From positions 124,001 to 188,000 of the forward strand of contig JAIRVB010000012.1 in NCBI GenBank assembly GCA_031254105.1: a DNA stretch of 64,000 nt, given 5' to 3'. This DNA is from Chitinispirillales bacterium (GTDB lineage: Bacteria > Fibrobacterota > Chitinivibrionia > Chitinivibrionales > Chitinispirillaceae). The position numbers were made by a program, and so were the translations under genes. The number at the start of each line of letters is the position of its first letter. Position 1 is the first letter of the stretch. The notes beneath the pieces are model-generated. The model searched no databases and was not told the DNA's origin. It was given only the letters and a program-made list of their open reading frames with translations. Below, in pieces: positions 1 to 64,000 of the stretch.

Positions 1-754
1 GTAAAGCAACAGACGGCAAAACCCGCACTTCCGCCCCTACAGGAACACTTATAGTTCCGTTCTCATCTCTGTAAACCATATCCGCCGCGATAGTAAACGG
101 AAAACTTTTTACCGTATCCATCCAGGCGCCGCCCGCTCTCGCAAACCTTGGCACCTTTCCGTTATGCCATGTAGAATCATTGCCTCCAAATCCGGTGCTC
201 TTTGCCACACCATGAAACCCCGCGGCTCCAAGATTAAGTTTGCCGTCAAAAAGCTTATACCCTAAGCCTGCGCTCATTGATATTGCGCTGTAAGTGCTTG
301 ACACCCAGATACGATCCTGCACCGAGTTTACACTCACTCCCACAGCAAGCCTGCCGCGTATAAGTCCGCCGCTCAATGAACCCATTGTGGTATTGCTTGA
401 CGCGCTTGATCCGAAACCTCTCTCATCGCGTGTTTCGAAATCAAGACTGCTTGAATGAAACCCCAGCGCGGAATACCAACTTGGAAAAATAAGCGCGGAT
501 TCGACACCGCCCTTGTTAACCCCGCCGGGCATCCGCCCAAATTCAACAGAAACGTATGAAGCGGAGGAAAAAAACGGTTGAACTGGATTATAATATCTGA
601 ATCCCGCACCTGCCAAAGCAGTTCCCGCACCGCCCATGGCAATGCTTTTAGCGCTGAGTGGCTCCTCAAGCATAAGGAAACCATACCCGCGCTCGCTGCC
701 TGAAAACGCAAGCGCAAAAATCAACGTTATCAATAGAGTTGTTTTTTGATTCAT
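1..754 (-). CDS. PorV/PorQ-like outer-membrane beta-barrel protein, C-terminus cut by window edge
   Basis: The reading frame begins at an ATG (754) and is still open at base 1, so the C-terminus is missing. The product starts MNQKTTLLITLIFALAFSG, a signal peptide, followed by LSAKSIAMGGAGTALAGAG and YYNPVQP. The pattern 'S.(K/R)..AMGGAG.A...(Y/W)NP' is typical of the PorV/PorQ (UPF0164-like) barrels of the FCB group. The rest is alternating short strands rich in Gly, Ser and aromatic residues, as in an outer-membrane barrel. It follows another barrel of the same type on the same strand after about 215 bases, so it may be the last gene of the ftsK-side cluster or have its own promoter. PorV proteins help type IX secretion in Bacteroidota. 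That role is not shown here. Confidence 0.7.
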   Translation of the reverse strand, partial: MNQKTTLLITLIFALAFSGSERGYGFLMLEEPLSAKSIAMGGAGTALAGAGFRYYNPVQPFFSSASYVSVEFGRMPGGVNKGGVESALIFPSWYSALGFHSSSLDFETRDERGFGSSASSNTTMGSLSGGLIRGRLAVGVSVNSVQDRIWVSSTYSAISMSAGLGYKLFDGKLNLGAAGFHGVAKSTGFGGNDSTWHNGKVPRFARAGGAWMDTVKSFPFTIAADMVYRDENGTISVPVGAEVRVLPSVAL

Positions 755-969
755 AATCTAAATATCCATTTATTATCTAATGTTACTCAAAATCTCCCAA
801 GCTCTGACAGGGCGTTATACGCCAACCATGGCATCCTATCTATACGGCAGAGCCCATCTCATGCTTCTTATTTCAATATATGCGATGGGCCGCGCCCATC
901 GCATGGGTATTACGCCCCTTCGGGGCTGCCCCGTAACATCAGATAATATTTCAGCGTTCCGCATTATCC
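755..969. repeat. Intergenic palindromes between two barrel genes
   Basis: This gap holds no credible gene. It contains a perfect 9-bp stem (GCGATGGGC...GCCCATCGC, about 881-901) and then a GC-rich hairpin, ACGCCCCTTCGGGGC plus TGCCCCGTA (about 911-934). The second hairpin resembles the REP-like palindromes found elsewhere in the window. They may act as mRNA 3' ends or processing signals, but there is no U tract after either stem. Confidence 0.5.
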
Positions 970-2064
970 TCAAAAAGACACCGTAAAATCAAATTGCTGA
1001 TCAACTCCGGCCCATATCCGGTCAGTTGTCAGGGCGTAATTAAAATTCATCCCCTGACGCAGTCTTTGCAGATGATAGGAAAATCCTAAACAGATACGCG
1101 GAGAAAATGTCTCCCAGTACTCACTGCTGTTGCGGTAAATTTCCCCTGAAAGATCCAGATCGGAAAACCCTGCGCGCAAAGAGAAATCTTCTGTAAATTT
1201 CCAGCGGCCCCCGGCGGCGATTACCAGTTCCGGATGTCCGATGTATTTACCCTCTCCATCAAAAAAATAACTCTGGGCATCAACGTTCCACACTAATTCA
1301 CGCTCAAAAAGCGAAGTTTTATGTGAAGAACCAAATACAAAAACAGGAGGAACAGTTTCATTATGGTATGGAGAAAAATTGTCAAATGAAGTTATCTGCC
1401 ATGAATTGCGTGAAAGAAGATTTTTTATCCCCGCGGACAACATCAGATTTGAGGATGCTCTGTAAGAGGCCATGATATCGAGCGCGCCGATGGAGGTTAT
1501 GGTGGTATTCTTTACAGATCCATGCGAACCGGGAGTTGTAGGCAGGCTCTGATAATTTACTGATACTGAACCTCCCGCGGATACGCGCCTTGACACAATA
1601 TATCCTGCCGCTATTTTAAAAGATACCGCGGACCAGGCAGCGCCATTGAGCTCATTCTCTTCGATAACATTGCCTTTATCATCATAATATCCATCATACA
1701 AATTATTAACAAAAGGATCGCCTCTGTAAACAAAAGAGAGACCCATCCCTACCCGCGGCGGCACCCTGAAATCATAGGAAGCCCACCCTTCCGTGCGGCC
1801 AAGAGAGCGCAAACCCGCGCCAAGCGACGCCCGGCGCTCTCTGAGAAGCGGCAAGCTTGATGGGTTATACCATGAAACCATATATTCCGGATTAGCAAGA
1901 CTCGCGCCTCCCATCCCCGATGACCACGCGCCTGCAGGGAGCCTGAAGATAACATCAGGAAGCCCCGCGTTCCATGACGCAACGGCCGCTTTACATAGGG
2001 TTAACCCAAGCAAAACAACCAAAAGCGGCGAAGCCGTTCTATTTCGCAAGTACAACTTTACCAA
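970..2064 (-). CDS. PorV/PorQ-like outer-membrane barrel protein
   Basis: The product (364 aa) has an N-terminal signal peptide (SPLLVVLLGLTLCKAAVAS), then FRLPAGAWSSGMGGASLANP and the WYNPSSLP motif, the hallmark of PorV/PorQ-type barrels. The remainder alternates strands with Gly/Ser turns and ends in FDFTVSF, a C-terminal aromatic typical of outer-membrane barrels. The ATG at 2064 overlaps the end of the upstream FlgD-Ig gene by 26 bp. In-frame TTG codons just downstream are alternatives, and I keep the ATG. It is similar in design to the partial gene at the window edge, so the two are probably diverged paralogues. Localisation is inferred from composition, and the substrate is unknown. 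Confidence 0.7.
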   Translation of the reverse strand: MVKLYLRNRTASPLLVVLLGLTLCKAAVASWNAGLPDVIFRLPAGAWSSGMGGASLANPEYMVSWYNPSSLPLLRERRASLGAGLRSLGRTEGWASYDFRVPPRVGMGLSFVYRGDPFVNNLYDGYYDDKGNVIEENELNGAAWSAVSFKIAAGYIVSRRVSAGGSVSVNYQSLPTTPGSHGSVKNTTITSIGALDIMASYRASSNLMLSAGIKNLLSRNSWQITSFDNFSPYHNETVPPVFVFGSSHKTSLFERELVWNVDAQSYFFDGEGKYIGHPELVIAAGGRWKFTEDFSLRAGFSDLDLSGEIYRNSSEYWETFSPRICLGFSYHLQRLRQGMNFNYALTTDRIWAGVDQQFDFTVSF

Positions 2065-3580
2065 AGAAACGATCTCCGCCTGTAGAGGTTATTTTATAAT
2101 AGTAGACGCCGGGGCTCACTCTTTTCCCACCCTTATTTGTACCATTCCAAAAATCGGCGCTTGGAACAGTTGAACGGCCTGAAGTTGCATGAGCTTGACG
2201 CTTTGCGCCATTTACAATCGTTTTAACATGATTCATGTTGTAGTCATATACTCTTATTGTAACACTTCCATCTCTTTTAAGTCTGTAAACAAATACCGCT
2301 TTATCATACCTGCCATCAGAGCTGCCCCGTATGATTCCGGGAAGCGCATAAGATTCGCCTGATTTTACTTCGCGGATATAATTGACATGAGTCATGTTCG
2401 GATAATCACCCGTTACAGGATTGGCCGGTTTGCTGAAGTACAATCCTGAGGATGTCGCGACAAGAAGCGTTCCTGTGGAATCGGTACGCGGCAGAAAAAG
2501 AATGTCGTTGACTACAGGGTCAGGGTTGTCTCCGGCGCTTGCGAGCAGGGTGCGGAACTGGTAGGCTGTCAGTTTTTCTTCCAACAGGGATTTTAATTCC
2601 GAAGAACCGGGTAACGTATCCGCAAATAAACAGACCTGATTGTTTTCTAAAAGAGCATAAAACCTCCCATTTACAGAAGGGAAGACAGCGTAAGGCGTAT
2701 TCTTAAGCGCTTTAAACCACGCGCCGCCCGAAAGCTCAATTTGAAAATCCCCTTTAAAACGGTATAGTCCAGTTTGTTCCTTTCCACTGTTTTTTGTGGT
2801 TATAAAAGAGTAACCGGAATAGGAAGCATCGCTTCCTTTGTTAAGATAAAAAGCGGCGTTAAACGATACAAACTCATCCCCGGAATCAAATGTTTTGTCT
2901 ATGTTTAAATCATCCCACTTTTTATCTTCAAGCGTGTAAGCCCATATCTTTGATCGGGTTGTGACAAGAATACCGCTGCCGTTATTCATACCGGCAATTG
3001 CCAGCACAGATGTTTCGGATTTGTTTACGGGCAAAGAGAGATTGTTCGGAGATGTTGCTGTTTCACCGGGCCGCAATGCTGTCACACTGTTGTCTTTGGG
3101 ATCATAGCAGATCATTCCGCCGTCTTTAAAAGGAGCCCAAAATTTACTATCGAAGTAAATTAGTCCGCCGACAGGCTCCGCCTCCACCAAAGTATCACGG
3201 CGCATATCAGCGGAAAAGCTGAGACGGCTCTGTTGTTGTTTTCCGCTTTTATGGTCGAAATGCCAAAAGCTAAAGCTGTTTGAGGGACTCCATTCGTAAA
3301 CAAGAACCACCGCTCCGCCGCCCCCAAACGCAAGTCCGTAGAAGTTGTTTTTAAAGTTATCCGCTTCAAATCCAAGCCACTCTTTTTTATCATCCAGAGA
3401 TGTCTGGTAATTTAATCCCCGTTCAGTCGCGATCCACACGGTATCGCCGTTTCCGGCAAGCGCTATAATATTGTTGTTAGTGAGCTGACGCGTTTCCCGA
3501 AACTGTCCATAACTCACGGAAAACGCTGAAAATATCAGCGCGGAAATATAAGGAACAAGTGGTAAAAAGAGATGTTTCAT
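2039..3580 (-). CDS. Secreted propeller-like protein with C-terminal FlgD-Ig-like module
   Basis: The start is placed at ATG 3580 (MKHLFLPLVPYISALIFSAF), which gives a clean signal peptide. A longer frame up to 3616 would overlap the preceding gene. The N-terminal part has the pattern 'NNIIALAGNGDTVWIATERGL', as in propeller repeats of sensor-type proteins, with further WIA/LLVATSSGL-type repeats. The last 90 residues (about 425-513) contain 'VRVYDYNMNHVKTI', 'FWNGTNKGGKRVSPGVYYYKI', a FlgD-like Ig module that ends secreted proteins in FCB bacteria. This suggests export and surface attachment or release, and perhaps complex formation with the barrel encoded just downstream (26-bp overlap). 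Substrate unknown. Confidence 0.65.
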   Translation of the reverse strand: MKHLFLPLVPYISALIFSAFSVSYGQFRETRQLTNNNIIALAGNGDTVWIATERGLNYQTSLDDKKEWLGFEADNFKNNFYGLAFGGGGAVVLVYEWSPSNSFSFWHFDHKSGKQQQSRLSFSADMRRDTLVEAEPVGGLIYFDSKFWAPFKDGGMICYDPKDNSVTALRPGETATSPNNLSLPVNKSETSVLAIAGMNNGSGILVTTRSKIWAYTLEDKKWDDLNIDKTFDSGDEFVSFNAAFYLNKGSDASYSGYSFITTKNSGKEQTGLYRFKGDFQIELSGGAWFKALKNTPYAVFPSVNGRFYALLENNQVCLFADTLPGSSELKSLLEEKLTAYQFRTLLASAGDNPDPVVNDILFLPRTDSTGTLLVATSSGLYFSKPANPVTGDYPNMTHVNYIREVKSGESYALPGIIRGSSDGRYDKAVFVYRLKRDGSVTIRVYDYNMNHVKTIVNGAKRQAHATSGRSTVPSADFWNGTNKGGKRVSPGVYYYKITSTGGDRFFGKVVLAK

Positions 3581-3587
3581 CTGAAGA

Positions 3588-4214
3588 TCATTTTTCTCTG
3601 AAATCAAGTACTTCAACGTTTTTGGGTACGCTCAGCTTAAAAATATCCTTTGACGGCTGTTTGTCAAACACTGTTTTCTTAAATGTATATGTGTTTATAT
3701 TTTCATCCTGGTCTGTAAGCCGCAGCGTCTTTACTGTCCCGCTTTTTTCCTCTACAAAAGCGGTTATGGACGTATACCCGCCCGAAGCCCCCGTCTTACC
3801 GTTCCAAACGAGTTCAACCGTACCATCCGCCCGTTCCTTTTCGGTAAAAGTGCGTCCTGTCAGGAATGAAGAGAGTAAACGTGAAGGGTGTAAGGACAGG
3901 TCAATATCCGACAAATCCCTTATGACGAGTTGAGAGTTTCGCTCACTGAGATGATAGTAATTTTTCCCATCGCTTACAAAAACTTCTTTGCCAAGACTCA
4001 CGCGAAATTTATCTCCGGGAACAATAAACAGCTCGCCGCTTTTCTTCTCCTCTTTCTCCCTTACACTCCAATAAGTGGTGAGTTCGATCTGAGCGCTGAT
4101 GGCGGTTTTCCCGCTGTAGTTTTTACGAACCAAAGCCATAACAGCAGGTTCCTGAGCTGACGCGAGGAACGCGGTGGTCAATAAAAAAAATGCAGATAAT
4201 AGAATCTTAACCAT
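3588..4214 (-). CDS. LolA-like outer-membrane lipoprotein carrier family protein
   Basis: The product is 208 aa with signal peptide MVKILLSAFFLLTTAFLASAQ. It then reads 'KTAISAQIELTTYWSVREKEEKKSG', 'GELFIVPGDKFRVSLGKEVFVSDGKNYY', the open beta-sheet pattern of periplasmic LolA-like chaperones. LolA carries lipoproteins from the inner to the outer membrane. Here the assignment rests on fold pattern only. The start at 4214 has GGAAAG eight bases upstream. A longer frame reaching 4400 merely reads through the palindrome cluster and is rejected. It lies between ftsK and the FlgD-Ig protein on one strand, 7 bp before the latter, suggesting one operon devoted to the envelope. Confidence 0.65.
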   Translation of the reverse strand: MVKILLSAFFLLTTAFLASAQEPAVMALVRKNYSGKTAISAQIELTTYWSVREKEEKKSGELFIVPGDKFRVSLGKEVFVSDGKNYYHLSERNSQLVIRDLSDIDLSLHPSRLLSSFLTGRTFTEKERADGTVELVWNGKTGASGGYTSITAFVEEKSGTVKTLRLTDQDENINTYTFKKTVFDKQPSKDIFKLSVPKNVEVLDFREK

Positions 4215-4264
4215 AACTATACTTTCCATTGTAATGTATATAATGTCATCTGTCTTATCGGATG

Positions 4265-4491
4265 TAGGGGCTGCCGCGAGGGCTGTCCCTACATCTACGT
4301 ATACATCGTATCTGCCGTAGGGGCAGCCGCGAGGGCGGTCCCTACATCTACGTATACCTCGTATCTGCCGTAAGGGCAGCCGCGAGGGCTGCCCCTGCAT
4401 CTACGTATACATCGTATCTGCCGTAAGGGCAGCCGCGAGGGCTGCCCCTACCATCATATCTGTCGTAAGGGCAGCCCTTGCGGCTGCCCCT
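4265..4491. repeat. Cluster of five REP-like palindromes
   Basis: Five copies of a 28-30 bp palindrome lie head to tail. The core is TAAGGGCAGCC then GCGAGG then GCTGCCCCTA. Copies begin near 4265, 4316, 4369, 4422 and 4465. Copies 2 to 4 repeat every 53 bp with a shared spacer (ATCTACGTATAC, then TCGTATCTG). Changes in one arm (GGCGGTCC or GGCTGTCC) show some decay. The cluster begins two bases after the ftsK stop codon and lies upstream of the LolA-like gene. Single copies occur near 15338, 34819, 34878 and 63823. I see no transposase in the window, so mobilisation in trans would be needed. Confidence 0.8.
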
Positions 4492-4492
4492 G

Positions 4493-7261
4493 TTACTGCC
4501 TAAACAGATCATCCAAATCATCACTGCGCATAAGAACTTCTCTCGCTTTGCTGCCTTTGGCTTCACCCACTACGCCGAACCGTTCCAGCTGATCCATAAG
4601 CCGCCCCGCGCGGGCGAAACCTATCTCAAACTTGCGCTGAAGCAGTGAAGTTGATCCCTGACCGATTGAGGCAATAAGATATGCCGCGTCTCTAAAAAGC
4701 GGATCCCGTTTACCGTCATCGACCGCGCTTGCACCGCCGGAATCACCGCCTTCGCTGTCGTCTATTACATCATTAAAACTGCTTATCGTCTCAATCTGTA
4801 CATGCTGGCTTCTTATTGCGTCTACAATTCTCTCCACATCCGCGTCGGGAATAAACGCCCCGTGGAAACGCTCAATATCAGGCGCTCCATTACGTAAAAA
4901 TAACATATCGCCCATCCCCAAAAGTTCCTCTGATCCGTTTTGGTCAAGAATCGTTCTGGAGTCGTTGGCCTGAACAGTCCTGAACGCGATTCGTGACGGG
5001 AGGTTTGCTTTTATAGGGCCGGTGATAACATTCACCGAAGGGCGCTGAGTAGCCACGATCAGATGCATGCCTGCCGCTCGCGCCTTCTGGGTTATGCGCA
5101 TAATCAGCGCTTCCACATCTTTAGACGCGGTCATCATAAGATCAGCCAGCTCATCGATGATGATTACAATGAATGGGAGCTGTTTATTGTCTTCATCGGA
5201 AATAATTCCCGCAAGTTTGCCTGATTCGAATTTCGCGTTAAAGTCATCGATCTTTCGTACGCCCGCTTTTGCGAGGAGCGAATAACGCCGTTCCATCTCA
5301 AGCACCCCCCACTGGAGCGCTTTTACAGCTTCTTTGGATTCTGTGACTACGGGCGACAGAAGATGGGGTATATTTTCGTAAGAGGTAAACTCCACCTGCT
5401 TTGGGTCTACCATGATTAGCCGCAGTTCATCGGGCGTTTTTGTCATAAGCAGTGTGCAGATAAGAGAGTTCATACATACGCTTTTACCGGCTCCGGTCTG
5501 TCCGGCAATAAGCAGGTGCGGGGTTTTAGTAATATCTGTAACATAAGGCGCTCCGCTGATGTTTGACCCGATAATAACAGGAAGCTTAAAACTGCCTTTC
5601 TTAAAAGTATCCGAAATCAGAATATGTTTGAAGTGGACATTTTGCCGCTCCGCGTTTGGCAGCTCAATTCCCACTGCCGATTTACCGGGGATAGGAGCCT
5701 GAATGCGAATCTTCTGCCCGCCCACAGCCATCGATATATCATCATGAAGCCCGGTAACTTTGTTGACCTTGATACCCGGGGCAAGCTCTATCTCGTAGCG
5801 GGTTACGACAGGTCCCGGACTCACAGAGATCACCTTGCCTTCTACTTTAAAACTCAGCAAAGTTTTTTCGAGAATCATTGAGTTACGGTTAATCGCCTCT
5901 TCGTTGTACATCTTTGAAAGCGGGGGAGGGTCTTCAAGAATATCAGGCGAAGGCAGTACATAAGGTTTGGTAAGCTGAACCTCTTCGTTTACAATAAAAT
6001 TTTCATCACCCCCGCCTGCTTCACTCTCATCCTCACTGTCGGGATCAATCTCTCTTGTATCGGTATCCGGCAGCTCGCCATATTCCCCATCATCATTATC
6101 GTCAACAACAAGCGGCGGATATACATCGTTGTTCATGCCGGACTCTATGGGCAAAAAAGAATCATCCATTTGAGGTTCCACATCCGGAGTTTCTATGGTA
6201 AGTATCTTTATTGGCGTTTCTCTTTTTTTTCTGAACTCTTCAAGTTCATCAACGACAGGATTTTTTATTTCGGAATCCTTAACATCCTCAGTGCTGGGAG
6301 AAGATGTATCCGCCGTGAGGTTTTCTAACCAGCCGGCCGGGGCAAAAGCCGTATCAGCCGCCGCAGCCTGTTCGGCGACAGCCGCGGCTAAAGCCGCGCT
6401 CTCCTCTCCGGTATATTCCGGGATTGCCGGCTGCTGCTCCGCCGTTTGCGGTATGGGAACTGCTTCAGGAACTGTTTCCGCTTCCGCTTTATTATTTTTC
6501 TTTTTGGATTCTTTTACAGGGTTCTCTTCGCTGATCTCTTTTTCTTTACCGATTTCCGTTTTATTGACAAGTGCATCGCCGTCTGAAGATTCTTCACGGA
6601 TGTCAGGAGAATTTTCGATGCCTGTCTTTACTTCAGTAAACGCTTTTATTATCCACATCCATACAGCGGCAGCCCATTTTGAGATAAAGGCAGCTGCTGT
6701 TTGAGGCCGTATACGCAAGCCTGTCATCACTGTTATAATTACCAAAAGTGAAGTAATAAAATATGGGCCGAATACACGTCCGCCAAAAAGGGGCGCCAAC
6801 GCGTGAACCATTAAAAGACCGACATGGTTGAAACTTATGTTATTCGGATCAAAAATAAACGCGCGAATATTTCCGCTGATAAGTTCAGGCGTGTATCTGA
6901 TTGCAAGAAGCAGGCACAGTTCAATGGAAAGAACAGATAAAAACAGAAGCAGTTTCGAACGCAAGGGATTTCCGCGCAGCTTCGCCCAACCTATATAAGA
7001 TACCGCGGCGGCAAACAAAAATGAGGGTATACGGCCGAAAAGAAAAAACATGCCCAACGCAAGGCTTGTTCCCAGATAAGGCCCGAGCAGATGAACATTT
7101 GAGCTGTCCGTGAGCTGCTTTGAGGAATAAAACAGTACGGATATAAATACTAATATCCCTATTGACAGATAAACTAATCCCCAGATTCCCTGTATAATGG
7201 CGAAATCCTTTTTGAGATTATCAGCCGCAGGGGGCGCTTTTTCAACTTTTTTCCTTGGCAT
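4493..7261 (-). CDS. ftsK: FtsK/SpoIIIE-type DNA translocase
   Basis: FtsK pumps DNA at the division septum so that sister chromosomes resolve before closure. The 922-aa product has four N-terminal membrane segments (about residues 24-46, 59-92, 100-122, 145-180), an acidic Pro/Glu-rich linker (about 215-440), the alpha/beta motor with Walker A GQTGAGKS near 587 and Walker B 'IVIIIDELADLMM', and a C-terminal winged-helix gamma domain (about 853-922, 'STSLLQRKFEIGFARAGRLMDQLE') that reads KOPS-like sequences in known members. Length fits full-size FtsK with a medium linker. The stop codon (4493-4495) sits directly beside a REP-like palindrome. A ThiD2 gene lies 59 bp upstream on the same strand. 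Confidence 0.97.
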   Translation of the reverse strand: MPRKKVEKAPPAADNLKKDFAIIQGIWGLVYLSIGILVFISVLFYSSKQLTDSSNVHLLGPYLGTSLALGMFFLFGRIPSFLFAAAVSYIGWAKLRGNPLRSKLLLFLSVLSIELCLLLAIRYTPELISGNIRAFIFDPNNISFNHVGLLMVHALAPLFGGRVFGPYFITSLLVIITVMTGLRIRPQTAAAFISKWAAAVWMWIIKAFTEVKTGIENSPDIREESSDGDALVNKTEIGKEKEISEENPVKESKKKNNKAEAETVPEAVPIPQTAEQQPAIPEYTGEESAALAAAVAEQAAAADTAFAPAGWLENLTADTSSPSTEDVKDSEIKNPVVDELEEFRKKRETPIKILTIETPDVEPQMDDSFLPIESGMNNDVYPPLVVDDNDDGEYGELPDTDTREIDPDSEDESEAGGGDENFIVNEEVQLTKPYVLPSPDILEDPPPLSKMYNEEAINRNSMILEKTLLSFKVEGKVISVSPGPVVTRYEIELAPGIKVNKVTGLHDDISMAVGGQKIRIQAPIPGKSAVGIELPNAERQNVHFKHILISDTFKKGSFKLPVIIGSNISGAPYVTDITKTPHLLIAGQTGAGKSVCMNSLICTLLMTKTPDELRLIMVDPKQVEFTSYENIPHLLSPVVTESKEAVKALQWGVLEMERRYSLLAKAGVRKIDDFNAKFESGKLAGIISDEDNKQLPFIVIIIDELADLMMTASKDVEALIMRITQKARAAGMHLIVATQRPSVNVITGPIKANLPSRIAFRTVQANDSRTILDQNGSEELLGMGDMLFLRNGAPDIERFHGAFIPDADVERIVDAIRSQHVQIETISSFNDVIDDSEGGDSGGASAVDDGKRDPLFRDAAYLIASIGQGSTSLLQRKFEIGFARAGRLMDQLERFGVVGEAKGSKAREVLMRSDDLDDLFRQ

Positions 7262-7320
7262 TTTTTAGTCAGCTTAAAACACCGCCTGAAAAGTATTATT
7301 GTCGGCAAGACAGCAGCAAT

Positions 7321-7725
7321 TCAGGCGGACAGCTCCTTTTGAATTGAATATAATGAAAACCTGATCTCTTTGGCGTTTTTGCTCACTGAGTTTGCGCCGC
7401 TTAACTTTGAATATTCCTCAATTACCCGGCACGCTTCCTGAGCGCGCTTAAAATTAGCGTTCAGCACATCGCTCTGTTCAGCCCTGTTCAGTTCTTCCGG
7501 ACGGGTGTGAAACGCAAAGCAATCTCCCGCCGTATCCCGGTTACTCAAAAGCAAATCCCCGCCAATGAGCTTTTCCATATCGGTCAGTGAGTGCCTCATC
7601 TGCTTCAGAGAAACGCAAAACTCCTCTTTTTCCAGAATAAAACGAAAATATTCCTCAACTACCCGCAGAGCTTCACGCAGACGGTTGAAGTTTACATCTA
7701 ATATTCTGTATATTGAGTTTTGCAG
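7321..7725 (-). CDS. Stand-alone ThiD2-domain protein (HMP-phosphate kinase type), non-ATG start
   Basis: The frame encodes about 134 aa with two ThiD2 signatures: 'RILDVNFNRLREALRVVEEYFRF' near the start and 'VLNANFKRAQEACRVIEEYSKL' in the second half, with 'LLSNRDTAGD' between. ThiD2 is normally the N-terminal half of ThiE fusions and is reported to be a monofunctional HMP-P kinase in thiamin synthesis. Here no ThiE half follows. The ATG at 7599 would delete the first signature, so translation must begin earlier. Upstream in frame there is no ATG, GTG or TTG before the stop near 7755. A CTG at 7725 has GAAGGG six bases before it, and I use it tentatively. It could be a decaying gene. Confidence 0.6.
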   Translation of the reverse strand: MQNSIYRILDVNFNRLREALRVVEEYFRFILEKEEFCVSLKQMRHSLTDMEKLIGGDLLLSNRDTAGDCFAFHTRPEELNRAEQSDVLNANFKRAQEACRVIEEYSKLSGANSVSKNAKEIRFSLYSIQKELSA

Positions 7726-7827
7726 AGCTGGCCCTTCTCGTGAGGGATATGGCTGTAAATATATGAAAATAGTTTAACGCCGGGGGAAATTACCTGTTTT
7801 TTATCGCGGCGTTTCAGAAACCGAAGG

Positions 7828-9234
7828 TCAGTCTTTAAGAACTTTCCAACAGCCCGTCTTGTCGGAGCCAATTCGCTCTATCACAGCGCTGTCTTTTAAT
7901 TTCTTAATATGTCTTTTTACCGTGGCAATACCTAAGCCCGTTTTGTCGGCAATTGCTGCAGCGGTTATATGTGGTTCCATCTTTATAAGGCTGATCAGAG
8001 TATCACTTACTGTATCGAATGAATGTTTTACAGTATCAATCGGTAGCTTTACAGTATCAGATGGATGTTTTACAGTATCAATCGGTAGCTTTACAGTATC
8101 ATTTACAGTATCAGATAGATATTTTACAGTATCAATCGATGACTTTACAGTATCATTTACAGTATCAGATAGATATTTTACAGTATCAATCGATGATTTT
8201 ACAGTATCATTTACAGTATCAGATAGATGTTTTACAGTATCAATTGGTGGCTTTGCAGTATCAGATGGATGTTTTACAGTATCACTTACAATATCAGATA
8301 AATGTTTTACAGTATCATTTACAGTATCAGATAGATGTTTTACAGTATCAATTGGTGGCTTTGCAGTATCAGATAGATGTTTTACAGTATCAATCGATGA
8401 CTTTACAGTATCATATTCATTTTCCGTTTTTATACGCAAATCACGGCTTTTGAGAATGTTTTTTTCACCAAGCAGTAAATTACCAAAAAAACGGTACAAG
8501 TATTCCATGGTGGAGTAAATACCATTCTTATAATCGTTATAATTTGCCCTAACCAGCGCGTTTCTGAAATACCATGATTTTTCGGTAAACAAATCATTAG
8601 CTGCCGTAAAGCCCAGAATACGAAGATATTTTATAGCAAACACTGCTGTTGTGCGCGTATTACCCTCACCAAACGGATGGATTTGCCACAAATCAGACAC
8701 AAACTTTGCGATACGCTGTACCGATTGTTCTTTGCTCAATCCCTTATAATTAAAAGCTTTTTCCTGCAAAAAATCATAATCAAGCGTTGCTTGTATACTG
8801 TCCGCGCTTGCGTAATACACAGTTTCGCCGTTTAATACCCATTCCGCCTTGCTTATATTGTAATCCCTTATCTTCCCCGCGAAATCATATATATCTGTAA
8901 AAAGGCGTTTATGAATTGTAATATATTCCGCGGGGCTGAAAGTGAATGTCTTTTCTGATAATATTTCGGCGATATGCGCGGAAACTTTGTCCGCCTCCTC
9001 AATACGGTCGGGTTTACCGGCTTTTTCGGGATTTGCTTTATAATAGTTTTGTAAAAGTTCCTTGACTTCGTCAAATGTAACATCGCCCTCAATGTTTTTT
9101 TTCGCTGTTTCAATAAGGTACTGCGATGGCTTTAACCCATCCGCTCCCTGCAAACCTATTGCCGCTTTCCAGGTCTCGCTCTTTTCAAGTTTGCCGGGTT
9201 CGCCGAGGCGTTCGTATTCGTCAAAGTCGTGCAT
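7828..9234 (-). CDS. Fic-family protein with repeat tract and C-terminal winged helix
   Basis: Fic proteins usually transfer AMP or another nucleotide part to a target hydroxyl group. The 468-aa product has an N-terminal helical region ('GDVTFDEVKELLQNYY'), the Fic domain (about 80-260) with active-site loop HPFGEGNTR near residue 181, a repeat tract (about 273-410) built from DTVK units, and a winged-helix region (about 415-465, 'ITAAAIADKTGLGIATVKRHI') as in DNA-binding regulators. The loop has NTR where the classic motif has NGR. That variant is seen in a known subgroup, so activity cannot be excluded. The gene follows the Roco gene on the same strand after a 241-bp gap. Targets are unknown. 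Confidence 0.85.
   Translation of the reverse strand: MHDFDEYERLGEPGKLEKSETWKAAIGLQGADGLKPSQYLIETAKKNIEGDVTFDEVKELLQNYYKANPEKAGKPDRIEEADKVSAHIAEILSEKTFTFSPAEYITIHKRLFTDIYDFAGKIRDYNISKAEWVLNGETVYYASADSIQATLDYDFLQEKAFNYKGLSKEQSVQRIAKFVSDLWQIHPFGEGNTRTTAVFAIKYLRILGFTAANDLFTEKSWYFRNALVRANYNDYKNGIYSTMEYLYRFFGNLLLGEKNILKSRDLRIKTENEYDTVKSSIDTVKHLSDTAKPPIDTVKHLSDTVNDTVKHLSDIVSDTVKHPSDTAKPPIDTVKHLSDTVNDTVKSSIDTVKYLSDTVNDTVKSSIDTVKYLSDTVNDTVKLPIDTVKHPSDTVKLPIDTVKHSFDTVSDTLISLIKMEPHITAAAIADKTGLGIATVKRHIKKLKDSAVIERIGSDKTGCWKVLKD
8003..8414. repeat. In-gene tandem repeat built on TTTACAGTATCA
   Basis: I count about 21 copies of TTTACAGTATCA (a few with TGCAG or ACAATA changes), plus one decayed copy at the left end. 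Copies are spaced 12 or 21 bp apart, always a multiple of three. On the coding (minus) strand each reads DTVK, with spacers such as HLS, PSI, SSI or ND. Gain or loss of units therefore keeps the Fic frame open. The plus strand is also open in two frames across the tract, which is a side effect of the repeat. Confidence 0.9.
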
Positions 9235-9475
9235 TAATTACACCGTGTTTCCCGCAATGGTGAGTACGCAAATTCAGTCATAAATATAATATTAAGAAAA
9301 ATGTTCACAAAATTGATATTTGAATGATGAAATTTCTGGGGGATGAGGATGACCTTGAAGAATCGGGAGTTATACATTGATTAGTTCATAAATAAGTCAC
9401 ACATGTACATGTTGAAAAGTTGGTTGCTGGCGCAAAAAATTCATGGTTTGCGTTGAGGCCGTTTTTTGTGTAATA
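9235..9475. other. AT-rich gap between Fic and Roco genes
   Basis: About 240 bases with no credible coding frame. I see no strong hairpin with a U tract. The Fic promoter may lie here, or the two genes may be co-transcribed. Confidence 0.4.
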
Positions 9476-12139
9476 TCACGCAAAACCTGATCCTCCCGTC
9501 ATTTTGTTGTACATGTTAATTATGTTTTTGGCTGTTCGCGCTCCAAAACTTAAACCATTAATAACTTTGCGTAAAGATGAATTTTCGTCACCAATTTCTT
9601 CAACAAAATATTTCAGTTTCGTTAAAAGTCCTCTTTTTTCCGCCACGTCTTTTGATTCCATGCTTTCTGCTTTTTCAAGGTCTGATAAAACATGTTTCAG
9701 TATTTTGGCTTCTTTTTCGTGCTCATTTTCACTTAAAGAGTCGATTAATGAGTTTAAGTCGCCTTGAAGTTGTATATTACAGTTATGGAAATTAATATTG
9801 TTGATAGTAGGTTTAGTGCCGCCAATAATTGAATTATGAACACTGTCGATATGGTATATTTGCACTATTGGTTCCAAGGGTATATCTGATTTACTTTGAG
9901 GATGATAATAATTTAAGCGACCGTCAGCCCAATAACCTTTTATTGTTCTTTCAGAAAGCATCATATTTTCATCTTTGTCAGAAAGAACAATACCTATCGG
10001 GTTATTGAAAATAATTCTATATTGCAAATCCGGCTTATCGGATTTATAACTATCAAATATCTCATTCATAGTATCTCTTAATTTTGCGATATATTCGCTT
10101 TTTTGACTTCCTTTTACAGTTATAATAATTTCCCTGTCATCCTCTTTAACCAATGCCACAGTACTTTTCCCGAAACCTAATACAACTCCATACCGCCAAA
10201 CCTTATCATCATCGTCATTCTGTATCTCTTCGTGATGTCTTACAATAAGACGGCAGACTGTATTTGGCGGCAGCGGCTGTTTGGATTCGTATTTAATCAT
10301 TAAGCTATCGGTTATCGAAAAAACGGGAAGCTCTTTCGGACAATCCTCCTTTAACAAATGAGGTATCGTAATTTTTTTGTCATCTTTCTTTGAATATGCC
10401 AGTTCATATTTTTTCATAAGTTCGAATATAAACTTAAACTTATCTTCGGGATAACGGTTTTGTTCGCTATCGAAAATATCCTTATAATCATCGAGATAAA
10501 CTGTATGCCGTTCCTTATTGTTATGCGCCCAATTGATTACTGTGTAAATACCGTTAGTTATCCAATCGGGATTTAGTACAAATGTATCAAACTCTTTTAT
10601 CTCCTGATACCAAAGACATATTCCTAATTCATGCAGGTTTTTAAGAAGGTTTACTTGCGTATCATCATCCTGAACACCGCTCTTAAACGCTATTTTGTTA
10701 AAATCTTCTTTTGCAATATATTCCTTAATAAAACCTTTACCATCTTTTCTTTTCAGCTCTTCTTTTACTTTGTAATAACTCGCCGGTATTTTCAGATTGT
10801 TCCACATCGGGTTGTTTCGTATAATGTTTTCGGTTTTGCGTCGAAACTCTTCCAGACCATCCTTATCTTTTTCAATTGAAAAGTAAACGAAATCTTTTAC
10901 AAAAGGATATTTGTCTTTCAAAGTATTTTCTGGGATATCCGGCTTGTGGTCGTCAAATTTGTTAATTAATACTATAGTCGGAGCGTTGCCGCCGTAGTTT
11001 TTCACATGGTCAAGCCAGTAATTAACGTTGTTGCGTCTTTCGGTGCGTCCATCGTAAACAATGATATACAAACACCGTTCAGAAAGGAAACAACGGTGCG
11101 CGGCATGTGTGATTACATGTCCGGCAAAATCCCATATGTGAGCGTTTACGGTTGGCGAATCGTTCTTGCCATCTATTTTCCAAATAGTAGTGTTAACACC
11201 CTCAGTACTCTCATGTTTATCTGTCATCTTTGCGTCAGGGTCAATCAGACGCCGGGCAAGACAGGTTTTGCCAGCGCCTTTTTCGCCTAAAATTATTATA
11301 CGCGCTTCATTCAGGTTTTCGCTTCCTTCAGCTTCCAACTTTTCCAGATATTTTGCAACAGCTGCCGCGCCCTGTTTCTTTATTTCTTTGGGTACTTCGA
11401 ATAAACGGCGTTTTACATCTTCTTCATCTTGCTTGAATCCATTTTCAAATATTTTCTCGTATAGTTTACCCCAATAACCGCAACCAATTTTTGAAAGCTC
11501 TTTTTGAAAATCTGTCCAAACTTCATCGTATAAGGTAATATCATTATCGAATTTATCGCATGTATCAAATTTTATGCATTTAATATCACTAAAGATGATG
11601 TGTGTTAGATTAATCCTATGGGTTTTGGCATTGGCATTGATGGCATTGGCTGCTGCGTTGGCTGCTGCTGCGTTGATTGCTGCTGCTGCTGCGGCGTTGG
11701 TGGCGGCGACGTCTCTGTCATAGGCGGTGGCTCTAGCATAGGAGTTGGCGTAGGAGTTGGCGGCGGCGTTGGTGGCGGCGTTGGTGGTGTAGATGGCGGC
11801 GTAGATGGCGGCATCGTTGGCGGCATCGTTGGCGGCAGTAACGTCTCTGTTGTAGGCGTTGGCGTTGGCGGCAGCGACGTCTCTGCCGTAGGCGTTGGTG
11901 TTGGCGTTGTAGGCAATATCAGCGAGAGCTACGTAACTTATATCTAAAGCATTTAAAACAGCAAAAAAATGCCGATTTTTATCTTCACTATTCCAAACAG
12001 AATTTACTTTTGCTCCCAAAAAGGGTAGCGCCCGTACCGCGCAGAGCCACGCAAAAAATACAGTTTGTTTGTTGTTTAACTCCTTAAGGCTTTCCTCAAT
12101 TTCTTCTCTAAAACTTTTTTTAGATGACACAGAAACCAT
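9476..12139 (-). CDS. Roco-type (Roc-COR) GTPase with N-terminal Ala/Asn repeat tract
   Basis: The 887-aa product begins with a conserved-looking helical cap (about 25-75, 'VFFAWLCAVRALPFLGAKV', 'HFFAVLNALDISYVALAD'), then an Ala/Asn-rich tract (about 75-175) with three AYxRDVAA-type units. A Ras-like Roc domain follows: P-loop GEKGAGKT near 286, DFAGH near 336 and NKFD near 396. After it comes a COR-like region ('LLKNLHELGICLWYQE', 'FVLNPDWITNGIYTVINWA'). The last 100 residues ('INNINFHNCNIQLQGD' ... 'ARTAKNIINMYNKMTG') resemble tail modules of bacterial NLR-like or conflict proteins as I recall them. Outside the repeat tract the gene is AT-rich compared with its neighbours, suggesting transfer. 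Function unknown. A signalling or defence role is inferred. Confidence 0.85.
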   Translation of the reverse strand: MVSVSSKKSFREEIEESLKELNNKQTVFFAWLCAVRALPFLGAKVNSVWNSEDKNRHFFAVLNALDISYVALADIAYNANTNAYGRDVAAANANAYNRDVTAANDAANDAAIYAAIYTTNAATNAAANSYANSYARATAYDRDVAATNAAAAAAINAAAANAAANAINANAKTHRINLTHIIFSDIKCIKFDTCDKFDNDITLYDEVWTDFQKELSKIGCGYWGKLYEKIFENGFKQDEEDVKRRLFEVPKEIKKQGAAAVAKYLEKLEAEGSENLNEARIIILGEKGAGKTCLARRLIDPDAKMTDKHESTEGVNTTIWKIDGKNDSPTVNAHIWDFAGHVITHAAHRCFLSERCLYIIVYDGRTERRNNVNYWLDHVKNYGGNAPTIVLINKFDDHKPDIPENTLKDKYPFVKDFVYFSIEKDKDGLEEFRRKTENIIRNNPMWNNLKIPASYYKVKEELKRKDGKGFIKEYIAKEDFNKIAFKSGVQDDDTQVNLLKNLHELGICLWYQEIKEFDTFVLNPDWITNGIYTVINWAHNNKERHTVYLDDYKDIFDSEQNRYPEDKFKFIFELMKKYELAYSKKDDKKITIPHLLKEDCPKELPVFSITDSLMIKYESKQPLPPNTVCRLIVRHHEEIQNDDDDKVWRYGVVLGFGKSTVALVKEDDREIIITVKGSQKSEYIAKLRDTMNEIFDSYKSDKPDLQYRIIFNNPIGIVLSDKDENMMLSERTIKGYWADGRLNYYHPQSKSDIPLEPIVQIYHIDSVHNSIIGGTKPTINNINFHNCNIQLQGDLNSLIDSLSENEHEKEAKILKHVLSDLEKAESMESKDVAEKRGLLTKLKYFVEEIGDENSSLRKVINGLSFGARTAKNIINMYNKMTGGSGFA
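11615..11915. repeat. GC-rich trinucleotide-phased repeat in the Roco gene
   Basis: On the coding strand this stretch is a run of GCC, AAC, TAC and GAC codons, with short tandem doublings such as GCCAACGAT twice and GCCATCTAC in near-duplicate, and a GCAGCAGCAGCA run. It encodes the Ala/Asn-rich tract. It is much richer in G+C than the surrounding gene. Other frames stay open across it on both strands because of the three-base phasing. Confidence 0.8.
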
Positions 12140-12302
12140 ATTTATACACCTTTTTTACAATAAACACAATTTTTTAATAGTTGCCATCTTACCAAAAATA
12201 ATAACTTCAAATTATAATTATACAATAAGCTACAATAGTTATCAAGAAGTTCTTTTTAATAATAAATTGACGATAGTAAACGTGAGTACTTAAAGAATTG
12301 AG

Positions 12303-12492
12303 GCAAATTTTATTAGACTATTCAATAAGACAAACGCAGTCGCTTCCGGAAAGTTACGTAATGAAGTCATTAACAAATTAGAGGGCAAATTCAAAATTTC
12401 TAAATGGTATGCAGTGTTTTGATGAAACCAATTTAGAGTATCACTTACAGTATATTTACGGTATCAATAGATGGTTTTACAGTATCATACAC
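12303..12492. pseudogene. Gene remnants, including a second copy of the Fic DTVK repeat
   Basis: Two pieces lie together. On the plus strand 12303-12422 reads a coding-like peptide (NKTNAVASGKLRNEVINKL, then KFKISKWYAVF, stop) with no start and no recognised family. On the minus strand 12437-12492 carries three copies of the TTACAGTATCA-type unit, reading DTVKPSIDTVNIL then a stop. That matches the repeat tract of the Fic gene 4 kb away. The simplest reading is a broken second Fic-type gene and a broken neighbour in an active accessory island. Confidence 0.5.
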
Positions 12493-12497
12493 TTTTA

Positions 12498-12683
12498 TCA
12501 GCCCTCACAAAATAATCAACAAATATAAACGATGCTATTATGAAGGTGTAAAAAAGTACAAAGTTGACTTAAACCCAATAAGCCAAAAAACAATCAACCC
12601 CAAGATAATCTATGATTGCAATAGCAGACTTCACAACCGCACACATTTCAGAAGAGAGAGCCAAGACAGAAACTTGCAGCAGT
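12498..12683 (+). other. Coding-like remnant of unknown origin
   Basis: The plus strand reads INKYKRCYYEGVKKYKVDL, then ISQKTINPKIIYDCNSRLHN and QDRNLQQFNENF in one frame, with no start codon. The composition looks like protein (Lys, Asn and Tyr rich) but I recognise no family. It runs directly into the antisense of the radical-SAM gene, so its natural end is lost. It is probably a truncated gene left by an insertion or deletion. Confidence 0.3.
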
Positions 12684-13727
12684 TCAATGAAAATTTCGCA
12701 GCCCCGCCTCCCGCGCCCACCTCATCGCCTGCTCAAATTCCCCCCGACCAGGCTGCCGGTCAAGCGGCGGATACTCGCCCGCCCGAAATTGAGGCACATA
12801 CTGACCCATAATATTGACATGTGTATCGTCTCCGAGTTCTGAGGCCGCCCATCGGACAAAACCATCGGTGCCCGCCGCGTTTTCCGGTAAAACCAAATGG
12901 CGGATAAGCAATCCGCGGTACGCGATGCCATTGACTAACCGTAGTGCTCCAACCTGCCTGTGCATCTCTTTTATCGCTATGGAAGTGTGGAGTGTATAAT
13001 CGGGAGCGCCTTGTGAAAAGCGAGCGGCTAGTTCAGAGTCCTGATACTTGAAATCCGGCAGATAAACGTCAACAATACCGTCTAACAGTTGAAGCGCCTC
13101 AAGCGATTCGTAGCCGCTGGAGTTATACAGTAGCGGTATGTTCAGCCCCTTGGCAATTGCAAGACGAAGTGCGGTAACGATGTGAGGCACAAGATGCGAG
13201 GGTGTGACCAGGTTGATGTTATGACAGCCGTTGCGTTGGAGCGAGAGCATCATGTCGGCGAGTTCGGCATGACTTGTCTGCCTTCCGTCACCGCGGTGAT
13301 TAATCTGCCAGTTCTGGCAAAAGACGCAGAGCAAGTTGCAGTCAGAGAAAAAAATTGTTCCCGATCCGTTGCTGACTACGAGCGGCCGTTCCTCACCGAA
13401 ATGAGGCCCATGGGAAGCAACCTTAAAGGTGTGGCCGGAGCTGCAGATACCCTTTCTGCCGGATATGCGGTTGACGCCGCACATACGCGGACAGAGAGTG
13501 CAATGTTCCATCTTTTTCCAAAGCGCACGTTCGCGCAGCTGAAGTTCGCCGCTGTCTTCAAGGTCAAGATACCCCGGTCTGTACGCAGTTTCGCTTTGGC
13601 CGATTGCAGCGTCTTCTCTAACTGCCGCAGCCGATTTGATTCTGGTGCGTAAACTCCAGCATCCAAGAGCCATAACCCCTAAGCAAGCGAGACCGGCTTT
13701 AAAGAATTCTCTTCGTGATAACACCAT
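12684..13727 (-). CDS. PflA/AmmeMemoRadiSam-like radical SAM protein with Tat-like N-terminus
   Basis: The protein (347 aa from ATG 13727) has the radical-SAM cluster motif CNLLCVFC (CxxxCxxC), preceded by a second Cys set (CTLCPRMCGVNR ... GICSSG) as in pyruvate-formate-lyase-activase-like proteins and the AmmeMemoRadiSam family. The start at 13727 gives MVLSRREFFKAGLACLG, a twin-arginine motif followed by a hydrophobic stretch. Starting at 13835 instead would bury it behind 36 residues. Radical SAM enzymes need reduced Fe-S clusters and normally work in the cytoplasm, so a Tat leader is odd, though I recall annotated examples. Substrate unknown. The gene is alone on its strand here. Confidence 0.8.
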   Translation of the reverse strand: MVLSRREFFKAGLACLGVMALGCWSLRTRIKSAAAVREDAAIGQSETAYRPGYLDLEDSGELQLRERALWKKMEHCTLCPRMCGVNRISGRKGICSSGHTFKVASHGPHFGEERPLVVSNGSGTIFFSDCNLLCVFCQNWQINHRGDGRQTSHAELADMMLSLQRNGCHNINLVTPSHLVPHIVTALRLAIAKGLNIPLLYNSSGYESLEALQLLDGIVDVYLPDFKYQDSELAARFSQGAPDYTLHTSIAIKEMHRQVGALRLVNGIAYRGLLIRHLVLPENAAGTDGFVRWAASELGDDTHVNIMGQYVPQFRAGEYPPLDRQPGRGEFEQAMRWAREAGLRNFH

Positions 13728-13961
13728 TAGATCCAATTCGTTAAATGGTTCCACACTCTTACGCCCAATGGGATATCTTGTCTTAATATAATTAATTTTA
13801 AGTCGTTCAGGTTTAAAATCAATCAACCATATCACCCGTTATGGGTATTGTTTTTGCGGATAGATAATCAGCAGAAAACCTTTAAGCGCGATAGCTAAAA
13901 AGCTGGCACGCGCTGAGGGTTGAACAAATCATTTAAAAACGTGCAGCAAAGGCAAGCAAAA

Positions 13962-15281
13962 ATGCGATTAAAGGTTCTTTTGGTCGATAGCGAGCAGGCA
14001 GTGCAGGTGGAAGTGGCGCGGCATCTTTCAGACCGCGGATACGATGTTTTCAGCGCGGTTTCTGTTGATGAAGCGAACGCGTATCTGGCGGTACACTCTT
14101 TTGACGCTGTGTTTTTAGATGTGGGGCTTTCTGACGGCGAGTCTATTAATTTGATTCGGGATATACGCTCCAAAGAGAAAGAGTGCGCGGTTATAGTGAT
14201 CTCCGGAGTAGCGGATGTAGCTACTGCGGTACACGCGATGAAGCTTGGAGCGGAGAACTTCATAACAAAGTCGCAGGGCGCGGAGGGCCTTAAGCTTTTT
14301 ATTCAAAGGGATCTGGAGCTTATAGAATTGCGCAAAAAAGATACAAACGTAAGGCGGCTTCAGATGGCGCCGTGTAAGCCTTATTTTGGTGAATCCCCCC
14401 AGATAAAGACTATTTATGACTATGCTGCCATTGCCGCTAAAAACAGCGCTGTGGCGCTCCTTACCGGCGAAACAGGGACAGGCAAAGGTGTGCTGGCCAA
14501 ATGGATCCATGACCATAGCAGCGTGCGCGCCGGGAACTTTGTAGAGCTCAATTGCTCGGCTCTTCGGGGCGATCTTCTGAGAAGCGAACTCTACGGCCAC
14601 GTGAAGGGTTCTTTTACATCGGCGATAAAGGATAGAATAGGACTTATAGAGATAGCGCGCGGCGGGACGCTGTTTTTAGATGAGATTGGCGACATGGACA
14701 TGGAGGTGCAGGCGGAACTGCTTAAGACAATTGAAGAGAAGAAGTTTCGCAGAGTAGGGGATAACATCTTGCGCTCAAGTGACTTCCGTTTGATTTGCGC
14801 TACAAACCGCAATTTAAAAGCGATGTCAGAGAAGGGTACTTTCAGGAGCGATCTGTATTACAGGATTTGTGTGTTTCCCATAGAGATGCCCGCGCTCAGG
14901 GAGCGTCCCATAGATATTCTTGGCTATACCGATTATTTTCTAAAAGCGTTTGGCTATAACCAGCCTTTAAGTGATGAGCTGCAATCAGTTTTAAGCTCAT
15001 ACAGCTGGCCCGGTAACATCCGCGAGCTAAGAAATACAATTGAACGGGCGCTTATACTCTCTCATTGCAAAAATCTTGATATCGAGCATTTTCCCGGGCT
15101 TAAGGGGGAAAACCAGTTGGAGAGCACGCTGTACCCGATTGATGAAAAAGATGTTATCTGGGATCTTAACGAGATTGGACGCCGGCATATTCAGCGCGCG
15201 TTATCCTTCTTTAAGGATAAGTTGAAAGCGTGCCACGCTTTGGGGATAACGCAGAGCGCGCTGAATCAGAGGATTGGCTGA
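13962..15281 (+). CDS. Sigma-54-dependent response regulator (NtrC type) with variant GAFTGA loop
   Basis: The 439-aa protein has a receiver domain (about 1-115; D9, phospho-site D53, K103), an AAA+ domain (Walker A GETGTGKG near 169, Walker B GGTLFLDEIGDM near 235, arginine-finger region FRSDLYYRI) and a short C-terminal Fis-like helix-turn-helix (about 400-439). It should open sigma-54 promoters after phosphorylation. The sigma-54 contact loop reads GSFTSA (about 216-221) in place of GAFTGA, so contact may be altered. ATG 13962 is chosen because AAAGG lies nine bases before it. A TTG at 13920 has no usable spacing. No histidine kinase lies nearby, so it is an orphan. Confidence 0.9.
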   Translation: MRLKVLLVDSEQAVQVEVARHLSDRGYDVFSAVSVDEANAYLAVHSFDAVFLDVGLSDGESINLIRDIRSKEKECAVIVISGVADVATAVHAMKLGAENFITKSQGAEGLKLFIQRDLELIELRKKDTNVRRLQMAPCKPYFGESPQIKTIYDYAAIAAKNSAVALLTGETGTGKGVLAKWIHDHSSVRAGNFVELNCSALRGDLLRSELYGHVKGSFTSAIKDRIGLIEIARGGTLFLDEIGDMDMEVQAELLKTIEEKKFRRVGDNILRSSDFRLICATNRNLKAMSEKGTFRSDLYYRICVFPIEMPALRERPIDILGYTDYFLKAFGYNQPLSDELQSVLSSYSWPGNIRELRNTIERALILSHCKNLDIEHFPGLKGENQLESTLYPIDEKDVIWDLNEIGRRHIQRALSFFKDKLKACHALGITQSALNQRIG

Positions 15282-15337
15282 AAAAGCAAAGCACAAATTA
15301 CAGGTTACAAATAGAGCAGGTTTCATAGATGATCCAT

Positions 15338-15365
15338 CGTAAGGGCGGTCCTCGTGACCGCCCGC
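15338..15365. repeat. REP-like palindrome, single copy
   Basis: CGTAAGGGCGGTC and GACCGCCCGCA form the arms around CTCGT. It matches the palindrome cluster at 4.3 kb with the GGCGGTC arm variant. Confidence 0.7.
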
Positions 15366-15513
15366 ATATCACGCTTCACGCGTACATACCACACAGTCCC
15401 ATCCACATAAGGAACAGATTTGTGTATTCGCCCATATATCACGCATCCATATATAAGCGGATATCTGTTTGTAAACTACCTTTGTTTACCCGTATCTCAC
15501 GCGTATTATAATA

Positions 15514-15602
15514 ATTCAACTTCAAAATAGATGTCCGAATGCAGAAATAAAAGATCAGATCACCTCATTTCTGCATTAATAAAATTCTTTTTCAAGTTGA
15601 AT
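15514..15602. repeat. TGCAGAAATAA-type inverted-repeat element
   Basis: The outer arms ATTCAACTT (15514) and AAGTTGAAT (15594) are perfect. The inner arms AATGCAGAAAT (15538) and ATTTCTGCATT (15567) are also perfect. The nested layout gives an 89-bp element. Related copies occur near 18.7, 24.4 and 59.0 kb. Confidence 0.75.
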
Positions 15603-15875
15603 GACTATATCATATATGGGCGGTATGAACAGGCGAGCGTACAATATGCAATATGCGGGGATATTCGGGCGCTTCACACCTCAATATCGATATATGAACC
15701 CTTAACAGGCGAACAGCCGTGAAGATCGGTCAGGCGATGAGTTCATCATTATTTGCTGAGAGATAAGTCACAACAAAGGGAGAGCCGCTTGTTATTATCT
15801 TTTCACACTTACAACTGCCTCCGCAAGACCCGGCAGCCTTAATAAAGGATAGACACCCTGACGGGCGCTCAATAC

Positions 15876-17027
15876 TTACTCCTGAGTGTGATAATGTTTG
15901 GGAAATTGAACAGGCATCTCACTGCCGCGCCGTTTTTTATATGGTGATTTTGAAGTAAAAGAAGGACCGATTGATTTTGAATTTTTGGGACTGAAGAGTC
16001 CAAGCCCCAATTCTTTCCATCTGCCTACGCCGTCGGTAATCGCAATCCAGGAGCCGTCTTCCATAAGATGGGCGTCAAAATGATGCATGCGGATTCCGTT
16101 CCAATCGCTGATTATCCCGCTGCCTTTCATTAACGGATTACCGTCAAAAGCTTCCTCTTTATAGGATTGAGGAGTTAGTTCACTGATAATAAAAACGCGT
16201 ACATCCCAGCCATACGATGGTTTACAGTTTTGGGTAAAGCGGATATGTTGTCCATTGTAAGAGATCACTCTGCCGCCTGGCCGGGCATGTTCCAAATCTT
16301 TCTTGATAACAGGACTTTTGGGATGAGGCTGCCATGCACCATAAATGTCATTGGCCCAAAAAAGATGAAGCATATCATTACGGTCAGAAGCAAAAAGGTA
16401 CCAATTATTTTCGTGACGCAGAATAGTAGGGTCTGTATAGTCACCTTCCAGAATCGTTTGATATTTTTTCCAGCCGTATGGGAAATTTTCTGCTTTGTAA
16501 ATGCTGACAGAATAATCCGCGTGACTTTCAGGAATCATCAGAATTTCATCATTATATTTGAAGACCAAAGGGTAAGAGAGGTGAAACGGTTCTTCAAGAA
16601 CGACCCTGTCATATTCCCATTTTAAACCATTTTCGCTTGTAGCAAGCCCTATTATGCCTTTATGCTGAGTAGATTCGAGTATTTCGAAAAACATATACCA
16701 CTTACCGCCTTCTCTTATCAAAAAAGGGTCGGCTACAAAATCGGCCTTAACATCATTAACCATTCCGGCTGTCATTATCGGATTAATTTTATCGACCTGA
16801 TACATTTCCAAAGGTGAAGGGCCGCTGAATACGCCTATCATATATTCGCTTCTGATATTTACAAGAGGAGTAATGTCCCTGCGTCCCATAAAGACACCGG
16901 AGAATAAAATCGCGCCGGCTAAAAACATGCCCGACAGCATTTTTAAACAGCGGTATTTTCTTTTTTGGAGTATAGTTTTTTCCAGTGACTCAGAAAGTTT
17001 GGAAACTGCGATTTTGTTTGAGGCCAT
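15876..17027 (-). CDS. Membrane-anchored beta-propeller glycosidase-like protein (GINT1 N-terminal/GH43-like)
   Basis: The 383-aa product has one N-terminal membrane segment (about 30-48, 'MLSGMFLAGAILFSGVFMG') and a body that looks like a five-bladed propeller: 'VADPFLIREGGKWYMFFE', 'GIIGLATSENGLKWEY', 'YPLVFKYNDEILMIPES', 'DPTILRHENNWYLFASD' and 'HARPGGRVISYNGQHIRF'. Each blade carries the pattern 'P.(I/V)....(K/N)WY(L/M)F', shared by GH43/GH32-like enzymes and the N-terminal domain of plant GINT1-like proteins. The paired Asp residues near 97 and 197 fit that group. Whether it cuts sugar or only binds it cannot be judged here. It is alone on the minus strand, about 90 bp downstream of the ECF-like gene. 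Confidence 0.6.
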   Translation of the reverse strand: MASNKIAVSKLSESLEKTILQKRKYRCLKMLSGMFLAGAILFSGVFMGRRDITPLVNIRSEYMIGVFSGPSPLEMYQVDKINPIMTAGMVNDVKADFVADPFLIREGGKWYMFFEILESTQHKGIIGLATSENGLKWEYDRVVLEEPFHLSYPLVFKYNDEILMIPESHADYSVSIYKAENFPYGWKKYQTILEGDYTDPTILRHENNWYLFASDRNDMLHLFWANDIYGAWQPHPKSPVIKKDLEHARPGGRVISYNGQHIRFTQNCKPSYGWDVRVFIISELTPQSYKEEAFDGNPLMKGSGIISDWNGIRMHHFDAHLMEDGSWIAITDGVGRWKELGLGLFSPKNSKSIGPSFTSKSPYKKRRGSEMPVQFPKHYHTQE

Positions 17028-17113
17028 AATGAGTGCTTAACCGTTGTTTAGTTTGGTTTTTAAATAAAAAACTTCATATTACCTCCACGTTTTTGCAAAT
17101 ACCGAACCATTCT

Positions 17114-18271
17114 TCAGGGAATGGTTTCTGTTTTGTCATAATTGTTTTCTATAATGTTCGCAATTCCCAGTTTCATCTCTTCTACATATAATGTTAATGT
17201 AGCTTTGGGTTTGAGCAGAAGCTTTGTAATTGGAGTTTTCTCCCTGGATCTAACATTTCGCACTATCTCAGGAAAGTGCTCGAGAGCGATCATGCCGGCT
17301 TCAAGAGTTGAACTTTTGTCCGGGAAAATTTTATTAAGGGCGGAGAAAAGCAGCTGATGAAAATGAAACCTCTTTAAAATGTGAGCTGCTTGCAGCCAGC
17401 ACCACAGGCGTAAGCTTTGTTTAATAAATGCTGATAAACCTTCATACGTAATAAATGGTAACGCTTCAACGCGTGTTCCATATGAGAAAAGAAGGTGCGT
17501 ACAGGCAATAAAAAGGAATAGTATATAAAATTTCAGCGGATAAAGAATAATGTTTGGTTTTTCAGGATTTAGTATAAACGCGGTTAATGAGAAGACAGCC
17601 GCGGATATTGTCAGTACCGGGAAATTTGAGACAAATACAAACGATACGCACGCAAGAAACGTAAACGTGACAATAACTTTATCACCGAACGCTGTCTTTT
17701 GATTAGTACTGTTGAAAGACGAAGATATGCGTTCCGATCTGCCATAATCGACATCAATAATGCGGGCGGCATGCGGTACAAGCGCGCCCGCAACCCCTCC
17801 AAATATAACAGCGGCTCCAAACATAAACGGGAGTTGACTGAAAAGCCTCATGTTCTGAGCCATCATGAAATAAACGACACTCAGCTGTCCGGCGTTATGG
17901 AACAAAGCTCCCATTATTGCCAGCCCGACAGTACCCATTAATTTACGCTTACCGAGAGTAATCCATAATAACGACATTACAGTTGTGGAAAGAATCCCTC
18001 CCGCCAAACTGAGTGAAAATGTAAATAAAGAAAACCCAAAGTAAAATCCTGAAATCCAAATCCTCAAAGTCGTATAAAGAAGCGCGTCTTTAAATCCAAA
18101 CCGGATTATCCACAATATTGTAATAATATTGGCAAATCCCGGTTTCAGCCACGGCAAAAAAGGCAGACGCGGAACAGCCAGTTCAAGCGCGTTGATAGCG
18201 ACAGCTATCAAGAGCCACACCGCTTTTTGAGCGGCAGCGTTTGTTTCCTGTTTAGTAAGTGACTCCATCAA
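17114..18271 (-). CDS. Gx-transporter-like membrane protein fused to EcfT-like C-terminal half
   Basis: Residues 15-185 match the Gx transporter family (once called heptaprenyl diphosphate synthase component I): 'ALELAVPRLPFLPWLKPGFANIITI', 'RIWISGFYFGF', 'GALFHNAGQLSVVYFMM'. Known members are about 170 aa. Here a further 190 residues follow, with three or so membrane segments and a basic, helical tail ('HFPEIVRNVRSREKTPITKL') that recalls EcfT/CbiQ coupling proteins. The gene overlaps the NusG-domain-II gene by 20 bp, and that pairing is common next to Rnf, FMN-transfer or electron-transfer genes. The fused form would let one protein bind substrate and couple to an ATPase, but no ECF ATPase is in the window. 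Confidence 0.65.
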   Translation of the reverse strand: MMESLTKQETNAAAQKAVWLLIAVAINALELAVPRLPFLPWLKPGFANIITILWIIRFGFKDALLYTTLRIWISGFYFGFSLFTFSLSLAGGILSTTVMSLLWITLGKRKLMGTVGLAIMGALFHNAGQLSVVYFMMAQNMRLFSQLPFMFGAAVIFGGVAGALVPHAARIIDVDYGRSERISSSFNSTNQKTAFGDKVIVTFTFLACVSFVFVSNFPVLTISAAVFSLTAFILNPEKPNIILYPLKFYILFLFIACTHLLFSYGTRVEALPFITYEGLSAFIKQSLRLWCWLQAAHILKRFHFHQLLFSALNKIFPDKSSTLEAGMIALEHFPEIVRNVRSREKTPITKLLLKPKATLTLYVEEMKLGIANIIENNYDKTETIP

Positions 18272-18641
18272 CGCTCTTTGTTGTTTTTGTTGAACGGATC
18301 TCTACGAGAATGTTGTTAGGCGCGCAGACAAGCTGTCCGAATGTCCGGCTTATCCCGCCTGTGCGTTTGCAGATCTGGTGCGGGCAGTTTACATGCTTTA
18401 TTTTTGTTTCTCTATCTTTTATTTCGATGATAACAGGCCCGTTTTTTCCATTAACAGTGAAGATTATATTATCGTCAAGCGGATATTCGGCCATAAGAGA
18501 ATTATCTTTGAAAACAACAACGCGGTCAGGCAAGCCGGATTTGAACAGCGCAAACACGCTGATCAGCCCAGCCATCATTATAAGCACAATAAAGACATCC
18601 GCGATACCGAAAGTGCGGATTGTATTGGAAAGCTGCGCCAT
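18252..18641 (-). CDS. NusG domain II-containing membrane-anchored protein
   Basis: The 129-aa protein has one membrane segment (about 13-33, 'IADVFIVLIMMAGLISVFALF') and a small beta domain with 'NCPHQICKRTGGISRTFGQLVCAPNNILVEI'. The C-P-H-(Q/K)-x-C motif and the 'VCAPN' end are the signature of stand-alone NusG domain II proteins. These sit beside Gx transporters, as here (20-bp overlap, probably translationally coupled). The two cysteines may form a disulfide outside the membrane. It is not a transcription factor. Confidence 0.85.
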   Translation of the reverse strand: MAQLSNTIRTFGIADVFIVLIMMAGLISVFALFKSGLPDRVVVFKDNSLMAEYPLDDNIIFTVNGKNGPVIIEIKDRETKIKHVNCPHQICKRTGGISRTFGQLVCAPNNILVEIRSTKTTKSVDGVTY

Positions 18642-18711
18642 TTTTGGTAGTGATCCTTATTACGCGTGAACCGGACCGAGATAGTTATTTCGGTTAGGGT
18701 GCGGAAAAATT

Positions 18712-18819
18712 AATGCAGAAATAAAATGGCAGAATGCAGAAATAAAGCAACTGATACTATAGGATAGTTCTATTTTTACTAATGTTTTTAAATATTTCTG
18801 CATTCTGCATTATTATTTT
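18712..18819. repeat. TGCAGAAATAA-type inverted-repeat element
   Basis: The left arm carries AATGCAGAAATAA, then GGCAGAATGCAGAAATA. The right arm (from 18793) reads TATTTCTGCATTCTGCATT, then ATTATTTTGAAG. Its right end sits 13 bp from the stop codon of the next gene (18832). A terminator role is possible, since it lies downstream of that gene on the minus strand. Confidence 0.75.
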
Positions 18820-18831
18820 GAAGTTAAATTC

Positions 18832-19677
18832 TTAGTAACTCACCATCGCTTTTGCATAGTACAGATTGTTATGAGTCGCCAGACCGACAAGCACTTTTGG
18901 ATTGGTATTGCTCCATTGTCTGCTTATTGAGAGACGTCCCTGTTTGATGTCATGAAACCCTATCCGGTTTTTCCTTCCCGGCGGGCCTACTCTTTTTTCG
19001 TACGCGTCTGAGAGCTGATCAGCCCATTTGCGCACTGTTTTGTCGAGTTCCGCCGCGTTCAGAGCTTTAGTTTCCGTCTCATATCTGTTATACTTTCCGT
19101 TTTCATCAAAGTATAGCGCGACTGTGAGAATAAGGCTGTCAAACTCTACGGAATCCACCCTCAAAAATTCCGGTGTATTTTCCGCTTTCACACTGTCGCG
19201 GTCAAAAATCAACAAAAGAGCGCTTTTTGATATTCCAGCGGGAATGCCCATAATGTCTGCCGGATTTGACTTAAGATTTTTCAATTCATTCGCTATTGTC
19301 ATGGAGTCGTTATAAGCTTTACTTTTTTTGCGGCGTTGAGCTTCAACAATGCTGTCCATCTCCATAAGCTGCTTGTCAATGCGCTCAAAAAATATAATAG
19401 GTTCGCATGGCCTGACGTGCTGCGCTTTTAGTCCTGTAACACGCACGAATGAGGCAAATTTTTCGGCGTAACCTTTGTCTGATATAAGAGAGTCCATCTC
19501 TTTTTTCCATTGAAAAAGCTGCTTACGCGTGAGTGTGGTTGTATCGCCGGTACAGACTAAATAATCGTTTCTGATCTCCCACTCTAAAGAATCCGCCGCA
19601 ATGCTTTGTGCATTGGCGGCCGGAGCGGCATTTGCTGAGAACGCCGCCGCTGCGATAATCACTGCCAAAAAAATCAT
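18832..19677 (-). CDS. Secreted protein of unknown function in MoxR operon
   Basis: I place the start at ATG 19677, which overlaps the stop of the preceding gene as ATGA, with GGAG seven bases before it. The 281-aa product has a signal peptide (MIFLAVIIAAAAFSANAAPA) and then a mostly helical, charged body: 'MDSLISDKGYAEKFASFVRVTGLK', a coiled-coil-like stretch 'IDKQLMEMDSIVEAQRRKK', and a beta-rich end, 'LSISRQWSNTNPKVLVGLATHN'. I recognise no family. Overlap with the TraB-like gene and the ATPase upstream suggests it is the exported member of a three-gene operon. Confidence 0.6.
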   Translation of the reverse strand: MIFLAVIIAAAAFSANAAPAANAQSIAADSLEWEIRNDYLVCTGDTTTLTRKQLFQWKKEMDSLISDKGYAEKFASFVRVTGLKAQHVRPCEPIIFFERIDKQLMEMDSIVEAQRRKKSKAYNDSMTIANELKNLKSNPADIMGIPAGISKSALLLIFDRDSVKAENTPEFLRVDSVEFDSLILTVALYFDENGKYNRYETETKALNAAELDKTVRKWADQLSDAYEKRVGPPGRKNRIGFHDIKQGRLSISRQWSNTNPKVLVGLATHNNLYYAKAMVSY

Positions 19678-21515
19678 AGTTGATCTCCGATAAATCTTGA
19701 GGCCCAAGTTCTTACTTCTTTACCGTTAAGAACATGGAAGCGCCTTAGTTTGTTAAGGGTTTCGTTTGAAAATGATGATAATGGAATCCACACCAGATGC
19801 TTTTTAAATTGGGCTGCCATTGTGCGCAGACGCAAGGTTGGCGCTTTGGCGCAGACGTAGGCTACGGTTTTTTCCTGGCTGAACATAAGCGCTCCGAATG
19901 TGAGTCTTGCGGCGCAGTCTGGCGGATCCATTTCATTTGTAAGGTCAAATATATTAGGAACAGAGCGGGGCGGGAAAAGAAGAGAGATGCCTCCATAGGC
20001 GCACCGCGCTACGCCCGGGCCGATAAGGTCGGCAAATGGGTCTGTCGCGTAGAAGCTGAGAGTTGATTCCTCATTGTGTTCGGCATACCATGTTGTGCGC
20101 AGCGGGTAACGTTCATCATGATCCTGGTCGAAAATAATGATAACCGTGTCAGTTTTATTTTTGATGGGCGGTATTTCTTTTACGTAAATATTTCCGGTAT
20201 GCCAGTTACGCAGAGTTTCTCTTATATCTATACCATCCTTAACGGAGGAGGTAAATTTTTCGCTTCGCGCCAAATGCTCTGTAACGACACGCAGCGCCTT
20301 GTTGCGTACATGAGAATTAAAACTTTCTATCCGTGTATCTTCCGGCAGATGCGAGCATTGACCGTAAGGATTCCAGGAATAACGGTAATTTTTCTTCTGA
20401 AGCATGGATGGGTCGGGCTTTATCTCAAGTGTGCGCCACTGCAGATCTGTGTCGCGGAAAAGATTAACCGCTTCACGCGTTTCACGCCCGGCGCCTGGAA
20501 AGGAATCATCTGTTAATGAAATTTTGTCAATACCGATATTTACCGGCGGTTGCGCGCTTTCGATAGGCAGGAACGGATAGTATTTCGCTCCTTTAAGGAT
20601 ACGCAGACCATAGGCGTTTCCGCCCACTCCCTTGGCTGCTTCTACAATGTCAAAAAGTGAGGGGAGCAGCCTGCCCGATATAACCGTAAGATTACGCAGG
20701 TATGTGAGGGCTGCCTGAATCCTGACGGGCGATAACCGCATGGCCTGTTCTTTGTCATCGAAATAGTTGTCACGTGTTTCCCTGAACAGATCCTTTACTA
20801 TTTCGGTAAGGTCCGGGGGAGGCGCGAATATATTAAACCGTTCCAGTTCTGTTTTCGCTGTGACAAAAGGCAGTTCACCCAAAGCGAAATACAGATGATC
20901 GGCGTTGACCGGGCGTTTTGTCACAGTATAATTATCAGTAAAAGAGGGCGGAGCGCTGTTATAACTCTCTTCTCTGTTAAAGTGACGCAAAATTGAGTCA
21001 ATATTTCTTAAATGCGCAATGAAAAGAATATTACTGTATGAAAGCCGCAAAGTTTGCAGATTTGACGCTATCTGTTTTGCGTCAATATAATCGAGGCTAT
21101 CCTCAGGGGCGCTTCCCGCCGCAAGACGGCATAGAGTTATATATGCCTCAAAACCCAGCTTTTCAGTTGAATACTCATCAGGCATTGATTGAAGCGGTCT
21201 GGGAGAATAGAGCTTCGGCATACCCGCGCAGTAGAAGGGGATACGGTTCTGACACGCCTGCCGTACGCCTTCAATCATCGGATCGCATGGATCAATTGGC
21301 AGGTAGAACCAGAGTTCTTCGCTGCCGCGCGCAATTAACGCGTTTATCACCGGAAGATCATCAACAGCTTCTCCAAGGTATTCCTGAAATGTAGATGAGA
21401 TGTCAAGCACAACACAATCGTACTTTTGCTCGCTAAAGAGTCTGCGCACTTCGCGGCTAAGGAGCTCTTTTCCATGCATTACAGGAAAAATTTCTATTTC
21501 GGGAGATAATCTCAT
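19674..21515 (-). CDS. Uncharacterised protein with TraB/ChaN-like N-terminal region, MoxR partner
   Basis: The 613-aa product starts 'MRLSPEIEIFPVMHGKELLSREV', then 'YDCVVLDISSTFQEYLGEAV' and 'DPMIEGVRQACQNRIPFYCAGMP'. This order (a his-gly motif, a predicted strand ending VLDI, and a helix before 'IPFYCAG') recalls the TraB/ChaN/EreA-like group and the DUF5682 proteins that travel with MoxR ATPases. The rest (about 150-613) shows no known domain. ATG 21515 is used; TTG 21524 and GTG 21518 also sit behind AGGA. It lies 5 bp after the ATPase gene and overlaps the next gene by 4 bp. Function unknown. Confidence 0.65.
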   Translation of the reverse strand: MRLSPEIEIFPVMHGKELLSREVRRLFSEQKYDCVVLDISSTFQEYLGEAVDDLPVINALIARGSEELWFYLPIDPCDPMIEGVRQACQNRIPFYCAGMPKLYSPRPLQSMPDEYSTEKLGFEAYITLCRLAAGSAPEDSLDYIDAKQIASNLQTLRLSYSNILFIAHLRNIDSILRHFNREESYNSAPPSFTDNYTVTKRPVNADHLYFALGELPFVTAKTELERFNIFAPPPDLTEIVKDLFRETRDNYFDDKEQAMRLSPVRIQAALTYLRNLTVISGRLLPSLFDIVEAAKGVGGNAYGLRILKGAKYYPFLPIESAQPPVNIGIDKISLTDDSFPGAGRETREAVNLFRDTDLQWRTLEIKPDPSMLQKKNYRYSWNPYGQCSHLPEDTRIESFNSHVRNKALRVVTEHLARSEKFTSSVKDGIDIRETLRNWHTGNIYVKEIPPIKNKTDTVIIIFDQDHDERYPLRTTWYAEHNEESTLSFYATDPFADLIGPGVARCAYGGISLLFPPRSVPNIFDLTNEMDPPDCAARLTFGALMFSQEKTVAYVCAKAPTLRLRTMAAQFKKHLVWIPLSSFSNETLNKLRRFHVLNGKEVRTWASRFIGDQL

Positions 21516-21520
21516 CACGG

Positions 21521-22447
21521 TCAATCCTCATCGGAGTCGGGATTGAGAGACTCGTCATCGGAGAAGAAGAAGTCGCCGAGATTCATTGACGGAAGGTGTA
21601 TGCCGGAATTTTTCCGGGCTTGCGCTGATTTTTCAAGATCAGCGGCGTCTTCACCCAAAATTTGTTTAAGCGCGCAGTCAAAAAGTTCTTCTATGGAGGC
21701 GCTCTTGCCGCTCTCTTTGAGTTTGAGCGCATAGCGTATGGTGTTTATTCCATCGCGTACGGAGTATGGCAGGTCGAGCCCGTGCGCTTTTTGCAGATAG
21801 GCAACGCACATGTCAAGAATTTCAGGGCCGGAAAAGGGGAGGCTGTATGAAAGAATTTTCATCTCATCTTCTCTGTCGGGAAAAGGGATCCTGATTCCCG
21901 GCTGCAAACGTGACATGATGTAGTCGGGTATCTCAAAGGTTGACGAGTCTTCATTCATGGTTACAGCCGCTCTGAAATCAGCGTGTGCGCTTACCGTTAT
22001 CCCCGCTACTACCGATTCTATCATGCGCCTGTTGTCAAAGAGACCGGCAAGAGATGCCCATGATTTTTCCGCCATTCTGTTTCCCTCATCAAGAATAGCG
22101 ACGCCTCCCTTTATGGCGGCAGTAAGCAGCGGAGAGGCGTGATAGGCGATTTTTCCCTGATCTGAAAGAACCGGAGTTACAATAAGGTCTTCGGGGCGGG
22201 TATCGGATGTGCACTGCATTATGTAAACATCCTGGTTACGCCTGCGCGCCGCCGCTATGGCAAGGGTAGTTTTGCCTATGCCGGGATAACCGATAACGCG
22301 CGGGGTAAGGGGAAAATCGGTTTTATCAAGGACTGTCCAGCACGCCAGGATCTGGCGCATCGGTTCACTCTGCCCTATCCACTCCGCGGAAGCGGCAACC
22401 GGATGGGCAAGCGTTAACTCTACATTATCAATAACTATTTTATTCAT
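21521..22447 (-). CDS. MoxR-type AAA+ ATPase
   Basis: The 308-aa protein has a Walker A loop GYPGIGKTT (about 58-66), Walker B 'GGVAILDEGNRM' (about 112-123), a sensor-1 segment 'FRAAVTMNEDSS' and the 'PDYIMSRLQPGIRIPFP' motif. That combination is the MoxR group. MoxR ATPases act as chaperones that load or activate partner proteins, often ones with VWA domains. No VWA protein is nearby, and the partners here are the TraB-like protein and a secreted protein. The C-terminal tail is acidic. It is the first gene of the operon. I see no good ribosome site at the ATG (22447). Confidence 0.85.
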   Translation of the reverse strand: MNKIVIDNVELTLAHPVAASAEWIGQSEPMRQILACWTVLDKTDFPLTPRVIGYPGIGKTTLAIAAARRRNQDVYIMQCTSDTRPEDLIVTPVLSDQGKIAYHASPLLTAAIKGGVAILDEGNRMAEKSWASLAGLFDNRRMIESVVAGITVSAHADFRAAVTMNEDSSTFEIPDYIMSRLQPGIRIPFPDREDEMKILSYSLPFSGPEILDMCVAYLQKAHGLDLPYSVRDGINTIRYALKLKESGKSASIEELFDCALKQILGEDAADLEKSAQARKNSGIHLPSMNLGDFFFSDDESLNPDSDED

Positions 22448-22500
22448 ACTGATTTCATGGATGGGCGCTCCCCGCGTGTTAGCCTATGCTTTTGCCCATA

Positions 22501-23586
22501 CTAATTTTTTAATTCAAACAGATCGGGATTTTCCCTCTCTTCCCAGAGGTATCTGGATTTATCCTGCCACTTTTCGATACAGTTGGTGTTAAGATTAGGT
22601 TTGGTTTTCATCTCCTCATTGCGTTCGCTTATAAGCTTTGAGAACGCCGTAAGATATGAGTTTGCGCTTGTATAGTCATTAAGCCGTATTTTTAAAGCGA
22701 TAATAGTATAGAGGCACTGGAGTTCTATATCTTCATTCGGGCAGTTGGATTTGCGGTATGCTTCCTCAAAATAACGTAGCGCCTCTGTCAGTGTTTCGGT
22801 GTCGTCGGCTTTTCCTGCCTTTTGTAAATGAGCTATTTTTAACGCGTAAGAACCGAGCTTAAAGAAAGAATACGGCTGTTCAAACCACGCTTCGGCCTGA
22901 GCGCGCGCCATAGCGAGCTTGTAGCTGTCGATAACGACATCTGTAGTGCGTGGTTTTTTGAAATAGTTTTCGAACTTTGTTAAAGGAGCCAGAAGGATCT
23001 TCCGGTCATCTGTTTTTCCCTTAAGATCGGAAATTACAGAGGAGGGAAGCGCCGATTTCTCTTCTCCTTTTCCGGTAACTGACGGGAAGCAGAAATCTTT
23101 TTTGTCCGGAGAGGCAAAGAGGCAGTCCGGGCAGACAGTAACGGCGTCACGGGTATAATCTGCGGTTTTGTACCCTTTCGCGCCTGAATATATCGGAACA
23201 AGTAATACTGTTTGCTGCATTTGCTGGCTTTTGGCGCGAAGTTCATATCTTACGATTTTATTGCGTCCGCAAACCGGACAATTTACGAGTGTTTCAAATA
23301 TCGGGTCTTCCCCTTCTTCCTGTACCGCCTCAGGCTCAACATACGCGTTACCGCTGGCCCGATCCTTAATTTCCTTAATGTATTTGACATTTATAGTATA
23401 GCCGTAGCGCTTGATGTATTCATTTACAAGGCCAATATCTTTCATCAGTATAAGCAGTCTTCTTTTTACTTCGGTATCGTTATCAACACTCATATATGGA
23501 GAATTCCTCTCTATTTGAAACTCACTCAATATCTGATAAATATAATATTCGAATATTGACGATGGAATTTCAATGTTTTTTTTCAA
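22501..23586 (-). CDS. DUF2225 family protein
   Basis: The product (about 361 aa) has a zinc-binding-type segment 'LVNCPVCGRNKIVRYEL' and, 50 residues on, 'AVTVCPDCLFASPDKKDF', the paired CxxC pattern of DUF2225, followed by a helical repeat region (about 190-330, TPR-like, 'EALRYFEEAYRKSNCPNED'). Function in the family is unknown. I use TTG 23586, which has AGGTGA upstream. GTG 23595 would leave no room for a ribosome site. A Rex operator lies 20 bp upstream (23606-23623), so the gene is likely under Rex control and diverges from rex. The MoxR operon follows after 53 bp and may be co-transcribed. Confidence 0.75.
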   Translation of the reverse strand: MKKNIEIPSSIFEYYIYQILSEFQIERNSPYMSVDNDTEVKRRLLILMKDIGLVNEYIKRYGYTINVKYIKEIKDRASGNAYVEPEAVQEEGEDPIFETLVNCPVCGRNKIVRYELRAKSQQMQQTVLLVPIYSGAKGYKTADYTRDAVTVCPDCLFASPDKKDFCFPSVTGKGEEKSALPSSVISDLKGKTDDRKILLAPLTKFENYFKKPRTTDVVIDSYKLAMARAQAEAWFEQPYSFFKLGSYALKIAHLQKAGKADDTETLTEALRYFEEAYRKSNCPNEDIELQCLYTIIALKIRLNDYTSANSYLTAFSKLISERNEEMKTKPNLNTNCIEKWQDKSRYLWEERENPDLFELKN

Positions 23587-23605
23587 AAAAATCACCTGCC
23601 CGTTG

Positions 23606-23623
23606 TTGTGAAATAATTCACTA
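23606..23623. promoter_or_regulatory. Rex operator 1
   Basis: TTGTGAAATAATTCACTA fits the known Rex consensus (TTGTGAA....TTCACAA) with one mismatch in the last half-site. It is 16/18 identical to the reverse complement of operator 2. It lies 20 bp before the DUF2225 start. Confidence 0.85.
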
Positions 23624-23668
23624 TGCTGGCGATTAAATGAGCTTTATTCATATTGTGATATTTTTTTC

Positions 23669-23697
23669 TTGTATATTGATCGCACATAGCGTATATT
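23669..23697 (+). promoter_or_regulatory. Candidate rex promoter
   Basis: TTGTAT and TATATT are 17 bp apart, a normal -35/-10 spacing. Operator 2 begins 4 bp after the -10 box, so Rex binding would block transcription. This is a consensus match only. Confidence 0.4.
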
Positions 23698-23700
23698 AAA

Positions 23701-23718
23701 TAGTGAATTTTTTCACAG
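23701..23718. promoter_or_regulatory. Rex operator 2, overlapping upstream GTG
   Basis: TAGTGAATTTTTTCACAG is an inverted repeat with half-sites GTGAA and TTCAC. It overlaps the GTG at 23703, which argues that this GTG is not the rex start. Two sites around the divergent promoter region suggest autoregulation by NADH/NAD+. Confidence 0.8.
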
Positions 23719-23726
23719 GAGTAATT

Positions 23727-24359
23727 TTGGAGAATAAGATACCTCTTCCGGCTGTTGCACGGCTCTGCGCCATTTACCGGCTGCTCCGCGATTTATCGCT
23801 GCAGGGGGTAACGCTTATTTCTTCCAGCGCTCTGGGTGAGATGCTTGGTGTAGGCGCCCATAATATCCGCAAGGATATAAGCTGCCTTATGGAGACTGAG
23901 GCAGGAAGCGGCAAAAGCGGTTACGATGTGAAGCGTCTCAAGGAGTTGATCGCGGGCCGTTTGGGATTTGATAATGAGTTTCGGGCGTGCGTTGTGGGAC
24001 TTGGGCGGCTTGGGCTTGCGCTTGTACGTAATGAACGGCTTTTTGGCGAAAAGATTCGCGTTGCAGCGGGTTTTGATTCAGATGTAAATCTTGTAGAAAC
24101 AATTAAAGCCGGTATTGATGTTTATCCCTCTTATGAGATAAGTGAGGTAGTCAGGCGGCTGAATGTAGAATTAGCTGTTTTGACCGTTCCTGCCGCAAAC
24201 GCTCAGGAATGCGCCAACCGTCTTGTAAGGGGCGGGGTAAGGGGAATCTTAAATTTTACCTCAACAGTTATAAAAACGGAACCTGCCGTAAAGGTGCGAA
24301 ATGTTGATTTGACAGGTGAGCTCCAGATATTGTCAGCGCTTGTTTATTTGGGGATATGA
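23727..24359 (+). CDS. rex: Redox-sensing transcriptional repressor Rex
   Basis: Rex senses the NADH/NAD+ ratio and represses fermentative and anaerobic genes when NADH is low. From TTG 23727 the product is 210 aa: an N-terminal winged helix (about 1-75, 'IPLPAVARLCAIYRLLRDL', 'LGEMLGVGAHNIRKDIS') and a Rossmann domain with VGLGRLGLAL (G-x-G-x-x-G, about 90), then 'AAGFDSD' and 'LNFTSTVIKTEP', all standard for Rex. TTG 23727 is chosen because AGGAG lies 5 bp before it. The GTG at 23703 lies inside Rex operator 2. The protein probably controls itself and the divergent DUF2225 gene. Confidence 0.95.
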   Translation: MENKIPLPAVARLCAIYRLLRDLSLQGVTLISSSALGEMLGVGAHNIRKDISCLMETEAGSGKSGYDVKRLKELIAGRLGFDNEFRACVVGLGRLGLALVRNERLFGEKIRVAAGFDSDVNLVETIKAGIDVYPSYEISEVVRRLNVELAVLTVPAANAQECANRLVRGGVRGILNFTSTVIKTEPAVKVRNVDLTGELQILSALVYLGI

Positions 24360-24360
24360 A

Positions 24361-24490
24361 TGATTAACGCAGAAGTAATAATGGAGAACGCAGAAATAAA
24401 ACAACAGAAATATGAGGCGGCTCTTTTTTGTACAATTAAGAATTTTAATATTTCCGCATTAGGATTTTACGACATGTAACTTTCAATTTT
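24361..24490. repeat. TGCAGAAATAA-type inverted-repeat element
   Basis: The left arm (ATTAACGCAGAAGTAATAA, then GAACGCAGAAATAAAACAAC) is closely similar to the left arm at 18.7 kb. The right arm has AATATTTCCGCATTAGGATT. The element fills the gap between rex and serC. Confidence 0.65.
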
Positions 24491-24505
24491 ACAGGAGATT
24501 TTACA

Positions 24506-25588
24506 ATGGCAAGGGTGTTTAATTTTTCAGCAGGTCCGGCAATGATGCCTGAAGAAGTTCTTAAAATAGCGGCAGGCGAGATGCTTGACTATCAGAACAC
24601 AGGGACATCGGTAATGGAGATGAGTCACCGTTCCAACGCGTTTATCGCGATCGCGAACGACGCGGAAAAACTTCTGCGTGAACTTATGGATATACCGCAA
24701 AACTACAAAGTGCTTTTTTTGCAGGGAGGAGCTTCCACTCAGTTTGCGATGGTGCCGCTTAACTTAATGGGGGAGAATGGAAAAGCTGACTATGTCAACA
24801 CCGGCATGTGGTCAAAAAAAGCGATAAGCGAAGCAAAAAAATACGGTGCGGTAAAAGTTGTCGCAACATCCGATGACAAGAATTTCAATTACATTCCTAA
24901 AGTAACAAAAGATATGTTCGATCCTCAGGCGGCCTATGTTCATATCACCACGAACAATACGATTTTCGGAACCCGTTTCAGAGAGCTTCCCGATACCGGA
25001 AATGTTCCCCTTGTGGCGGACATGTCCTCTAACATCCTTTCTGAGGTGTATGATGTAAGCAGGTTTGGCATCATATACGCGGGAGCTCAGAAAAATATCG
25101 GCCCCGCGGGGGTTACGGTAGTTATCATCCGCGAAGATCTTCTCGGACGGGAACTTCCGGTCACTCCCACAATGCTTGGGTATAAGGTTCACGCGGAGAA
25201 TGAATCAATGTACAACACTCCGCCCTGCTATTCTTTGTATATGGCAAAGTTAGTTTTTGAATGGCTCAAGGGTAAGGGCGGAGTAAAGGCTATACAGAAA
25301 ATCAACGAAGATAAGGCAGCGGTACTTTACAACTTTTTAGATAACTCAAGACTCTTTAAAGGCACGGTTGAGACGCGGTTTCGTTCGTTAATGAATATCC
25401 CATTTGTTCTTCCGGCGGAAGAGCTGAACAGCGCTTTCATTAAACAGGCGACATCAGCGGGTTTTATCAATTTAAAAGGTCACCGCTCTGTGGGCGGAAT
25501 GAGGGCGAGTATCTACAACGCGATGCCTGTTGAGGGTGTTAATAAGCTTGTTGAGTTTATGAAGGAGTTTGAGAAGCGCAATGGGTAG
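24506..25588 (+). CDS. serC: Phosphoserine aminotransferase
   Basis: SerC converts 3-phosphohydroxypyruvate and glutamate to phosphoserine and 2-oxoglutarate. The 360-aa product has the N-terminal 'VFNFSAGPAMMPEEVL', the 'EMSHRS' motif, 'LFLQGGASTQFAMVPLNL', the PLP lysine in 'YAGAQKNIGPAG' (about 196-200) and 'LKGHRSVGGMRASIYNAMP' near the end, all classic for the family. ATG 24506 has AGGAG eight bases before it. serA follows after 185 bp, giving the first two steps of serine synthesis in reverse gene order. Confidence 0.97.
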   Translation: MARVFNFSAGPAMMPEEVLKIAAGEMLDYQNTGTSVMEMSHRSNAFIAIANDAEKLLRELMDIPQNYKVLFLQGGASTQFAMVPLNLMGENGKADYVNTGMWSKKAISEAKKYGAVKVVATSDDKNFNYIPKVTKDMFDPQAAYVHITTNNTIFGTRFRELPDTGNVPLVADMSSNILSEVYDVSRFGIIYAGAQKNIGPAGVTVVIIREDLLGRELPVTPTMLGYKVHAENESMYNTPPCYSLYMAKLVFEWLKGKGGVKAIQKINEDKAAVLYNFLDNSRLFKGTVETRFRSLMNIPFVLPAEELNSAFIKQATSAGFINLKGHRSVGGMRASIYNAMPVEGVNKLVEFMKEFEKRNG

Positions 25589-25773
25589 GGTAGTTGTCAG
25601 TTTCCAGTTAAAGGATATGAAAATATAGTTTATCTCCCTGAAAAGAGTCCGCCGCCGGGTCACGGCGCGCCGTAACCTTACGTCAAGTTGATTTACTATA
25701 AAACCCGTAAAAAATTAAAAACGCAGAAATAATCTGACGCAATGATAATAACTACTAAAAAAGGTAACTAAAA

Positions 25774-26949
25774 ATGTTTAAGATTCAGACGCTTAATAAG
25801 ATTAGTACTTATGGGTTGGAGCTTTTTCCTCGTGACAGTTATGAGATCGCTTCTGAGATTGTTAATCCGGACGCGGTTGTAGTGAGAAGTTTTAATATGA
25901 ATGATATGGACCTTCCGAAAACCGTGCAGGCTGTCGCGCGCGCGGGAGCAGGCGTGAACAATATTCCTATAGACAAATGCACAGAAAAGGGTATCGTTGT
26001 TTTTAACACTCCCGGCGCAAACGCGAACGGCGTTAAGGAACTTGTTCTCGCGGGGCTTTTTATGTCTTCACGCCGTCTTATTCCAGGAATCATGTGGGCA
26101 AAAGGTCTTATCGGTAAAGCTGATGAGGTGCCCAAGCTTGTTGAAAAAGGTAAAAGCGATTTTGTCGGGCCTGAGATAAAGGGTAAAAAAATCGGAGTTA
26201 TTGGTTTGGGCGCTATCGGCGTTATGGTGGCTAATGACTGCGTTGGACTTGGGATGCAGGTTATAGGGTATGATCCGTTCATATCTGTAGAAGCTGCCTG
26301 GAAGCTTTCAAGCAGTGTCAGGCGGGCTAACGGACTTGAAAGCCTGTTTGCGGAAAGCGACTATATCTCTCTGCACGTGCCGCTCAGTGACAAAACAAAA
26401 AGCATTATTAACAAGGAACGTTTCGCAATAATGAAAAAGGGCGTCCGTATCCTCAATTTCTCACGGGGCGGGCTTGTCAATAATAATGATCTGATTGAGG
26501 CGCTCAATGATGGAACAGTTAATATCTATGTAACCGACTTTCCTGATGAAAATCTTCTCAAGCAGGAAAAAGTTATCGCGTTTCCGCACCTTGGGGCCTC
26601 CACTCCTGAAGCGGAAGACAACTGCGCCATAATGGCTGTAAACCAGACAAGAGATTACCTTGAGCGCGGAAATATTAAGAACTCCGTAAATTTTCCTGAT
26701 TGTGATCTGAATTTTCGAAGCCGTAACCGTGTAGTTATCGCTAACAGGAATGTTCCTAACATGATCAGTCAGATTACAACTCTGCTCGCCGCTGAAAAAA
26801 TCAATGTTTCCGATATGTTAAACAAACATAAGGGAGAAGTCGCTTATAACATTATCGATGTTGACGGAGAACTGGGAGAGGAAACTTTATCCAAAATCCG
26901 CGGTATTGATGGCGTTATTATGGTGAGGTTGATTAAGAATAAGGTTTAG
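25774..26949 (+). CDS. serA: D-3-phosphoglycerate dehydrogenase, short form with ACT domain
   Basis: SerA oxidises 3-phosphoglycerate to 3-phosphohydroxypyruvate, the entry to serine synthesis. The 391-aa product has 'AGAGVNNIPIDKCTEKGIVVFNTPGANA', the NAD-binding loop GLGAIG (about 149-154), the catalytic arginine region 'LNFSRGGLVNNNDL' and the catalytic histidine in 'FPHLGASTPEAE'. It has only a C-terminal ACT domain (about 320-391, 'ISQITTLLAAEKINVSDML'), so it is the short form without an intervening domain. ATG 25774 has AAGG nine bases upstream. A serine-binding ACT domain suggests feedback control. Confidence 0.96.
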   Translation: MFKIQTLNKISTYGLELFPRDSYEIASEIVNPDAVVVRSFNMNDMDLPKTVQAVARAGAGVNNIPIDKCTEKGIVVFNTPGANANGVKELVLAGLFMSSRRLIPGIMWAKGLIGKADEVPKLVEKGKSDFVGPEIKGKKIGVIGLGAIGVMVANDCVGLGMQVIGYDPFISVEAAWKLSSSVRRANGLESLFAESDYISLHVPLSDKTKSIINKERFAIMKKGVRILNFSRGGLVNNNDLIEALNDGTVNIYVTDFPDENLLKQEKVIAFPHLGASTPEAEDNCAIMAVNQTRDYLERGNIKNSVNFPDCDLNFRSRNRVVIANRNVPNMISQITTLLAAEKINVSDMLNKHKGEVAYNIIDVDGELGEETLSKIRGIDGVIMVRLIKNKV

Positions 26950-26963
26950 TAAATTCCAGGTAA

Positions 26964-26983
26964 GGGCGCGGTTAACCGCGCCC
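26964..26983. terminator. Perfect 20-bp palindrome between convergent serA and trmFO
   Basis: GGGCGCGGTTAACCGCGCCC is a perfect palindrome between two convergent genes. There is no U tract on either side, so intrinsic termination is uncertain; RNA processing is an alternative. Confidence 0.45.
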
Positions 26984-27029
26984 CGGCAACCGCGGAGCGG
27001 GCCTCGTTTATAAGAATAACATCCGTCAC

Positions 27030-27045
27030 CCCCGCGAAAGCGGGG
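27030..27045. terminator. Hairpin downstream of trmFO
   Basis: CCCCGC, then GAAA, then GCGGGG forms a 6-bp stem with a stable tetraloop. It sits 19 bp beyond the trmFO stop and 81 bp beyond the serA stop, and is followed on the plus strand by a T-rich stretch. Confidence 0.5.
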
Positions 27046-27063
27046 TCTATTGTTCTTAGAGAA

Positions 27064-28398
27064 TCACTTCACCATCCACTCATTAATCAATCTAAGCGCA
27101 CGCTCGCACAAAACCTCTTTCTTACGCTTTTTACCCTGTTTGCGGTTAAATTCAGTTTTGTCAAGAGACGGAAATAATCCGAAGTGTATGTTGGTGGGGC
27201 AGAACGGTTCCGCGTAGGATGAGGTAACATGTTTTAGCAGCGCGCCCAGCGCGGTCTGGCCGGGCGGCGGAGTTGCGGTTTTGACCCCAAGTTTTGAGGC
27301 GGCGAAAAGAGCGGCTAAATGTCCTGTAGCTACGCTTTCTGTATAACCCTCATTGCCGCAGATTTGACCGGCAAGAAAAATGTGAGGATATTTTTTGAAT
27401 GACAGATCGCCGTTCAGAAGTTTTGGCGAGTCAAGATATGTGTTGCGGTGAATACTGCCGAAACGTAAGAATTTCGCGTTCTGCAGCCCTGGGATAAGCC
27501 TGAAAACTTTTTGCTGCTCAGGTATGGTAAGCCGTGTCTGAAAACCCACTATATTGTAACTCTCCGCCGCCGCGGTCTCTTTGCGCAGCTGGCAAACAGC
27601 AAACGGCCGTTTGCCTGTGCGCGGATCGGTTAACCCGATCGGCCTCATAGGACCGAAGGCGAGGCAGTTGTATCCGCGTTCAGCCATGACTTCTACAGGA
27701 AGGCAGGATTCAAAAAACGCTGCGTCTTCAAAAGAACGGGCAATTGTGCGGTCCGCTTCTCTCAAAGCTTCGTAGAAAACGCGGTATTCATCCTCAGAAA
27801 ATGGGCAGTTAATATAATCCCCCGGCCCCTCTTCCCGTCTTGACGCGTGAAACGCGATAGACATATCAATTGATTCTGTTTCGATGATAGGAGCTATCGC
27901 GTCATAAAAATGTAAATTAGCTGATAAAAATTCATTTGTCAGCCATCCGGTAAGTTTTTCGGAAGCAAGCGGCCCTGCCGCTATGATACACACATCATGA
28001 TCAGCGGGTGGAGCGGTAATTTCCTCTCTCACTAATTTTATCAAGGGATTGGCTTGTAAATTGTCAAGTACATTAAGAGAAAAAAGTTCACGGTCGACGG
28101 CAAGCGCCGCTCCCGCGGGAACAGCCGTTTTATGCGCAATGTCAAGCAGAAAACATCCTAAAACTTTCAGCTCCGCCTTTAGCAATCCGTGCGCTGAGGG
28201 CAGATCCCTTGCTTTAAATGAATTTGAGCAGACGAGCTCCGCGGGGTGAGTTGTAATATGAGCCGGAGATGACCACGCTGGCCGCGCTTCATACAGCGTT
28301 ACCGGGACGCCAAGAGATGCCAGGGTGAACGCAGCTTCGGACCCGGCCAGTCCTGCCCCGATAACCGCCGCTCCCGCGCTATTTGAGCAGGCAGCCAA
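27064..28398 (-). CDS. trmFO: Methylenetetrahydrofolate-tRNA-(uracil-5-)-methyltransferase
   Basis: TrmFO makes 5-methyluridine at position 54 of tRNA using methylene-THF and FAD. The 444-aa product starts at TTG 28398, with the FAD loop 'VIGAGLAGSEAAFTLASLGVPVTLYEARP' from about 12, 'THPAELVCSNSFKA', 'QLRKETAAAESYNIVGFQTRL', and 'FLAGQICGNEGYTESVATG' at the C-terminal half, standard TrmFO motifs. The TTG sits inside a hairpin (GGCAGCC, spacer, GGCTGCC) that also spans the topA stop, so translational coupling to topA is likely. No ATG is near enough to serve. Confidence 0.93.
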   Translation of the reverse strand: MAACSNSAGAAVIGAGLAGSEAAFTLASLGVPVTLYEARPAWSSPAHITTHPAELVCSNSFKARDLPSAHGLLKAELKVLGCFLLDIAHKTAVPAGAALAVDRELFSLNVLDNLQANPLIKLVREEITAPPADHDVCIIAAGPLASEKLTGWLTNEFLSANLHFYDAIAPIIETESIDMSIAFHASRREEGPGDYINCPFSEDEYRVFYEALREADRTIARSFEDAAFFESCLPVEVMAERGYNCLAFGPMRPIGLTDPRTGKRPFAVCQLRKETAAAESYNIVGFQTRLTIPEQQKVFRLIPGLQNAKFLRFGSIHRNTYLDSPKLLNGDLSFKKYPHIFLAGQICGNEGYTESVATGHLAALFAASKLGVKTATPPPGQTALGALLKHVTSSYAEPFCPTNIHFGLFPSLDKTEFNRKQGKKRKKEVLCERALRLINEWMVK

Positions 28399-28400
28399 AT

Positions 28401-30683
28401 TTAAGGCTGCCCTTCCGCGGGGGCGCTGTCTGGAGAGCTTTGCTCTGTTTTACATGCCGGACAGCGTACGTAAACCCCTCTTCGTTTTGTGTCTTTCTGT
28501 ACAAGATAACCATTGCCGCAATGACCGCATTTTTTGTCAATCGGCCTGTCCCAGCTTGCGAATGTGCATTTAGGGTATTTGCTGCACCCGTAGAACACTT
28601 TGCCTCTGCGGGTTTTGCGTTCCACTATGCTGCCTTCGCACCCATCCTGAGGACAGCTTACCCCTATGGAGAGCGAGCGGGTATTTTTGCAGCCGGTTTC
28701 ATTATAATTCGAACAGCCCAAAAATTTGTTCCCGTTCATGGAAAGAATCACCATTGAGGCGCCGCACTTGTCGCATTTTTCGTCAACCGGTATGGCCGCG
28801 GCTTTTTCCAGCGGTTCTGTGTGTTTACACGCAGGAAATCCCTGACATGCTAAGAATTTACCGTTTTTACTCCACTTAATGACAAGATTATTCTCATTAC
28901 ATTCGGGACACTTTTTGTCGGTAACTTCCTGATTCTGAGCCCTCAGGTCTTTAATGCTTTTGCGTACAATTTCAAGACGGTCCGCAAATGGCTTGTAGAA
29001 TTCCTTGAGGACATTAATCCAGTCGGCATCGCCTGATTCTATTTTATCAAGTGTCAATTCCATATCAGCTGTAAACCCGACATCAAAAACTGCGGGAAAC
29101 TCGTTGATGAGGGTATTCTTTACCATGTAGCCCACTTCAGTAGGCGAGAACCGTCGGTTTTCGACATTTGTATATTTACGCCTTTTAAGAGTATCAATAA
29201 TCTGCGCGTATGTACTCGGACGGCCTATACCCTTATCCTCAAGCTCTCTCACAAGTGAAGCTTCAGTGTAGCGCGGAGGAGGTTGCGTGAAATGCTGTTT
29301 GTCGATAAGTTTCGTTTTATTCACGCTGTCGCTTACCTTAAGCTCCGGCAGTTTTTCGTTTTGGCCTTCGCCTGTGTCGGTTGTGTCTTCAACAGTTTCG
29401 TCATAGAGCGCAAGGAACCCTTCAAAACGCATGATGGAACCGCTTGCTCTGAAAACGCACCCGCCGCCGCTTATGTCTGCGCGTGTGGAGTCAAAAACCG
29501 CGTTTTCCATCTGTGAAGCAAGGAACCGCTTCCATATAAGTTCGTAAAGCCTGTGCTGGTCGCGCGACAAAAACGGTTTTACGCGCTCAGGCGCAAACTC
29601 AAAATTTACCTGCGACGGACGTATCGCTTCGTGAGCGTCCTGAGCGTTTTTACTTTTACCATAAGCCCTTGGTGATCCGGGTAAATGCTTCTCACCAAAA
29701 AGCCCCTGTATCATTGCGCGCGCGTCTGTTATCGCGTCTGCGGATATTCGGGTTGAGTCGGTACGCATATAGGTAATAAGACCCATAGCCCCGAGCTCGC
29801 CAAGTTCAAGACCTTCGTAAAGCTGCTGCGCGATCATCATAGTTTTTGCCGCGCTGAAACTCAGTTTTTTAGCGGCCTCCTGCTGAAGCGTAGAGGTAAT
29901 AAACGGCGGATAGGGCTTACGGCTCTTCTGCGTTCTCTGAACATCAGTCACAGAAAACTTCTCGTTTGTGAGCCGCGCTAATACCGCCTTTACAGACGCT
30001 TCATCCGGCAAAAGCGGATTTTCATCGTTGTTTCCTGATTTGCGGCCGTCTATCGAAATAAGTTTCGCTGAAAAATTAGCCCCATTATAATCAAACAGCC
30101 CGTGTATAGACCAGTACTCACGCTGTATGAAAGCTTTAATCTCATCTTCCCTTTCGCAAATCAGCCTCAAAGCTACCGACTGAACGCGCCCCGCGCTGAG
30201 TCCCTTAAAAACCGTACTCCACAGCACCGGCGAAAGTTTATATCCCACAATACGGTCAAGAATACGCCGCGTCTGCTGCGCGTTCACCTTGTTCATATCT
30301 ATATCACCGGGAGAATCAAAAGCGGCTAATACCGCTTTTTTGGTGATCTCATTAAACATCACGCGTTTGACAGTTACATTGTCGCCGACGATACTGCGCG
30401 CTACGTGCCACGCGATAGCCTCACCTTCGCGGTCAGGGTCGGGCGCGAGGAATACATCCTCAGCTTTGGCGGCCTCATCCTTGAGTTCGCGCACTATCCG
30501 CGTTTTACCTTTGGAAGTGGTGTACTTAGGTTTAAAATCCTGATCAATGTCTACGCCAAACTCCTTTTCCGGTAGGTCAATAATGTGACCCATCGTTGCC
30601 CTTACCGCGTAATCTTTCCCCAGATATTTGGAGATGACTTTACACTTGGCCGGAGACTCAACTACTACTAAATGTTTGGCCAT
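28401..30683 (-). CDS. topA: DNA topoisomerase I
   Basis: TopA relaxes negative supercoils by a type IA mechanism. The 760-aa product has the Toprim start 'LVVVESPAKCKVISKYLGKDY', the catalytic tyrosine in 'GLITYMRTDSTRIS' (about 305-318) and 'TMGHIIDLPEKEFGVD'. The C-terminus carries four Cys-rich zinc-ribbon units (KCPECNENN, KCDKCGASM, SCPQDGCEG, KKCGHCGNG). AGGAT lies six bases before ATG 30683. It follows purH after 12 bp and precedes trmFO by 2 bp, so purH-topA-trmFO form one operon. Confidence 0.97.
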   Translation of the reverse strand: MAKHLVVVESPAKCKVISKYLGKDYAVRATMGHIIDLPEKEFGVDIDQDFKPKYTTSKGKTRIVRELKDEAAKAEDVFLAPDPDREGEAIAWHVARSIVGDNVTVKRVMFNEITKKAVLAAFDSPGDIDMNKVNAQQTRRILDRIVGYKLSPVLWSTVFKGLSAGRVQSVALRLICEREDEIKAFIQREYWSIHGLFDYNGANFSAKLISIDGRKSGNNDENPLLPDEASVKAVLARLTNEKFSVTDVQRTQKSRKPYPPFITSTLQQEAAKKLSFSAAKTMMIAQQLYEGLELGELGAMGLITYMRTDSTRISADAITDARAMIQGLFGEKHLPGSPRAYGKSKNAQDAHEAIRPSQVNFEFAPERVKPFLSRDQHRLYELIWKRFLASQMENAVFDSTRADISGGGCVFRASGSIMRFEGFLALYDETVEDTTDTGEGQNEKLPELKVSDSVNKTKLIDKQHFTQPPPRYTEASLVRELEDKGIGRPSTYAQIIDTLKRRKYTNVENRRFSPTEVGYMVKNTLINEFPAVFDVGFTADMELTLDKIESGDADWINVLKEFYKPFADRLEIVRKSIKDLRAQNQEVTDKKCPECNENNLVIKWSKNGKFLACQGFPACKHTEPLEKAAAIPVDEKCDKCGASMVILSMNGNKFLGCSNYNETGCKNTRSLSIGVSCPQDGCEGSIVERKTRRGKVFYGCSKYPKCTFASWDRPIDKKCGHCGNGYLVQKDTKRRGVYVRCPACKTEQSSPDSAPAEGQP

Positions 30684-30695
30684 AAAAATATCCTA

Positions 30696-32312
30696 TTAAT
30701 GTTTAAAGTGTCGCATCCCGGTAAAAACCATGGCGATGCCGAATTTATCACAAGCCTCAATAACTTCACTGTCTCTTTTTGAACCGCCCGGCTGAACGAT
30801 AAAACGAATGCCGTAAGCGTTAGCTTCTTCAATCGTATCCGCAAACGGAAAAAACGCGTCTGAGGCCATAACAAACTCCCCGAATTCGGGAAATTGACTT
30901 GTCGGAATACTCTTACCCGCCTCATTATATTCATTGCGCAGATTATCCGCCGCCTTAGTCACGGCAAGTTTTCTCAGAGCGTCCACACGGTTTGGCTGAC
31001 CCGCGCCTATTCCGGTAATACGGTGCAACCCCTCCTGATATTCTTGGGCAAGTATAATCGCGTTAGACTTGACATGTTTACACGCCTTGTACGCAAATGC
31101 CGCAAGTTTCTGCTTCGTATCCGGAAATCGAGTTTTTGTAACAACATCCCATTTGTCAAAAAGGGCGTTGTCGCGTCCCTGTTTGAGAAGTCCGCCCGTA
31201 ACGTGCTTTAACATAAACGTCTCTTTTACCCTCCCCGCAAGATTTCCAACTTGCAGTATACGGAGAGCTGAACTCTTTTGTTTTAAAAATTCTAAAGCAT
31301 CGCCGTCAAACCCCGGAGCGATAAGCAGTTCAACAAACCGTCCCGCCAAAACTTTTGCGGTTCCTGTGTCAACAACACGGTTTACAGCTATCACACCGCC
31401 AAAAGCTGAAACCGGATCCCCCGACCACGCCGCGCTAAGCGCCTCTTCAAGCGTTTTGCCCGTAGCGTAACCGCAGGGGTTAGTATGTTTGATTATCGCC
31501 GCGCCAGGCAGGTCGGTAAGCTCCTTAACCGCTTCAAGCGCGGCATCGCCGTCTACAATATTGTTATAAGATAATTCTTTTCCGCCAAGCTGAGCCGCCG
31601 ACGCCATGGACGCTTCCGTAATTTTCGTATCCTTATAGAACACCGCCTCCTGATGAGGATTCTCCCCGTAACGCAGAGTCTGCCCATCCTCAAGCCGCAA
31701 ACGCAGCACCTCTTCGTCCAAATATGTTTTTGACAGATAAGTATCTATCATCGAATCGTAATCCGCCGTATGCCTGAACGCCTTAGCCGCCAAACGTTTA
31801 CGAGTCTCAAACGAAACCGCGCCGCCGTCTGCCATCTCAGAAACTATAACCCCGTAATCCGCCGGATCAATCACCACAGTAACATACGCGTGATTTTTAG
31901 CGCCGCTTCTAACCATCGCAGGCCCGCCAATGTCAATATTCTCTATCGCCTCGCTAATAGAAGCTCCCCCCGCGACAGTCTGTTCAAAGGGATACAGGTT
32001 CACCACAACCATATCTATAGGAAGTATCCCGCACCGCTCCATCGCCTTTACATGCTCAAGCTTATCCCGCACGCCAAGTATCCCGCCGTGAACCCTCGGA
32101 TGCAGAGTTTTCACCCGCCCATCCATTATCTCAGGATGCCCCGTGTAGCTGTCAACAGCCGTTACCGGTATGCCGTTTTGTGAAAGCAGCTTCCATGTCC
32201 CGCCTGTCGATAAAATCTCCACACCCTGCTCAGAAAGCATCTTGCTGAACTCAATAATACCTGTTTTGTCCGATACGCTTATAAGCGCCCGCTTGATTAC
32301 TACCGGTTCCAT
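30696..32312 (-). CDS. purH: Bifunctional AICAR formyltransferase/IMP cyclohydrolase
   Basis: PurH carries out the last two steps of IMP synthesis. The 538-aa product starts 'MEPVVIKRALISVSDKTGIIEF' with 'ILSTGGTWKLL', has the IMP cyclohydrolase motif 'RVKTLHPRVHGGILG' and 'ENIDIGGPAMVRSGAKNH', and in the second half the AICAR formyltransferase motif 'IIKHTNPCGYATG' and 'SDAFFPFADTIEEA'. Length matches the family. It begins the purH-topA-trmFO group. I see no purine riboswitch before it. Confidence 0.97.
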   Translation of the reverse strand: MEPVVIKRALISVSDKTGIIEFSKMLSEQGVEILSTGGTWKLLSQNGIPVTAVDSYTGHPEIMDGRVKTLHPRVHGGILGVRDKLEHVKAMERCGILPIDMVVVNLYPFEQTVAGGASISEAIENIDIGGPAMVRSGAKNHAYVTVVIDPADYGVIVSEMADGGAVSFETRKRLAAKAFRHTADYDSMIDTYLSKTYLDEEVLRLRLEDGQTLRYGENPHQEAVFYKDTKITEASMASAAQLGGKELSYNNIVDGDAALEAVKELTDLPGAAIIKHTNPCGYATGKTLEEALSAAWSGDPVSAFGGVIAVNRVVDTGTAKVLAGRFVELLIAPGFDGDALEFLKQKSSALRILQVGNLAGRVKETFMLKHVTGGLLKQGRDNALFDKWDVVTKTRFPDTKQKLAAFAYKACKHVKSNAIILAQEYQEGLHRITGIGAGQPNRVDALRKLAVTKAADNLRNEYNEAGKSIPTSQFPEFGEFVMASDAFFPFADTIEEANAYGIRFIVQPGGSKRDSEVIEACDKFGIAMVFTGMRHFKH

Positions 32313-32460
32313 TTTTTCTCCTTAGAGATTTTAAGATTAGCAAGATAATATAATAGTGGGTAACGGAAAGTGGGTACTTGTAGGGAAAAAAGATGTTTGC
32401 AGAAATAATAATCCAAACTTTGTTTACCGGGGCGTAAGCCAGCCGGCAAAGGCCGCAGTG

Positions 32461-32901
32461 ATATTATTCTCAAACACGGTCAAAAACGTGCTCAGGCTGT
32501 AGGGCGTATACAGAAGAATACCTGTTGCCATCGTGGGCGCGGTTCACACGCCGCCTCAGCCATATTTGGTACCTATACAAATGGAAGAACTTATCAGGGA
32601 TTACGAAAATATAAAACGCGAAAAACACATTATAGACGCTGCGGCGGAATTTCACTTGCGCTTTGAGGGCATACACCCTTTTGTTGACGGCAGCGGCAGA
32701 ACAGGGCGGCTTATACTCAATTTAGAGTTAATAAGAGCGGGTCTGTTTCCGGTTAATATCAAATTCGCTGACCGCAGAAAATATTACGATTGCTTTGACC
32801 ATTATTATGGTAATGGACTTACGGCGCAAACACTTTCACAGCTTATAGCGGATTATGAGATTGAGGAGCTGGAGCGGTATATAAAGATACTGGAAGGATG
32901 A
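32461..32901 (+). pseudogene. Broken Fic-family gene, N-terminal part lost
   Basis: From 32461 the frame reads NTVKNVLRL, then a TAG at 32500, then GVYRRIPVAIVGAVHTPPQP, the usual middle of a Fic protein. The stop interrupts it. From GTG 32533 a 122-aa fragment continues with the active-site loop HPFVDGSGRTGR, where the invariant Asn of HPFxDGNGR is Ser. Everything before the helix ahead of 'GVYRR' is gone, and upstream lies a TGCAGAAATAA copy (about 32397). It is probably inactive and could be an old deletion product. Confidence 0.75.
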
Positions 32902-32960
32902 GGATTAAATCTATCTTAACATAATGTACGAATGTCGGAAATTTTAACATGCTCCCACAA

Positions 32961-33275
32961 TCAAAGAAGACAGGGTTTATCGCTGTTATAGTCATTCAAC
33001 TCAAAATCAACAGCCACAGACCCTTCACGTATCTCATGCATCAGTTTTTTTACTGGTTGATGCGCGGGGTGCGCCTGATAAAAATCAAGCGCCGCCTTAT
33101 CCTGTAAAGTGCAGATCAGAGCGATATCATAGCTGCGTCCGCTGCTTAAAAAATCGGCGCCTGCTTCTAAATCAAGCAGGCCTTCAATTTTACCTTTCAT
33201 GCCGCGCAGCGCGTCAAGCGCCCTTTGCCGGTCTTTTTGATCTTTCAACTTAAACAAAACTATGTGTTTTACCAT
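32961..33275 (-). CDS. Dabb-type stress-responsive alpha/beta-barrel protein
   Basis: The 104-aa product begins 'MVKHIVLFKLKD', has 'ALRGMKGKIEGLLDLEAGADFL' and 'SYDIALICTLQDKAALDFYQAHPAHQPVKKLM', the signature of the Dabb fold (A/B barrel domain). Members are dimers of largely unknown function in stress or aromatic metabolism. GGAG lies five bases before ATG 33275. It precedes rsmE and the STAS gene on the same strand in reverse order, each with its own ribosome site. Confidence 0.85.
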   Translation of the reverse strand: MVKHIVLFKLKDQKDRQRALDALRGMKGKIEGLLDLEAGADFLSSGRSYDIALICTLQDKAALDFYQAHPAHQPVKKLMHEIREGSVAVDFELNDYNSDKPCLL

Positions 33276-33326
33276 TGTCTCTCCGTTTACCGGCTGCTAT
33301 TAAGTTAAGCCGTTTCAGCGTACTTT

Positions 33327-33959
33327 TTACTCGTTAATAAAAATATCCTCAGACGTTTCATCGCCGATTTCGTCACCTGTTTGTTCCTGCTCAGGTTCCT
33401 GATTACGGATCTGTTCTTTCTCCGCGACACCGCGTATAATGCCGTGTGCGTCGCTTCGATTTTCTACCTGATTTATAAAACGGTCGATGGATGTCGTTTT
33501 TATGGCTACGTTTACATAGCCTGCCGCTCCCACAATGACAAGTTTGCCGCCAAGCTCCTCGCATTGCAGATGAAATCTGACAATCATACTTAACCCGCAG
33601 GAGTAGATATTGGAGACGGATGAGAGATCTAAGATTACCCGCCCTTTTTTGACCTTTTTCAGCTTATCGGCGACTTTGGCGAGTACCGCGCATCTGACAG
33701 TATTGAGTGTTCCGCTGCATTCGATAACGACGCTGTCGTTTTCGTCAAGATTAACAGTGATGCCGTGCTGGTTCATGTTTGCGTAATATCGGCATTCGGC
33801 GCATTTTTTCTGGTCATCTGATTTCCATCCCGGACTTCCTCTTTTCAGAACCCAGCACGATATGTTTTCCATATCGCCTGTATTGTTCTGAAAGTTCCGG
33901 TATACAAAGCAGTTTTTTCGCTGTTCTTCATTGCAAACAGTGATTTCGTAGCACTTCAC
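33327..33959 (-). CDS. STAS-domain protein with N-terminal two-CW Cys cluster
   Basis: The 210-aa product starts with a Cys-rich segment ('MKCYEITVCNEEQRKNC', then 'ISCWVLKRG' and 'KKCAECRYY'), the two-CW pattern that can bind metal or a cluster. It is followed by a STAS domain (about 70-165: 'DSVVIECSGTLNTVRCAVLAKV', 'VILDLSSVSNIYSCGLSMIVRFH') and an acidic tail (about 175-210). STAS proteins are anti-anti-sigma-type switches; a Ser is normally phosphorylated. Here the segment 'SNIYSCG' has the serine that fits. It may sense redox or metal state through the Cys cluster. GTG 33959 has AAGGAG seven bases before it. Confidence 0.8.
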   Translation of the reverse strand: MKCYEITVCNEEQRKNCFVYRNFQNNTGDMENISCWVLKRGSPGWKSDDQKKCAECRYYANMNQHGITVNLDENDSVVIECSGTLNTVRCAVLAKVADKLKKVKKGRVILDLSSVSNIYSCGLSMIVRFHLQCEELGGKLVIVGAAGYVNVAIKTTSIDRFINQVENRSDAHGIIRGVAEKEQIRNQEPEQEQTGDEIGDETSEDIFINE

Positions 33960-34073
33960 GCATTACTCCTTAACGCGGGCGGCCCGTATGGGTCATCCCT
34001 TAAATGCGGACGATCACAGGTCGTCCTTTTACATGTTTGTTTTGCGGTATACCGCGCATCGCGACTTTTCTGA

Positions 34074-34781
34074 CTAAAAAAGTTTTGCGAGGATTGCCGG
34101 TACCGCATGCTCAACCCGTAAAATTCTACTACTAAATGATACTGTATGGCATCCTTGTTTTTCAAGTAAATCAATTTCAAACGGAATGAAACCGCCTTCC
34201 GGTCCGATAATCAAAACAACAGGTTCTTTACAGTCGGCCTGCGTGTTCAGGGAAGCGCCCGGATGAGCGGTCAGTAGTTTTGCTCCCGGAGAGATCAAAC
34301 TAAGCTCATCTTCCACAAAAGGTCTGAACCTGCGCCGCATCTGGATTTGCGGCAACATTGTATCGCACGCCTGCTCAAGCGCCAGTATGGAAAGCTTATG
34401 GAGCTGCTTCTCTTCAAGTACCGGAGAACTCCAATAACTCTTCTCCACTCGGAAGCTTTCTATAATAAATATACGTTTTACCCCCATCACAACAGCGGCT
34501 TCAAGAGATTTTTTTAGAGTTTTCGGTCTTGGCAGCGCCATAATAAGAGTGCATGGCAAAGGTTTTGGAGGTTGGCGGTTAAGTACAAGCGCAAGTTCGC
34601 ATTTTTGCTGATCGATACTCAATACCTGTCCGCAGCCCGTCAGGCCGTTGATGAGGCCGATCTTCAGCATGTCGTTTGGATTGACTTTTAGGACACAGCG
34701 CAAATGTTCGAGGCGTCTCCCGGTAATAACGGCGCGGTCACTATCAATAAAATCGGATTGTGATAACAGGATCATGTTCAT
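34074..34781 (-). CDS. rsmE: 16S rRNA (uracil-1498-N3)-methyltransferase
   Basis: RsmE methylates N3 of U1498 in 16S rRNA. The protein (235 aa) begins 'MNMILLSQSDFID', with a PUA-like start 'HLRCVLKVNPND', and the SPOUT fold with 'LIMALPRPKTLKKSLEAAVVMGVKRIFI', 'KLSILALEQACDTMLPQI' and the knot 'VLIIGPEGGFIPFEIDLLEKQG'. The last residues 'SRILRVEHAVPAILAKLF' match the family. ATG 34781 is preferred over a longer frame to 34817, since the known family starts at this position. Confidence 0.92.
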   Translation of the reverse strand: MNMILLSQSDFIDSDRAVITGRRLEHLRCVLKVNPNDMLKIGLINGLTGCGQVLSIDQQKCELALVLNRQPPKPLPCTLIMALPRPKTLKKSLEAAVVMGVKRIFIIESFRVEKSYWSSPVLEEKQLHKLSILALEQACDTMLPQIQMRRRFRPFVEDELSLISPGAKLLTAHPGASLNTQADCKEPVVLIIGPEGGFIPFEIDLLEKQGCHTVSFSSRILRVEHAVPAILAKLF

Positions 34782-34818
34782 TATAATATCATATATCCAT
34801 ACCGTATACGGATGCAAG

Positions 34819-34848
34819 GTATGCGGGCGGCCAGTGGCCGCCCCTACG
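34819..34848. repeat. REP-like palindrome, single copy
   Basis: GTATGCGGGCGGCC and GGCCGCCCCTACG surround AGT. It lies upstream of rsmE, on the parC side of the gap. Confidence 0.7.
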
Positions 34849-34877
34849 TGGATTTAATGCATTCATATGAAATATCC

Positions 34878-34908
34878 GTGTACGGGCACCCCTTGCGGGT
34901 GCCCCTAT
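34878..34908. repeat. REP-like palindrome overlapping the parC stop
   Basis: TGTACGGGCACCC and GGGTGCCCCTAT flank CTTGC. On the minus strand the end of the repeat, ATAGGGGC, supplies the parC stop codon TAG (34905-34907). Confidence 0.75.
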
Positions 34909-36794
34909 CCCATTTTCAATGATTTCATCTCTTTATTCGCTAATCTCACCCCTCCTGCTTTTACCCCCTTAATGAGAAAATCTTTGACAGAAAAACTTTC
35001 TTCAAGCTGCTTAAGACGCGGCTTTGGCTTGTACTCTATTGTCACCACAGCTTCGGAATCGGTAGTAAGGCGAAGTAAAGTACAATTTTCCGGCGCTATG
35101 GAGTATCCTTTATTGAGGATAAACTGTTCTATTTTGAATCTTTTTATATAGGGAAATTTGGTGGAATCGTCTCTGTAAATCACACTGAAAACAAGATCCT
35201 TATCTACAAAATTGCAATATAACATCCCTTTGTCAACAAACAGCTTTTCGGGTACGTCTATCACAGAGTACGTGCCGTTTTTTCGTATTACAAGAACCCT
35301 GTCGTATTGGGAAACGTCAAGAAGTACATTGCCGTTTACTTCGTGTCCGAGGTACCCGGTGTCTTTATCGTAGCGCAATTTCAGGTTACGCTGAGCCGCT
35401 TCTCTAACATCAATTTTCTTAAATGAAATCAGCTCGGTGCGCCTGGGGTGCAGTGAGCTGTATTTTTCGATGATTTTTTCAAGAAAAGCGATTGTATGTT
35501 CAATGATTGTCGCTAAAGCCTGCTTTATCTCCCTGAGTCTGTCGGTAATCTCTTTCATCTCCTTTTTCGCCCTGTTGATATCGTAAAGAGAGATGCGTCT
35601 GATGGGGATTCTAAGCAGTGTGTCAACGTCTTCTTTGGTAACTTCTCTTTTGATTTGATTTTGAAATTTTTCAAGGCCGCTAAATACGGCTTTTACTACG
35701 CCTTCCGCGGTTTTTTCCTCTTCGATTTTCTTGTAAATACGGTTCTCAATAAAAATCTGTTCAAGCGTTTTAGCATGGAGCCTGTCTTTGAGTTTAGCCT
35801 CCTCAAGTTTGAGTTCTGCTTTGAGAATTTCGACAAGTCTCTCGCTGTTATGCTGGATAACCTGAGTTACGGTCATTACGACAGGCTTTTCTTCTTTTAT
35901 CACCATTAGATTGACTGACGCCGATGACTCGCAATCAGTAAAGGCATACAGCGCGTCTACAGTGTCCTGTGTGTGAACCCCGCGCGCAAGCCGGATCTCA
36001 ATTTCGACATTTTCTGCGGTAAAGTCGCTTATGCCCGCTACCTTTAGCTTTCCTTTGCGGGTTGCGGCTTCTATAGAGTTAATAATTGATTCGGTTGTGG
36101 AACCATAAGGCAGTTCTCTTATAACGATACGCTTGGGGTCACTTGTGTCAAGTCTGGCCCTAAGGAGCACTTTCCCGTTGCCATCGTTGTATTCTGAAAT
36201 ATCCGCAAACCCGCCTGTTGGAAAATCCGGGAAAACAGTAAATGGTTTTCCTTTTAAAAAAGCGACTTGCGCTTCCATAAGCTCTATGAGGTTGTGGGGG
36301 AGAATTTTTGTTGACATTCCCACCGCAATCCCTTCAGCCCCAAGAGAGAGCAGTACAGGCAGCTTTGAGGGCAGAGTGACAGGTTCGCGGTTGCGGCCGT
36401 CGTAAGAGTCAGTAAATTCGGTAATTTCGGGGTTAAACAGCGCTTCCCGCGCAAGCGGGGAAAGACGGCACTCTATATAGCGGACAGCTGAAGCCGGGTC
36501 GCCGGTAAATATATTACCAAAATTACCCTGCTGATCGATAAACAGATTCTTATTAGACAATGCGACGAGCGCGTCTCCGATTGAGGCGTCTCCGTGAGGG
36601 TGATACTTCATGCACTGCCCGACGATATTAGCCACTTTGTGGAATTTGCCGTCATCCACTTCAAAGAGCGTGTGCAGTATGCGGCGCTGAACAGGCTTAA
36701 GGCCGTCTTCAACGTGGGGTATCGCTCTGTCTTTTATTACGTATGAAGCGTATTCCAGAAAATTAGTATTGTATATATTGTTTACAAAAGCCAT
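34905..36794 (-). CDS. parC: Topoisomerase IV/gyrase-like subunit A
   Basis: This subunit cuts and rejoins DNA. The 629-aa product has the N-terminal 'YASYVIKDRAIPHVEDGLKPVQRRIL', the winged-helix 'KYHPHGDASIGDALV' and the catalytic tyrosine in 'DPASAVRYIECRLSPLA'. The tower and coiled-coil region follow, then a short C-terminal beta region ('DTGYLGHEVNGNVLLDVSQYDRVLVI'). It is shorter than E. coli ParC (752 aa) because the C-terminal domain is reduced. The stop lies inside a REP-like palindrome, so some residues may have been lost or replaced. parE precedes it with a TAATG overlap, so they are translated together. Confidence 0.9.
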   Translation of the reverse strand: MAFVNNIYNTNFLEYASYVIKDRAIPHVEDGLKPVQRRILHTLFEVDDGKFHKVANIVGQCMKYHPHGDASIGDALVALSNKNLFIDQQGNFGNIFTGDPASAVRYIECRLSPLAREALFNPEITEFTDSYDGRNREPVTLPSKLPVLLSLGAEGIAVGMSTKILPHNLIELMEAQVAFLKGKPFTVFPDFPTGGFADISEYNDGNGKVLLRARLDTSDPKRIVIRELPYGSTTESIINSIEAATRKGKLKVAGISDFTAENVEIEIRLARGVHTQDTVDALYAFTDCESSASVNLMVIKEEKPVVMTVTQVIQHNSERLVEILKAELKLEEAKLKDRLHAKTLEQIFIENRIYKKIEEEKTAEGVVKAVFSGLEKFQNQIKREVTKEDVDTLLRIPIRRISLYDINRAKKEMKEITDRLREIKQALATIIEHTIAFLEKIIEKYSSLHPRRTELISFKKIDVREAAQRNLKLRYDKDTGYLGHEVNGNVLLDVSQYDRVLVIRKNGTYSVIDVPEKLFVDKGMLYCNFVDKDLVFSVIYRDDSTKFPYIKRFKIEQFILNKGYSIAPENCTLLRLTTDSEAVVTIEYKPKPRLKQLEESFSVKDFLIKGVKAGGVRLANKEMKSLKMG

Positions 36795-38590
36795 TATATG
36801 AGATTCTCCATTATAAAGTCACGGCGTTCAGGAGTGTTTTTGCCCATGTAAAACTCAAGTGTCTCGGAGATGTTTTTAACTGATTTTACGGTTACCTCAA
36901 TAAGCCGCATATTATCGCCGATAAACTGACCGAACTCTTTGGGTGAAATCTCTCCAAGTCCTTTAAATCTTGTTATTTCAGGATCACGAATCGCCTTAAC
37001 AGCAGCGTCTCTCTCCTTCTCACTGTAGCAGTAGCGTGTCTCGTTTTTGTTACGAACGCGAAAAAGCGGCGTTTCGAGAATGTAGATGTGTCCCGCCATT
37101 ACAAGTTCTTCAAAGTAGGTGAGAAAGAAGGTAAGCAGAAGATTTCTGATATGAAAACCATCCACATCGGCGTCGGTTGCAAGCACGATTCTGTTGTAGC
37201 GCAGATTTTCTATATTTTCTTCGATGCCAAGAGCCATCATCATATCGTGAAGTTCATCATTTTGGTATATAGCGGCTTTTGTTTTTCCGAATACGTTTTG
37301 AGGTTTCCCTCTCATAGTGTATATCGCCTGCGTATAAACATCTCTTGCGGAGATTATAGACCCCCCCGCGGATTGCCCCTCTGTCAAGAAAATTGTTGAT
37401 CTGCCGCCTTTTGCGTCACTGTTAAAATGATACTTGCAGTCCTTGAGATTCGGTATCTTTATTTCGATACGTTTTGCGGCTTCCTTGGCTTCCTTTTTAA
37501 CTTTGTTAAGCTCAGTGCGGAGCTTTTCATTTTGAACTATTTTATTTTCAAGCTGACGCGCCGCGTCTGTGTTTTTATGAAGAAAATCTACGATGCCCGA
37601 TTTTACTTCAGATACGATCCAGCCGCGTATTTCGGTATTTCCGAGCTTGTTCTTCGTCTGCGATTCAAACACCGGACTTTTAAGCTTTACGGCGATCGCT
37701 CCAGCTATGCCGTCGCGTACATCTACGCCGGAATAGTTTTTCTTGAAGAACTCGTTAACGCCTTTTAAAACACCCTCCCTAAACGCGCTGAGGTGAGTTC
37801 CGCCATCGGAGGTGAATTGCCCATTAACAAATGAAAAATATGTTTCTCCATATGCCTGCGTATGCGTAAAAGCAAACTCAAGCTGCTTTCCGCGGTAATA
37901 TCCTATATTGTAAACTGTTGAATCGCCGACTTCGTTTTGTAAAAGATCCAAAAGCCCGTTTTTAGATTCAAACTTCTGTTTCCCAAAGAACAGTTTGAGA
38001 CCGGTATTAAGATAAGCGTAGTTCCATAGCCGTTTTTCAATATATTCAAAGTTAAAAGAGTAATCGTCGAATATTTCGGTGTCAGGTAGAAACTGAACAA
38101 GCGTGCCGTCCGGTTCGTTCGCCGCTTTGCCGCTTTTCTTTGACAGGAGTTTTCCGCGTTCAAACCGCGCTTCAAAGTACTCACCGTTTCGATAGGAGAC
38201 AACCCGGAATTCACTTGACAGCGCGTTTACGGCTTTAGTTCCGACTCCGTTCAGACCGACGCTGAATTGAAATACCTCATCATTATATTTAGCTCCGGTA
38301 TTAATTGTTGAAACGCAATCAATCACTTTGCCAAGAGGAATGCCGCGTCCGAAATCTCTGACCGACGCGACGCCGTTCTCTACGCCAACTTCGATCTTTT
38401 TCCCAAATCCCATAATGAATTCATCAATCGCGTTATCGATTACTTCCTTGAGTAGAACATAAATGCCGTCATCAGGGTTTGAACCATCGCCCAGTCTGCC
38501 AATGTACATACCGCTGCGAAGACGAATGTGTTCTAGTGAACTGAGCGTTTTTATTTTGCTTTCATCGTATACAGGAGGAGTATTGCTCAT
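36794..38590 (-). CDS. parE: Topoisomerase IV/gyrase-like subunit B
   Basis: This ATPase subunit drives the strand-passage reaction. The 598-aa product has 'LRSGMYIGRLGDG', the GHKL ATP site with 'EVIDNAIDEFIMGF', 'RDFGRGIPLG' and 'GLNGVGTKAVNALS', and a Toprim domain with 'FLTEGQSAGGSIISA' and 'VLATDADVDGFHIRNLLL'. The C-terminus 'GLGEISPKEFGQFI' completes the type II topoisomerase B pattern. The final codon overlaps the parC start. A 374-bp gap with a MITE-like element lies upstream. Confidence 0.93.
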   Translation of the reverse strand: MSNTPPVYDESKIKTLSSLEHIRLRSGMYIGRLGDGSNPDDGIYVLLKEVIDNAIDEFIMGFGKKIEVGVENGVASVRDFGRGIPLGKVIDCVSTINTGAKYNDEVFQFSVGLNGVGTKAVNALSSEFRVVSYRNGEYFEARFERGKLLSKKSGKAANEPDGTLVQFLPDTEIFDDYSFNFEYIEKRLWNYAYLNTGLKLFFGKQKFESKNGLLDLLQNEVGDSTVYNIGYYRGKQLEFAFTHTQAYGETYFSFVNGQFTSDGGTHLSAFREGVLKGVNEFFKKNYSGVDVRDGIAGAIAVKLKSPVFESQTKNKLGNTEIRGWIVSEVKSGIVDFLHKNTDAARQLENKIVQNEKLRTELNKVKKEAKEAAKRIEIKIPNLKDCKYHFNSDAKGGRSTIFLTEGQSAGGSIISARDVYTQAIYTMRGKPQNVFGKTKAAIYQNDELHDMMMALGIEENIENLRYNRIVLATDADVDGFHIRNLLLTFFLTYFEELVMAGHIYILETPLFRVRNKNETRYCYSEKERDAAVKAIRDPEITRFKGLGEISPKEFGQFIGDNMRLIEVTVKSVKNISETLEFYMGKNTPERRDFIMENLI

Positions 38591-38964
38591 GTTTTAAAGG
38601 CCCATTTTAAAAAATTAAGAACAACTTGTTTACTTTGGCGCAGTCAACCCAACTTGTTTAATTTATCATAAGGCAATCAGCGCCAAATAATTAATGATTG
38701 AGATCAAAACCGGATGGATTCATTGTTCTCAAACTTTTGAATATAAATAAAGGGCGCCTCTAAAAACCTGGTGCGGTGAGGCGCCGCGATATTTTTCATC
38801 AGCCAAGGCGGATTTTGCGGTAAATACTTGAAAATACCAGTAAAAAATCTAACACGGAATGGCGAAAAAAGGGGCGGAGGAGGCCATGTCAGATCTCAGA
38901 GGCGCCCTGGAAGTCCGGCGATAATGCGTATCATAAGTTGTTTACGCGTGAAGGTATTGCGAAT
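38591..38964. other. Intergenic region upstream of parE holding a MITE-like element
   Basis: Apart from the element at 38751-38908, the gap holds a direct repeat of AACTTGTTTA in its left third. Both lie upstream of parE on the minus strand, so they could touch its promoter. I see nothing else. Confidence 0.4.
38751..38908. mobile_element. MITE-like element with 11-bp terminal inverted repeats
   Basis: Ends AGGGCGCCTCT and AGAGGCGCCCT are perfect inverted repeats bounding 158 bp with no gene inside. The internal sequence (TTTTTCATCAGCCAAGGCGG, ending GGCGAAAAAAGG) resembles ends of IS5-like elements as I recall them, which would make it a derivative lacking the transposase. I see no target duplication in the flanks. 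Confidence 0.65.
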
Positions 38965-39822
38965 TCATATGTTTCCAAATATTTCTTGTTTGTAATCCAT
39001 CAAAAACCGTTCAAAAGTTGCCGGAGGCTGTCCAAGAATTTCACCTAAATCAGGCGAGACTTCCGAGAGCCAGCCATGCCGGCCAATCTCATAAAGCCCT
39101 ATCATTAAATCAGCGGAAGACTCATCCCAGCCGTTTTGCCGAAGCATTGTGAGAGAGGCATTATGATCAGTCGGTTCATAGCGAATTCGGGCGCCGCCAA
39201 TACGCGTGAGCATATCAGCGATATTAAAGTGATCCAATCCTTGCGGTCCGGTGAGGTTATAAACGCGGTTCCGGTGTTTATTGCCGCTGAGAAGTTTCAC
39301 TGCCGCCGCGGCTATATCACGGAAATCGACAAAGCTTATTGCCGCTTCGCCGGCGGGCAGTCTTATAGCGCGTTCTGTACGGATAGAGATTTGCGCCAGA
39401 CACATGAAGTGCTGCATGTAGATATTTGATCTGAAAAGCGTGAAGTCTGTTCCGCATTTAAGCATACGCTTTTCTATAACAGTAAGCGGGGTGCTTTTAC
39501 TCTGGCCAATGCTGCCCAGCCCCACAATATGGTTTATGCCGAGACTGACGGCAGTTTCTATGAAAGGCTGAAAATGATCTTCTGCGGCGGGATAAAAGAC
39601 CGGCAGCCCAAGAAAAACACTCTCTACCCCTTCAAGAGCGTGACGGCAGGATTCATAATCGCTGTAATCTAACGGAACAACCGGATATTCGACGCCGGCG
39701 GCGGCGGCCTCCATCGCGTCATGCACCGCAAGTTTAACGCAAAATCCCCGGCTCCTGAGCTGCCGCACAATCTCCTGCTCAACAACGCCCTGAGGTTCGG
39801 TTATAAGTATAGCTGCGCTCAT
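38965..39822 (-). CDS. NmrA-like NAD(P)-binding protein
   Basis: The 285-aa product has a Rossmann start 'AILITEPQGVVEQEIVRQLRSRG', where the classic G-x-x-G-x-x-G loop is weak (EPQGVVEQE), then 'GVESVFLGLPVFYPAAED', 'GINHIVGLGSIGQS', 'FTLFRSNIYMQHF' and 'FVDFRDIAAAAVKLL'. This is the NmrA/atypical SDR pattern: such proteins bind NAD(P) and act as redox sensors or reductases on quinone-like substrates. The weak loop may reduce cofactor binding. AAGGAGG lies five bases before ATG 39822. No partner gene is nearby. Confidence 0.8.
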   Translation of the reverse strand: MSAAILITEPQGVVEQEIVRQLRSRGFCVKLAVHDAMEAAAAGVEYPVVPLDYSDYESCRHALEGVESVFLGLPVFYPAAEDHFQPFIETAVSLGINHIVGLGSIGQSKSTPLTVIEKRMLKCGTDFTLFRSNIYMQHFMCLAQISIRTERAIRLPAGEAAISFVDFRDIAAAAVKLLSGNKHRNRVYNLTGPQGLDHFNIADMLTRIGGARIRYEPTDHNASLTMLRQNGWDESSADLMIGLYEIGRHGWLSEVSPDLGEILGQPPATFERFLMDYKQEIFGNI

Positions 39823-40036
39823 AGCGGCCTCCTTGTGTTAGGGAGTATGGGCCGATTGGCGGATTCATATATATTACGGGGATGCCTGTGAGGGGTGATG
39901 CGTATTTTTTGGAGAAGATAAAAAAATTATTTGTTGATAATATCATAGTGTTAAAAAAACTCTGTTACTTTTGGCAGGTAAAATACCTATTTTTCTATTA
40001 TTAAGATGACAAACCATACAGAAGAGGCCGTACTAT

Positions 40037-40501
40037 ATGAGTTCTGATAAAAAAGACATTCGCTGGAAACAGCGGTTTCAAAATTTCCGCAAAGCATTTG
40101 GCCTCCTGCGTTCGGCGCTGGAGGATAAAAATATTGATGACTTTTCGGAATTAGAACAGGAGGGCGTTGTTCAGCGTTTTGAATATACGTTTGAACTCGG
40201 CTGGAAAACATTCAAAGATTATTTAGAATTCAGCGGAGTAAAAATAACAGAGGTTACTCCTCTCAACGTTATCAAAGAGTGCGCCGGCATGGGTATTTTT
40301 GACGAAGCTGGAATAGATGCTAAAGTATATTTAGATATGCGGCTTTCGAGAAACGCGCTTTCTCACACGTATGATTTTGAACGGTTTAAAAAAATCATCA
40401 TAAAAGTAAAGAATGAGTACTTAAGTCAACTTGAAAAAGAGTATTCGTTTTTTATGAATAAGGATTTAGATTGCAATGACTTGTTTGGGTTTAAAAAATG
40501 A
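40037..40501 (+). CDS. HEPN-type nucleotidyltransferase-substrate-binding protein (HI0074-like)
   Basis: The 154-aa product reads 'RFEYTFELGWKTFKDYLEFSG', 'PLNVIKECAGMGIFDE' and 'DMRLSRNALSHTYDFERF', the HI0074/HepT-like pattern. The R-N-A-L-S-H stretch fits the Rx4H ribonuclease motif of HEPN proteins. It overlaps the following nucleotidyltransferase by 26 bp, giving the standard two-gene module, which often works as toxin (HEPN) and antitoxin (MNT). GAGG lies nine bases before ATG 40037. Activity here is inferred. Confidence 0.9.
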   Translation: MSSDKKDIRWKQRFQNFRKAFGLLRSALEDKNIDDFSELEQEGVVQRFEYTFELGWKTFKDYLEFSGVKITEVTPLNVIKECAGMGIFDEAGIDAKVYLDMRLSRNALSHTYDFERFKKIIIKVKNEYLSQLEKEYSFFMNKDLDCNDLFGFKK

Positions 40502-40781
40502 TGAACTAACCATGATAATCAACGTATTCAAAGGCAACCCGTCAATATCATCGGCGGTTGTTTTCGGATCAAGGGCTAAAGGCAATTACAGCCCGTATTC
40601 CGATGTTGACATCGCGTTATATGGAAATTTGGACTTATTAGAAGTTGAAAGTGTTATTTGTGATCTAAACGAATTATCGTTAATTTACAAATTTGATATT
40701 GTGGCTTTTGATTCGGTAAAAAATCCAATGCTGAGGGAGCATATCGGCAGAGTTGGGGTTGTTATTTACGAAAAAGAGTGA
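40476..40781 (+). CDS. Minimal nucleotidyltransferase (MntA/HI0073-like)
   Basis: The 101-aa product has 'AVVFGSRAKGNYSPYSDVDIALYG', the GSRAxG...SDxD motif of minimal nucleotidyltransferases, with both catalytic Asp residues. The third acidic residue may be the D of 'KFDIVAFD'. In the well-studied MNT-HEPN pairs the MNT modifies the HEPN partner. It overlaps the partner by 26 bp. A second ATG at 40512 is a possible start and would shorten it by 12 residues. Confidence 0.9.
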   Translation: MTCLGLKNDELTMIINVFKGNPSISSAVVFGSRAKGNYSPYSDVDIALYGNLDLLEVESVICDLNELSLIYKFDIVAFDSVKNPMLREHIGRVGVVIYEKE

Positions 40782-40843
40782 ACATTAATGCATTCGCTTT
40801 TCTCTACCGCTTGTGATTTGTACATTGTAATTTGGCGCCGCTG

Positions 40844-41668
40844 CTATCTTTTTTTAACTCCAAGAACATTCGGCAGCACAGGAGCTGCCATCGACCTCCC
40901 GCCCGTCGAAAAATTTCCTATAAACTGCAAAGTATCCGAAGGCGTACCTATGTAAAGCTGCGAGGGTGATCCGCCTTCCATGTACATAGCCCGGTCGATT
41001 GATATGGGCAGTGAGTTTAGTATATTTACGAACTCGTGTACGGAATGGGGAGCGGTAGTCTGTATGAAAAGGATGTTGTCCTGTTTGTCTGTGCCTGCCG
41101 CGGCTATGCTCCAGCGTTTTCCGTTCTCCTGCCAGACATTTTTACCCGCGCATGAGATCATACGGATAGACTGCACCATAGACCCGTAAAGGGGGCGGAT
41201 GCTTTCAAAGTCATCGCACTGCAAGTCCACGATACGCACAGGCGGGATGTTTTTGCGCAGCGGTTCAAAAACGAGGATCGTCTTATCCTTTGACACGTAT
41301 GAGTTGTTGACATGCTGCGACGTTCTCATAAGTGAAACGCTGCTGAGATAGTCGGTTTGATACATAGCCGCGTTTATAACCGCGCTAAGCTTCTCTTTGC
41401 GTCCCCAGTCAAGCGCGGTGAGCGAGCGGCCCTGATCCGGGTGGCTTGCGTTTAAAAGGCGCAGCTCATAAAGTTTTGGGTCTATGCGAAGTATGTGGAT
41501 TTTGGTGCTGTCGGCAGGCGGATAGAGAGGGGAATTGAATTTTCCAAGCTCAAGGCCGGGCTCAAGTTGACGCCACTGCGCCGCTGCGCTTGTTGTCAGC
41601 GCAAAGAGCAGCGCCGTTAATGAGAAGATATTTTGAAGGGTACTCATGTGTTTTTTCATATTAACCAT
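40844..41668 (-). CDS. Phosphodiester glycosidase (NAGPA-like) family secreted protein
   Basis: The 274-aa product has a signal peptide ('LTALLFALTTSAAAQ'), then 'DSTKIHILRIDPKLYELRLLNAS', 'SAVINAAMYQTDYLS' and, near the end, 'RAMYMEGGSPSQLYI', the conserved Glu-Gly-Gly-Ser-Pro motif of phosphodiester glycosidases. The family hydrolyses sugar-phosphodiester bonds, as in mannose-6-phosphate uncovering in animals. The bacterial substrates are mostly unknown. Starts at 41668 (ATG), 41659 and 41644 are in frame. Export is likely. No partner gene is clear. Confidence 0.8.
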   Translation of the reverse strand: MVNMKKHMSTLQNIFSLTALLFALTTSAAAQWRQLEPGLELGKFNSPLYPPADSTKIHILRIDPKLYELRLLNASHPDQGRSLTALDWGRKEKLSAVINAAMYQTDYLSSVSLMRTSQHVNNSYVSKDKTILVFEPLRKNIPPVRIVDLQCDDFESIRPLYGSMVQSIRMISCAGKNVWQENGKRWSIAAAGTDKQDNILFIQTTAPHSVHEFVNILNSLPISIDRAMYMEGGSPSQLYIGTPSDTLQFIGNFSTGGRSMAAPVLPNVLGVKKR

Positions 41669-41934
41669 AATTCAACTGCGTTTTGACCGCGCGGACAGAC
41701 TGCTTTGGGAATGAAATAAAATTACATTATGGTGTACTTGCGGTGCGCGGAGATCAGAATCAATAATGTCGGACGGTTCTGTATTATTCCAAAATAGAGG
41801 CGGTCTGAAGGCGGAACGTTCTATTGATATTCACTTTTTACTTGATAATTAGGCGGTGGATTTTCTATATTATTCCTACTTCATATATTATTTCTGCATA
41901 ACTACAGCGAATTTTTTACATAGGAGATGATCTT

Positions 41935-44022
41935 ATGACAGGCAGTACTTTAGTTTCCAAATCCGCTCCCGCGAAACGCATAAGTTCCATAAGCCGCCGC
42001 TTTATCGCCTTTTCCGTGATACTGTTCCTGCTTATTCTCGCATCCGGCACAGCCGCTTTTCACTTCTCAATGCGCCAGATCATAAGAGAAAGCAAAAGTT
42101 ATGAGTTGTCAAAAATGCTTGAGATTGAGCGGATCAAACTTGAAACTTCTGTAAACAGCGAGATAGCTATTGCCATGAAAATGGCAGGTTCGCCGCTGAT
42201 TCAGGAATACCTTAGTAATCCCACCAATCCCGAACTGCAGAAAATCGCGCTAAAAGAAATTGCGGGCTACCGTAAAGCGTTTGCGGGAAATAGCGTTTTT
42301 TGGGTAAGTGACCAGGATAAAAAGTTTTACTCCGACGATGCCTACGCATTTACAATAGATATAAAGGATCCTAACAACTACTGGTACCTGATGACTCTTA
42401 ACAAAACAGAAAAATACAATTTTAACATTAACTATAACCCCGACCTTAAGGTAACGAATCTTTGGATAAACGCTCCTGTTTTTGACAGCAAAGGCAAACC
42501 TATAGGGATACTTGGAACAGGTATAGACCTTTCGGCTTTTGTAAACACTATTTACAGAGACATTAAGGGCCGCGAGCAGCTTTATTTTTTTAATGCTTCA
42601 GGGGAAATTACCGGCGCAAAGGATTCTGAACTTGTCTCCGCGAAAAAGAATCTTGGGGAACAATTAGGCGATGTTGGCGCGGATGTTTTAGCATCTGTAA
42701 AAAATCTTAAAGCTGGACAAGTGCACACTTTCGACTCTCACCTTGGGCATATAGCCATTGGTATGGTTCCCGCCTTAGACTGGTATGCTGTGGCTATTTT
42801 GCCGCACAGCTCAGAAGATTACAAAACTTCAATGGCCACTTTCTTCGTAGTGGTGCTTGCCGTAATCGCGCTGATTTTTATCGTGTTCAATCTGTTTATT
42901 ATAAGACTGCTTAATCCTCTGAGGAAACTTGTCAAAATTTTAAATCATATTACCAGAGATTGGGATTTGACAAGACGCCTTCAAATTAGCCGCAATGATG
43001 AGATTGGGGCTGTCGCAAACACGTTCAATGAATTTTTGGGGAAGCTGCATGAGATAATAAAAGAGCTTCGTGTCGATTCAAATACTGTAGCTGACGCAAG
43101 CGAAAAGCTTTCCTCAGTCAGTAAGCAGCTTGCTGAAGGAGCTTCTGAAACCGTGTCCCAATGTTCTATGGTTGCGGATACAACGGAACAAATGACGCAA
43201 AATGTAAGCGAAATGGCGGAGGGCGCCGAAGATGTAGGCAAAAACGCAAACGAGGTTGCGGGCGATGCCGAACAGATGAGTAAAAGTATGAACACTATCG
43301 CAAGCGCCGTAGAAAAAATGAGCTCAAGCATAAACCAGATCGCAAACAACACCGGTGAGGTGCGCAAAGTAGCTGCGCAGGCCGCAAGCAAAGCGCGGGA
43401 CGCAACAGTTGTTATAGAGAAGCTTGGGGAAGCGGCGAAGGAGATAGGTCAATTTACTAACGTTATTAAAGCGATTGCGAAGAAAACAAATTTACTCGCG
43501 ATCAACGCAACTATCGAAGCCGCGCGGGCGGGCGAAGCGGGGAAGGGGTTTGCGGTTGTAGCCGGCGAGGTCAAGACGCTTGCGAACCAGAGCGCGGCAA
43601 ACGCACAGGATATCGCCGGACGAATAGACGGAATTCAAAAAGGTACAAACGATGCAATCACCGTTATCAGTGATGTATCAGAAATAATTGTCAAAATCAA
43701 CCAATCTGTTGAAGAGATCTCCGATCATGCCGAAAAACAAACCACCGCAGGCAGCGAGATCTCAAATAACGTTATTGCGGCAACTACCGGAGTGCGGCGC
43801 GTAGCAAGCGCGATCAGCGAAATGGCCGAAAACGCGGTCCAGGTGAGCCGCAACGCAAGCGAAGCCGCGGCAGGAGCGGACAACGCCAACAACAGCATGA
43901 CAAAAATGAACAAAATCGCCAATGAAAGCGCTAAGGGAGCAACCCAGGTAAACACAAGCGCAGGCAGTCTGGCGCAGGTAGCGGAGAAACTTAAGAAAAC
44001 ATTGAGCGCTTATAAAGTGTAA
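41935..44022 (+). CDS. Methyl-accepting chemotaxis protein with dCACHE domain
   Basis: The 695-aa product has two membrane segments (about 23-45 and 299-325), a periplasmic dCACHE-type sensor between them ('[25 protein letters not shown]', '[15 protein letters not shown]'), a HAMP region (about 330-385) and a long helical signalling domain with the highly conserved tip '[23 protein letters not shown]' near 520. The repeats of Ala, Asn and Glu in '[18 protein letters not shown]' are coiled coil. AGGAGATG lies eight bases before ATG 41935. No che or fli genes are in the window, so the chemotaxis machinery must lie elsewhere. Confidence 0.96.
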
Positions 44023-44230
44023 TTTTTTTGGTAATGATTATTGCTGCGCACGTTGCATGCTGTGACCGCAAGTGGTATGGCGCGGCCGTATAAATTCATG
44101 ATTCTATATTACTTATTCCGCAGTGGCTTTAAGTATTTTGTATGATTGCCCTTTCTGCTGCGCTACGCCGGGAACAGTTCTCTATTTACTGACACTAAAA
44201 GGCTGCCTTTCGCGTAATGGGAAGATGCGT

Positions 44231-45028
44231 ATGTCCGGATCACAAAACAAAAAAAACGTCAAATGTAAAACCAGGCGCGACAGAATCTTAAATCAGGTTC
44301 TTCCGGCGGTGGCTTGTATTATTGTTGTGGCGGTGCTTCTTTATGTGGAAAGAGATGTCATTTGGCCTCAGAACGCCAATAAAAAGCAAAGTAAGAACTT
44401 TTTGGGCGACCGGTTAAAGATGAACGCCAGTCCGGGTAAAAACTCCTCTGAGAAGAGCAGTGAGCTTTCTGCTGGGAACGCTGACGGGCAGCGGGCCGGA
44501 GAACCGGCTAATAATACGAATATGGACGATACTCTCTCTTCCGGTGAACCGCGGGATGAAGAGGGACGTGAGAATGCCGGCCTTATGAATAAAGTTGTGG
44601 AACGGGTGCGGAGCTTTTTTGAAAATCAGTTAAAATATCTCGAAAAACCGGCTGATAAGCCCATCGGAGATACTGTCGGCGACAGGGAATTTATTGAGAC
44701 TGACTCCGCTCAGCCGGCAAAGCGGACAGTGCGAAATGTTAAAGCGGATTCTTTAGTTTTATCTGATATAAAATGTAAACTCGCGGATCGGGATGACTTA
44801 ATTATTTTACTTACGATAGAACTGTTTTTTGACAGCAATGTTCTGGGACAGGAACTCTCATTAAAAAGTAAAATTTTGGAGACTGTGGCTAAACAGGCGG
44901 TAAGCAGGCTTGAGTTCGGCGATGCTAAGAGTCAGGTGCTGAGCCCGCATCTTCTCAGCGCTTTTAATAATGTGCTTGGAGACGGGCAATTGTGGAGAGT
45001 TGAGATAAAAAAAATTATTATAGAATAG
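44231..45028 (+). CDS. Single-pass membrane protein with FliL-like C-terminal domain
   Basis: From ATG 44231 (GGGAAG six bases upstream) the 265-aa product has a membrane segment ('VLPAVACIIVVAVLLYVERDV', about 25-45), a charged linker, and a C-terminal beta domain ('SDIKCKLADRDDLIILLTIELFFDSN', then 'SHLLSAFNNVLGDGQLW'-type ending 'RVEIKKIIIE'), which follows the pattern of FliL and related periplasmic domains. It lies 7 bp before secA, so it may be co-transcribed with it. FliL stabilises the flagellar stator; the assignment here is by pattern only and could be a different envelope protein. Confidence 0.5.
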   Translation: MSGSQNKKNVKCKTRRDRILNQVLPAVACIIVVAVLLYVERDVIWPQNANKKQSKNFLGDRLKMNASPGKNSSEKSSELSAGNADGQRAGEPANNTNMDDTLSSGEPRDEEGRENAGLMNKVVERVRSFFENQLKYLEKPADKPIGDTVGDREFIETDSAQPAKRTVRNVKADSLVLSDIKCKLADRDDLIILLTIELFFDSNVLGQELSLKSKILETVAKQAVSRLEFGDAKSQVLSPHLLSAFNNVLGDGQLWRVEIKKIIIE

Positions 45029-45035
45029 AGGATAA

Positions 45036-48000
45036 ATGTATATGAGCGTTTTAAGCCTTGTTAAAAAAATTATCGGATCAAAGCAGGAAAGAGACGTTAA
45101 AAAACTGCTGCCTGTCCTTGCAAGAATAAACAGCTTCAGGGAACCCGTTCAGGCGTTAAGCGACGAACAGCTTAAAGCAAAAACCGCTGAGTTCAGGGAG
45201 AGGCTTGCGGCCGGTGAGACTCTTGATGATATTATGCCTGAGGCGTTTTCTGTCGTACGGGAGGCTACTCACCGTGTACTTGGTGAGAGCAAAATGATAA
45301 AAGATCCGGCTATGGGCAAAGAGATTCAGTACATGGCTCACTTTGACGTGCAGGTTATGGGAGCCATTGTGCTGCATGAGGGGAAGATAGCCGAAATGAA
45401 AACCGGAGAGGGTAAAACGCAGGTCGCGGCGATGGCCGCTTACCTTAACGCTCTTGGCGGTAAAGGCGTTCATGTTATAACTGTCAACGATTACCTTGCG
45501 AGGCGCGACAGCGAATGGATGGGAAAGATATTTAATTTTCTCGGATTGACGGTTGGCTGTCTTGATCTTACCGAACCGCACAGCCCCGAACGGCAGGCCG
45601 CTTACGCGAGCGACATTACTTATGGTACTAATAACGAATTCGGATTCGATTATCTGCGCGATAATATGTCAAACGCTCCCGAGCTGTGCGTGCTGAGAGA
45701 ACTTAATTTCGCCATAGTTGACGAAGTTGACAATATCCTTATTGACGAAGCAAGAACGCCTCTTATTATCTCAGGCCCGGTTACAAAGTCGAACCGTGAA
45801 TATGAAGAGCTCAAGCCCAGAGTTACAAAGCTTGAACACGCGCAAAATCTGTTAGTGCAAAAAGTAGTCACTGAGGCGGAAGAACTGTTAAAGCAGGAAG
45901 GGAAAGAGTTCGAGGCAGGATATAAACTGATGATCGTGCAGCGCGGAGCGCCTAAGAATAAGAAGCTGCTTAAGCTTCTTAAAGAACAGGGAGCCGCCAA
46001 ATATATGAAGATGGTGGAAACTGAGTATCTGCGAGATAAGAAGCTTCATGAAATCGATGAAGAGCTGTACTTTACAATTGATGAATCAGGACACAGCGCG
46101 GAGCTTACCGAAAAGGGAAGAACGCTTGTAGGAGGAAACAATCCCGAATTTTTTGTGGTGCCTGATCTGGCGGTAACGCTTGGAAAGATTGACGCCGACA
46201 GCAGCCTCAGCGTAACCGAAAAAGCGGAACGCAAAGAAGCCGCTCATAAAGAATACGCGGACATTTCAGAAAGAATTCATAGCGTATCTCAGCTTTTGCG
46301 CGCTTACTCTCTGTTTGAAAAAGATGTAAGTTACGTGGTTCAGGATGGGCAGATTCTTATTGTGGATGAGTTTACAGGCCGTATACTTCACGGACGCCGC
46401 TACAGCGACGGGCTTCACCAGGCTCTTGAGGCTAAGGAAGGCGTTAAGGTAGCCGGTGAAAACCAGACCCTTGCGACTATTACATTTCAAAACTTTTTTA
46501 AGATGTACAATAAACTTGCGGGAATGACCGGTACCGCGGTAACCGAAGCGGCCGAGTTCCACGAAATTTACAAACTTGACGTGGTAACAATTCCCACAAA
46601 CCGCGGTCTTAAAAGGCAGGACTTTGACGATGAGATTTACAAAACTTATCGCGAAAAATACAATGCTATTGTGCAGGATATAAAGGAAAATCACGAAAAG
46701 GGACGTCCGTGCCTTGTTGGTACAACGTCAATAGAAAAATCTGAACTTTTAAGTAAACTTCTGCTGAGAGCGGGCGTTCAGCATGAGGTGCTTAACGCGA
46801 AACATCACGCAAAAGAAGCAACCATTGTTGCGCAGGCGGGAAGACTGGGTGCGGTAACGATAGCTACAAATATGGCGGGCCGCGGAACCGACATAGTTCT
46901 TGGCGGCAATTTTGAGATCATGGCCAACAATGAGCTTCAAAAAGAGGGTATAGCGCTCAATTCGTTAACTCTTGAGGAAAAACGCCAAAAATTCGTTAAA
47001 TTATATGAAAAGATACGTGAAGAGCACGATAAGGTGCTTAGTCTCGGCGGGCTTCATATAATAGGAACAGAGCGTCATGAGAGTCGGCGTATAGATAACC
47101 AGCTGCGCGGACGCGCCGGACGTCAGGGTGATGCCGGGTCGTCAAAATTTTTCCTCTCTATTGATGATGATCTCATGCGTATATTCGGCGCTGGGCGTAT
47201 CAGGTCTATGATGGACAGGCTTGGAACTGCGGAAGGGGAGGCGATAAGCCATCCCTGGGTGTCAAGTTCCATCGCGGGAGCGCAGAAAAGAGTTGAGGGC
47301 CGCAACTTTGACATCCGTAAACACCTGAAAGAGTACGATGATGTGATGAACCTGCAGCGCCGCGAAATTTACGGGTTGCGCCAGAGGATTTTGCGCGGTG
47401 AAAATCTCAAAGATGAGATACTTGACCAAATAGCAAGCAGTCTTGAGGGTATTATCATAAAAAATCTTCCCGAACGCTTATGGACTGAGAATTGGAATGT
47501 TGACGGATTGTACGAAGAGGTGCAGACGACTTTCGGCGTAGTCTACCGCATCTCCGATAATCATCTCACCTCAAAGAAGCAGGATGAGGTTTTCGATGAA
47601 ATATGGAAACTTACAAAGGAGAAGTATCAGGAGAAGGAGGCGCGTTTTGGCTCAGATATCATGCGTCAATTCGAGCGCAGCGTATTTTTAATGGTAATTG
47701 ACAACCTCTGGAAAGATCATCTTTTTGAAATGGATCATCTGAAGAGCGGAGTTCAGTTCCGCGCCTTTGGACAGAAGAACCCGCTCTTTGAGTATCAGCG
47801 CGAGGGGTTAAAGATGTTCAGCGAACTGCGCAGCGCCATCGCTAAAGAGGTCTCAACCTATCTGTTCAAGTTAGAGCGCGCTCAGCGGCAGGAACGCACC
47901 TCTTTCAGCAACGCCCGTACAATTCACGACTCCGCGCAAACTTTTGGGGTGCAGGTCGAAGGCGGCGCGCAGGCTGCAGCACCGCGGGCGATGGTACCCG

Positions 48001-48143
48001 GCGGTATGGTTACAAACCGCGGCGGCGGGCAGCAGACAGCGCGTCAACCGGTTCGTCATACCGGACCGCAGGTTGGCAGAAACGATGTTTGCCCGTGCGG
48101 AAGCGGCAAAAAATACAAAAAATGTTGCGGCGCTAATCTATGA
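45036..48143 (+). CDS. secA: Preprotein translocase ATPase SecA
   Basis: SecA drives proteins through SecYEG using ATP. The 1035-aa product has the DEAD-motor start '[22 protein letters not shown]' (Walker A about 125), '[16 protein letters not shown]', '[16 protein letters not shown]' and '[21 protein letters not shown]'. The C-terminal tail has the zinc SEC-C motif '[18 protein letters not shown]'. Several long insertions make it about 130 aa longer than the E. coli protein, as in other FCB-group SecA. ATG 45036 has GAGG four bases upstream. An ATG at 45042 has ten bases and is just as likely. tmk overlaps its end by 4 bp. Confidence 0.97.
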
Positions 48144-48772
48144 AGCGCGGATACTTTTTTACTTTTGAGGGGATTGACGGCAGCGGCAAAAGCACACAGC
48201 TTAAACGGGTGGCTGACAGTTTACAGGCAAAGGGTCTCCGCTGTCTTGTCACCAGAGAACCCGGTGGAACGCCTGTCAGCGAACGCATTAGAGAGATACT
48301 TCTTTCTCCTGACAACAAGGACAAGATATACCCCAATACGGAATGTCTTCTCTATATGGCCAGCCGCGCTCAACATGTGTGTGAGGTGATAGCGCCTGCC
48401 TTTCACAGAGGCGAGATAGTGCTATGTGACCGCTTTGAACAGGCGACTTTTGCGTATCAGGGATATGGCAGAGGTCTTGACATCGGTTTACTTCGTAATA
48501 TCAATCAATTCGCCACTGGCGGGTTAATACCTGATATCACCTTTATTTTTGATGTTTCGGTAGAGTTGTCTCAAGAGAGGCTAAGCAGTTCTGGTAAAGG
48601 CCGCGACCGGTTAGAGAGCGAGAGTACGCAATTCTTTACTAAAGTCAGACAAGGCTATTTAAGCGCTGCTGAAGCGAATCCCCAAAAAATTGTGCTTTTG
48701 GATGGTTCCAGGAATATTGAAGAACTGACAGAGCAGGTTTTGAATGTTTTGTACGAGTATATTGGAATGTAA
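48140..48772 (+). CDS. tmk: Thymidylate kinase
   Basis: Tmk phosphorylates dTMP to dTDP. The 210-aa product has '[23 protein letters not shown]', the P-loop [10 protein letters not shown] (about 9-18), the '[19 protein letters not shown]' LID-flanking segment, and the '[18 protein letters not shown]' motif. The start overlaps the secA stop as ATGA, so translation is coupled. Length and motif layout match the family exactly. Confidence 0.96.
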
Positions 48773-48922
48773 GTAAAGCGGGTTTTTAATGTACGGTGAG
48801 AGATAATAAGTTTGGTGCAATTATATTTTTCACTTTATTCATATACAAGAGGCAATTGCAGACTTTTTAAAACGGAGTGACTATAGTCCAAAATAAAAAA
48901 TCAGCTGAAAGGTGAGATGATA

Positions 48923-50536
48923 ATGAAACATCGCATTTTGCTCTTTCTCATTATTTCGCTTACACTTCCCCTATTTTTCTGCAATCGTGATTCCCGTGAT
49001 ACACAGTCGGACAAAACCAAACAACAGCTTGCAAAAGAGCTGCCTTTGCCGGATACCATAACCGTGGCATTTTACAATGTCGAAAATCTCTTTGATTTTA
49101 ACCTTGACGGAACTGAATATGAGGAATACAAACCCGGAGCTTTCGGATGGACGCAAGATGTCCAAAAGAAGAAACTGAGCAACGCAGCTCAAGTCATAGC
49201 CGCCCTTAAAAGCGACATTGTAGGACTCTGCGAAATAGAAAACATGAATGTTTTGAAAGAGCTTCAAAATGAGCTTGACAAAATGGATGTTGTTTTCCCT
49301 TACGCCATAATTGCAGAAGCTCCGAAATCAGCTGCGAATACCGCACTGCTTTCCCGATTTCCAATAAAAGGAAAACATGAATACCCGGTCGAAAATTCCC
49401 GTTCAATTCTTGAAGCTCTTATTGGGCGGGGAGATGACAGTATTAGAGTTTTTGTCAATCATTGGCCGTCTAAAAGGCACCCCGAATCCAAACGGCTTGA
49501 AGCCGCTGAAATTCTCAGAGAACGTATCGAAAAACTTTCTCCGGCAGATGATTATATCATAATAGGCGATCTCAACTCAAACTACAATGAATTTGCCACA
49601 TTCCACACAGAGGGTTTTAACGACACAAAGGGACGCACAGGAATAAACCACGTGCTTAAAACAACCGTTGAAGGGGTTTCGTCCCGCTATTCTCCTACAT
49701 TCATCTGTAAAGGCGAGCTTTCTTCCTGCGCAGACTGTCACTATAATCTTTGGCTTGACCTGCCGGAGGAAAAACGGATGAGTTATATCTACAGAGGCGC
49801 TCCGCAGACTATTGATAATTTTCTCATTCCGCAGGCTTTGCTTGACAACAACGGTTTTTCGTACCTGAAAAATTCATTTGAGGTTTTCACATGGGATGAC
49901 AAACTTTTGCGAAACGGGGTTCCGCACCGCTGGCAGATGGTTTACAAAGGTAAAGCAAGATATCACACAGGAAACGGCTTTTCAGACCATCTTCCAATCA
50001 AAGCTTTTTTCGCTAAGGCCGCTGCCGCGTCCGCGGATACATCTTCTTTACATCAGCAACAGAACTATTGTGAAAGCATAGATCCAAATCTTAATAAAAA
50101 AGGCGATTTTGCTGTTTCGGTTGATGGGTGGATACGGGGAGACAGCCGCTTTTCCGTTTCACGGACAAACCGTTTCAGCAGAAGCGGAACTCACAGTTTG
50201 CATATAAGAGGAATGCATGAAAGTGAAAACCGCACCGCCGCCAAAGTCAGGCTTGAAACTGAAAACACAGACCGGTATTTGACAATGAGCATAAGGGGTT
50301 CCGGAAATATCTCAATGCGCATACGCAGACCCGCTCAGTCCTGGATTAACTACAACGCGCCTGATTTTACTTCGTCAAAAAGCGCGCGTTACAAAAAGTG
50401 GTCAAGCGGCTCATGGAGAAATCTGAAAATCCCTCTGCCGGCAGGAACAGGCAATAATCAGGATGTGGAATTTGAACTTCGGGCGGGAAAGGGGGAGGCT
50501 ATTTCTGTTTGGATTGATAGAGTTTGGTTGGAGTAG
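48923..50536 (+). CDS. Endonuclease/exonuclease/phosphatase-fold lipoprotein with C-terminal CBM-like domain
   Basis: From ATG 48923 (AAGGTGAG upstream) the 537-aa product begins with a signal peptide ending 'LTLPLFFC', a likely lipoprotein site. The EEP fold follows (about 45-350): 'ITVAFYNVENLFDF', 'DIVGLCEIENMNVL', 'VFVNHWPSKRHPESKRL', 'YIIIGDLNSNYNEF' and 'GNGFSDHLPIKAF'. These give the catalytic N, E, H and D residues of the family. The last 120 residues ('RSGTHSLHIRGMHESENRT' ...) look like a jelly-roll carbohydrate-binding domain. It is probably a secreted nuclease or phosphatase anchored in the envelope. Confidence 0.85.
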   Translation: MKHRILLFLIISLTLPLFFCNRDSRDTQSDKTKQQLAKELPLPDTITVAFYNVENLFDFNLDGTEYEEYKPGAFGWTQDVQKKKLSNAAQVIAALKSDIVGLCEIENMNVLKELQNELDKMDVVFPYAIIAEAPKSAANTALLSRFPIKGKHEYPVENSRSILEALIGRGDDSIRVFVNHWPSKRHPESKRLEAAEILRERIEKLSPADDYIIIGDLNSNYNEFATFHTEGFNDTKGRTGINHVLKTTVEGVSSRYSPTFICKGELSSCADCHYNLWLDLPEEKRMSYIYRGAPQTIDNFLIPQALLDNNGFSYLKNSFEVFTWDDKLLRNGVPHRWQMVYKGKARYHTGNGFSDHLPIKAFFAKAAAASADTSSLHQQQNYCESIDPNLNKKGDFAVSVDGWIRGDSRFSVSRTNRFSRSGTHSLHIRGMHESENRTAAKVRLETENTDRYLTMSIRGSGNISMRIRRPAQSWINYNAPDFTSSKSARYKKWSSGSWRNLKIPLPAGTGNNQDVEFELRAGKGEAISVWIDRVWLE

Positions 50537-50883
50537 GCGGAGGCACTTCTGTTGTTTATGTTAATGGTGTTCGTACAAATGGAAACGGGACAAATGGTTT
50601 TGCGGGTCAAAATGGAGATGGGGATTTAATGCAAATACAAATATTTCTGAGATTTTGTAAACCCTCTATTCCGACGTGCAGATCAATAGCGGTGATCATG
50701 GAATTGTGACTGGTGGTGCAGGGGCGGGTTTTCTTAATATTGATCAGTAACTAATGGTTGAGAAGAATATAAAGGTATCGTTTAGCGTGATGTGCATTTT
50801 TTAATAATATCATCACTTGGCACGAAATCTGATATAACTGTGGTTACTTGAAAAATATAGAGGCGTAAAATATTTTATTAAAT
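50537..50883 (+). pseudogene. Decayed C-terminal fragment of a surface-type protein
   Basis: The plus strand reads a Gly/Asn-rich peptide ('GGTSVVYVNGVRTNGNG', 'TNGFAGQNGDG') and, in another frame, 'TLYSDVQINSGDHGIV', 'TGGAGAGFLNIDQ', stop. The frames differ by shifts, so this looks like the remains of a repeat-rich secreted protein whose intact copy would lie elsewhere. I do not recognise the family. Confidence 0.35.
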
Positions 50884-51375
50884 ATGAAAACCGATATGAG
50901 AGTAAAAAAGCATCATGAGCCGACCGATTGGTCATTGCGTCCACAAACAGGGTCTGGTGAAGAAAAACACTATTCTTCGGACGAATTAATAGACGCTTAT
51001 TTTCGCGGTAAGCGGGATCAGGCGGAAGAAAATAAAAAGATTCTGATGCGTGCTTTTTCGGACAATATCAAAAAAGCGAAAACGGTTTGCGAAGAATTTT
51101 TCTTAGCGCTTGAACAAAACGGTGTCGGCTGTGAATTCGTTGCTTTAAGAACTAAGAGTATATCTCAATTTGACGCGATTTTTACTGTGGCAAAAGATAA
51201 GTTTATTTCTCCTGATTTTGACGTTGTTTATCAAATGGCGTTAGAAAAGGAAAAAGAAATAACTGCCAAAAACACATTCAGTTTTTACTTTTCATTTATG
51301 CCTCTTACAGAGTCTTTGAACGAAAGGCAAATGCTGGTAGACGGCTATATTATGAAATATGCAAAAAAAGAGTAA
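50884..51375 (+). CDS. Unknown small protein with NTase-like strand order, partner of HEPN gene
   Basis: The 163-aa product has an N-terminal charged helix ('AEENKKILMRAFSDNIKKAKTVCEEFFLALEQNGV', about 50-85), then short strands 'CEFVALRTKSISQFDAIFTV' and 'FSFYFSFMPL', and 'LVDGYIMKY' at the end. The order (helix, strand with 'DAIFTV', helix, strand) resembles a minimal nucleotidyltransferase with the GSxxxDxD motif lost, but no motif proves it. It overlaps the following HEPN-like gene by 17 bp, as in MNT/HEPN pairs. The start 50884 has only a weak ribosome site. Function unknown. Confidence 0.55.
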   Translation: MKTDMRVKKHHEPTDWSLRPQTGSGEEKHYSSDELIDAYFRGKRDQAEENKKILMRAFSDNIKKAKTVCEEFFLALEQNGVGCEFVALRTKSISQFDAIFTVAKDKFISPDFDVVYQMALEKEKEITAKNTFSFYFSFMPLTESLNERQMLVDGYIMKYAKKE

Positions 51376-51787
51376 CAGCCTCGACCATGCCTTTCACAAT
51401 GAAAAGGTATGTAAATATCTTAACAAAAAATCTGAATTTGCGGATTGGGTGATTACGACTGCTTTCTATTCAGCCCTGCATTTTCTCAGAGGTAAGTTAT
51501 TTCCTCTTGAGTTTGGTAACGGCAGTAGAAAAATAGAAATTGTCGATTTTGATGATTATTGTATCAAAAATGGTACCACCGCCGGTAAGCATGAAACGCT
51601 TTCTAATCTTGTGGGAGAACATCTTCCTGAATTATACGCCCACTATAGCAAACTAAAAAGTCTTTCCTGGACTGCGCGGTATAACTGTTATGAGTACGAT
51701 AGAGATTTATCCAATCATGCATTAGAAAAGCTTGAATTGATTAAAAATGGGTGCGGCTATGGCAAACTCACCACCCCGGAGCGATAA
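51359..51787 (+). CDS. HEPN-like protein, partner of NTase-like gene
   Basis: The 142-aa product reads 'EFADWVITTAFYSALHFLRGKLF', 'TAGKHETLSNLVGEHLPELYAHYSKLKSLSWTARYNCYEY', the helix order and the 'YSALHFL', 'KH...L' and 'AR(Y)...Y' pattern of HEPN proteins. The catalytic Rx4-6H motif is not clear, so it may not cut RNA. It follows the NTase-like gene with a 17-bp overlap. Its 3' end overlaps the convergent protease-TolB gene by 20 bp. Confidence 0.7.
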   Translation: MQKKSNSLDHAFHNEKVCKYLNKKSEFADWVITTAFYSALHFLRGKLFPLEFGNGSRKIEIVDFDDYCIKNGTTAGKHETLSNLVGEHLPELYAHYSKLKSLSWTARYNCYEYDRDLSNHALEKLELIKNGCGYGKLTTPER

Positions 51788-54700
51788 AAAATCCAAACTG
51801 CATCTTTCGCTCAGGATGCTGAAACGGGTACGCGTAATAAAATTGCAGAATGAAAAGTCCGAGTAAATTGAGTCTTGCGGCCGCGCCTGAACTAAAAACC
51901 GGAGTGCGGTCGAAAGCGTCTTTTTTCGTCCACCTGAACTCAGGGAGATCCTTTGTTGTCCAAGCAACGCCTCCGTCAATAAACGCTATAAGATCGAGAG
52001 GCAGATAGGGAAAGTTTATTATTCCAAATTGTTCCGTGCCTACAAGCGGCAGACGCAGTTCAATATTCGCTACTCCGATTCGTGAACCGATGAGACTGCT
52101 TACTTCCGGACATTCGTTGAGATTTGAACCGGTATAACCTTTTGTTAACAACGAAGATGTGCTGTAACCGCGTATCCATGTTTCGTATCCGAGAAAAAGA
52201 GGGGTGAGACGTTCGGTTTCGGAGTCTCCCAGGTATCTGCCGTAATGCAAAAGCCTCCATGCTAACGTAAGCGGATTGCGGAAGTGATAACGGCGGTAGT
52301 CGGCCAAAGCGCCGATAAATGTAAGATTACCGAAAGTGGGTTCAACTTCAAGGCGGTAACGGTATCCGGCGACAGGTCCTGTAAAACCGAAATTGGAAGC
52401 ATCGCCTACATACGCGGCATTTGTCTGAATGAGATTTAAGCTTCTAGGCTCATCTACGCTTGCGGGCATACGGTCAACGAATTTTCCATTTTCGTATTTG
52501 ACATTTTCGGCTTGGTAATCGTAGTTGTATCTTACATAACCGCCCCCAACCTCTACCCTCCGCGTTAGTGACAAAGGATATTCAAGAAACGCGGCTATGC
52601 GGTTCTCATACACTCTTTGTTCGATAAGAGTGTACAGAGATGTATCAGCAACCGTTTCATGTTGAAGCCAGCCGGTGTAGTACGGAACGCGGCTGAGGCT
52701 AATCCCCCATCCGGGGCGCTGCTGTCTGTTAATGTAAACAACCTGACCTCCAATATCACTGAAACCGCCGTTTATCTGACCGCTTAATCCAAGTACGTGA
52801 TCTCCCAGCAGGTCACTGAATAAAAATGAGGCGCCTCCGGCCATTCCGACTCCGGAGCCGGAGGCGGCTATTCCTGCGTATATCTGACCTATGTAAAGGA
52901 GCCTGAAATTAGGTATATAATCTGTAACCGTGAAATTGGCGGATTGCGGAAGTCCGCGGCTCGGCTGGTACAGATATTTGTCAACTATTACAGTACGTTC
53001 CGGTTCAGATTCCGGCCGTAAATTTGTGACGCGCTCATAATCGGAAAAATCTGGTAAGATATAACTTTGCCCTTCAAGTTCGGAAGAGTTGAGTCCCCGA
53101 ATTTGGTATCCCCCCTTATTAAAAACAGTAAACACCATCTCACCGCTCTCTTTGGCAAGAGAGATAGCTGGCGTAAGGCTGCTCAGACCGGTGATCCCGG
53201 TTACAACATTTGTCACCCGTCTTACTTCACCGTCTTCGAACGAGTAACGGTAAATGTCGCTCACACCGTCAGGATCCGCAACCATGAACAGATACTGCCC
53301 GCATGGCGAAAACTGAGGGTTAATGTGGCGCGCCCACTCAGCGATTGAAATCAGTTCTATTTCGGAATCTTGAAGAGAAAACAACCCTATTTTCATTGGG
53401 CCGAAAACAAGGGAATCAAAATTGGTTTGGGGCCCTCTGTCGGTTACAAACGCTATGGTAGAACCATCCGGCGAAAAAGCTGGTTGAAGCGCGCAGTAAC
53501 GGCTGTCGGTTAGCTTACGGGTGGTTTTATTTTCAAAATCGTATAAAAATAGATTTCCAGTCCCGCCTTTAGTTCCGGCCGCGGCAATCTGTTTACCATC
53601 GGGAGACCAGCAAATTCCGGTAATTTCATCAACGTTCTCAAGTTTTACAGTCTGTTTTACGCGTCCATTTAGTACATCTACTATGGCAATCTCATTGCGG
53701 CCCTCTCTGAAAACCACTACCGCGAGCATTCGGCTGTCGGAAGACCACGCCCCTGAGGAGTTTATGAAACGTAAAGCGTCAAAGTGTTTGTTCTTTTGAG
53801 AAGAGAGCAGTTTGCGGATGACTTGTCCGCTGCGGGCATCGGCAAGAAACAGATCTATGTCAAAAATGTCTTTTGTTGACATGAACGCCAAAAGGTTACC
53901 GTCAGGACTGATAGACGGGACAAGATTCATATCATTGTTGTTTATGATCTCATGCCCTGTTTCACTTACAAGCGCCCTGCCTTCAAGCGTAGGCCCGAAA
54001 TGAGTTTTGAGCGTTCGTCCCCACCTTGCGGAAACAGAATCCACCGATGAATTCATGATGCGCCTGTAACCCGCAAACCATCCGTGCCGCAAAACCCCGT
54101 TAAAAAGAGTAAAAACCGTGCGGTCTCCATATTGACCAGTGAGAAACGCCCAGATGGAGTGGCCGAAACGGTAAGGAAAATAACGGTAAGAGACGCCTAA
54201 TTGATTAAAGGTAGGAATATCATCATGCAGCACGGCGTCTCTCATCCACATCGCGGTAAAACCGTCCCGGGCGCCAAGAGAGAGATACTCAGACATCCCT
54301 TCTATAAACCAAAGCGGAATTTCGTTGGCGCGTGATAACCCGCCCTCGCTTCTTCTTATCATATCGTAGTGAAACGCGTGTACGAGCTCATGACCCAAAA
54401 CATGATCGTTTTCGGAATTTATTCCGGTAAGAGGCACAATCACCCGGTTCATTAACCCCTCAGTAACTCCACCTGTCGCTTGAGAGATAAACCCGCCTAT
54501 AGCGTTTGTTTGCTGAAACTCTGCGTGGTTGGCGTAAAGAATAACCGGCTGAGTTCCGGGAAGGGGCTGCTCAAAAATTTCTCTGAGCCGCGCGTACCAC
54601 CGCTCAAGCATGCGAGCCGCGTCAATAGCCGCTTCTTCCTTACTTGGATAGTAAAGTATGCGAAGATTGTCGGTTTTCATCTCCTTAAAGTCAAACTTCT

Positions 54701-54797
54701 GGTACTGAACTTTGTTCTGCCCAAAGTACTGTGGCCATGTGTTAGTTGACAAAAGGAAAATAAGCGCTAAAAATGCTGTCTTGAATTGTTTTATCAT
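51768..54797 (-). CDS. Peptidase-MA/TolB-propeller/surface-barrel fusion protein
   Basis: The 1009-aa product has a signal peptide (MIKQFKTAFLALIFLLSTNTW). A metallopeptidase-like domain follows (about 55-290) with zinc motif 'VLGHELVHAFHYD' and 'IPLWFIEGMSEYLS'. Next come at least four TolB-type propeller repeats (about 295-600; 'SISPDGNLLAFMSTK', 'CWSPDGKQIAAAG', 'AFSPDGSTIAFVTDRG', 'QFSPCGQYLFMVAD'). A C-terminal barrel follows (about 640-1009), ending 'FGFFIAPGW' in an aromatic residue. Proteins of this shape are known in FCB bacteria and others; the task is probably protein trimming or quality control at the outer membrane. GAGGAAG lies 11 bases before ATG 54797. Confidence 0.85.
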   Translation of the reverse strand: MIKQFKTAFLALIFLLSTNTWPQYFGQNKVQYQKFDFKEMKTDNLRILYYPSKEEAAIDAARMLERWYARLREIFEQPLPGTQPVILYANHAEFQQTNAIGGFISQATGGVTEGLMNRVIVPLTGINSENDHVLGHELVHAFHYDMIRRSEGGLSRANEIPLWFIEGMSEYLSLGARDGFTAMWMRDAVLHDDIPTFNQLGVSYRYFPYRFGHSIWAFLTGQYGDRTVFTLFNGVLRHGWFAGYRRIMNSSVDSVSARWGRTLKTHFGPTLEGRALVSETGHEIINNNDMNLVPSISPDGNLLAFMSTKDIFDIDLFLADARSGQVIRKLLSSQKNKHFDALRFINSSGAWSSDSRMLAVVVFREGRNEIAIVDVLNGRVKQTVKLENVDEITGICWSPDGKQIAAAGTKGGTGNLFLYDFENKTTRKLTDSRYCALQPAFSPDGSTIAFVTDRGPQTNFDSLVFGPMKIGLFSLQDSEIELISIAEWARHINPQFSPCGQYLFMVADPDGVSDIYRYSFEDGEVRRVTNVVTGITGLSSLTPAISLAKESGEMVFTVFNKGGYQIRGLNSSELEGQSYILPDFSDYERVTNLRPESEPERTVIVDKYLYQPSRGLPQSANFTVTDYIPNFRLLYIGQIYAGIAASGSGVGMAGGASFLFSDLLGDHVLGLSGQINGGFSDIGGQVVYINRQQRPGWGISLSRVPYYTGWLQHETVADTSLYTLIEQRVYENRIAAFLEYPLSLTRRVEVGGGYVRYNYDYQAENVKYENGKFVDRMPASVDEPRSLNLIQTNAAYVGDASNFGFTGPVAGYRYRLEVEPTFGNLTFIGALADYRRYHFRNPLTLAWRLLHYGRYLGDSETERLTPLFLGYETWIRGYSTSSLLTKGYTGSNLNECPEVSSLIGSRIGVANIELRLPLVGTEQFGIINFPYLPLDLIAFIDGGVAWTTKDLPEFRWTKKDAFDRTPVFSSGAAARLNLLGLFILQFYYAYPFQHPERKMQFGFFIAPGW

Positions 54798-55356
54798 AGC
54801 GAAAAACCAGCTTCCTCAAATAGCGTTGCAGCGCATCTTCCCGCACCGTACTCCCGCGAAGCCAATCCACTGCTCTTACGTAGGGAGCGGTCTCTGATCG
54901 TTCCGCCATATATATACCTACCCTTCACCTTTGCAAGGGTGATATCAGAGCGGCCTTTTAAATAGAGCGTATACCTTACTGTAGAAAGACTCAAACGGCA
55001 TGCCAGAGGTAGCAGGCTGATAGATTCGCAAAAAAGACCGGGTTTTAAAATTTCAATTTATAAATCTAAATGTTGACGTGATGCGAATATGGGATACACG
55101 AACACGAAGAACATTGATACGCGTGGTTTATCGGTGAGGTATGGACGTTTTGGGGGATGGCGCATCCTTAAAACGTGGGGCTTATAAAGACAGCCGCTTC
55201 GACTGTGCGCCTTTTTAGGGTGCGGGAGAACAGCATTACAAGGGATTGAAAAGACAATTACGAAATTTAGGATTATGCAATATTGTTTCGGAAACGAAAA
55301 AAACGGTTACTCGCGTCTTTGCTTTGCGCGCCGGCGTTTAGCGTGGTATATTAACC
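54798..55356. other. Intergenic region with inverted repeat and a gene fragment
   Basis: About 560 bases. An imperfect inverted repeat with TCTGAT and ATCAGA arms flanks an AT-rich core near 54885-54960. The piece at 55077-55187 reads as a C-terminal domain fragment. There is a loose hairpin around 55190-55230 (CAGCCGC, then GCGCC, then TTTTT). I see no complete gene. Confidence 0.4.
55077..55187 (+). pseudogene. Possible C-terminal fragment of an FISUMP-like surface protein
   Basis: The frame reads RDANMGYTNTKNIDTRG, then LSVRYGRFGGWRILKTWGL, stop, with no start codon. 'GLSVR' near the end recalls the C-terminus of FISUMP (Fibrobacter major paralogous) domains, though it is too short to be sure. 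If right it supports a Fibrobacterota origin for the window. Confidence 0.25.
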
Positions 55357-57825
55357 CTATCGCACTCCCAAAACCACTGACACCTTCACCCTCTCCCCAT
55401 CCGCGGTTCGGATTGCCCCTCTTGCCAAATATGTTCCCTCACCGACAGATCTGCCCTTATTATCTTTCAAATCCCACGAACCAACCACACGGCGGCGCTG
55501 GCTTGTACCTGGGCAAGCAAGTTGATTGATATTTGCGATATCATTAATACTGATTTTACGAACAAATTTGCCAGAAGAGCTGAAAATGGACAACGTACCG
55601 GATGATACAACCTTACCCTCCCAAAAAAAACGCACCGGCTGCTGTACGGGCGTTGCGCGCAACGCCCGCTCCCTTGACACAGGATTTTGGCCTGCGGTGA
55701 AACGGCCTGCCGTTGAATTACCCTGCGCAGTAACTGCCGGCTCCATAATATCAGGCTTGACATAAGGAATCAAACGCCCGCTGGGTGAAACAGAGGTAGT
55801 TGCGGCAAACTCCACAGTTACCGCCGCGTCTGCTGATACCGTAAGCGTATAGGTATTTGTTTGGTTGGCAATCGTTACGCCGTTTAGCTTCCACGCGCTT
55901 ACCCCGTAGCCCTCATCCGGGACAGCGGTAAAAACTACACCCTTGCCATGCTCTACAGATGCGCCGGAAGCTATTGAGAAACCATCAACAGCGGCAGCGA
56001 GCGTACCATTCGCGGCGGCGTGAAATGATACCGTGTGCGTTTCGGGTTCATTAGCAAGTTCACTGATAATTATCCCTGTAATCACTAAGTTTTGTTGGGA
56101 AGCGCCGCCGAGCCTGTATCTTCGCACCCCCGCCGCAAGGTGAGCTTCAATATCTTCATGGGTCGCGGTATGCGTCAGTGTAAAAGTTGCGTTTGCGGCG
56201 ACATTGACCTGCTGCAGTGCGGCTGCATTAGTTCCCGCACCGGAATCTCCCGTAACAGCATTGATAAATATATTGTGAGCTCCAGCGTTAGCCGTTGAAA
56301 CACTGCCGGTAAACGCGAACCTGTATGAGTGATTCGGTTTCGCGGACAATTGGGGTAACCGGATATCAACCCCCTGTGAAGTTCCTCCTCTGCTGGCAAT
56401 GGTGATTGTTCGCGGAACGGTTGTCATATTTACTGTGCGCGTACCGCTGTTGCTTCCCAGAAGCGTGTGAGTGCTGTTGCCTGCCGATCCTGTTCCGGCA
56501 AAAAGAGATAAGTTGGAATCACTCTGCATATTGTAAATCTGGCCCGCTGGTTGGACGCCGAAAGGCTGAGTGTACAAAACGCCGTAGTTTGAATGTCCGA
56601 CTACGGCTCTCACGTAGCTTTTTATGGAGCTTTGATATGCTGCTAAATCGAGGGCTGCTCCCGTATGAATCCTTTTGCCGTCTGAGTACCACCTGATAAA
56701 TTCGTGATTGCCGGCGTTTATGGTGATGACGCTGCCGCTCACAGTTATGCTTCTTATTTCCGGTACAGGCAGGTTAAGCACAGCTCCTGTGCGGGAGACG
56801 TTGCTGCTGCCGTTTATATCATCCGGCAGGATGGCGCCCGAAAAGATACTGTACTGGCGGTCTACACGGGAAAACGCGAAAAACGCGCCCAATTCTTTGG
56901 AACGCTTTACTTCAGGCAAACTCAGCTCCGGCATCAGCATGATGTTGTAGGAAAAACCGACTGAGCTGTTGCTGTGGGAATCGTCATCTGAGAAGCCCCA
57001 AACCGGCCGGCTTTCAGGCATAGTTTGTGAAAGTATATTATCCCAAAGCACTCTGTCTCCCTGACTTTCATTGTCAAACTCATTGATAATTTCCATCCCG
57101 ATAATGTTCGGATGGGTCCTGAACAGGTTTACATAAGGTATATAAATCGAGGCTGTGTTGGAAATTTTTTCGGCTTCATTCCAAGGTGTGCGGGGAACTG
57201 TGTCACTAATAACAAACGATGCTCCTGTATTGCGGCCAATGTGGTTAAGACGGGCAAAGCCTGTACCTTCCGCGGCAAGCCTGTTAGCTAAAGCGGATAC
57301 CTGCTCATTTGCGGATGTAGCGGGCCATTGGTTAATACTTGCGATATTTGACCAGCAGGTATTAACGTGGTGGGTGCTTCTTGGTCCTGTTGCCGTAGAT
57401 ACCCTTAAACTGGAATGTTCGTTGGTGCCGGGTATAAAAATCATACCGCCTTGTCCGCCGGGTCTGCCCTGACCCGCTTGCATTTGGGTGATTCTCTCAG
57501 GGGTCATCGCTCCCGTGGCTACTTGGTCGGGCGTGGCGGTGGTATAATTATGATCCGCAAAAGCAACGATATTGAAACCCAATTCGTAGTGCCGCTCTGC
57601 CGACGCGGAAGTAGTGTTGTACCCATCAGAATTGGTGGTATGGGCGTGGAGCGCGGCTTTGTATTGGCTGTAAGTATTCCAATTTACATGTGTGTACGGG
57701 TTGGTAATAGTGAACGCGGCTGAAGATTTTGATAATAGCTGCGGATATTCCGAAACCGCCATCGCGGGAGTAATGTTCAGTATTATCACAAATGCGGTAA
57801 ATAGTGAAAACGTTCGCTGCTTCAT
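55357..57825 (-). CDS. Secreted PHP-domain protein with InlB-like and FlgD-Ig-like C-terminal modules
   Basis: The 822-aa product has a signal peptide (about 1-23), then a PHP-type metal-binding domain (about 50-345) with 'KAALHAHTTNSDG', 'FNIVAFADHNYT', 'GTNEHSS', 'GFARLNHIGRNTG' and 'GFSDDDSHS', which gives the His/Asp/Glu set of PHP phosphoesterases. Beyond it come a carbohydrate-binding-like region (about 430-610), an InlB-like repeat ('THTVSFHAAANGTLAAAVDGF', 'FTAVPDEGYGVSAWKLNG') and a C-terminal FlgD-Ig-like module (about 735-822, 'WDLKDNKGRSVGEGTYLARGA'). It is probably secreted and attached to the cell or polymer. Substrate unknown. GGAG lies seven bases before ATG 57825. Confidence 0.85.
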   Translation of the reverse strand: MKQRTFSLFTAFVIILNITPAMAVSEYPQLLSKSSAAFTITNPYTHVNWNTYSQYKAALHAHTTNSDGYNTTSASAERHYELGFNIVAFADHNYTTATPDQVATGAMTPERITQMQAGQGRPGGQGGMIFIPGTNEHSSLRVSTATGPRSTHHVNTCWSNIASINQWPATSANEQVSALANRLAAEGTGFARLNHIGRNTGASFVISDTVPRTPWNEAEKISNTASIYIPYVNLFRTHPNIIGMEIINEFDNESQGDRVLWDNILSQTMPESRPVWGFSDDDSHSNSSVGFSYNIMLMPELSLPEVKRSKELGAFFAFSRVDRQYSIFSGAILPDDINGSSNVSRTGAVLNLPVPEIRSITVSGSVITINAGNHEFIRWYSDGKRIHTGAALDLAAYQSSIKSYVRAVVGHSNYGVLYTQPFGVQPAGQIYNMQSDSNLSLFAGTGSAGNSTHTLLGSNSGTRTVNMTTVPRTITIASRGGTSQGVDIRLPQLSAKPNHSYRFAFTGSVSTANAGAHNIFINAVTGDSGAGTNAAALQQVNVAANATFTLTHTATHEDIEAHLAAGVRRYRLGGASQQNLVITGIIISELANEPETHTVSFHAAANGTLAAAVDGFSIASGASVEHGKGVVFTAVPDEGYGVSAWKLNGVTIANQTNTYTLTVSADAAVTVEFAATTSVSPSGRLIPYVKPDIMEPAVTAQGNSTAGRFTAGQNPVSRERALRATPVQQPVRFFWEGKVVSSGTLSIFSSSGKFVRKISINDIANINQLACPGTSQRRRVVGSWDLKDNKGRSVGEGTYLARGAIRTADGERVKVSVVLGVR

Positions 57826-58113
57826 TGACAGGCTCCAAGTAAAAGTTACATTTATCTGCCCTTCGTATACTTAACTCAGCCATAACCGTTCATTATGGTT
57901 TTCCAATGTCATGTAAAAATCATTTAACATAATACGATCATGCTGTTTGTACGGATATTATTCAACAATACCTGTTTATCTTATGCAAATGAGATTTACA
58001 GAGTGCTGATTTATATACTCATTGTAATATAGATCACTTAGGAAAGGTACAAATATTTAAATCAATAGTAAAAGATATGAATAGCGCGGGGAGCTGTTTA
58101 GGCCGTTAAGGAG

Positions 58114-58551
58114 TCAAAATGATCCGGAAAGACTCAGCGGAAAAATATTTCTTAGGATAAAAATACCTATGACCAACAATAAAACAGGCAGGGCGGATTT
58201 AGGTGAAGACAGCAATGATGGAATGTGCCTTCCGGATACCGCGCGCGTCATATAGATAGCGCATAAATAAAGAAGAATCGGTATAACAAATAAAAACAGA
58301 AACGGATTATAGAGAAACGCGCCCCAAAAATCAAATGCCCCCAGTCGTTCAAACGCGCGCGCGGTTCCGCATCCGGGACAGTATAACCCTGTAATTTTTG
58401 TCAATATACAAACCGGATAAAACTGTTTTGTCCACGATGGCGCGAAACTCAATAACAGCGGAATTAAAAAAAGAGCCGGGCCGAAAGAAGCAGCTTTAAT
58501 CAATTCTAATTTGCGTTGCGTTGGGGTAAGCTCCGGCTTGAACTCACCCAT
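58114..58551 (-). CDS. DUF2752 membrane protein
   Basis: The 145-aa product has three membrane segments and the motif 'GLYCPGCGTARAFERLGAFDF', which is diagnostic of DUF2752. Function is unknown. It is often found beside CD225/dispanin proteins, as here: the upstream gene overlaps its start by 8 bp, so translation is coupled. A C-P-G-C-G motif at the membrane edge may bind metal. Confidence 0.85.
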   Translation of the reverse strand: MGEFKPELTPTQRKLELIKAASFGPALFLIPLLLSFAPSWTKQFYPVCILTKITGLYCPGCGTARAFERLGAFDFWGAFLYNPFLFLFVIPILLYLCAIYMTRAVSGRHIPSLLSSPKSALPVLLLVIGIFILRNIFPLSLSGSF

Positions 58552-58957
58552 TAATAAAACCCGAAATTACCTGAAAAAAGAGCTGATAAAAAATAAGCCA
58601 GAAAATTTGCATTACGATTCCTACACCTATAGCCAAATTTCCCCAAAGGTTTGCTTTTTTACTTGCTTCGGAGGCTGCTTCATAATTTTTCATCCGTAAA
58701 TATGGCTGGACTTGCGCGGCAAATACAATCGCGGCAATCCCCAAAGGAATGCAGCAGCACGCTGTCGAAATAACCGCTTTTACCAGATGAGATTCGATGT
58801 TTATAACAGGTTGATTTACAGGCGCGCTTACCTGAGGTTCGACAGGGGTAACATGTGTTTGCGAATTATCGCCGACTGCGGGTAAAGCGGCGCCGCAATT
58901 TGTACAGTGATTCGCCGCGTCAGGGTGATTCATTTCGCAATTTTGACAGTATTTCAT
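58544..58957 (-). CDS. Zinc-ribbon CD225/dispanin-like membrane protein
   Basis: The 137-aa product begins with a zinc-ribbon pair ('MKYCQNCEMNHPDAANHCTNCGAALP'), a Pro/Val-rich linker, then two membrane segments with 'STACCCIPLGIAAIVFAAQVQPYLRMKNYEAASEASKKANLW', the dispanin (CD225) core. The family includes the interferon-induced IFITM proteins of animals, but the bacterial role is not known. It overlaps the DUF2752 gene by 8 bp. Confidence 0.85.
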   Translation of the reverse strand: MKYCQNCEMNHPDAANHCTNCGAALPAVGDNSQTHVTPVEPQVSAPVNQPVINIESHLVKAVISTACCCIPLGIAAIVFAAQVQPYLRMKNYEAASEASKKANLWGNLAIGVGIVMQIFWLIFYQLFFQVISGFING

Positions 58958-59328
58958 TTTATAATCCCGTGATTTCTGTTAGCTAAAACTTGGTATTAAT
59001 ATAGTTTATGCAGAAGACGGTGTAGAAATGCAGAAATAACAATTCAGACCGGGTTTATCATGCCGTAAGGCAATGTAGAAATATAAGATAAACCGAATAA
59101 AGCGGTAAAATGTGAAACCTATTTGTTTCTGCGGAAATCAGCTTCGTGTTTTGATTTCTGCATTCTGATATTTGATTTCTGTATTGATTTTTTTCTTCCC
59201 ATTCCACGTGACATTAATTTAGATTATTTTTAGTTACATCTCCTTTCTTCTCTGTCCGTAGTTTCATCAGTTTTCATCTCAGAAACAGCTTCATAAACAA
59301 AACACCTATTTTTTAAAAGGGGAATGGT
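58958..59328. repeat. Intergenic region with TGCAGAAATAA-type element
   Basis: About 370 bases. The left part has AAATGCAGAAATAACAA (59027), and the right part TTTGATTTCTGCATTCTGA, then TTTGATTTCTGTATT (59152-59188), so a long imperfect inverted repeat spans about 59000-59190. No gene is visible. Promoters for the flanking divergent genes probably lie at its edges. Confidence 0.6.
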
Positions 59329-60591
59329 ATGTTACGCCGTAATCATTATGTTGTTTTCGGGATAACCTTGTCTTTTTTAGCAATTTCTTTTTCCTGCGGA
59401 AAAACCTCGGCTCCGACAGATGTTGAGAGTCATGGAACACTTGAAGTCAGAGCCCGTGTTCTCACTCAATCGCTTAGTAAACAAACCGCTTTAGCTCAAA
59501 CCATAGCCGAAAATCTCGTTGTAGAGATAAGCGGAGATGATATGGCTACTATTCAGATTGTACGCAAGCTTGATTTTTCCAGACCGGCTCTCAACGATAC
59601 GCTTACGAAAATACCTGTTGGAAAAAACCGCAGGATCTCTGTATGGGCGCTCAGCCGTGATGGCGCAATTACTCACATCGACTCGCTCGAACACCACGTA
59701 GTAAACATCGAACTGGGAAAAGTCAGCTACATTATCACAACCCTTATCCCCGCTGCCGGATCGATCTATCTGCAATTAGCCGGACTTGGCACAAACGCCG
59801 ATTCCATTCACGCAATTTTTACCTCCTTTGATGAAAATTTCACAGCTAAAACTTCTGTCAAAAGAGCCTCTAAAACATTTGTCAGTCTTGACAATATTCC
59901 TCATCTTACAGCAGGACATCTTTCGGTAACTATTAAAGATGTTTTTGGCGACACTCTTTATATTGCAGGTAAAGAACTGATTTTTAACGCGCGCAGCGAC
60001 AACAGTATCGATTTACAATTTACAGAAAACGGCGGCAATGCGGCGATGGATATTTCTATTTACGAACCCGGTGTAACTGTAGGCTCTTATGATTTCGGTT
60101 CGCAAACTTCATCAGTAACAGAGAGCGGAGAACTTATTATCAGTGAAGTTATGTGGAACGCAAGCGATTCTAACTATATAGAACTGTATAACACTACAAA
60201 TGATACTCTTTTTTATGATACTTTGACAACAGATATTGACGGCGTTGTGCGGCACTTCACTCATGTACAAGTATTGCCGCACGGGTTTCTTGTAATCGGA
60301 CGCATGAATTTACCGCATTTAGACTTATATACGCCAACAACCGGAGGGCTCCCTATAACCTCCACAGGAAACTGGATAACAATCAAACGTAAAGACGGTA
60401 CTGTTATTAACAGGGTAATCTGCGCAGGCTCGAACAGAAGCACCGGCTGGCCTCAGGTATCGGGAAAACGATCAGTAGAGTTGGCGCGGGATAAATACAA
60501 CGCGGCTGATAATAAGTTCGGCAAACACTGGAGCGTTGCAAGCCAGCGCGTCAGCGCAGATTTAAACCAGTACGGTACGCCGGGATTTTAA
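59329..60591 (+). CDS. Lipoprotein with lamin-tail domain
   Basis: The 420-aa product has a lipoprotein-type signal peptide ('GITLSFLAISFSCGK'), a beta-sandwich N-terminal region (about 35-245, Ig-like) and a lamin-tail domain (about 265-420) with 'GELIISEVMWNASDSNYIELYNTT', 'VLPHGFLVIGRMNL', 'SVELARDKYNAADNKFG'. Lamin-tail domains are common in surface and secreted proteins of FCB bacteria. GGGG lies six bases before ATG 59329. It is convergent with valS. The role is probably structural or carbohydrate related. Confidence 0.8.
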   Translation: MLRRNHYVVFGITLSFLAISFSCGKTSAPTDVESHGTLEVRARVLTQSLSKQTALAQTIAENLVVEISGDDMATIQIVRKLDFSRPALNDTLTKIPVGKNRRISVWALSRDGAITHIDSLEHHVVNIELGKVSYIITTLIPAAGSIYLQLAGLGTNADSIHAIFTSFDENFTAKTSVKRASKTFVSLDNIPHLTAGHLSVTIKDVFGDTLYIAGKELIFNARSDNSIDLQFTENGGNAAMDISIYEPGVTVGSYDFGSQTSSVTESGELIISEVMWNASDSNYIELYNTTNDTLFYDTLTTDIDGVVRHFTHVQVLPHGFLVIGRMNLPHLDLYTPTTGGLPITSTGNWITIKRKDGTVINRVICAGSNRSTGWPQVSGKRSVELARDKYNAADNKFGKHWSVASQRVSADLNQYGTPGF

Positions 60592-60627
60592 TCTCAACCG
60601 GTCTAATTGCGGATGTAACTAAAGGCT

Positions 60628-60658
60628 GCATCATCCCCGCAAAGGCGCGGGGTGATGC
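60628..60658. terminator. Hairpin between convergent lamin-tail gene and valS
   Basis: GCATCATCCCCGC (60628) and GCGGGGTGATGC (60647) flank AAAGGC. The stem is strong, and a hairpin between two convergent genes fits bidirectional termination. There is a short T-rich run on one side only. Confidence 0.55.
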
Positions 60659-60674
60659 CATTCTTCGCCGTATA

Positions 60675-63338
60675 TTATTCATTCATTAAGTTAGAGAGCG
60701 CTTTTCCAGTTTTCTCCAGGTTAACAAGAAGCCCCTGATATTTTTCTCTCTCTTTTTCAATAACATCCGCCGGAGCGCGCGATACGAAATTTTCGCTTTC
60801 CAACCGTTTTTTTGTGCTTTCAACTAAACCTTTAAGACGGTTGGCCTCTTTTGTCAGACGCTCAATTTCTACATTTTTATCAATAAGCCCTTCGAGGCTG
60901 AAGAATATCTGATTGCCTCTGACTACAGCTGTTCCGGCAAAGCCGGGCTTCCGCGCGTTCTCATCAACTGTTATTCCGGAGAGTTTGGCGAATTGACTGA
61001 TAGCCGCGCTTTGAGAAGCGAGCCACTGACCGCTTTCGCTGTCTGCCGGAATAATAACAGCGGTTCCTGTTTTATCGGGCGGTACGTTATTCTCAGCGCG
61101 GATGGTGCGCAGGGCGGTGATACAATTTTTAAGAAGATCAAACTTGTTTTCTATGGATTCGTTTACAAGTGATTCGTCATATTCAGGATAGGAAGCAAGC
61201 ATTATTGATTCTGAATTTAGTAAATTTTCAAAAGACATTTTACTTCGAAGATGGCTCCAGATCTCCTCTGTGATAAAAGGCATAATCGGGTGCAGGAGTT
61301 TTAAAATAGACGCAAGCGCGTAACCGCACAACGACAACGCGTCATTTCTACGTACAAGATCATCCTGTTGATAGAAATCAGCCTTTTTGGCCTCTAAGTA
61401 CCAGTCACAAAACTCCCGCCACGCGAAATCATAAATTGTGTGACAGGCTTCATTAAAGCGGAAGGAGCTTATCGACTCATCCATAGCTCTGGCCGCGTGC
61501 TGAAGCTTTGACAGAATCCAGCTGTCCTCCGCTTTGAGCCGTTCTTTAGGAGGGAGCGTGTCAAAAGAGATTGGTTCCGCAATATTACTGATAAGAAAAC
61601 GGGAAGCGTTCCACAGTTTATTCGCGAAATTGCGCCCGATGTCGAAAGTGTCTTTACCTAAAAACACATCGGCCCCCTGAGCGGTGATCATAAACATCGA
61701 GAAACGCAGCGCATCGGCTCCGTAAACCGGTATAATCTCAAGCGGGTCAATCGAGTTGCCTAACGATTTACTCATCTTGCGGCCCGACTTGTCACGCACG
61801 GTTCCGTGCAGAATTACATCGGTAAATGGAAGCTTTCCGGTAAAGTGATACCCTGCCATTATCATACGCGCTACCCAGAAGAAAAGAATTTCGGGCGCTG
61901 TCGCGAGAGCATCGGTCGGATAAAACTTTTTCATAAAATCATTCTCCTGCGGCCAGCCCATCGTCGAAAAAGGCCAGAGCCACGAAGAAAACCATGTGTC
62001 AAGCACATCGTTGTCCTGCTCAAGTTTAGATGATAAGCACTTCGGGCAAGCCGCCGGTGTTTCTTCACTTACTATAATTTCTCCGCACCCGCAGTACCAA
62101 ACCGGAATACGGTGGCCCCACCAGATCTGGCGCGATATGCACCAGTCCCTTATGTTTTCCATCCAGTCAATGTACGTCTTTTTCCATCTTGCCGGATAGA
62201 AACGCACTTCATCATTGACAGCCGCTTTGAGCGCAGGTTCAGCCAGAGGTTTCATCCTGACAAACCATTGATCGGAGTAGTAAGGCTCCACGACAGTATG
62301 GCAGCGGTAACAGTGTCCTACTGAGTGAGTATGCTCCTCAATTTTTTCAACCAAATCAAGCGCGATAAGATCTTCGGTCAGCGCTTTGCGGCAGGCGAAG
62401 CGATCCATACCCTTATACTTTTCAGGGATATCGCCGCTCATATGCGCGGTTTCATCCATAACTGCAATCGGCTCAAGGTTATGGCGTTGACCCATACCAA
62501 AGTCATTAGGGTCATGCGCGGGCGTTACCTTTACAGCTCCGGTGCCAAACTCCCTGTCAACGAAGTTATCTTCTATAAAAGGTATCTCCCGGTTCGCTAA
62601 AGGCAGCCTGATTTTTTTCTGCTTAAGAGCTTTGTAACGCTCATCAGCGGGATTAACGGCGACAGCCGCGTCGCCAAGCATAGTCTCCGGACGGGTGGTA
62701 GCCACTACGACGTATCCGCTTCCATCGGCATAAGGGTAGCGAAGATGGTAAAGTTTACTGCCGATCTCTTTGTGCTCCGCCTCCTCATCGGACAGAGCGG
62801 TTTGACAGCGGGGACACCAGTTTATTATATATTTACCTTTGTAAATTAGTCCTTCATTGTAAAGCTGGACAAATACTTTTCTTACAGCCAAAGAGAGCCC
62901 TTCATCCATTGTAAAGCGTTCCCTGCTCCAGTCGCAGGAGGATCCAAGTTTTTTAAGCTGATTTGTGATAGTAGCGTGATATTCCTCTTTCCATTTCCAC
63001 ACCTCTTTCAAAAACGTTTCCCTGCCGAGACTGTGACGGTTTTTGTTCTCCTTCGCGAGACGGCGCTCCACAACGTTTTGAGTAGCTATGCCGGCGTGAT
63101 CGGTGCCCGGCATCCACATAACCTCAAACCCTTTCATCCGTTTGTGGCGAATTAAAATATCCTGCAGCGTATTATTCAGCGCGTGCCCCATGTGAAGCAC
63201 ACCCGTTACATTTGGCGGAGGTATAACGATAGAATATTTTTGTTTGGAGGAGTTTTCATCCGCGCGGAAATAATTACGCTCCATCCAATGAGCGTACCAG
63301 CGGTCTTCAACAATCGAGGGATCGTACTGTTTTTCCAT
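60675..63338 (-). CDS. valS: Valyl-tRNA synthetase
   Basis: ValS charges tRNA-Val. The product (887 aa) has the HIGH motif 'NVTGVLHMGHALN', the 'WMPGTDHAGIATQ' segment, the zinc-type 'INWCPRCQTALSDEE', an editing domain ('TTRPETMLGDAAVAVNPADER') and the KMSKS loop 'SGRKMSKSLGNSIDP'. The C-terminal coiled coil ('RLTKEANRLKGLVESTKKRLESE') is typical of ValS. I use ATG 63338, whose product starts MEKQYDPSIVEDRWY, as in known ValS. The upstream TTG (63353) is less likely. Confidence 0.96.
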   Translation of the reverse strand: MEKQYDPSIVEDRWYAHWMERNYFRADENSSKQKYSIVIPPPNVTGVLHMGHALNNTLQDILIRHKRMKGFEVMWMPGTDHAGIATQNVVERRLAKENKNRHSLGRETFLKEVWKWKEEYHATITNQLKKLGSSCDWSRERFTMDEGLSLAVRKVFVQLYNEGLIYKGKYIINWCPRCQTALSDEEAEHKEIGSKLYHLRYPYADGSGYVVVATTRPETMLGDAAVAVNPADERYKALKQKKIRLPLANREIPFIEDNFVDREFGTGAVKVTPAHDPNDFGMGQRHNLEPIAVMDETAHMSGDIPEKYKGMDRFACRKALTEDLIALDLVEKIEEHTHSVGHCYRCHTVVEPYYSDQWFVRMKPLAEPALKAAVNDEVRFYPARWKKTYIDWMENIRDWCISRQIWWGHRIPVWYCGCGEIIVSEETPAACPKCLSSKLEQDNDVLDTWFSSWLWPFSTMGWPQENDFMKKFYPTDALATAPEILFFWVARMIMAGYHFTGKLPFTDVILHGTVRDKSGRKMSKSLGNSIDPLEIIPVYGADALRFSMFMITAQGADVFLGKDTFDIGRNFANKLWNASRFLISNIAEPISFDTLPPKERLKAEDSWILSKLQHAARAMDESISSFRFNEACHTIYDFAWREFCDWYLEAKKADFYQQDDLVRRNDALSLCGYALASILKLLHPIMPFITEEIWSHLRSKMSFENLLNSESIMLASYPEYDESLVNESIENKFDLLKNCITALRTIRAENNVPPDKTGTAVIIPADSESGQWLASQSAAISQFAKLSGITVDENARKPGFAGTAVVRGNQIFFSLEGLIDKNVEIERLTKEANRLKGLVESTKKRLESENFVSRAPADVIEKEREKYQGLLVNLEKTGKALSNLMNE

Positions 63339-63477
63339 GTATAAAATCCACAAAGTAAAATGGTTGAACTACGCGTTTATTTTTAGTTTTGATAAAATAC
63401 TATAAAACATGGGGGCATATCATTGAATTTCGTCGAGCTAATGTAAATATTAAACTGACAAAACCGAATTTTGTTTT

Positions 63478-63561
63478 TTAAGGTATGATGTCCGGATCGC
63501 TTTCATGTTCACCATCAGTAGCAAAACCATTTCTACCCATGTAAATATATTCAGCGGCCAT
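63478..63561 (-). CDS. Very small ORF downstream of frameshifted gene
   Basis: An ATG 8 bp after the neighbouring stop opens a 27-aa frame (MAAEYIYMGRNGFATDGEHE, then SDPDIIP). It is acidic at the end. I recognise nothing and there is no ribosome site beyond the local AT-rich sequence. It could be the start of a truncated gene. Confidence 0.2.
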   Translation of the reverse strand: MAAEYIYMGRNGFATDGEHESDPDIIP

Positions 63562-63568
63562 AAGTATC

Positions 63569-63804
63569 TTAATTGTTAAGCCAGCCAGGTCCATATTCCG
63601 CTTCCGCCTCAGAAAGGTTCCAACCGCTTTTAATCAAAAATTCCGCACTTAAATATTCTTTAGCGAATTTAGCAAGATACGGAGTCATAGGGATGGATTT
63701 TGAAATCCGCTCATATTCCGCTATGTTCCCCTTTTTTTTCTCCTCAATGGCTTTAGCTCCAACCTTAAGCTTCTCGTGTAGAGTCCAAATTTTTTTTCCT
63801 GCAT
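63569..63804 (-). pseudogene. Small gene with a frameshift in a poly-A tract
   Basis: A strong ribosome site (GGAGGAGAGG) precedes ATG 63804, but that ATG opens only MQEKKFGLY and 18 more residues before a stop. In the next frame, after a run of eight A (63790-63797), the peptide continues KIWTLHEKLKVGAKAIEEKK, then KGNIAEYERISKSIPMTPYL and SGWNLSEAEAEYGPGWLNN. One extra A would join the two into a 78-aa protein. The run may slip during replication or transcription, or be a sequencing error. Family not recognised. A small antitoxin-like role is only a guess. Confidence 0.45.
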
Positions 63805-63822
63805 AGCCTCTCCTCCACATTT

Positions 63823-63848
63823 GTACGGGCAGCCCTCGCGGCTGCCTT
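63823..63848. repeat. REP-like palindrome, single copy
   Basis: GTACGGGCAGCC and GGCTGCC flank CTCGC. It lies upstream of the frameshifted small gene and matches the core of the 4.3-kb cluster. Confidence 0.65.
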
Positions 63849-64000
63849 TCATAATAACTATAAAATATAGTATATATGCCGACAATAGAAAAATGATTGG
63901 CGGCACGCGCAGACAAAGGTGTATTTTTCTCATACTCCAGACATATTCAATATAAGATAAGGCTATATCCGCTTCATGATAACAAGAACAGTTGTTATAA

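Follow-up and report, generated by a model that had tools for sequence, protein, structure and literature searches.

RESULTS

An ATPase gene and its partner form a conserved pair

Within the window, by which we mean the whole 64,000-nucleotide stretch analyzed here, the locus of interest consists of three adjacent genes on the minus strand of a genome of the Chitinispirillia (Fibrobacterota). They encode a MoxR-type ATPase, a 613-aa protein and a protein with a signal peptide (Table 1). The three ORFs of the preliminary description are real; they are not chance reading frames, because each has homologues in many genomes. With ATG starts, 5 bp separate the ATPase gene from the 613-aa gene, and the latter overlaps the signal-peptide gene by 4 bp (ATGA); a purine-rich sequence resembling a ribosome-binding site lies about 8 to 9 nt 5′ of the ATGs of these last two genes. 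Alternative upstream TTG starts would give proteins of 616 aa and 291 aa, respectively.

Table 1. Genes and protein parts at the locus (residues refer to the 613-aa protein)
Feature	Residues	Position in window	Strand	Length	Evidence or remark
HppI (heptaprenyl diphosphate synthase component I) family membrane protein		17114..18271	-		usually next after NusG_II
NusG domain II (NusG_II) protein		18252..18641	-		usual next neighbour of secreted protein in Chitinispirillia
Signal-peptide protein		18832..19677	-	281 aa	Sec-type signal peptide
Partner protein, undescribed family		19674..21515	-	613 aa	homologues in several phyla
Partner, C-terminal part	381-613	19674..20375	-		strongly conserved
Partner, middle part	199-380
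Partner, N-terminal pseudo-TraB/DUF5682-like domain	1-190	20946..21515	-		hhalign, conservation
MoxR ATPase		21521..22447	-	308 aa	Pfam and PDB profile matches, motifs
DUF2225 protein		22501..23595	-		PF09986, 3e-16; directly upstream of MoxR gene, 53-bp gap

A MoxR-type ATPase gene lies directly upstream of a homologue of the 613-aa gene in 32 of the 61 relatives, in 57 of 77 Nitrospinota genomes, in 20 of 64 genomes of a further phylum (that of G061) and on a Neochlamydia plasmid. In all of these groups, Chitinispirillia included, the order is ATPase and then partner, with a gap that is tight at most loci (commonly −4 to +15 bp). Among the 61 relatives, an ATPase orthologue with 62% identity or more is present in the same 32 partner carriers and in one other genome, and in 0 of the remaining 28. 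In G001, a relative of the same genus, the ATPase lies on a 31-kb contig and the partner is missing, and at L066 there is only a partial ATPase reading frame about 1 kb upstream of the partner. The two genes are a fixed unit in at least four bacterial phyla, and the survey of neighbourhoods across groups bears out the MoxR gene as the constant neighbour that it had been taken to be. Neither the ATPase nor the partner alignment found relatives in viral contigs, and none turned up in phages.

Cultured members of the Nitrospinota are marine nitrite oxidizers. No third gene is common to the Nitrospinota loci; the commonest near neighbours there, a GNAT acetyltransferase (9 of 21 loci), MurJ, a HAD hydrolase and an FAD-linked oxidase, we judge to be syntenic housekeeping genes.

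The ATPase is CbbQ-like and has no VWA gene nearby

The ATPase has the motifs Walker A (GYPGIGKTT), Walker B (VAILDE), sensor 1 (TMN) and SRLQP, and it ends in an acidic tail (GDFFFSDDESLNPDSDED). Walker A, Walker B, sensor 1 and arginine motifs are intact in all groups, the arginine finger being assigned by motif only. It matches AAA_5 (1e-16) and AAA_3 (1e-7) in Pfam, and its profile matched Midasin, CbbQ and NorQ in the PDB. In profile comparisons, CbbQ was the best single match (E = 1e-13), with RavA at 0.003 and YehL at 0.008; PADLOC returned weak generic AAA matches and nothing else. By these similarities it is a MoxR-superfamily AAA+ protein of the CbbQ/NorQ/GvpN-like kind and not of the YehL kind found with DUF5682.

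The usual VWA partner is indeed missing, as had been suggested. A PF13519 search of the 202-kb contig found no VWA gene, and none was present in the tested flanks of the pair (Nitrospinota and L010), where the neighbours are unrelated. Nor does any VMAP, iSTAND, FtsH or propeller-type gene adjoin the pair. The source genome has VWA genes on other contigs, one of them beside another MoxR gene.

The C-terminal half of the partner is strongly conserved

The 613-aa protein belongs to no described family and has no match in Pfam, NCBIfam, PADLOC or, by single protein and profile, the PDB sequences. Its AlphaFold2 model has a pLDDT of 85.5; Foldseek against the PDB gave a best E of 0.08 and a Rossmann-like scatter of matches that allows no fold call. 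Of 50 invariant positions in the family, 37, with most of the invariant polar ones, fall in the C-terminal part, among them C387, E392, D393, D427, D430, W476, E479, H480 and E483. This half matched none of the proteins and profiles compared with it; McrC, ViaA, a CbbO/NorD protein, another VWA protein and YehQ all stayed at background (E = 0.5 to 0.6 for the partner against a CbbO/NorD protein). A hidden VWA domain in this half was ruled out by profile comparison (E = 0.2 to 0.5).

One can envision from this pattern that the 613-aa protein has an enzymatic activity of its own, with an active site in the invariant half (for example C387/E392/D393, D427/D430 or E479/H480/E483), and that the ATPase acts on it as a dedicated activase or metal-inserting chaperone, much as NorQ does for NO reductase and CbbQ for Rubisco. 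Consistent with the idea, no client gene is conserved beside the pair in Nitrospinota, and the client might therefore be the partner itself. We nevertheless consider it rather unlikely, since searches of Pfam, NCBIfam, PDB sequences and Foldseek brought up no enzyme family or fold, and since known activase systems employ a separate VWA adaptor. It is worth adding that the strongly conserved polar C-terminal residues would also suit an enzyme that is the client.

The N-terminal domain resembles TraB and DUF5682

A TraB/DUF5682-like N terminus had been proposed, and three kinds of comparison uphold it. By hhalign, the domain matched DUF5682 (E = 5e-9, probability 96, residues 1 to 183) and TraB (E = 4e-8), against 0.1 to 0.6 for unrelated controls; a profile of the partner family detects TraB proteins of Nitrospinota at 6e-5; and the top match of a structural search of BFVD was TraB (E = 1.9e-3). 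The N-terminal 190 or so residues are distantly homologous to both families. Signature residues have been lost. H14 is kept in 26 of 30 members, positions 38 and 171, equivalent to the E and the second H, are variable, and neither the invariant HH, E and second H of DUF5682 nor the GxxH...VELC...GxxH residues of TraB are retained in the family. The TraB/PrgY/GumN proteins (PF01963) share the domain by profile, by the match to Nitrospinota TraB and by fold; those compared are standalone proteins of about 396 aa that keep the GxxH and VELC motifs, whereas the 613-aa protein has lost the E and the second H and has 420 additional residues. PF01963 itself matches neither this protein nor anything else in its genome.

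The arrangement recalls the YehL-YehM(DUF5682)-YehP(VWA)-YehQ(SWIM) genes of E. coli and other DUF5682 operons, in which an ATPase gene is likewise followed, with overlap or nearly so, by a gene for a protein with a homologous N-terminal domain. That the pair is a divergent version of this system, having lost the VWA and SWIM genes, nevertheless seems improbable. PF18934 did not match the window protein and matched 3 of 30 members below its cut-off (best E = 0.028; the Neochlamydia member reached 13.2 bits where 26 are required). The C-terminal half showed no homology to DUF5682, whole or C-terminal part (E = 0.08 to 0.4), and the ATPase is far nearer CbbQ than YehL, so that beyond the N-terminal domain the two systems are related at no more than background or superfamily level. 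DUF5682 operons also carry VWA and SWIM/DUF4132/DUF5691 genes, while the pair is accompanied by neither a VWA nor a SWIM gene. The suggested link to DUF5682 thus stands as homology of one domain and fails as family membership. No DUF5682 protein was found elsewhere in the source genome or in the phylum of G061, and a search on DUF5682 found no paper in the literature collection used.

The secreted protein accompanies the pair in a single lineage

The three genes had been read as an overlapping operon, and the spacing here is as described; the third gene is not constantly linked. The 4-bp overlap recurs in L007 and L058, and the distance from partner to secreted gene is short in several Chitinispirillia loci, with an overall range of −4 to +833 bp. 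The secreted-protein gene is present in 25 of the 32 carriers among the relatives and is lacking in 7; in Nitrospinota, the phylum of G061 and Neochlamydia, no such gene lies near the pair. In G020, it comes directly after DUF2225 and before NusG_II, and the MoxR pair is missing, and Fibrobacter has homologues of its C-terminal part without the pair. DUF2225 is a conserved upstream neighbour in Chitinispirillia only. The secreted gene belongs to the DUF2225/NusG_II/HppI neighbourhood of Chitinispirillia, and we judge its product to be a neighbour of the Fibrobacterota lineage outside the core unit. Its best Foldseek match in the PDB, the DUF4309 protein YjgB, is unconvincing (E = 0.005, TM = 0.26).

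The proposal that the signal-peptide protein takes the place of the VWA protein is not supported, given its absence in other phyla and its presence without the pair in G020. An envelope or stress system formed jointly by the ATPase, the TraB-like protein and the secreted one, suggested by the overlaps and by the 25 carriers, is unsupported and most improbable, being largely refuted by the carriers and phyla without the third gene, the wide spacing at some loci and the copies that occur apart from the pair.

DISCUSSION

MoxR ATPases are understood almost solely through their VWA partners (NorD, CbbO and ViaA). We somewhat favor the view that the pair described here is a CbbQ/NorQ-like machine of two proteins and no VWA domain, with the 613-aa protein as the obligate partner of the ATPase ring. 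In CbbQ-CbbO and NorQ-NorD, MoxR AAA+/VWA machines for activation and metal insertion, the ATPase is of the same kind (AAA_5, with CbbQ as the best profile) and there are likewise two adjacent genes, the ATPase first and the larger partner second. The partner here differs from theirs in having neither a VWA domain nor similarity to CbbO or NorD, and no known client gene lies alongside.

Other systems share some of these features. McrB-McrC also combines an AAA+ ring with a dedicated, adjacently encoded non-VWA partner, and McrC, a VWA-less AAA+ partner, acts in the finger-in-pore mode of NorQD (PMC13036017); the 613-aa protein has no sequence similarity to McrC and no nuclease domain. The MoxR-vWA ternary conflict systems join a vWA protein and a VMAP, iSTAND, FtsH or propeller component (Kaur et al. 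2020, eLife; PMC7159879). They resemble the pair in having a MoxR ATPase with an extra conserved component, but the pair has no vWA, VMAP, iSTAND or FtsH component and no defence-family match in PADLOC.

We imagine that the ATPase forms an ATP-hydrolysing ring of the CbbQ/NorQ type and that the 613-aa protein takes the position that a VWA protein (NorD, CbbO or ViaA) or McrC normally occupies. Its invariant C-terminal half would most likely engage the ring and carry the working surface or active site, and the pseudo-TraB/DUF5682-like domain, its signature residues lost, may bind a client or serve as a scaffold. ATP turnover would then remodel either the partner or a client whose gene lies elsewhere in the genome. 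A docking mode shared with the known partners is an analogy, because the C-terminal half has no similarity to VWA proteins, NorD/CbbO, ViaA or McrC.

More tentatively, and with somewhat less than even confidence, we suggest that such pairs represent a widespread, undescribed class of MoxR machine that has no VWA adaptor and combines a catalytically dead TraB-like domain with a new conserved domain. Its client would belong to a core process common to Nitrospinota, Chitinispirillia, the phylum of G061 and some Chlamydiota. The partner is near-universal in the sampled Nitrospinota, yet it is unnamed and has no model in Pfam or NCBIfam. As a two-gene unit, the pair can be expressed and purified as is. 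If our reading is right, a non-VWA partner in at least four phyla would test whether a VWA domain is needed for a MoxR ring to act on its clients.

Results

The ATPase and the 613-aa protein form the unit at this locus. Among 61 relatives, an orthologue of the ATPase (62 to 100% identity) was present in all 32 carriers of the 613-aa protein and in one more genome, and all other MoxR proteins of these relatives are at most 30% identical to it. By its nearest named relatives, the window genome is assigned to Chitinispirillia (Fibrobacterota). The three ORFs and their spacing were confirmed in the window sequence (see the table); with ATG starts, the ATPase and 613-aa genes are 5 bp apart, the latter overlaps the gene for the secreted protein by 4 bp (ATGA), and a purine-rich, ribosome-binding-like stretch lies 5′ of each ATG. 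A MoxR neighbor for homologues of the 613-aa protein was borne out by a neighborhood survey, with fixed order and short gaps in all groups: gene order and strand are constant, and most gaps fall between −4 and +15 bp in the three well-sampled groups and Neochlamydia. The exceptions are L066, where the upstream ATPase is only a partial frame about 1 kb away, and a 31-kb contig of G001, a genome of the same genus. In the latter, DUF2225 is kept, as is MoxR, which is intact and 84% identical; the partner, the secreted protein, and the genes after it are absent, with an unrelated 1160-aa TPR protein on the opposite strand following the ATPase. Either real loss or an assembly join may account for the absent partner. 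Nitrospinota loci have no constant third gene beside the pair, frequent neighbors being GNAT acetyltransferase, MurJ, HAD hydrolase, and FAD-linked oxidase.

Coordinates of the window genes and of related loci in other genomes
Feature	Sequence	Coordinates	Strand
MoxR-type ATPase	window	22447-21521	minus
Middle protein, 613 aa	window	21515-19674	minus
Signal-peptide (secreted) protein, 281 aa	window	19677-18832	minus
Protein with GINT1_N match	window	15876-17027	
Pair	L065 (Neochlamydia sp. S13 plasmid pS13)	7090-9803	
DUF2225, secreted protein, NusG_II, HppI	L106 (G020:C27)	2587-6328	
DUF2225 and intact MoxR	L111 (G001:C16)	3490-4434	
C-terminal remnant of second copy	L019	10203-10349	
C-terminal remnant of second copy	G153:C56	164096-164263	
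Fibrobacter protein, ~200 aa	G048:C4	8323-8808	
Stand-alone TraB	L103	1608-2798	
Stand-alone TraB	L104	1338-2531	
Stand-alone TraB	L105	1334-2524	

The secreted protein does not belong to the core unit. It lies near the pair in Chitinispirillia only, at −4 to +833 bp, and is missing genome-wide from 7 of the 32 carriers, some with incomplete assemblies. The G020 genome has neither the ATPase orthologue nor the partner; there, DUF2225 is followed directly by the secreted protein, NusG_II, and HppI, the window's arrangement minus the MoxR pair, and this locus represents a naturally unoccupied site of the pair. Fibrobacter genomes also carry homologues of its C-terminal part without the pair. Given this distance, these absences, the G020 arrangement, and the Fibrobacter homologues, the proposal in the preliminary description that the secreted protein replaces a VWA partner is unsupported, and no data obtained support an envelope or stress role. 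VWA genes of the window genome are on other contigs, one close to a different MoxR gene.

In Fibrobacter (G040 to G060), the match of the ~200-aa proteins is limited to the C-terminal half of the secreted protein, which may represent a separate, wider Fibrobacterota family. The AlphaFold2 model of the secreted protein is confident (pLDDT 90.6), with no clear relative in the PDB. The window also encodes a protein matching GINT1_N (PF24793, 9e-60), a domain named from a plant glucosamine inositolphosphorylceramide transferase and found here in a bacterial genome.

The 613-aa protein represents an undescribed family. Comparisons with Pfam, NCBIfam, and PADLOC, and with the PDB by sequence, gave no match. 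It is present in 32/61 relatives (window genome counted), 57/77 Nitrospinota genomes, and 20/64 genomes from the phylum to which a MAG deposited under the name Gemmatimonadetes RS821 belongs; phage and viral collections yielded no relatives. A relative at 29% identity, preceded by an AAA ATPase gene at a distance of 5 bp, is on the 231-kb plasmid of the amoeba symbiont Neochlamydia sp. S13, near group II intron, recombinase, and transposase genes, a setting pointing to horizontal movement. Some Nitrospinota carry the pair twice (L015 and L018, both in G064), and in others a second copy survives as a short C-terminal remnant, a pattern suggestive of recurrent duplication and decay.

As the preliminary description had anticipated, the N-terminal domain resembles TraB and DUF5682. 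In profile comparisons, whose E-values refer to single comparisons, residues 1 to 200 matched a 14-sequence DUF5682 alignment colinearly from the first strand (E 5e-9, prob 96; unrelated control alignments, 0.1 to 0.6), and the middle and C-terminal parts gave nothing against it. Independently of this, the family profile found Nitrospinota TraB proteins at 6e-5 to 5e-4, themselves PF01963 matches (2e-34 to 3e-30), and hhalign against these gave E 4e-8. The best BFVD match of the predicted structure was also a TraB protein (E 1.9e-3, prob 1.00). Neither the DUF5682-invariant residues (HH, E, and a second H) nor TraB's GTAH, VELC, and GAGH are kept: H occupies position 14 in 26/30, at position 38 the residue is D, P, A, or other, and position 171 is variable. 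Because these signatures are not maintained, the domain is probably noncatalytic. Some Nitrospinota have canonical stand-alone TraB proteins; of the three genomes concerned, two (G152 and G180) also have the pseudo-TraB partner, and TraB adjoins uvrB, recognized by eye only, in two cases.

Discussion

The window ATPase is of the CbbQ/NorQ type. A PDB profile search returned Midasin, CbbQ, and NorQ; the ATPase profile gave E 1e-13 against a single CbbQ-family protein, 2e-11 and 2e-7 against the window genome's two other MoxR proteins, 0.003 and 0.008 against single RavA and YehL proteins, and 5e-5 against an eight-sequence YehL alignment. None of the Walker, sensor, and SRLQP motifs is disrupted. 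Most members end in an acidic tail containing GDFFF; the pS13 ATPase lacks it.

Conservation of the 613-aa family is seated in the C-terminal half: across four phyla, residues 381 to 613 hold 37 of the 50 invariant positions, among them C387, E392, D393, D427, D430, W476, E479, H480, and E483. This half matched none of the AAA+ partners compared (McrC, ViaA, a CbbO/NorD protein, another VWA protein, and YehQ), and the whole model found nothing in the PDB better than E 0.08. The main rival reading, which fits the same findings, takes this half for an enzyme that the ATPase would activate.

The likeliest reading, by analogy, is that the 613-aa protein serves as the partner of an ATPase ring. In known CbbQ/NorQ-type machines, an AAA+ ring is coupled with a VWA partner. 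The NorQD partner inserts a finger into the pore and contacts the post-sensor-1 loop with its C terminus; McrBC, whose partner is not a VWA protein, has this finger-in-pore mode as well (PMC13036017). The C-terminal half of the 613-aa protein has no VWA profile match. The system is not DUF5682, TraB, or CbbQO/NorQD, since features that define each were looked for and not found. We imagine that the ATPase would form a ring, on which the 613-aa protein would dock, and that a putative client would be remodeled. The pair probably works as a CbbQ/NorQ-type machine does, with its partner exchanged.
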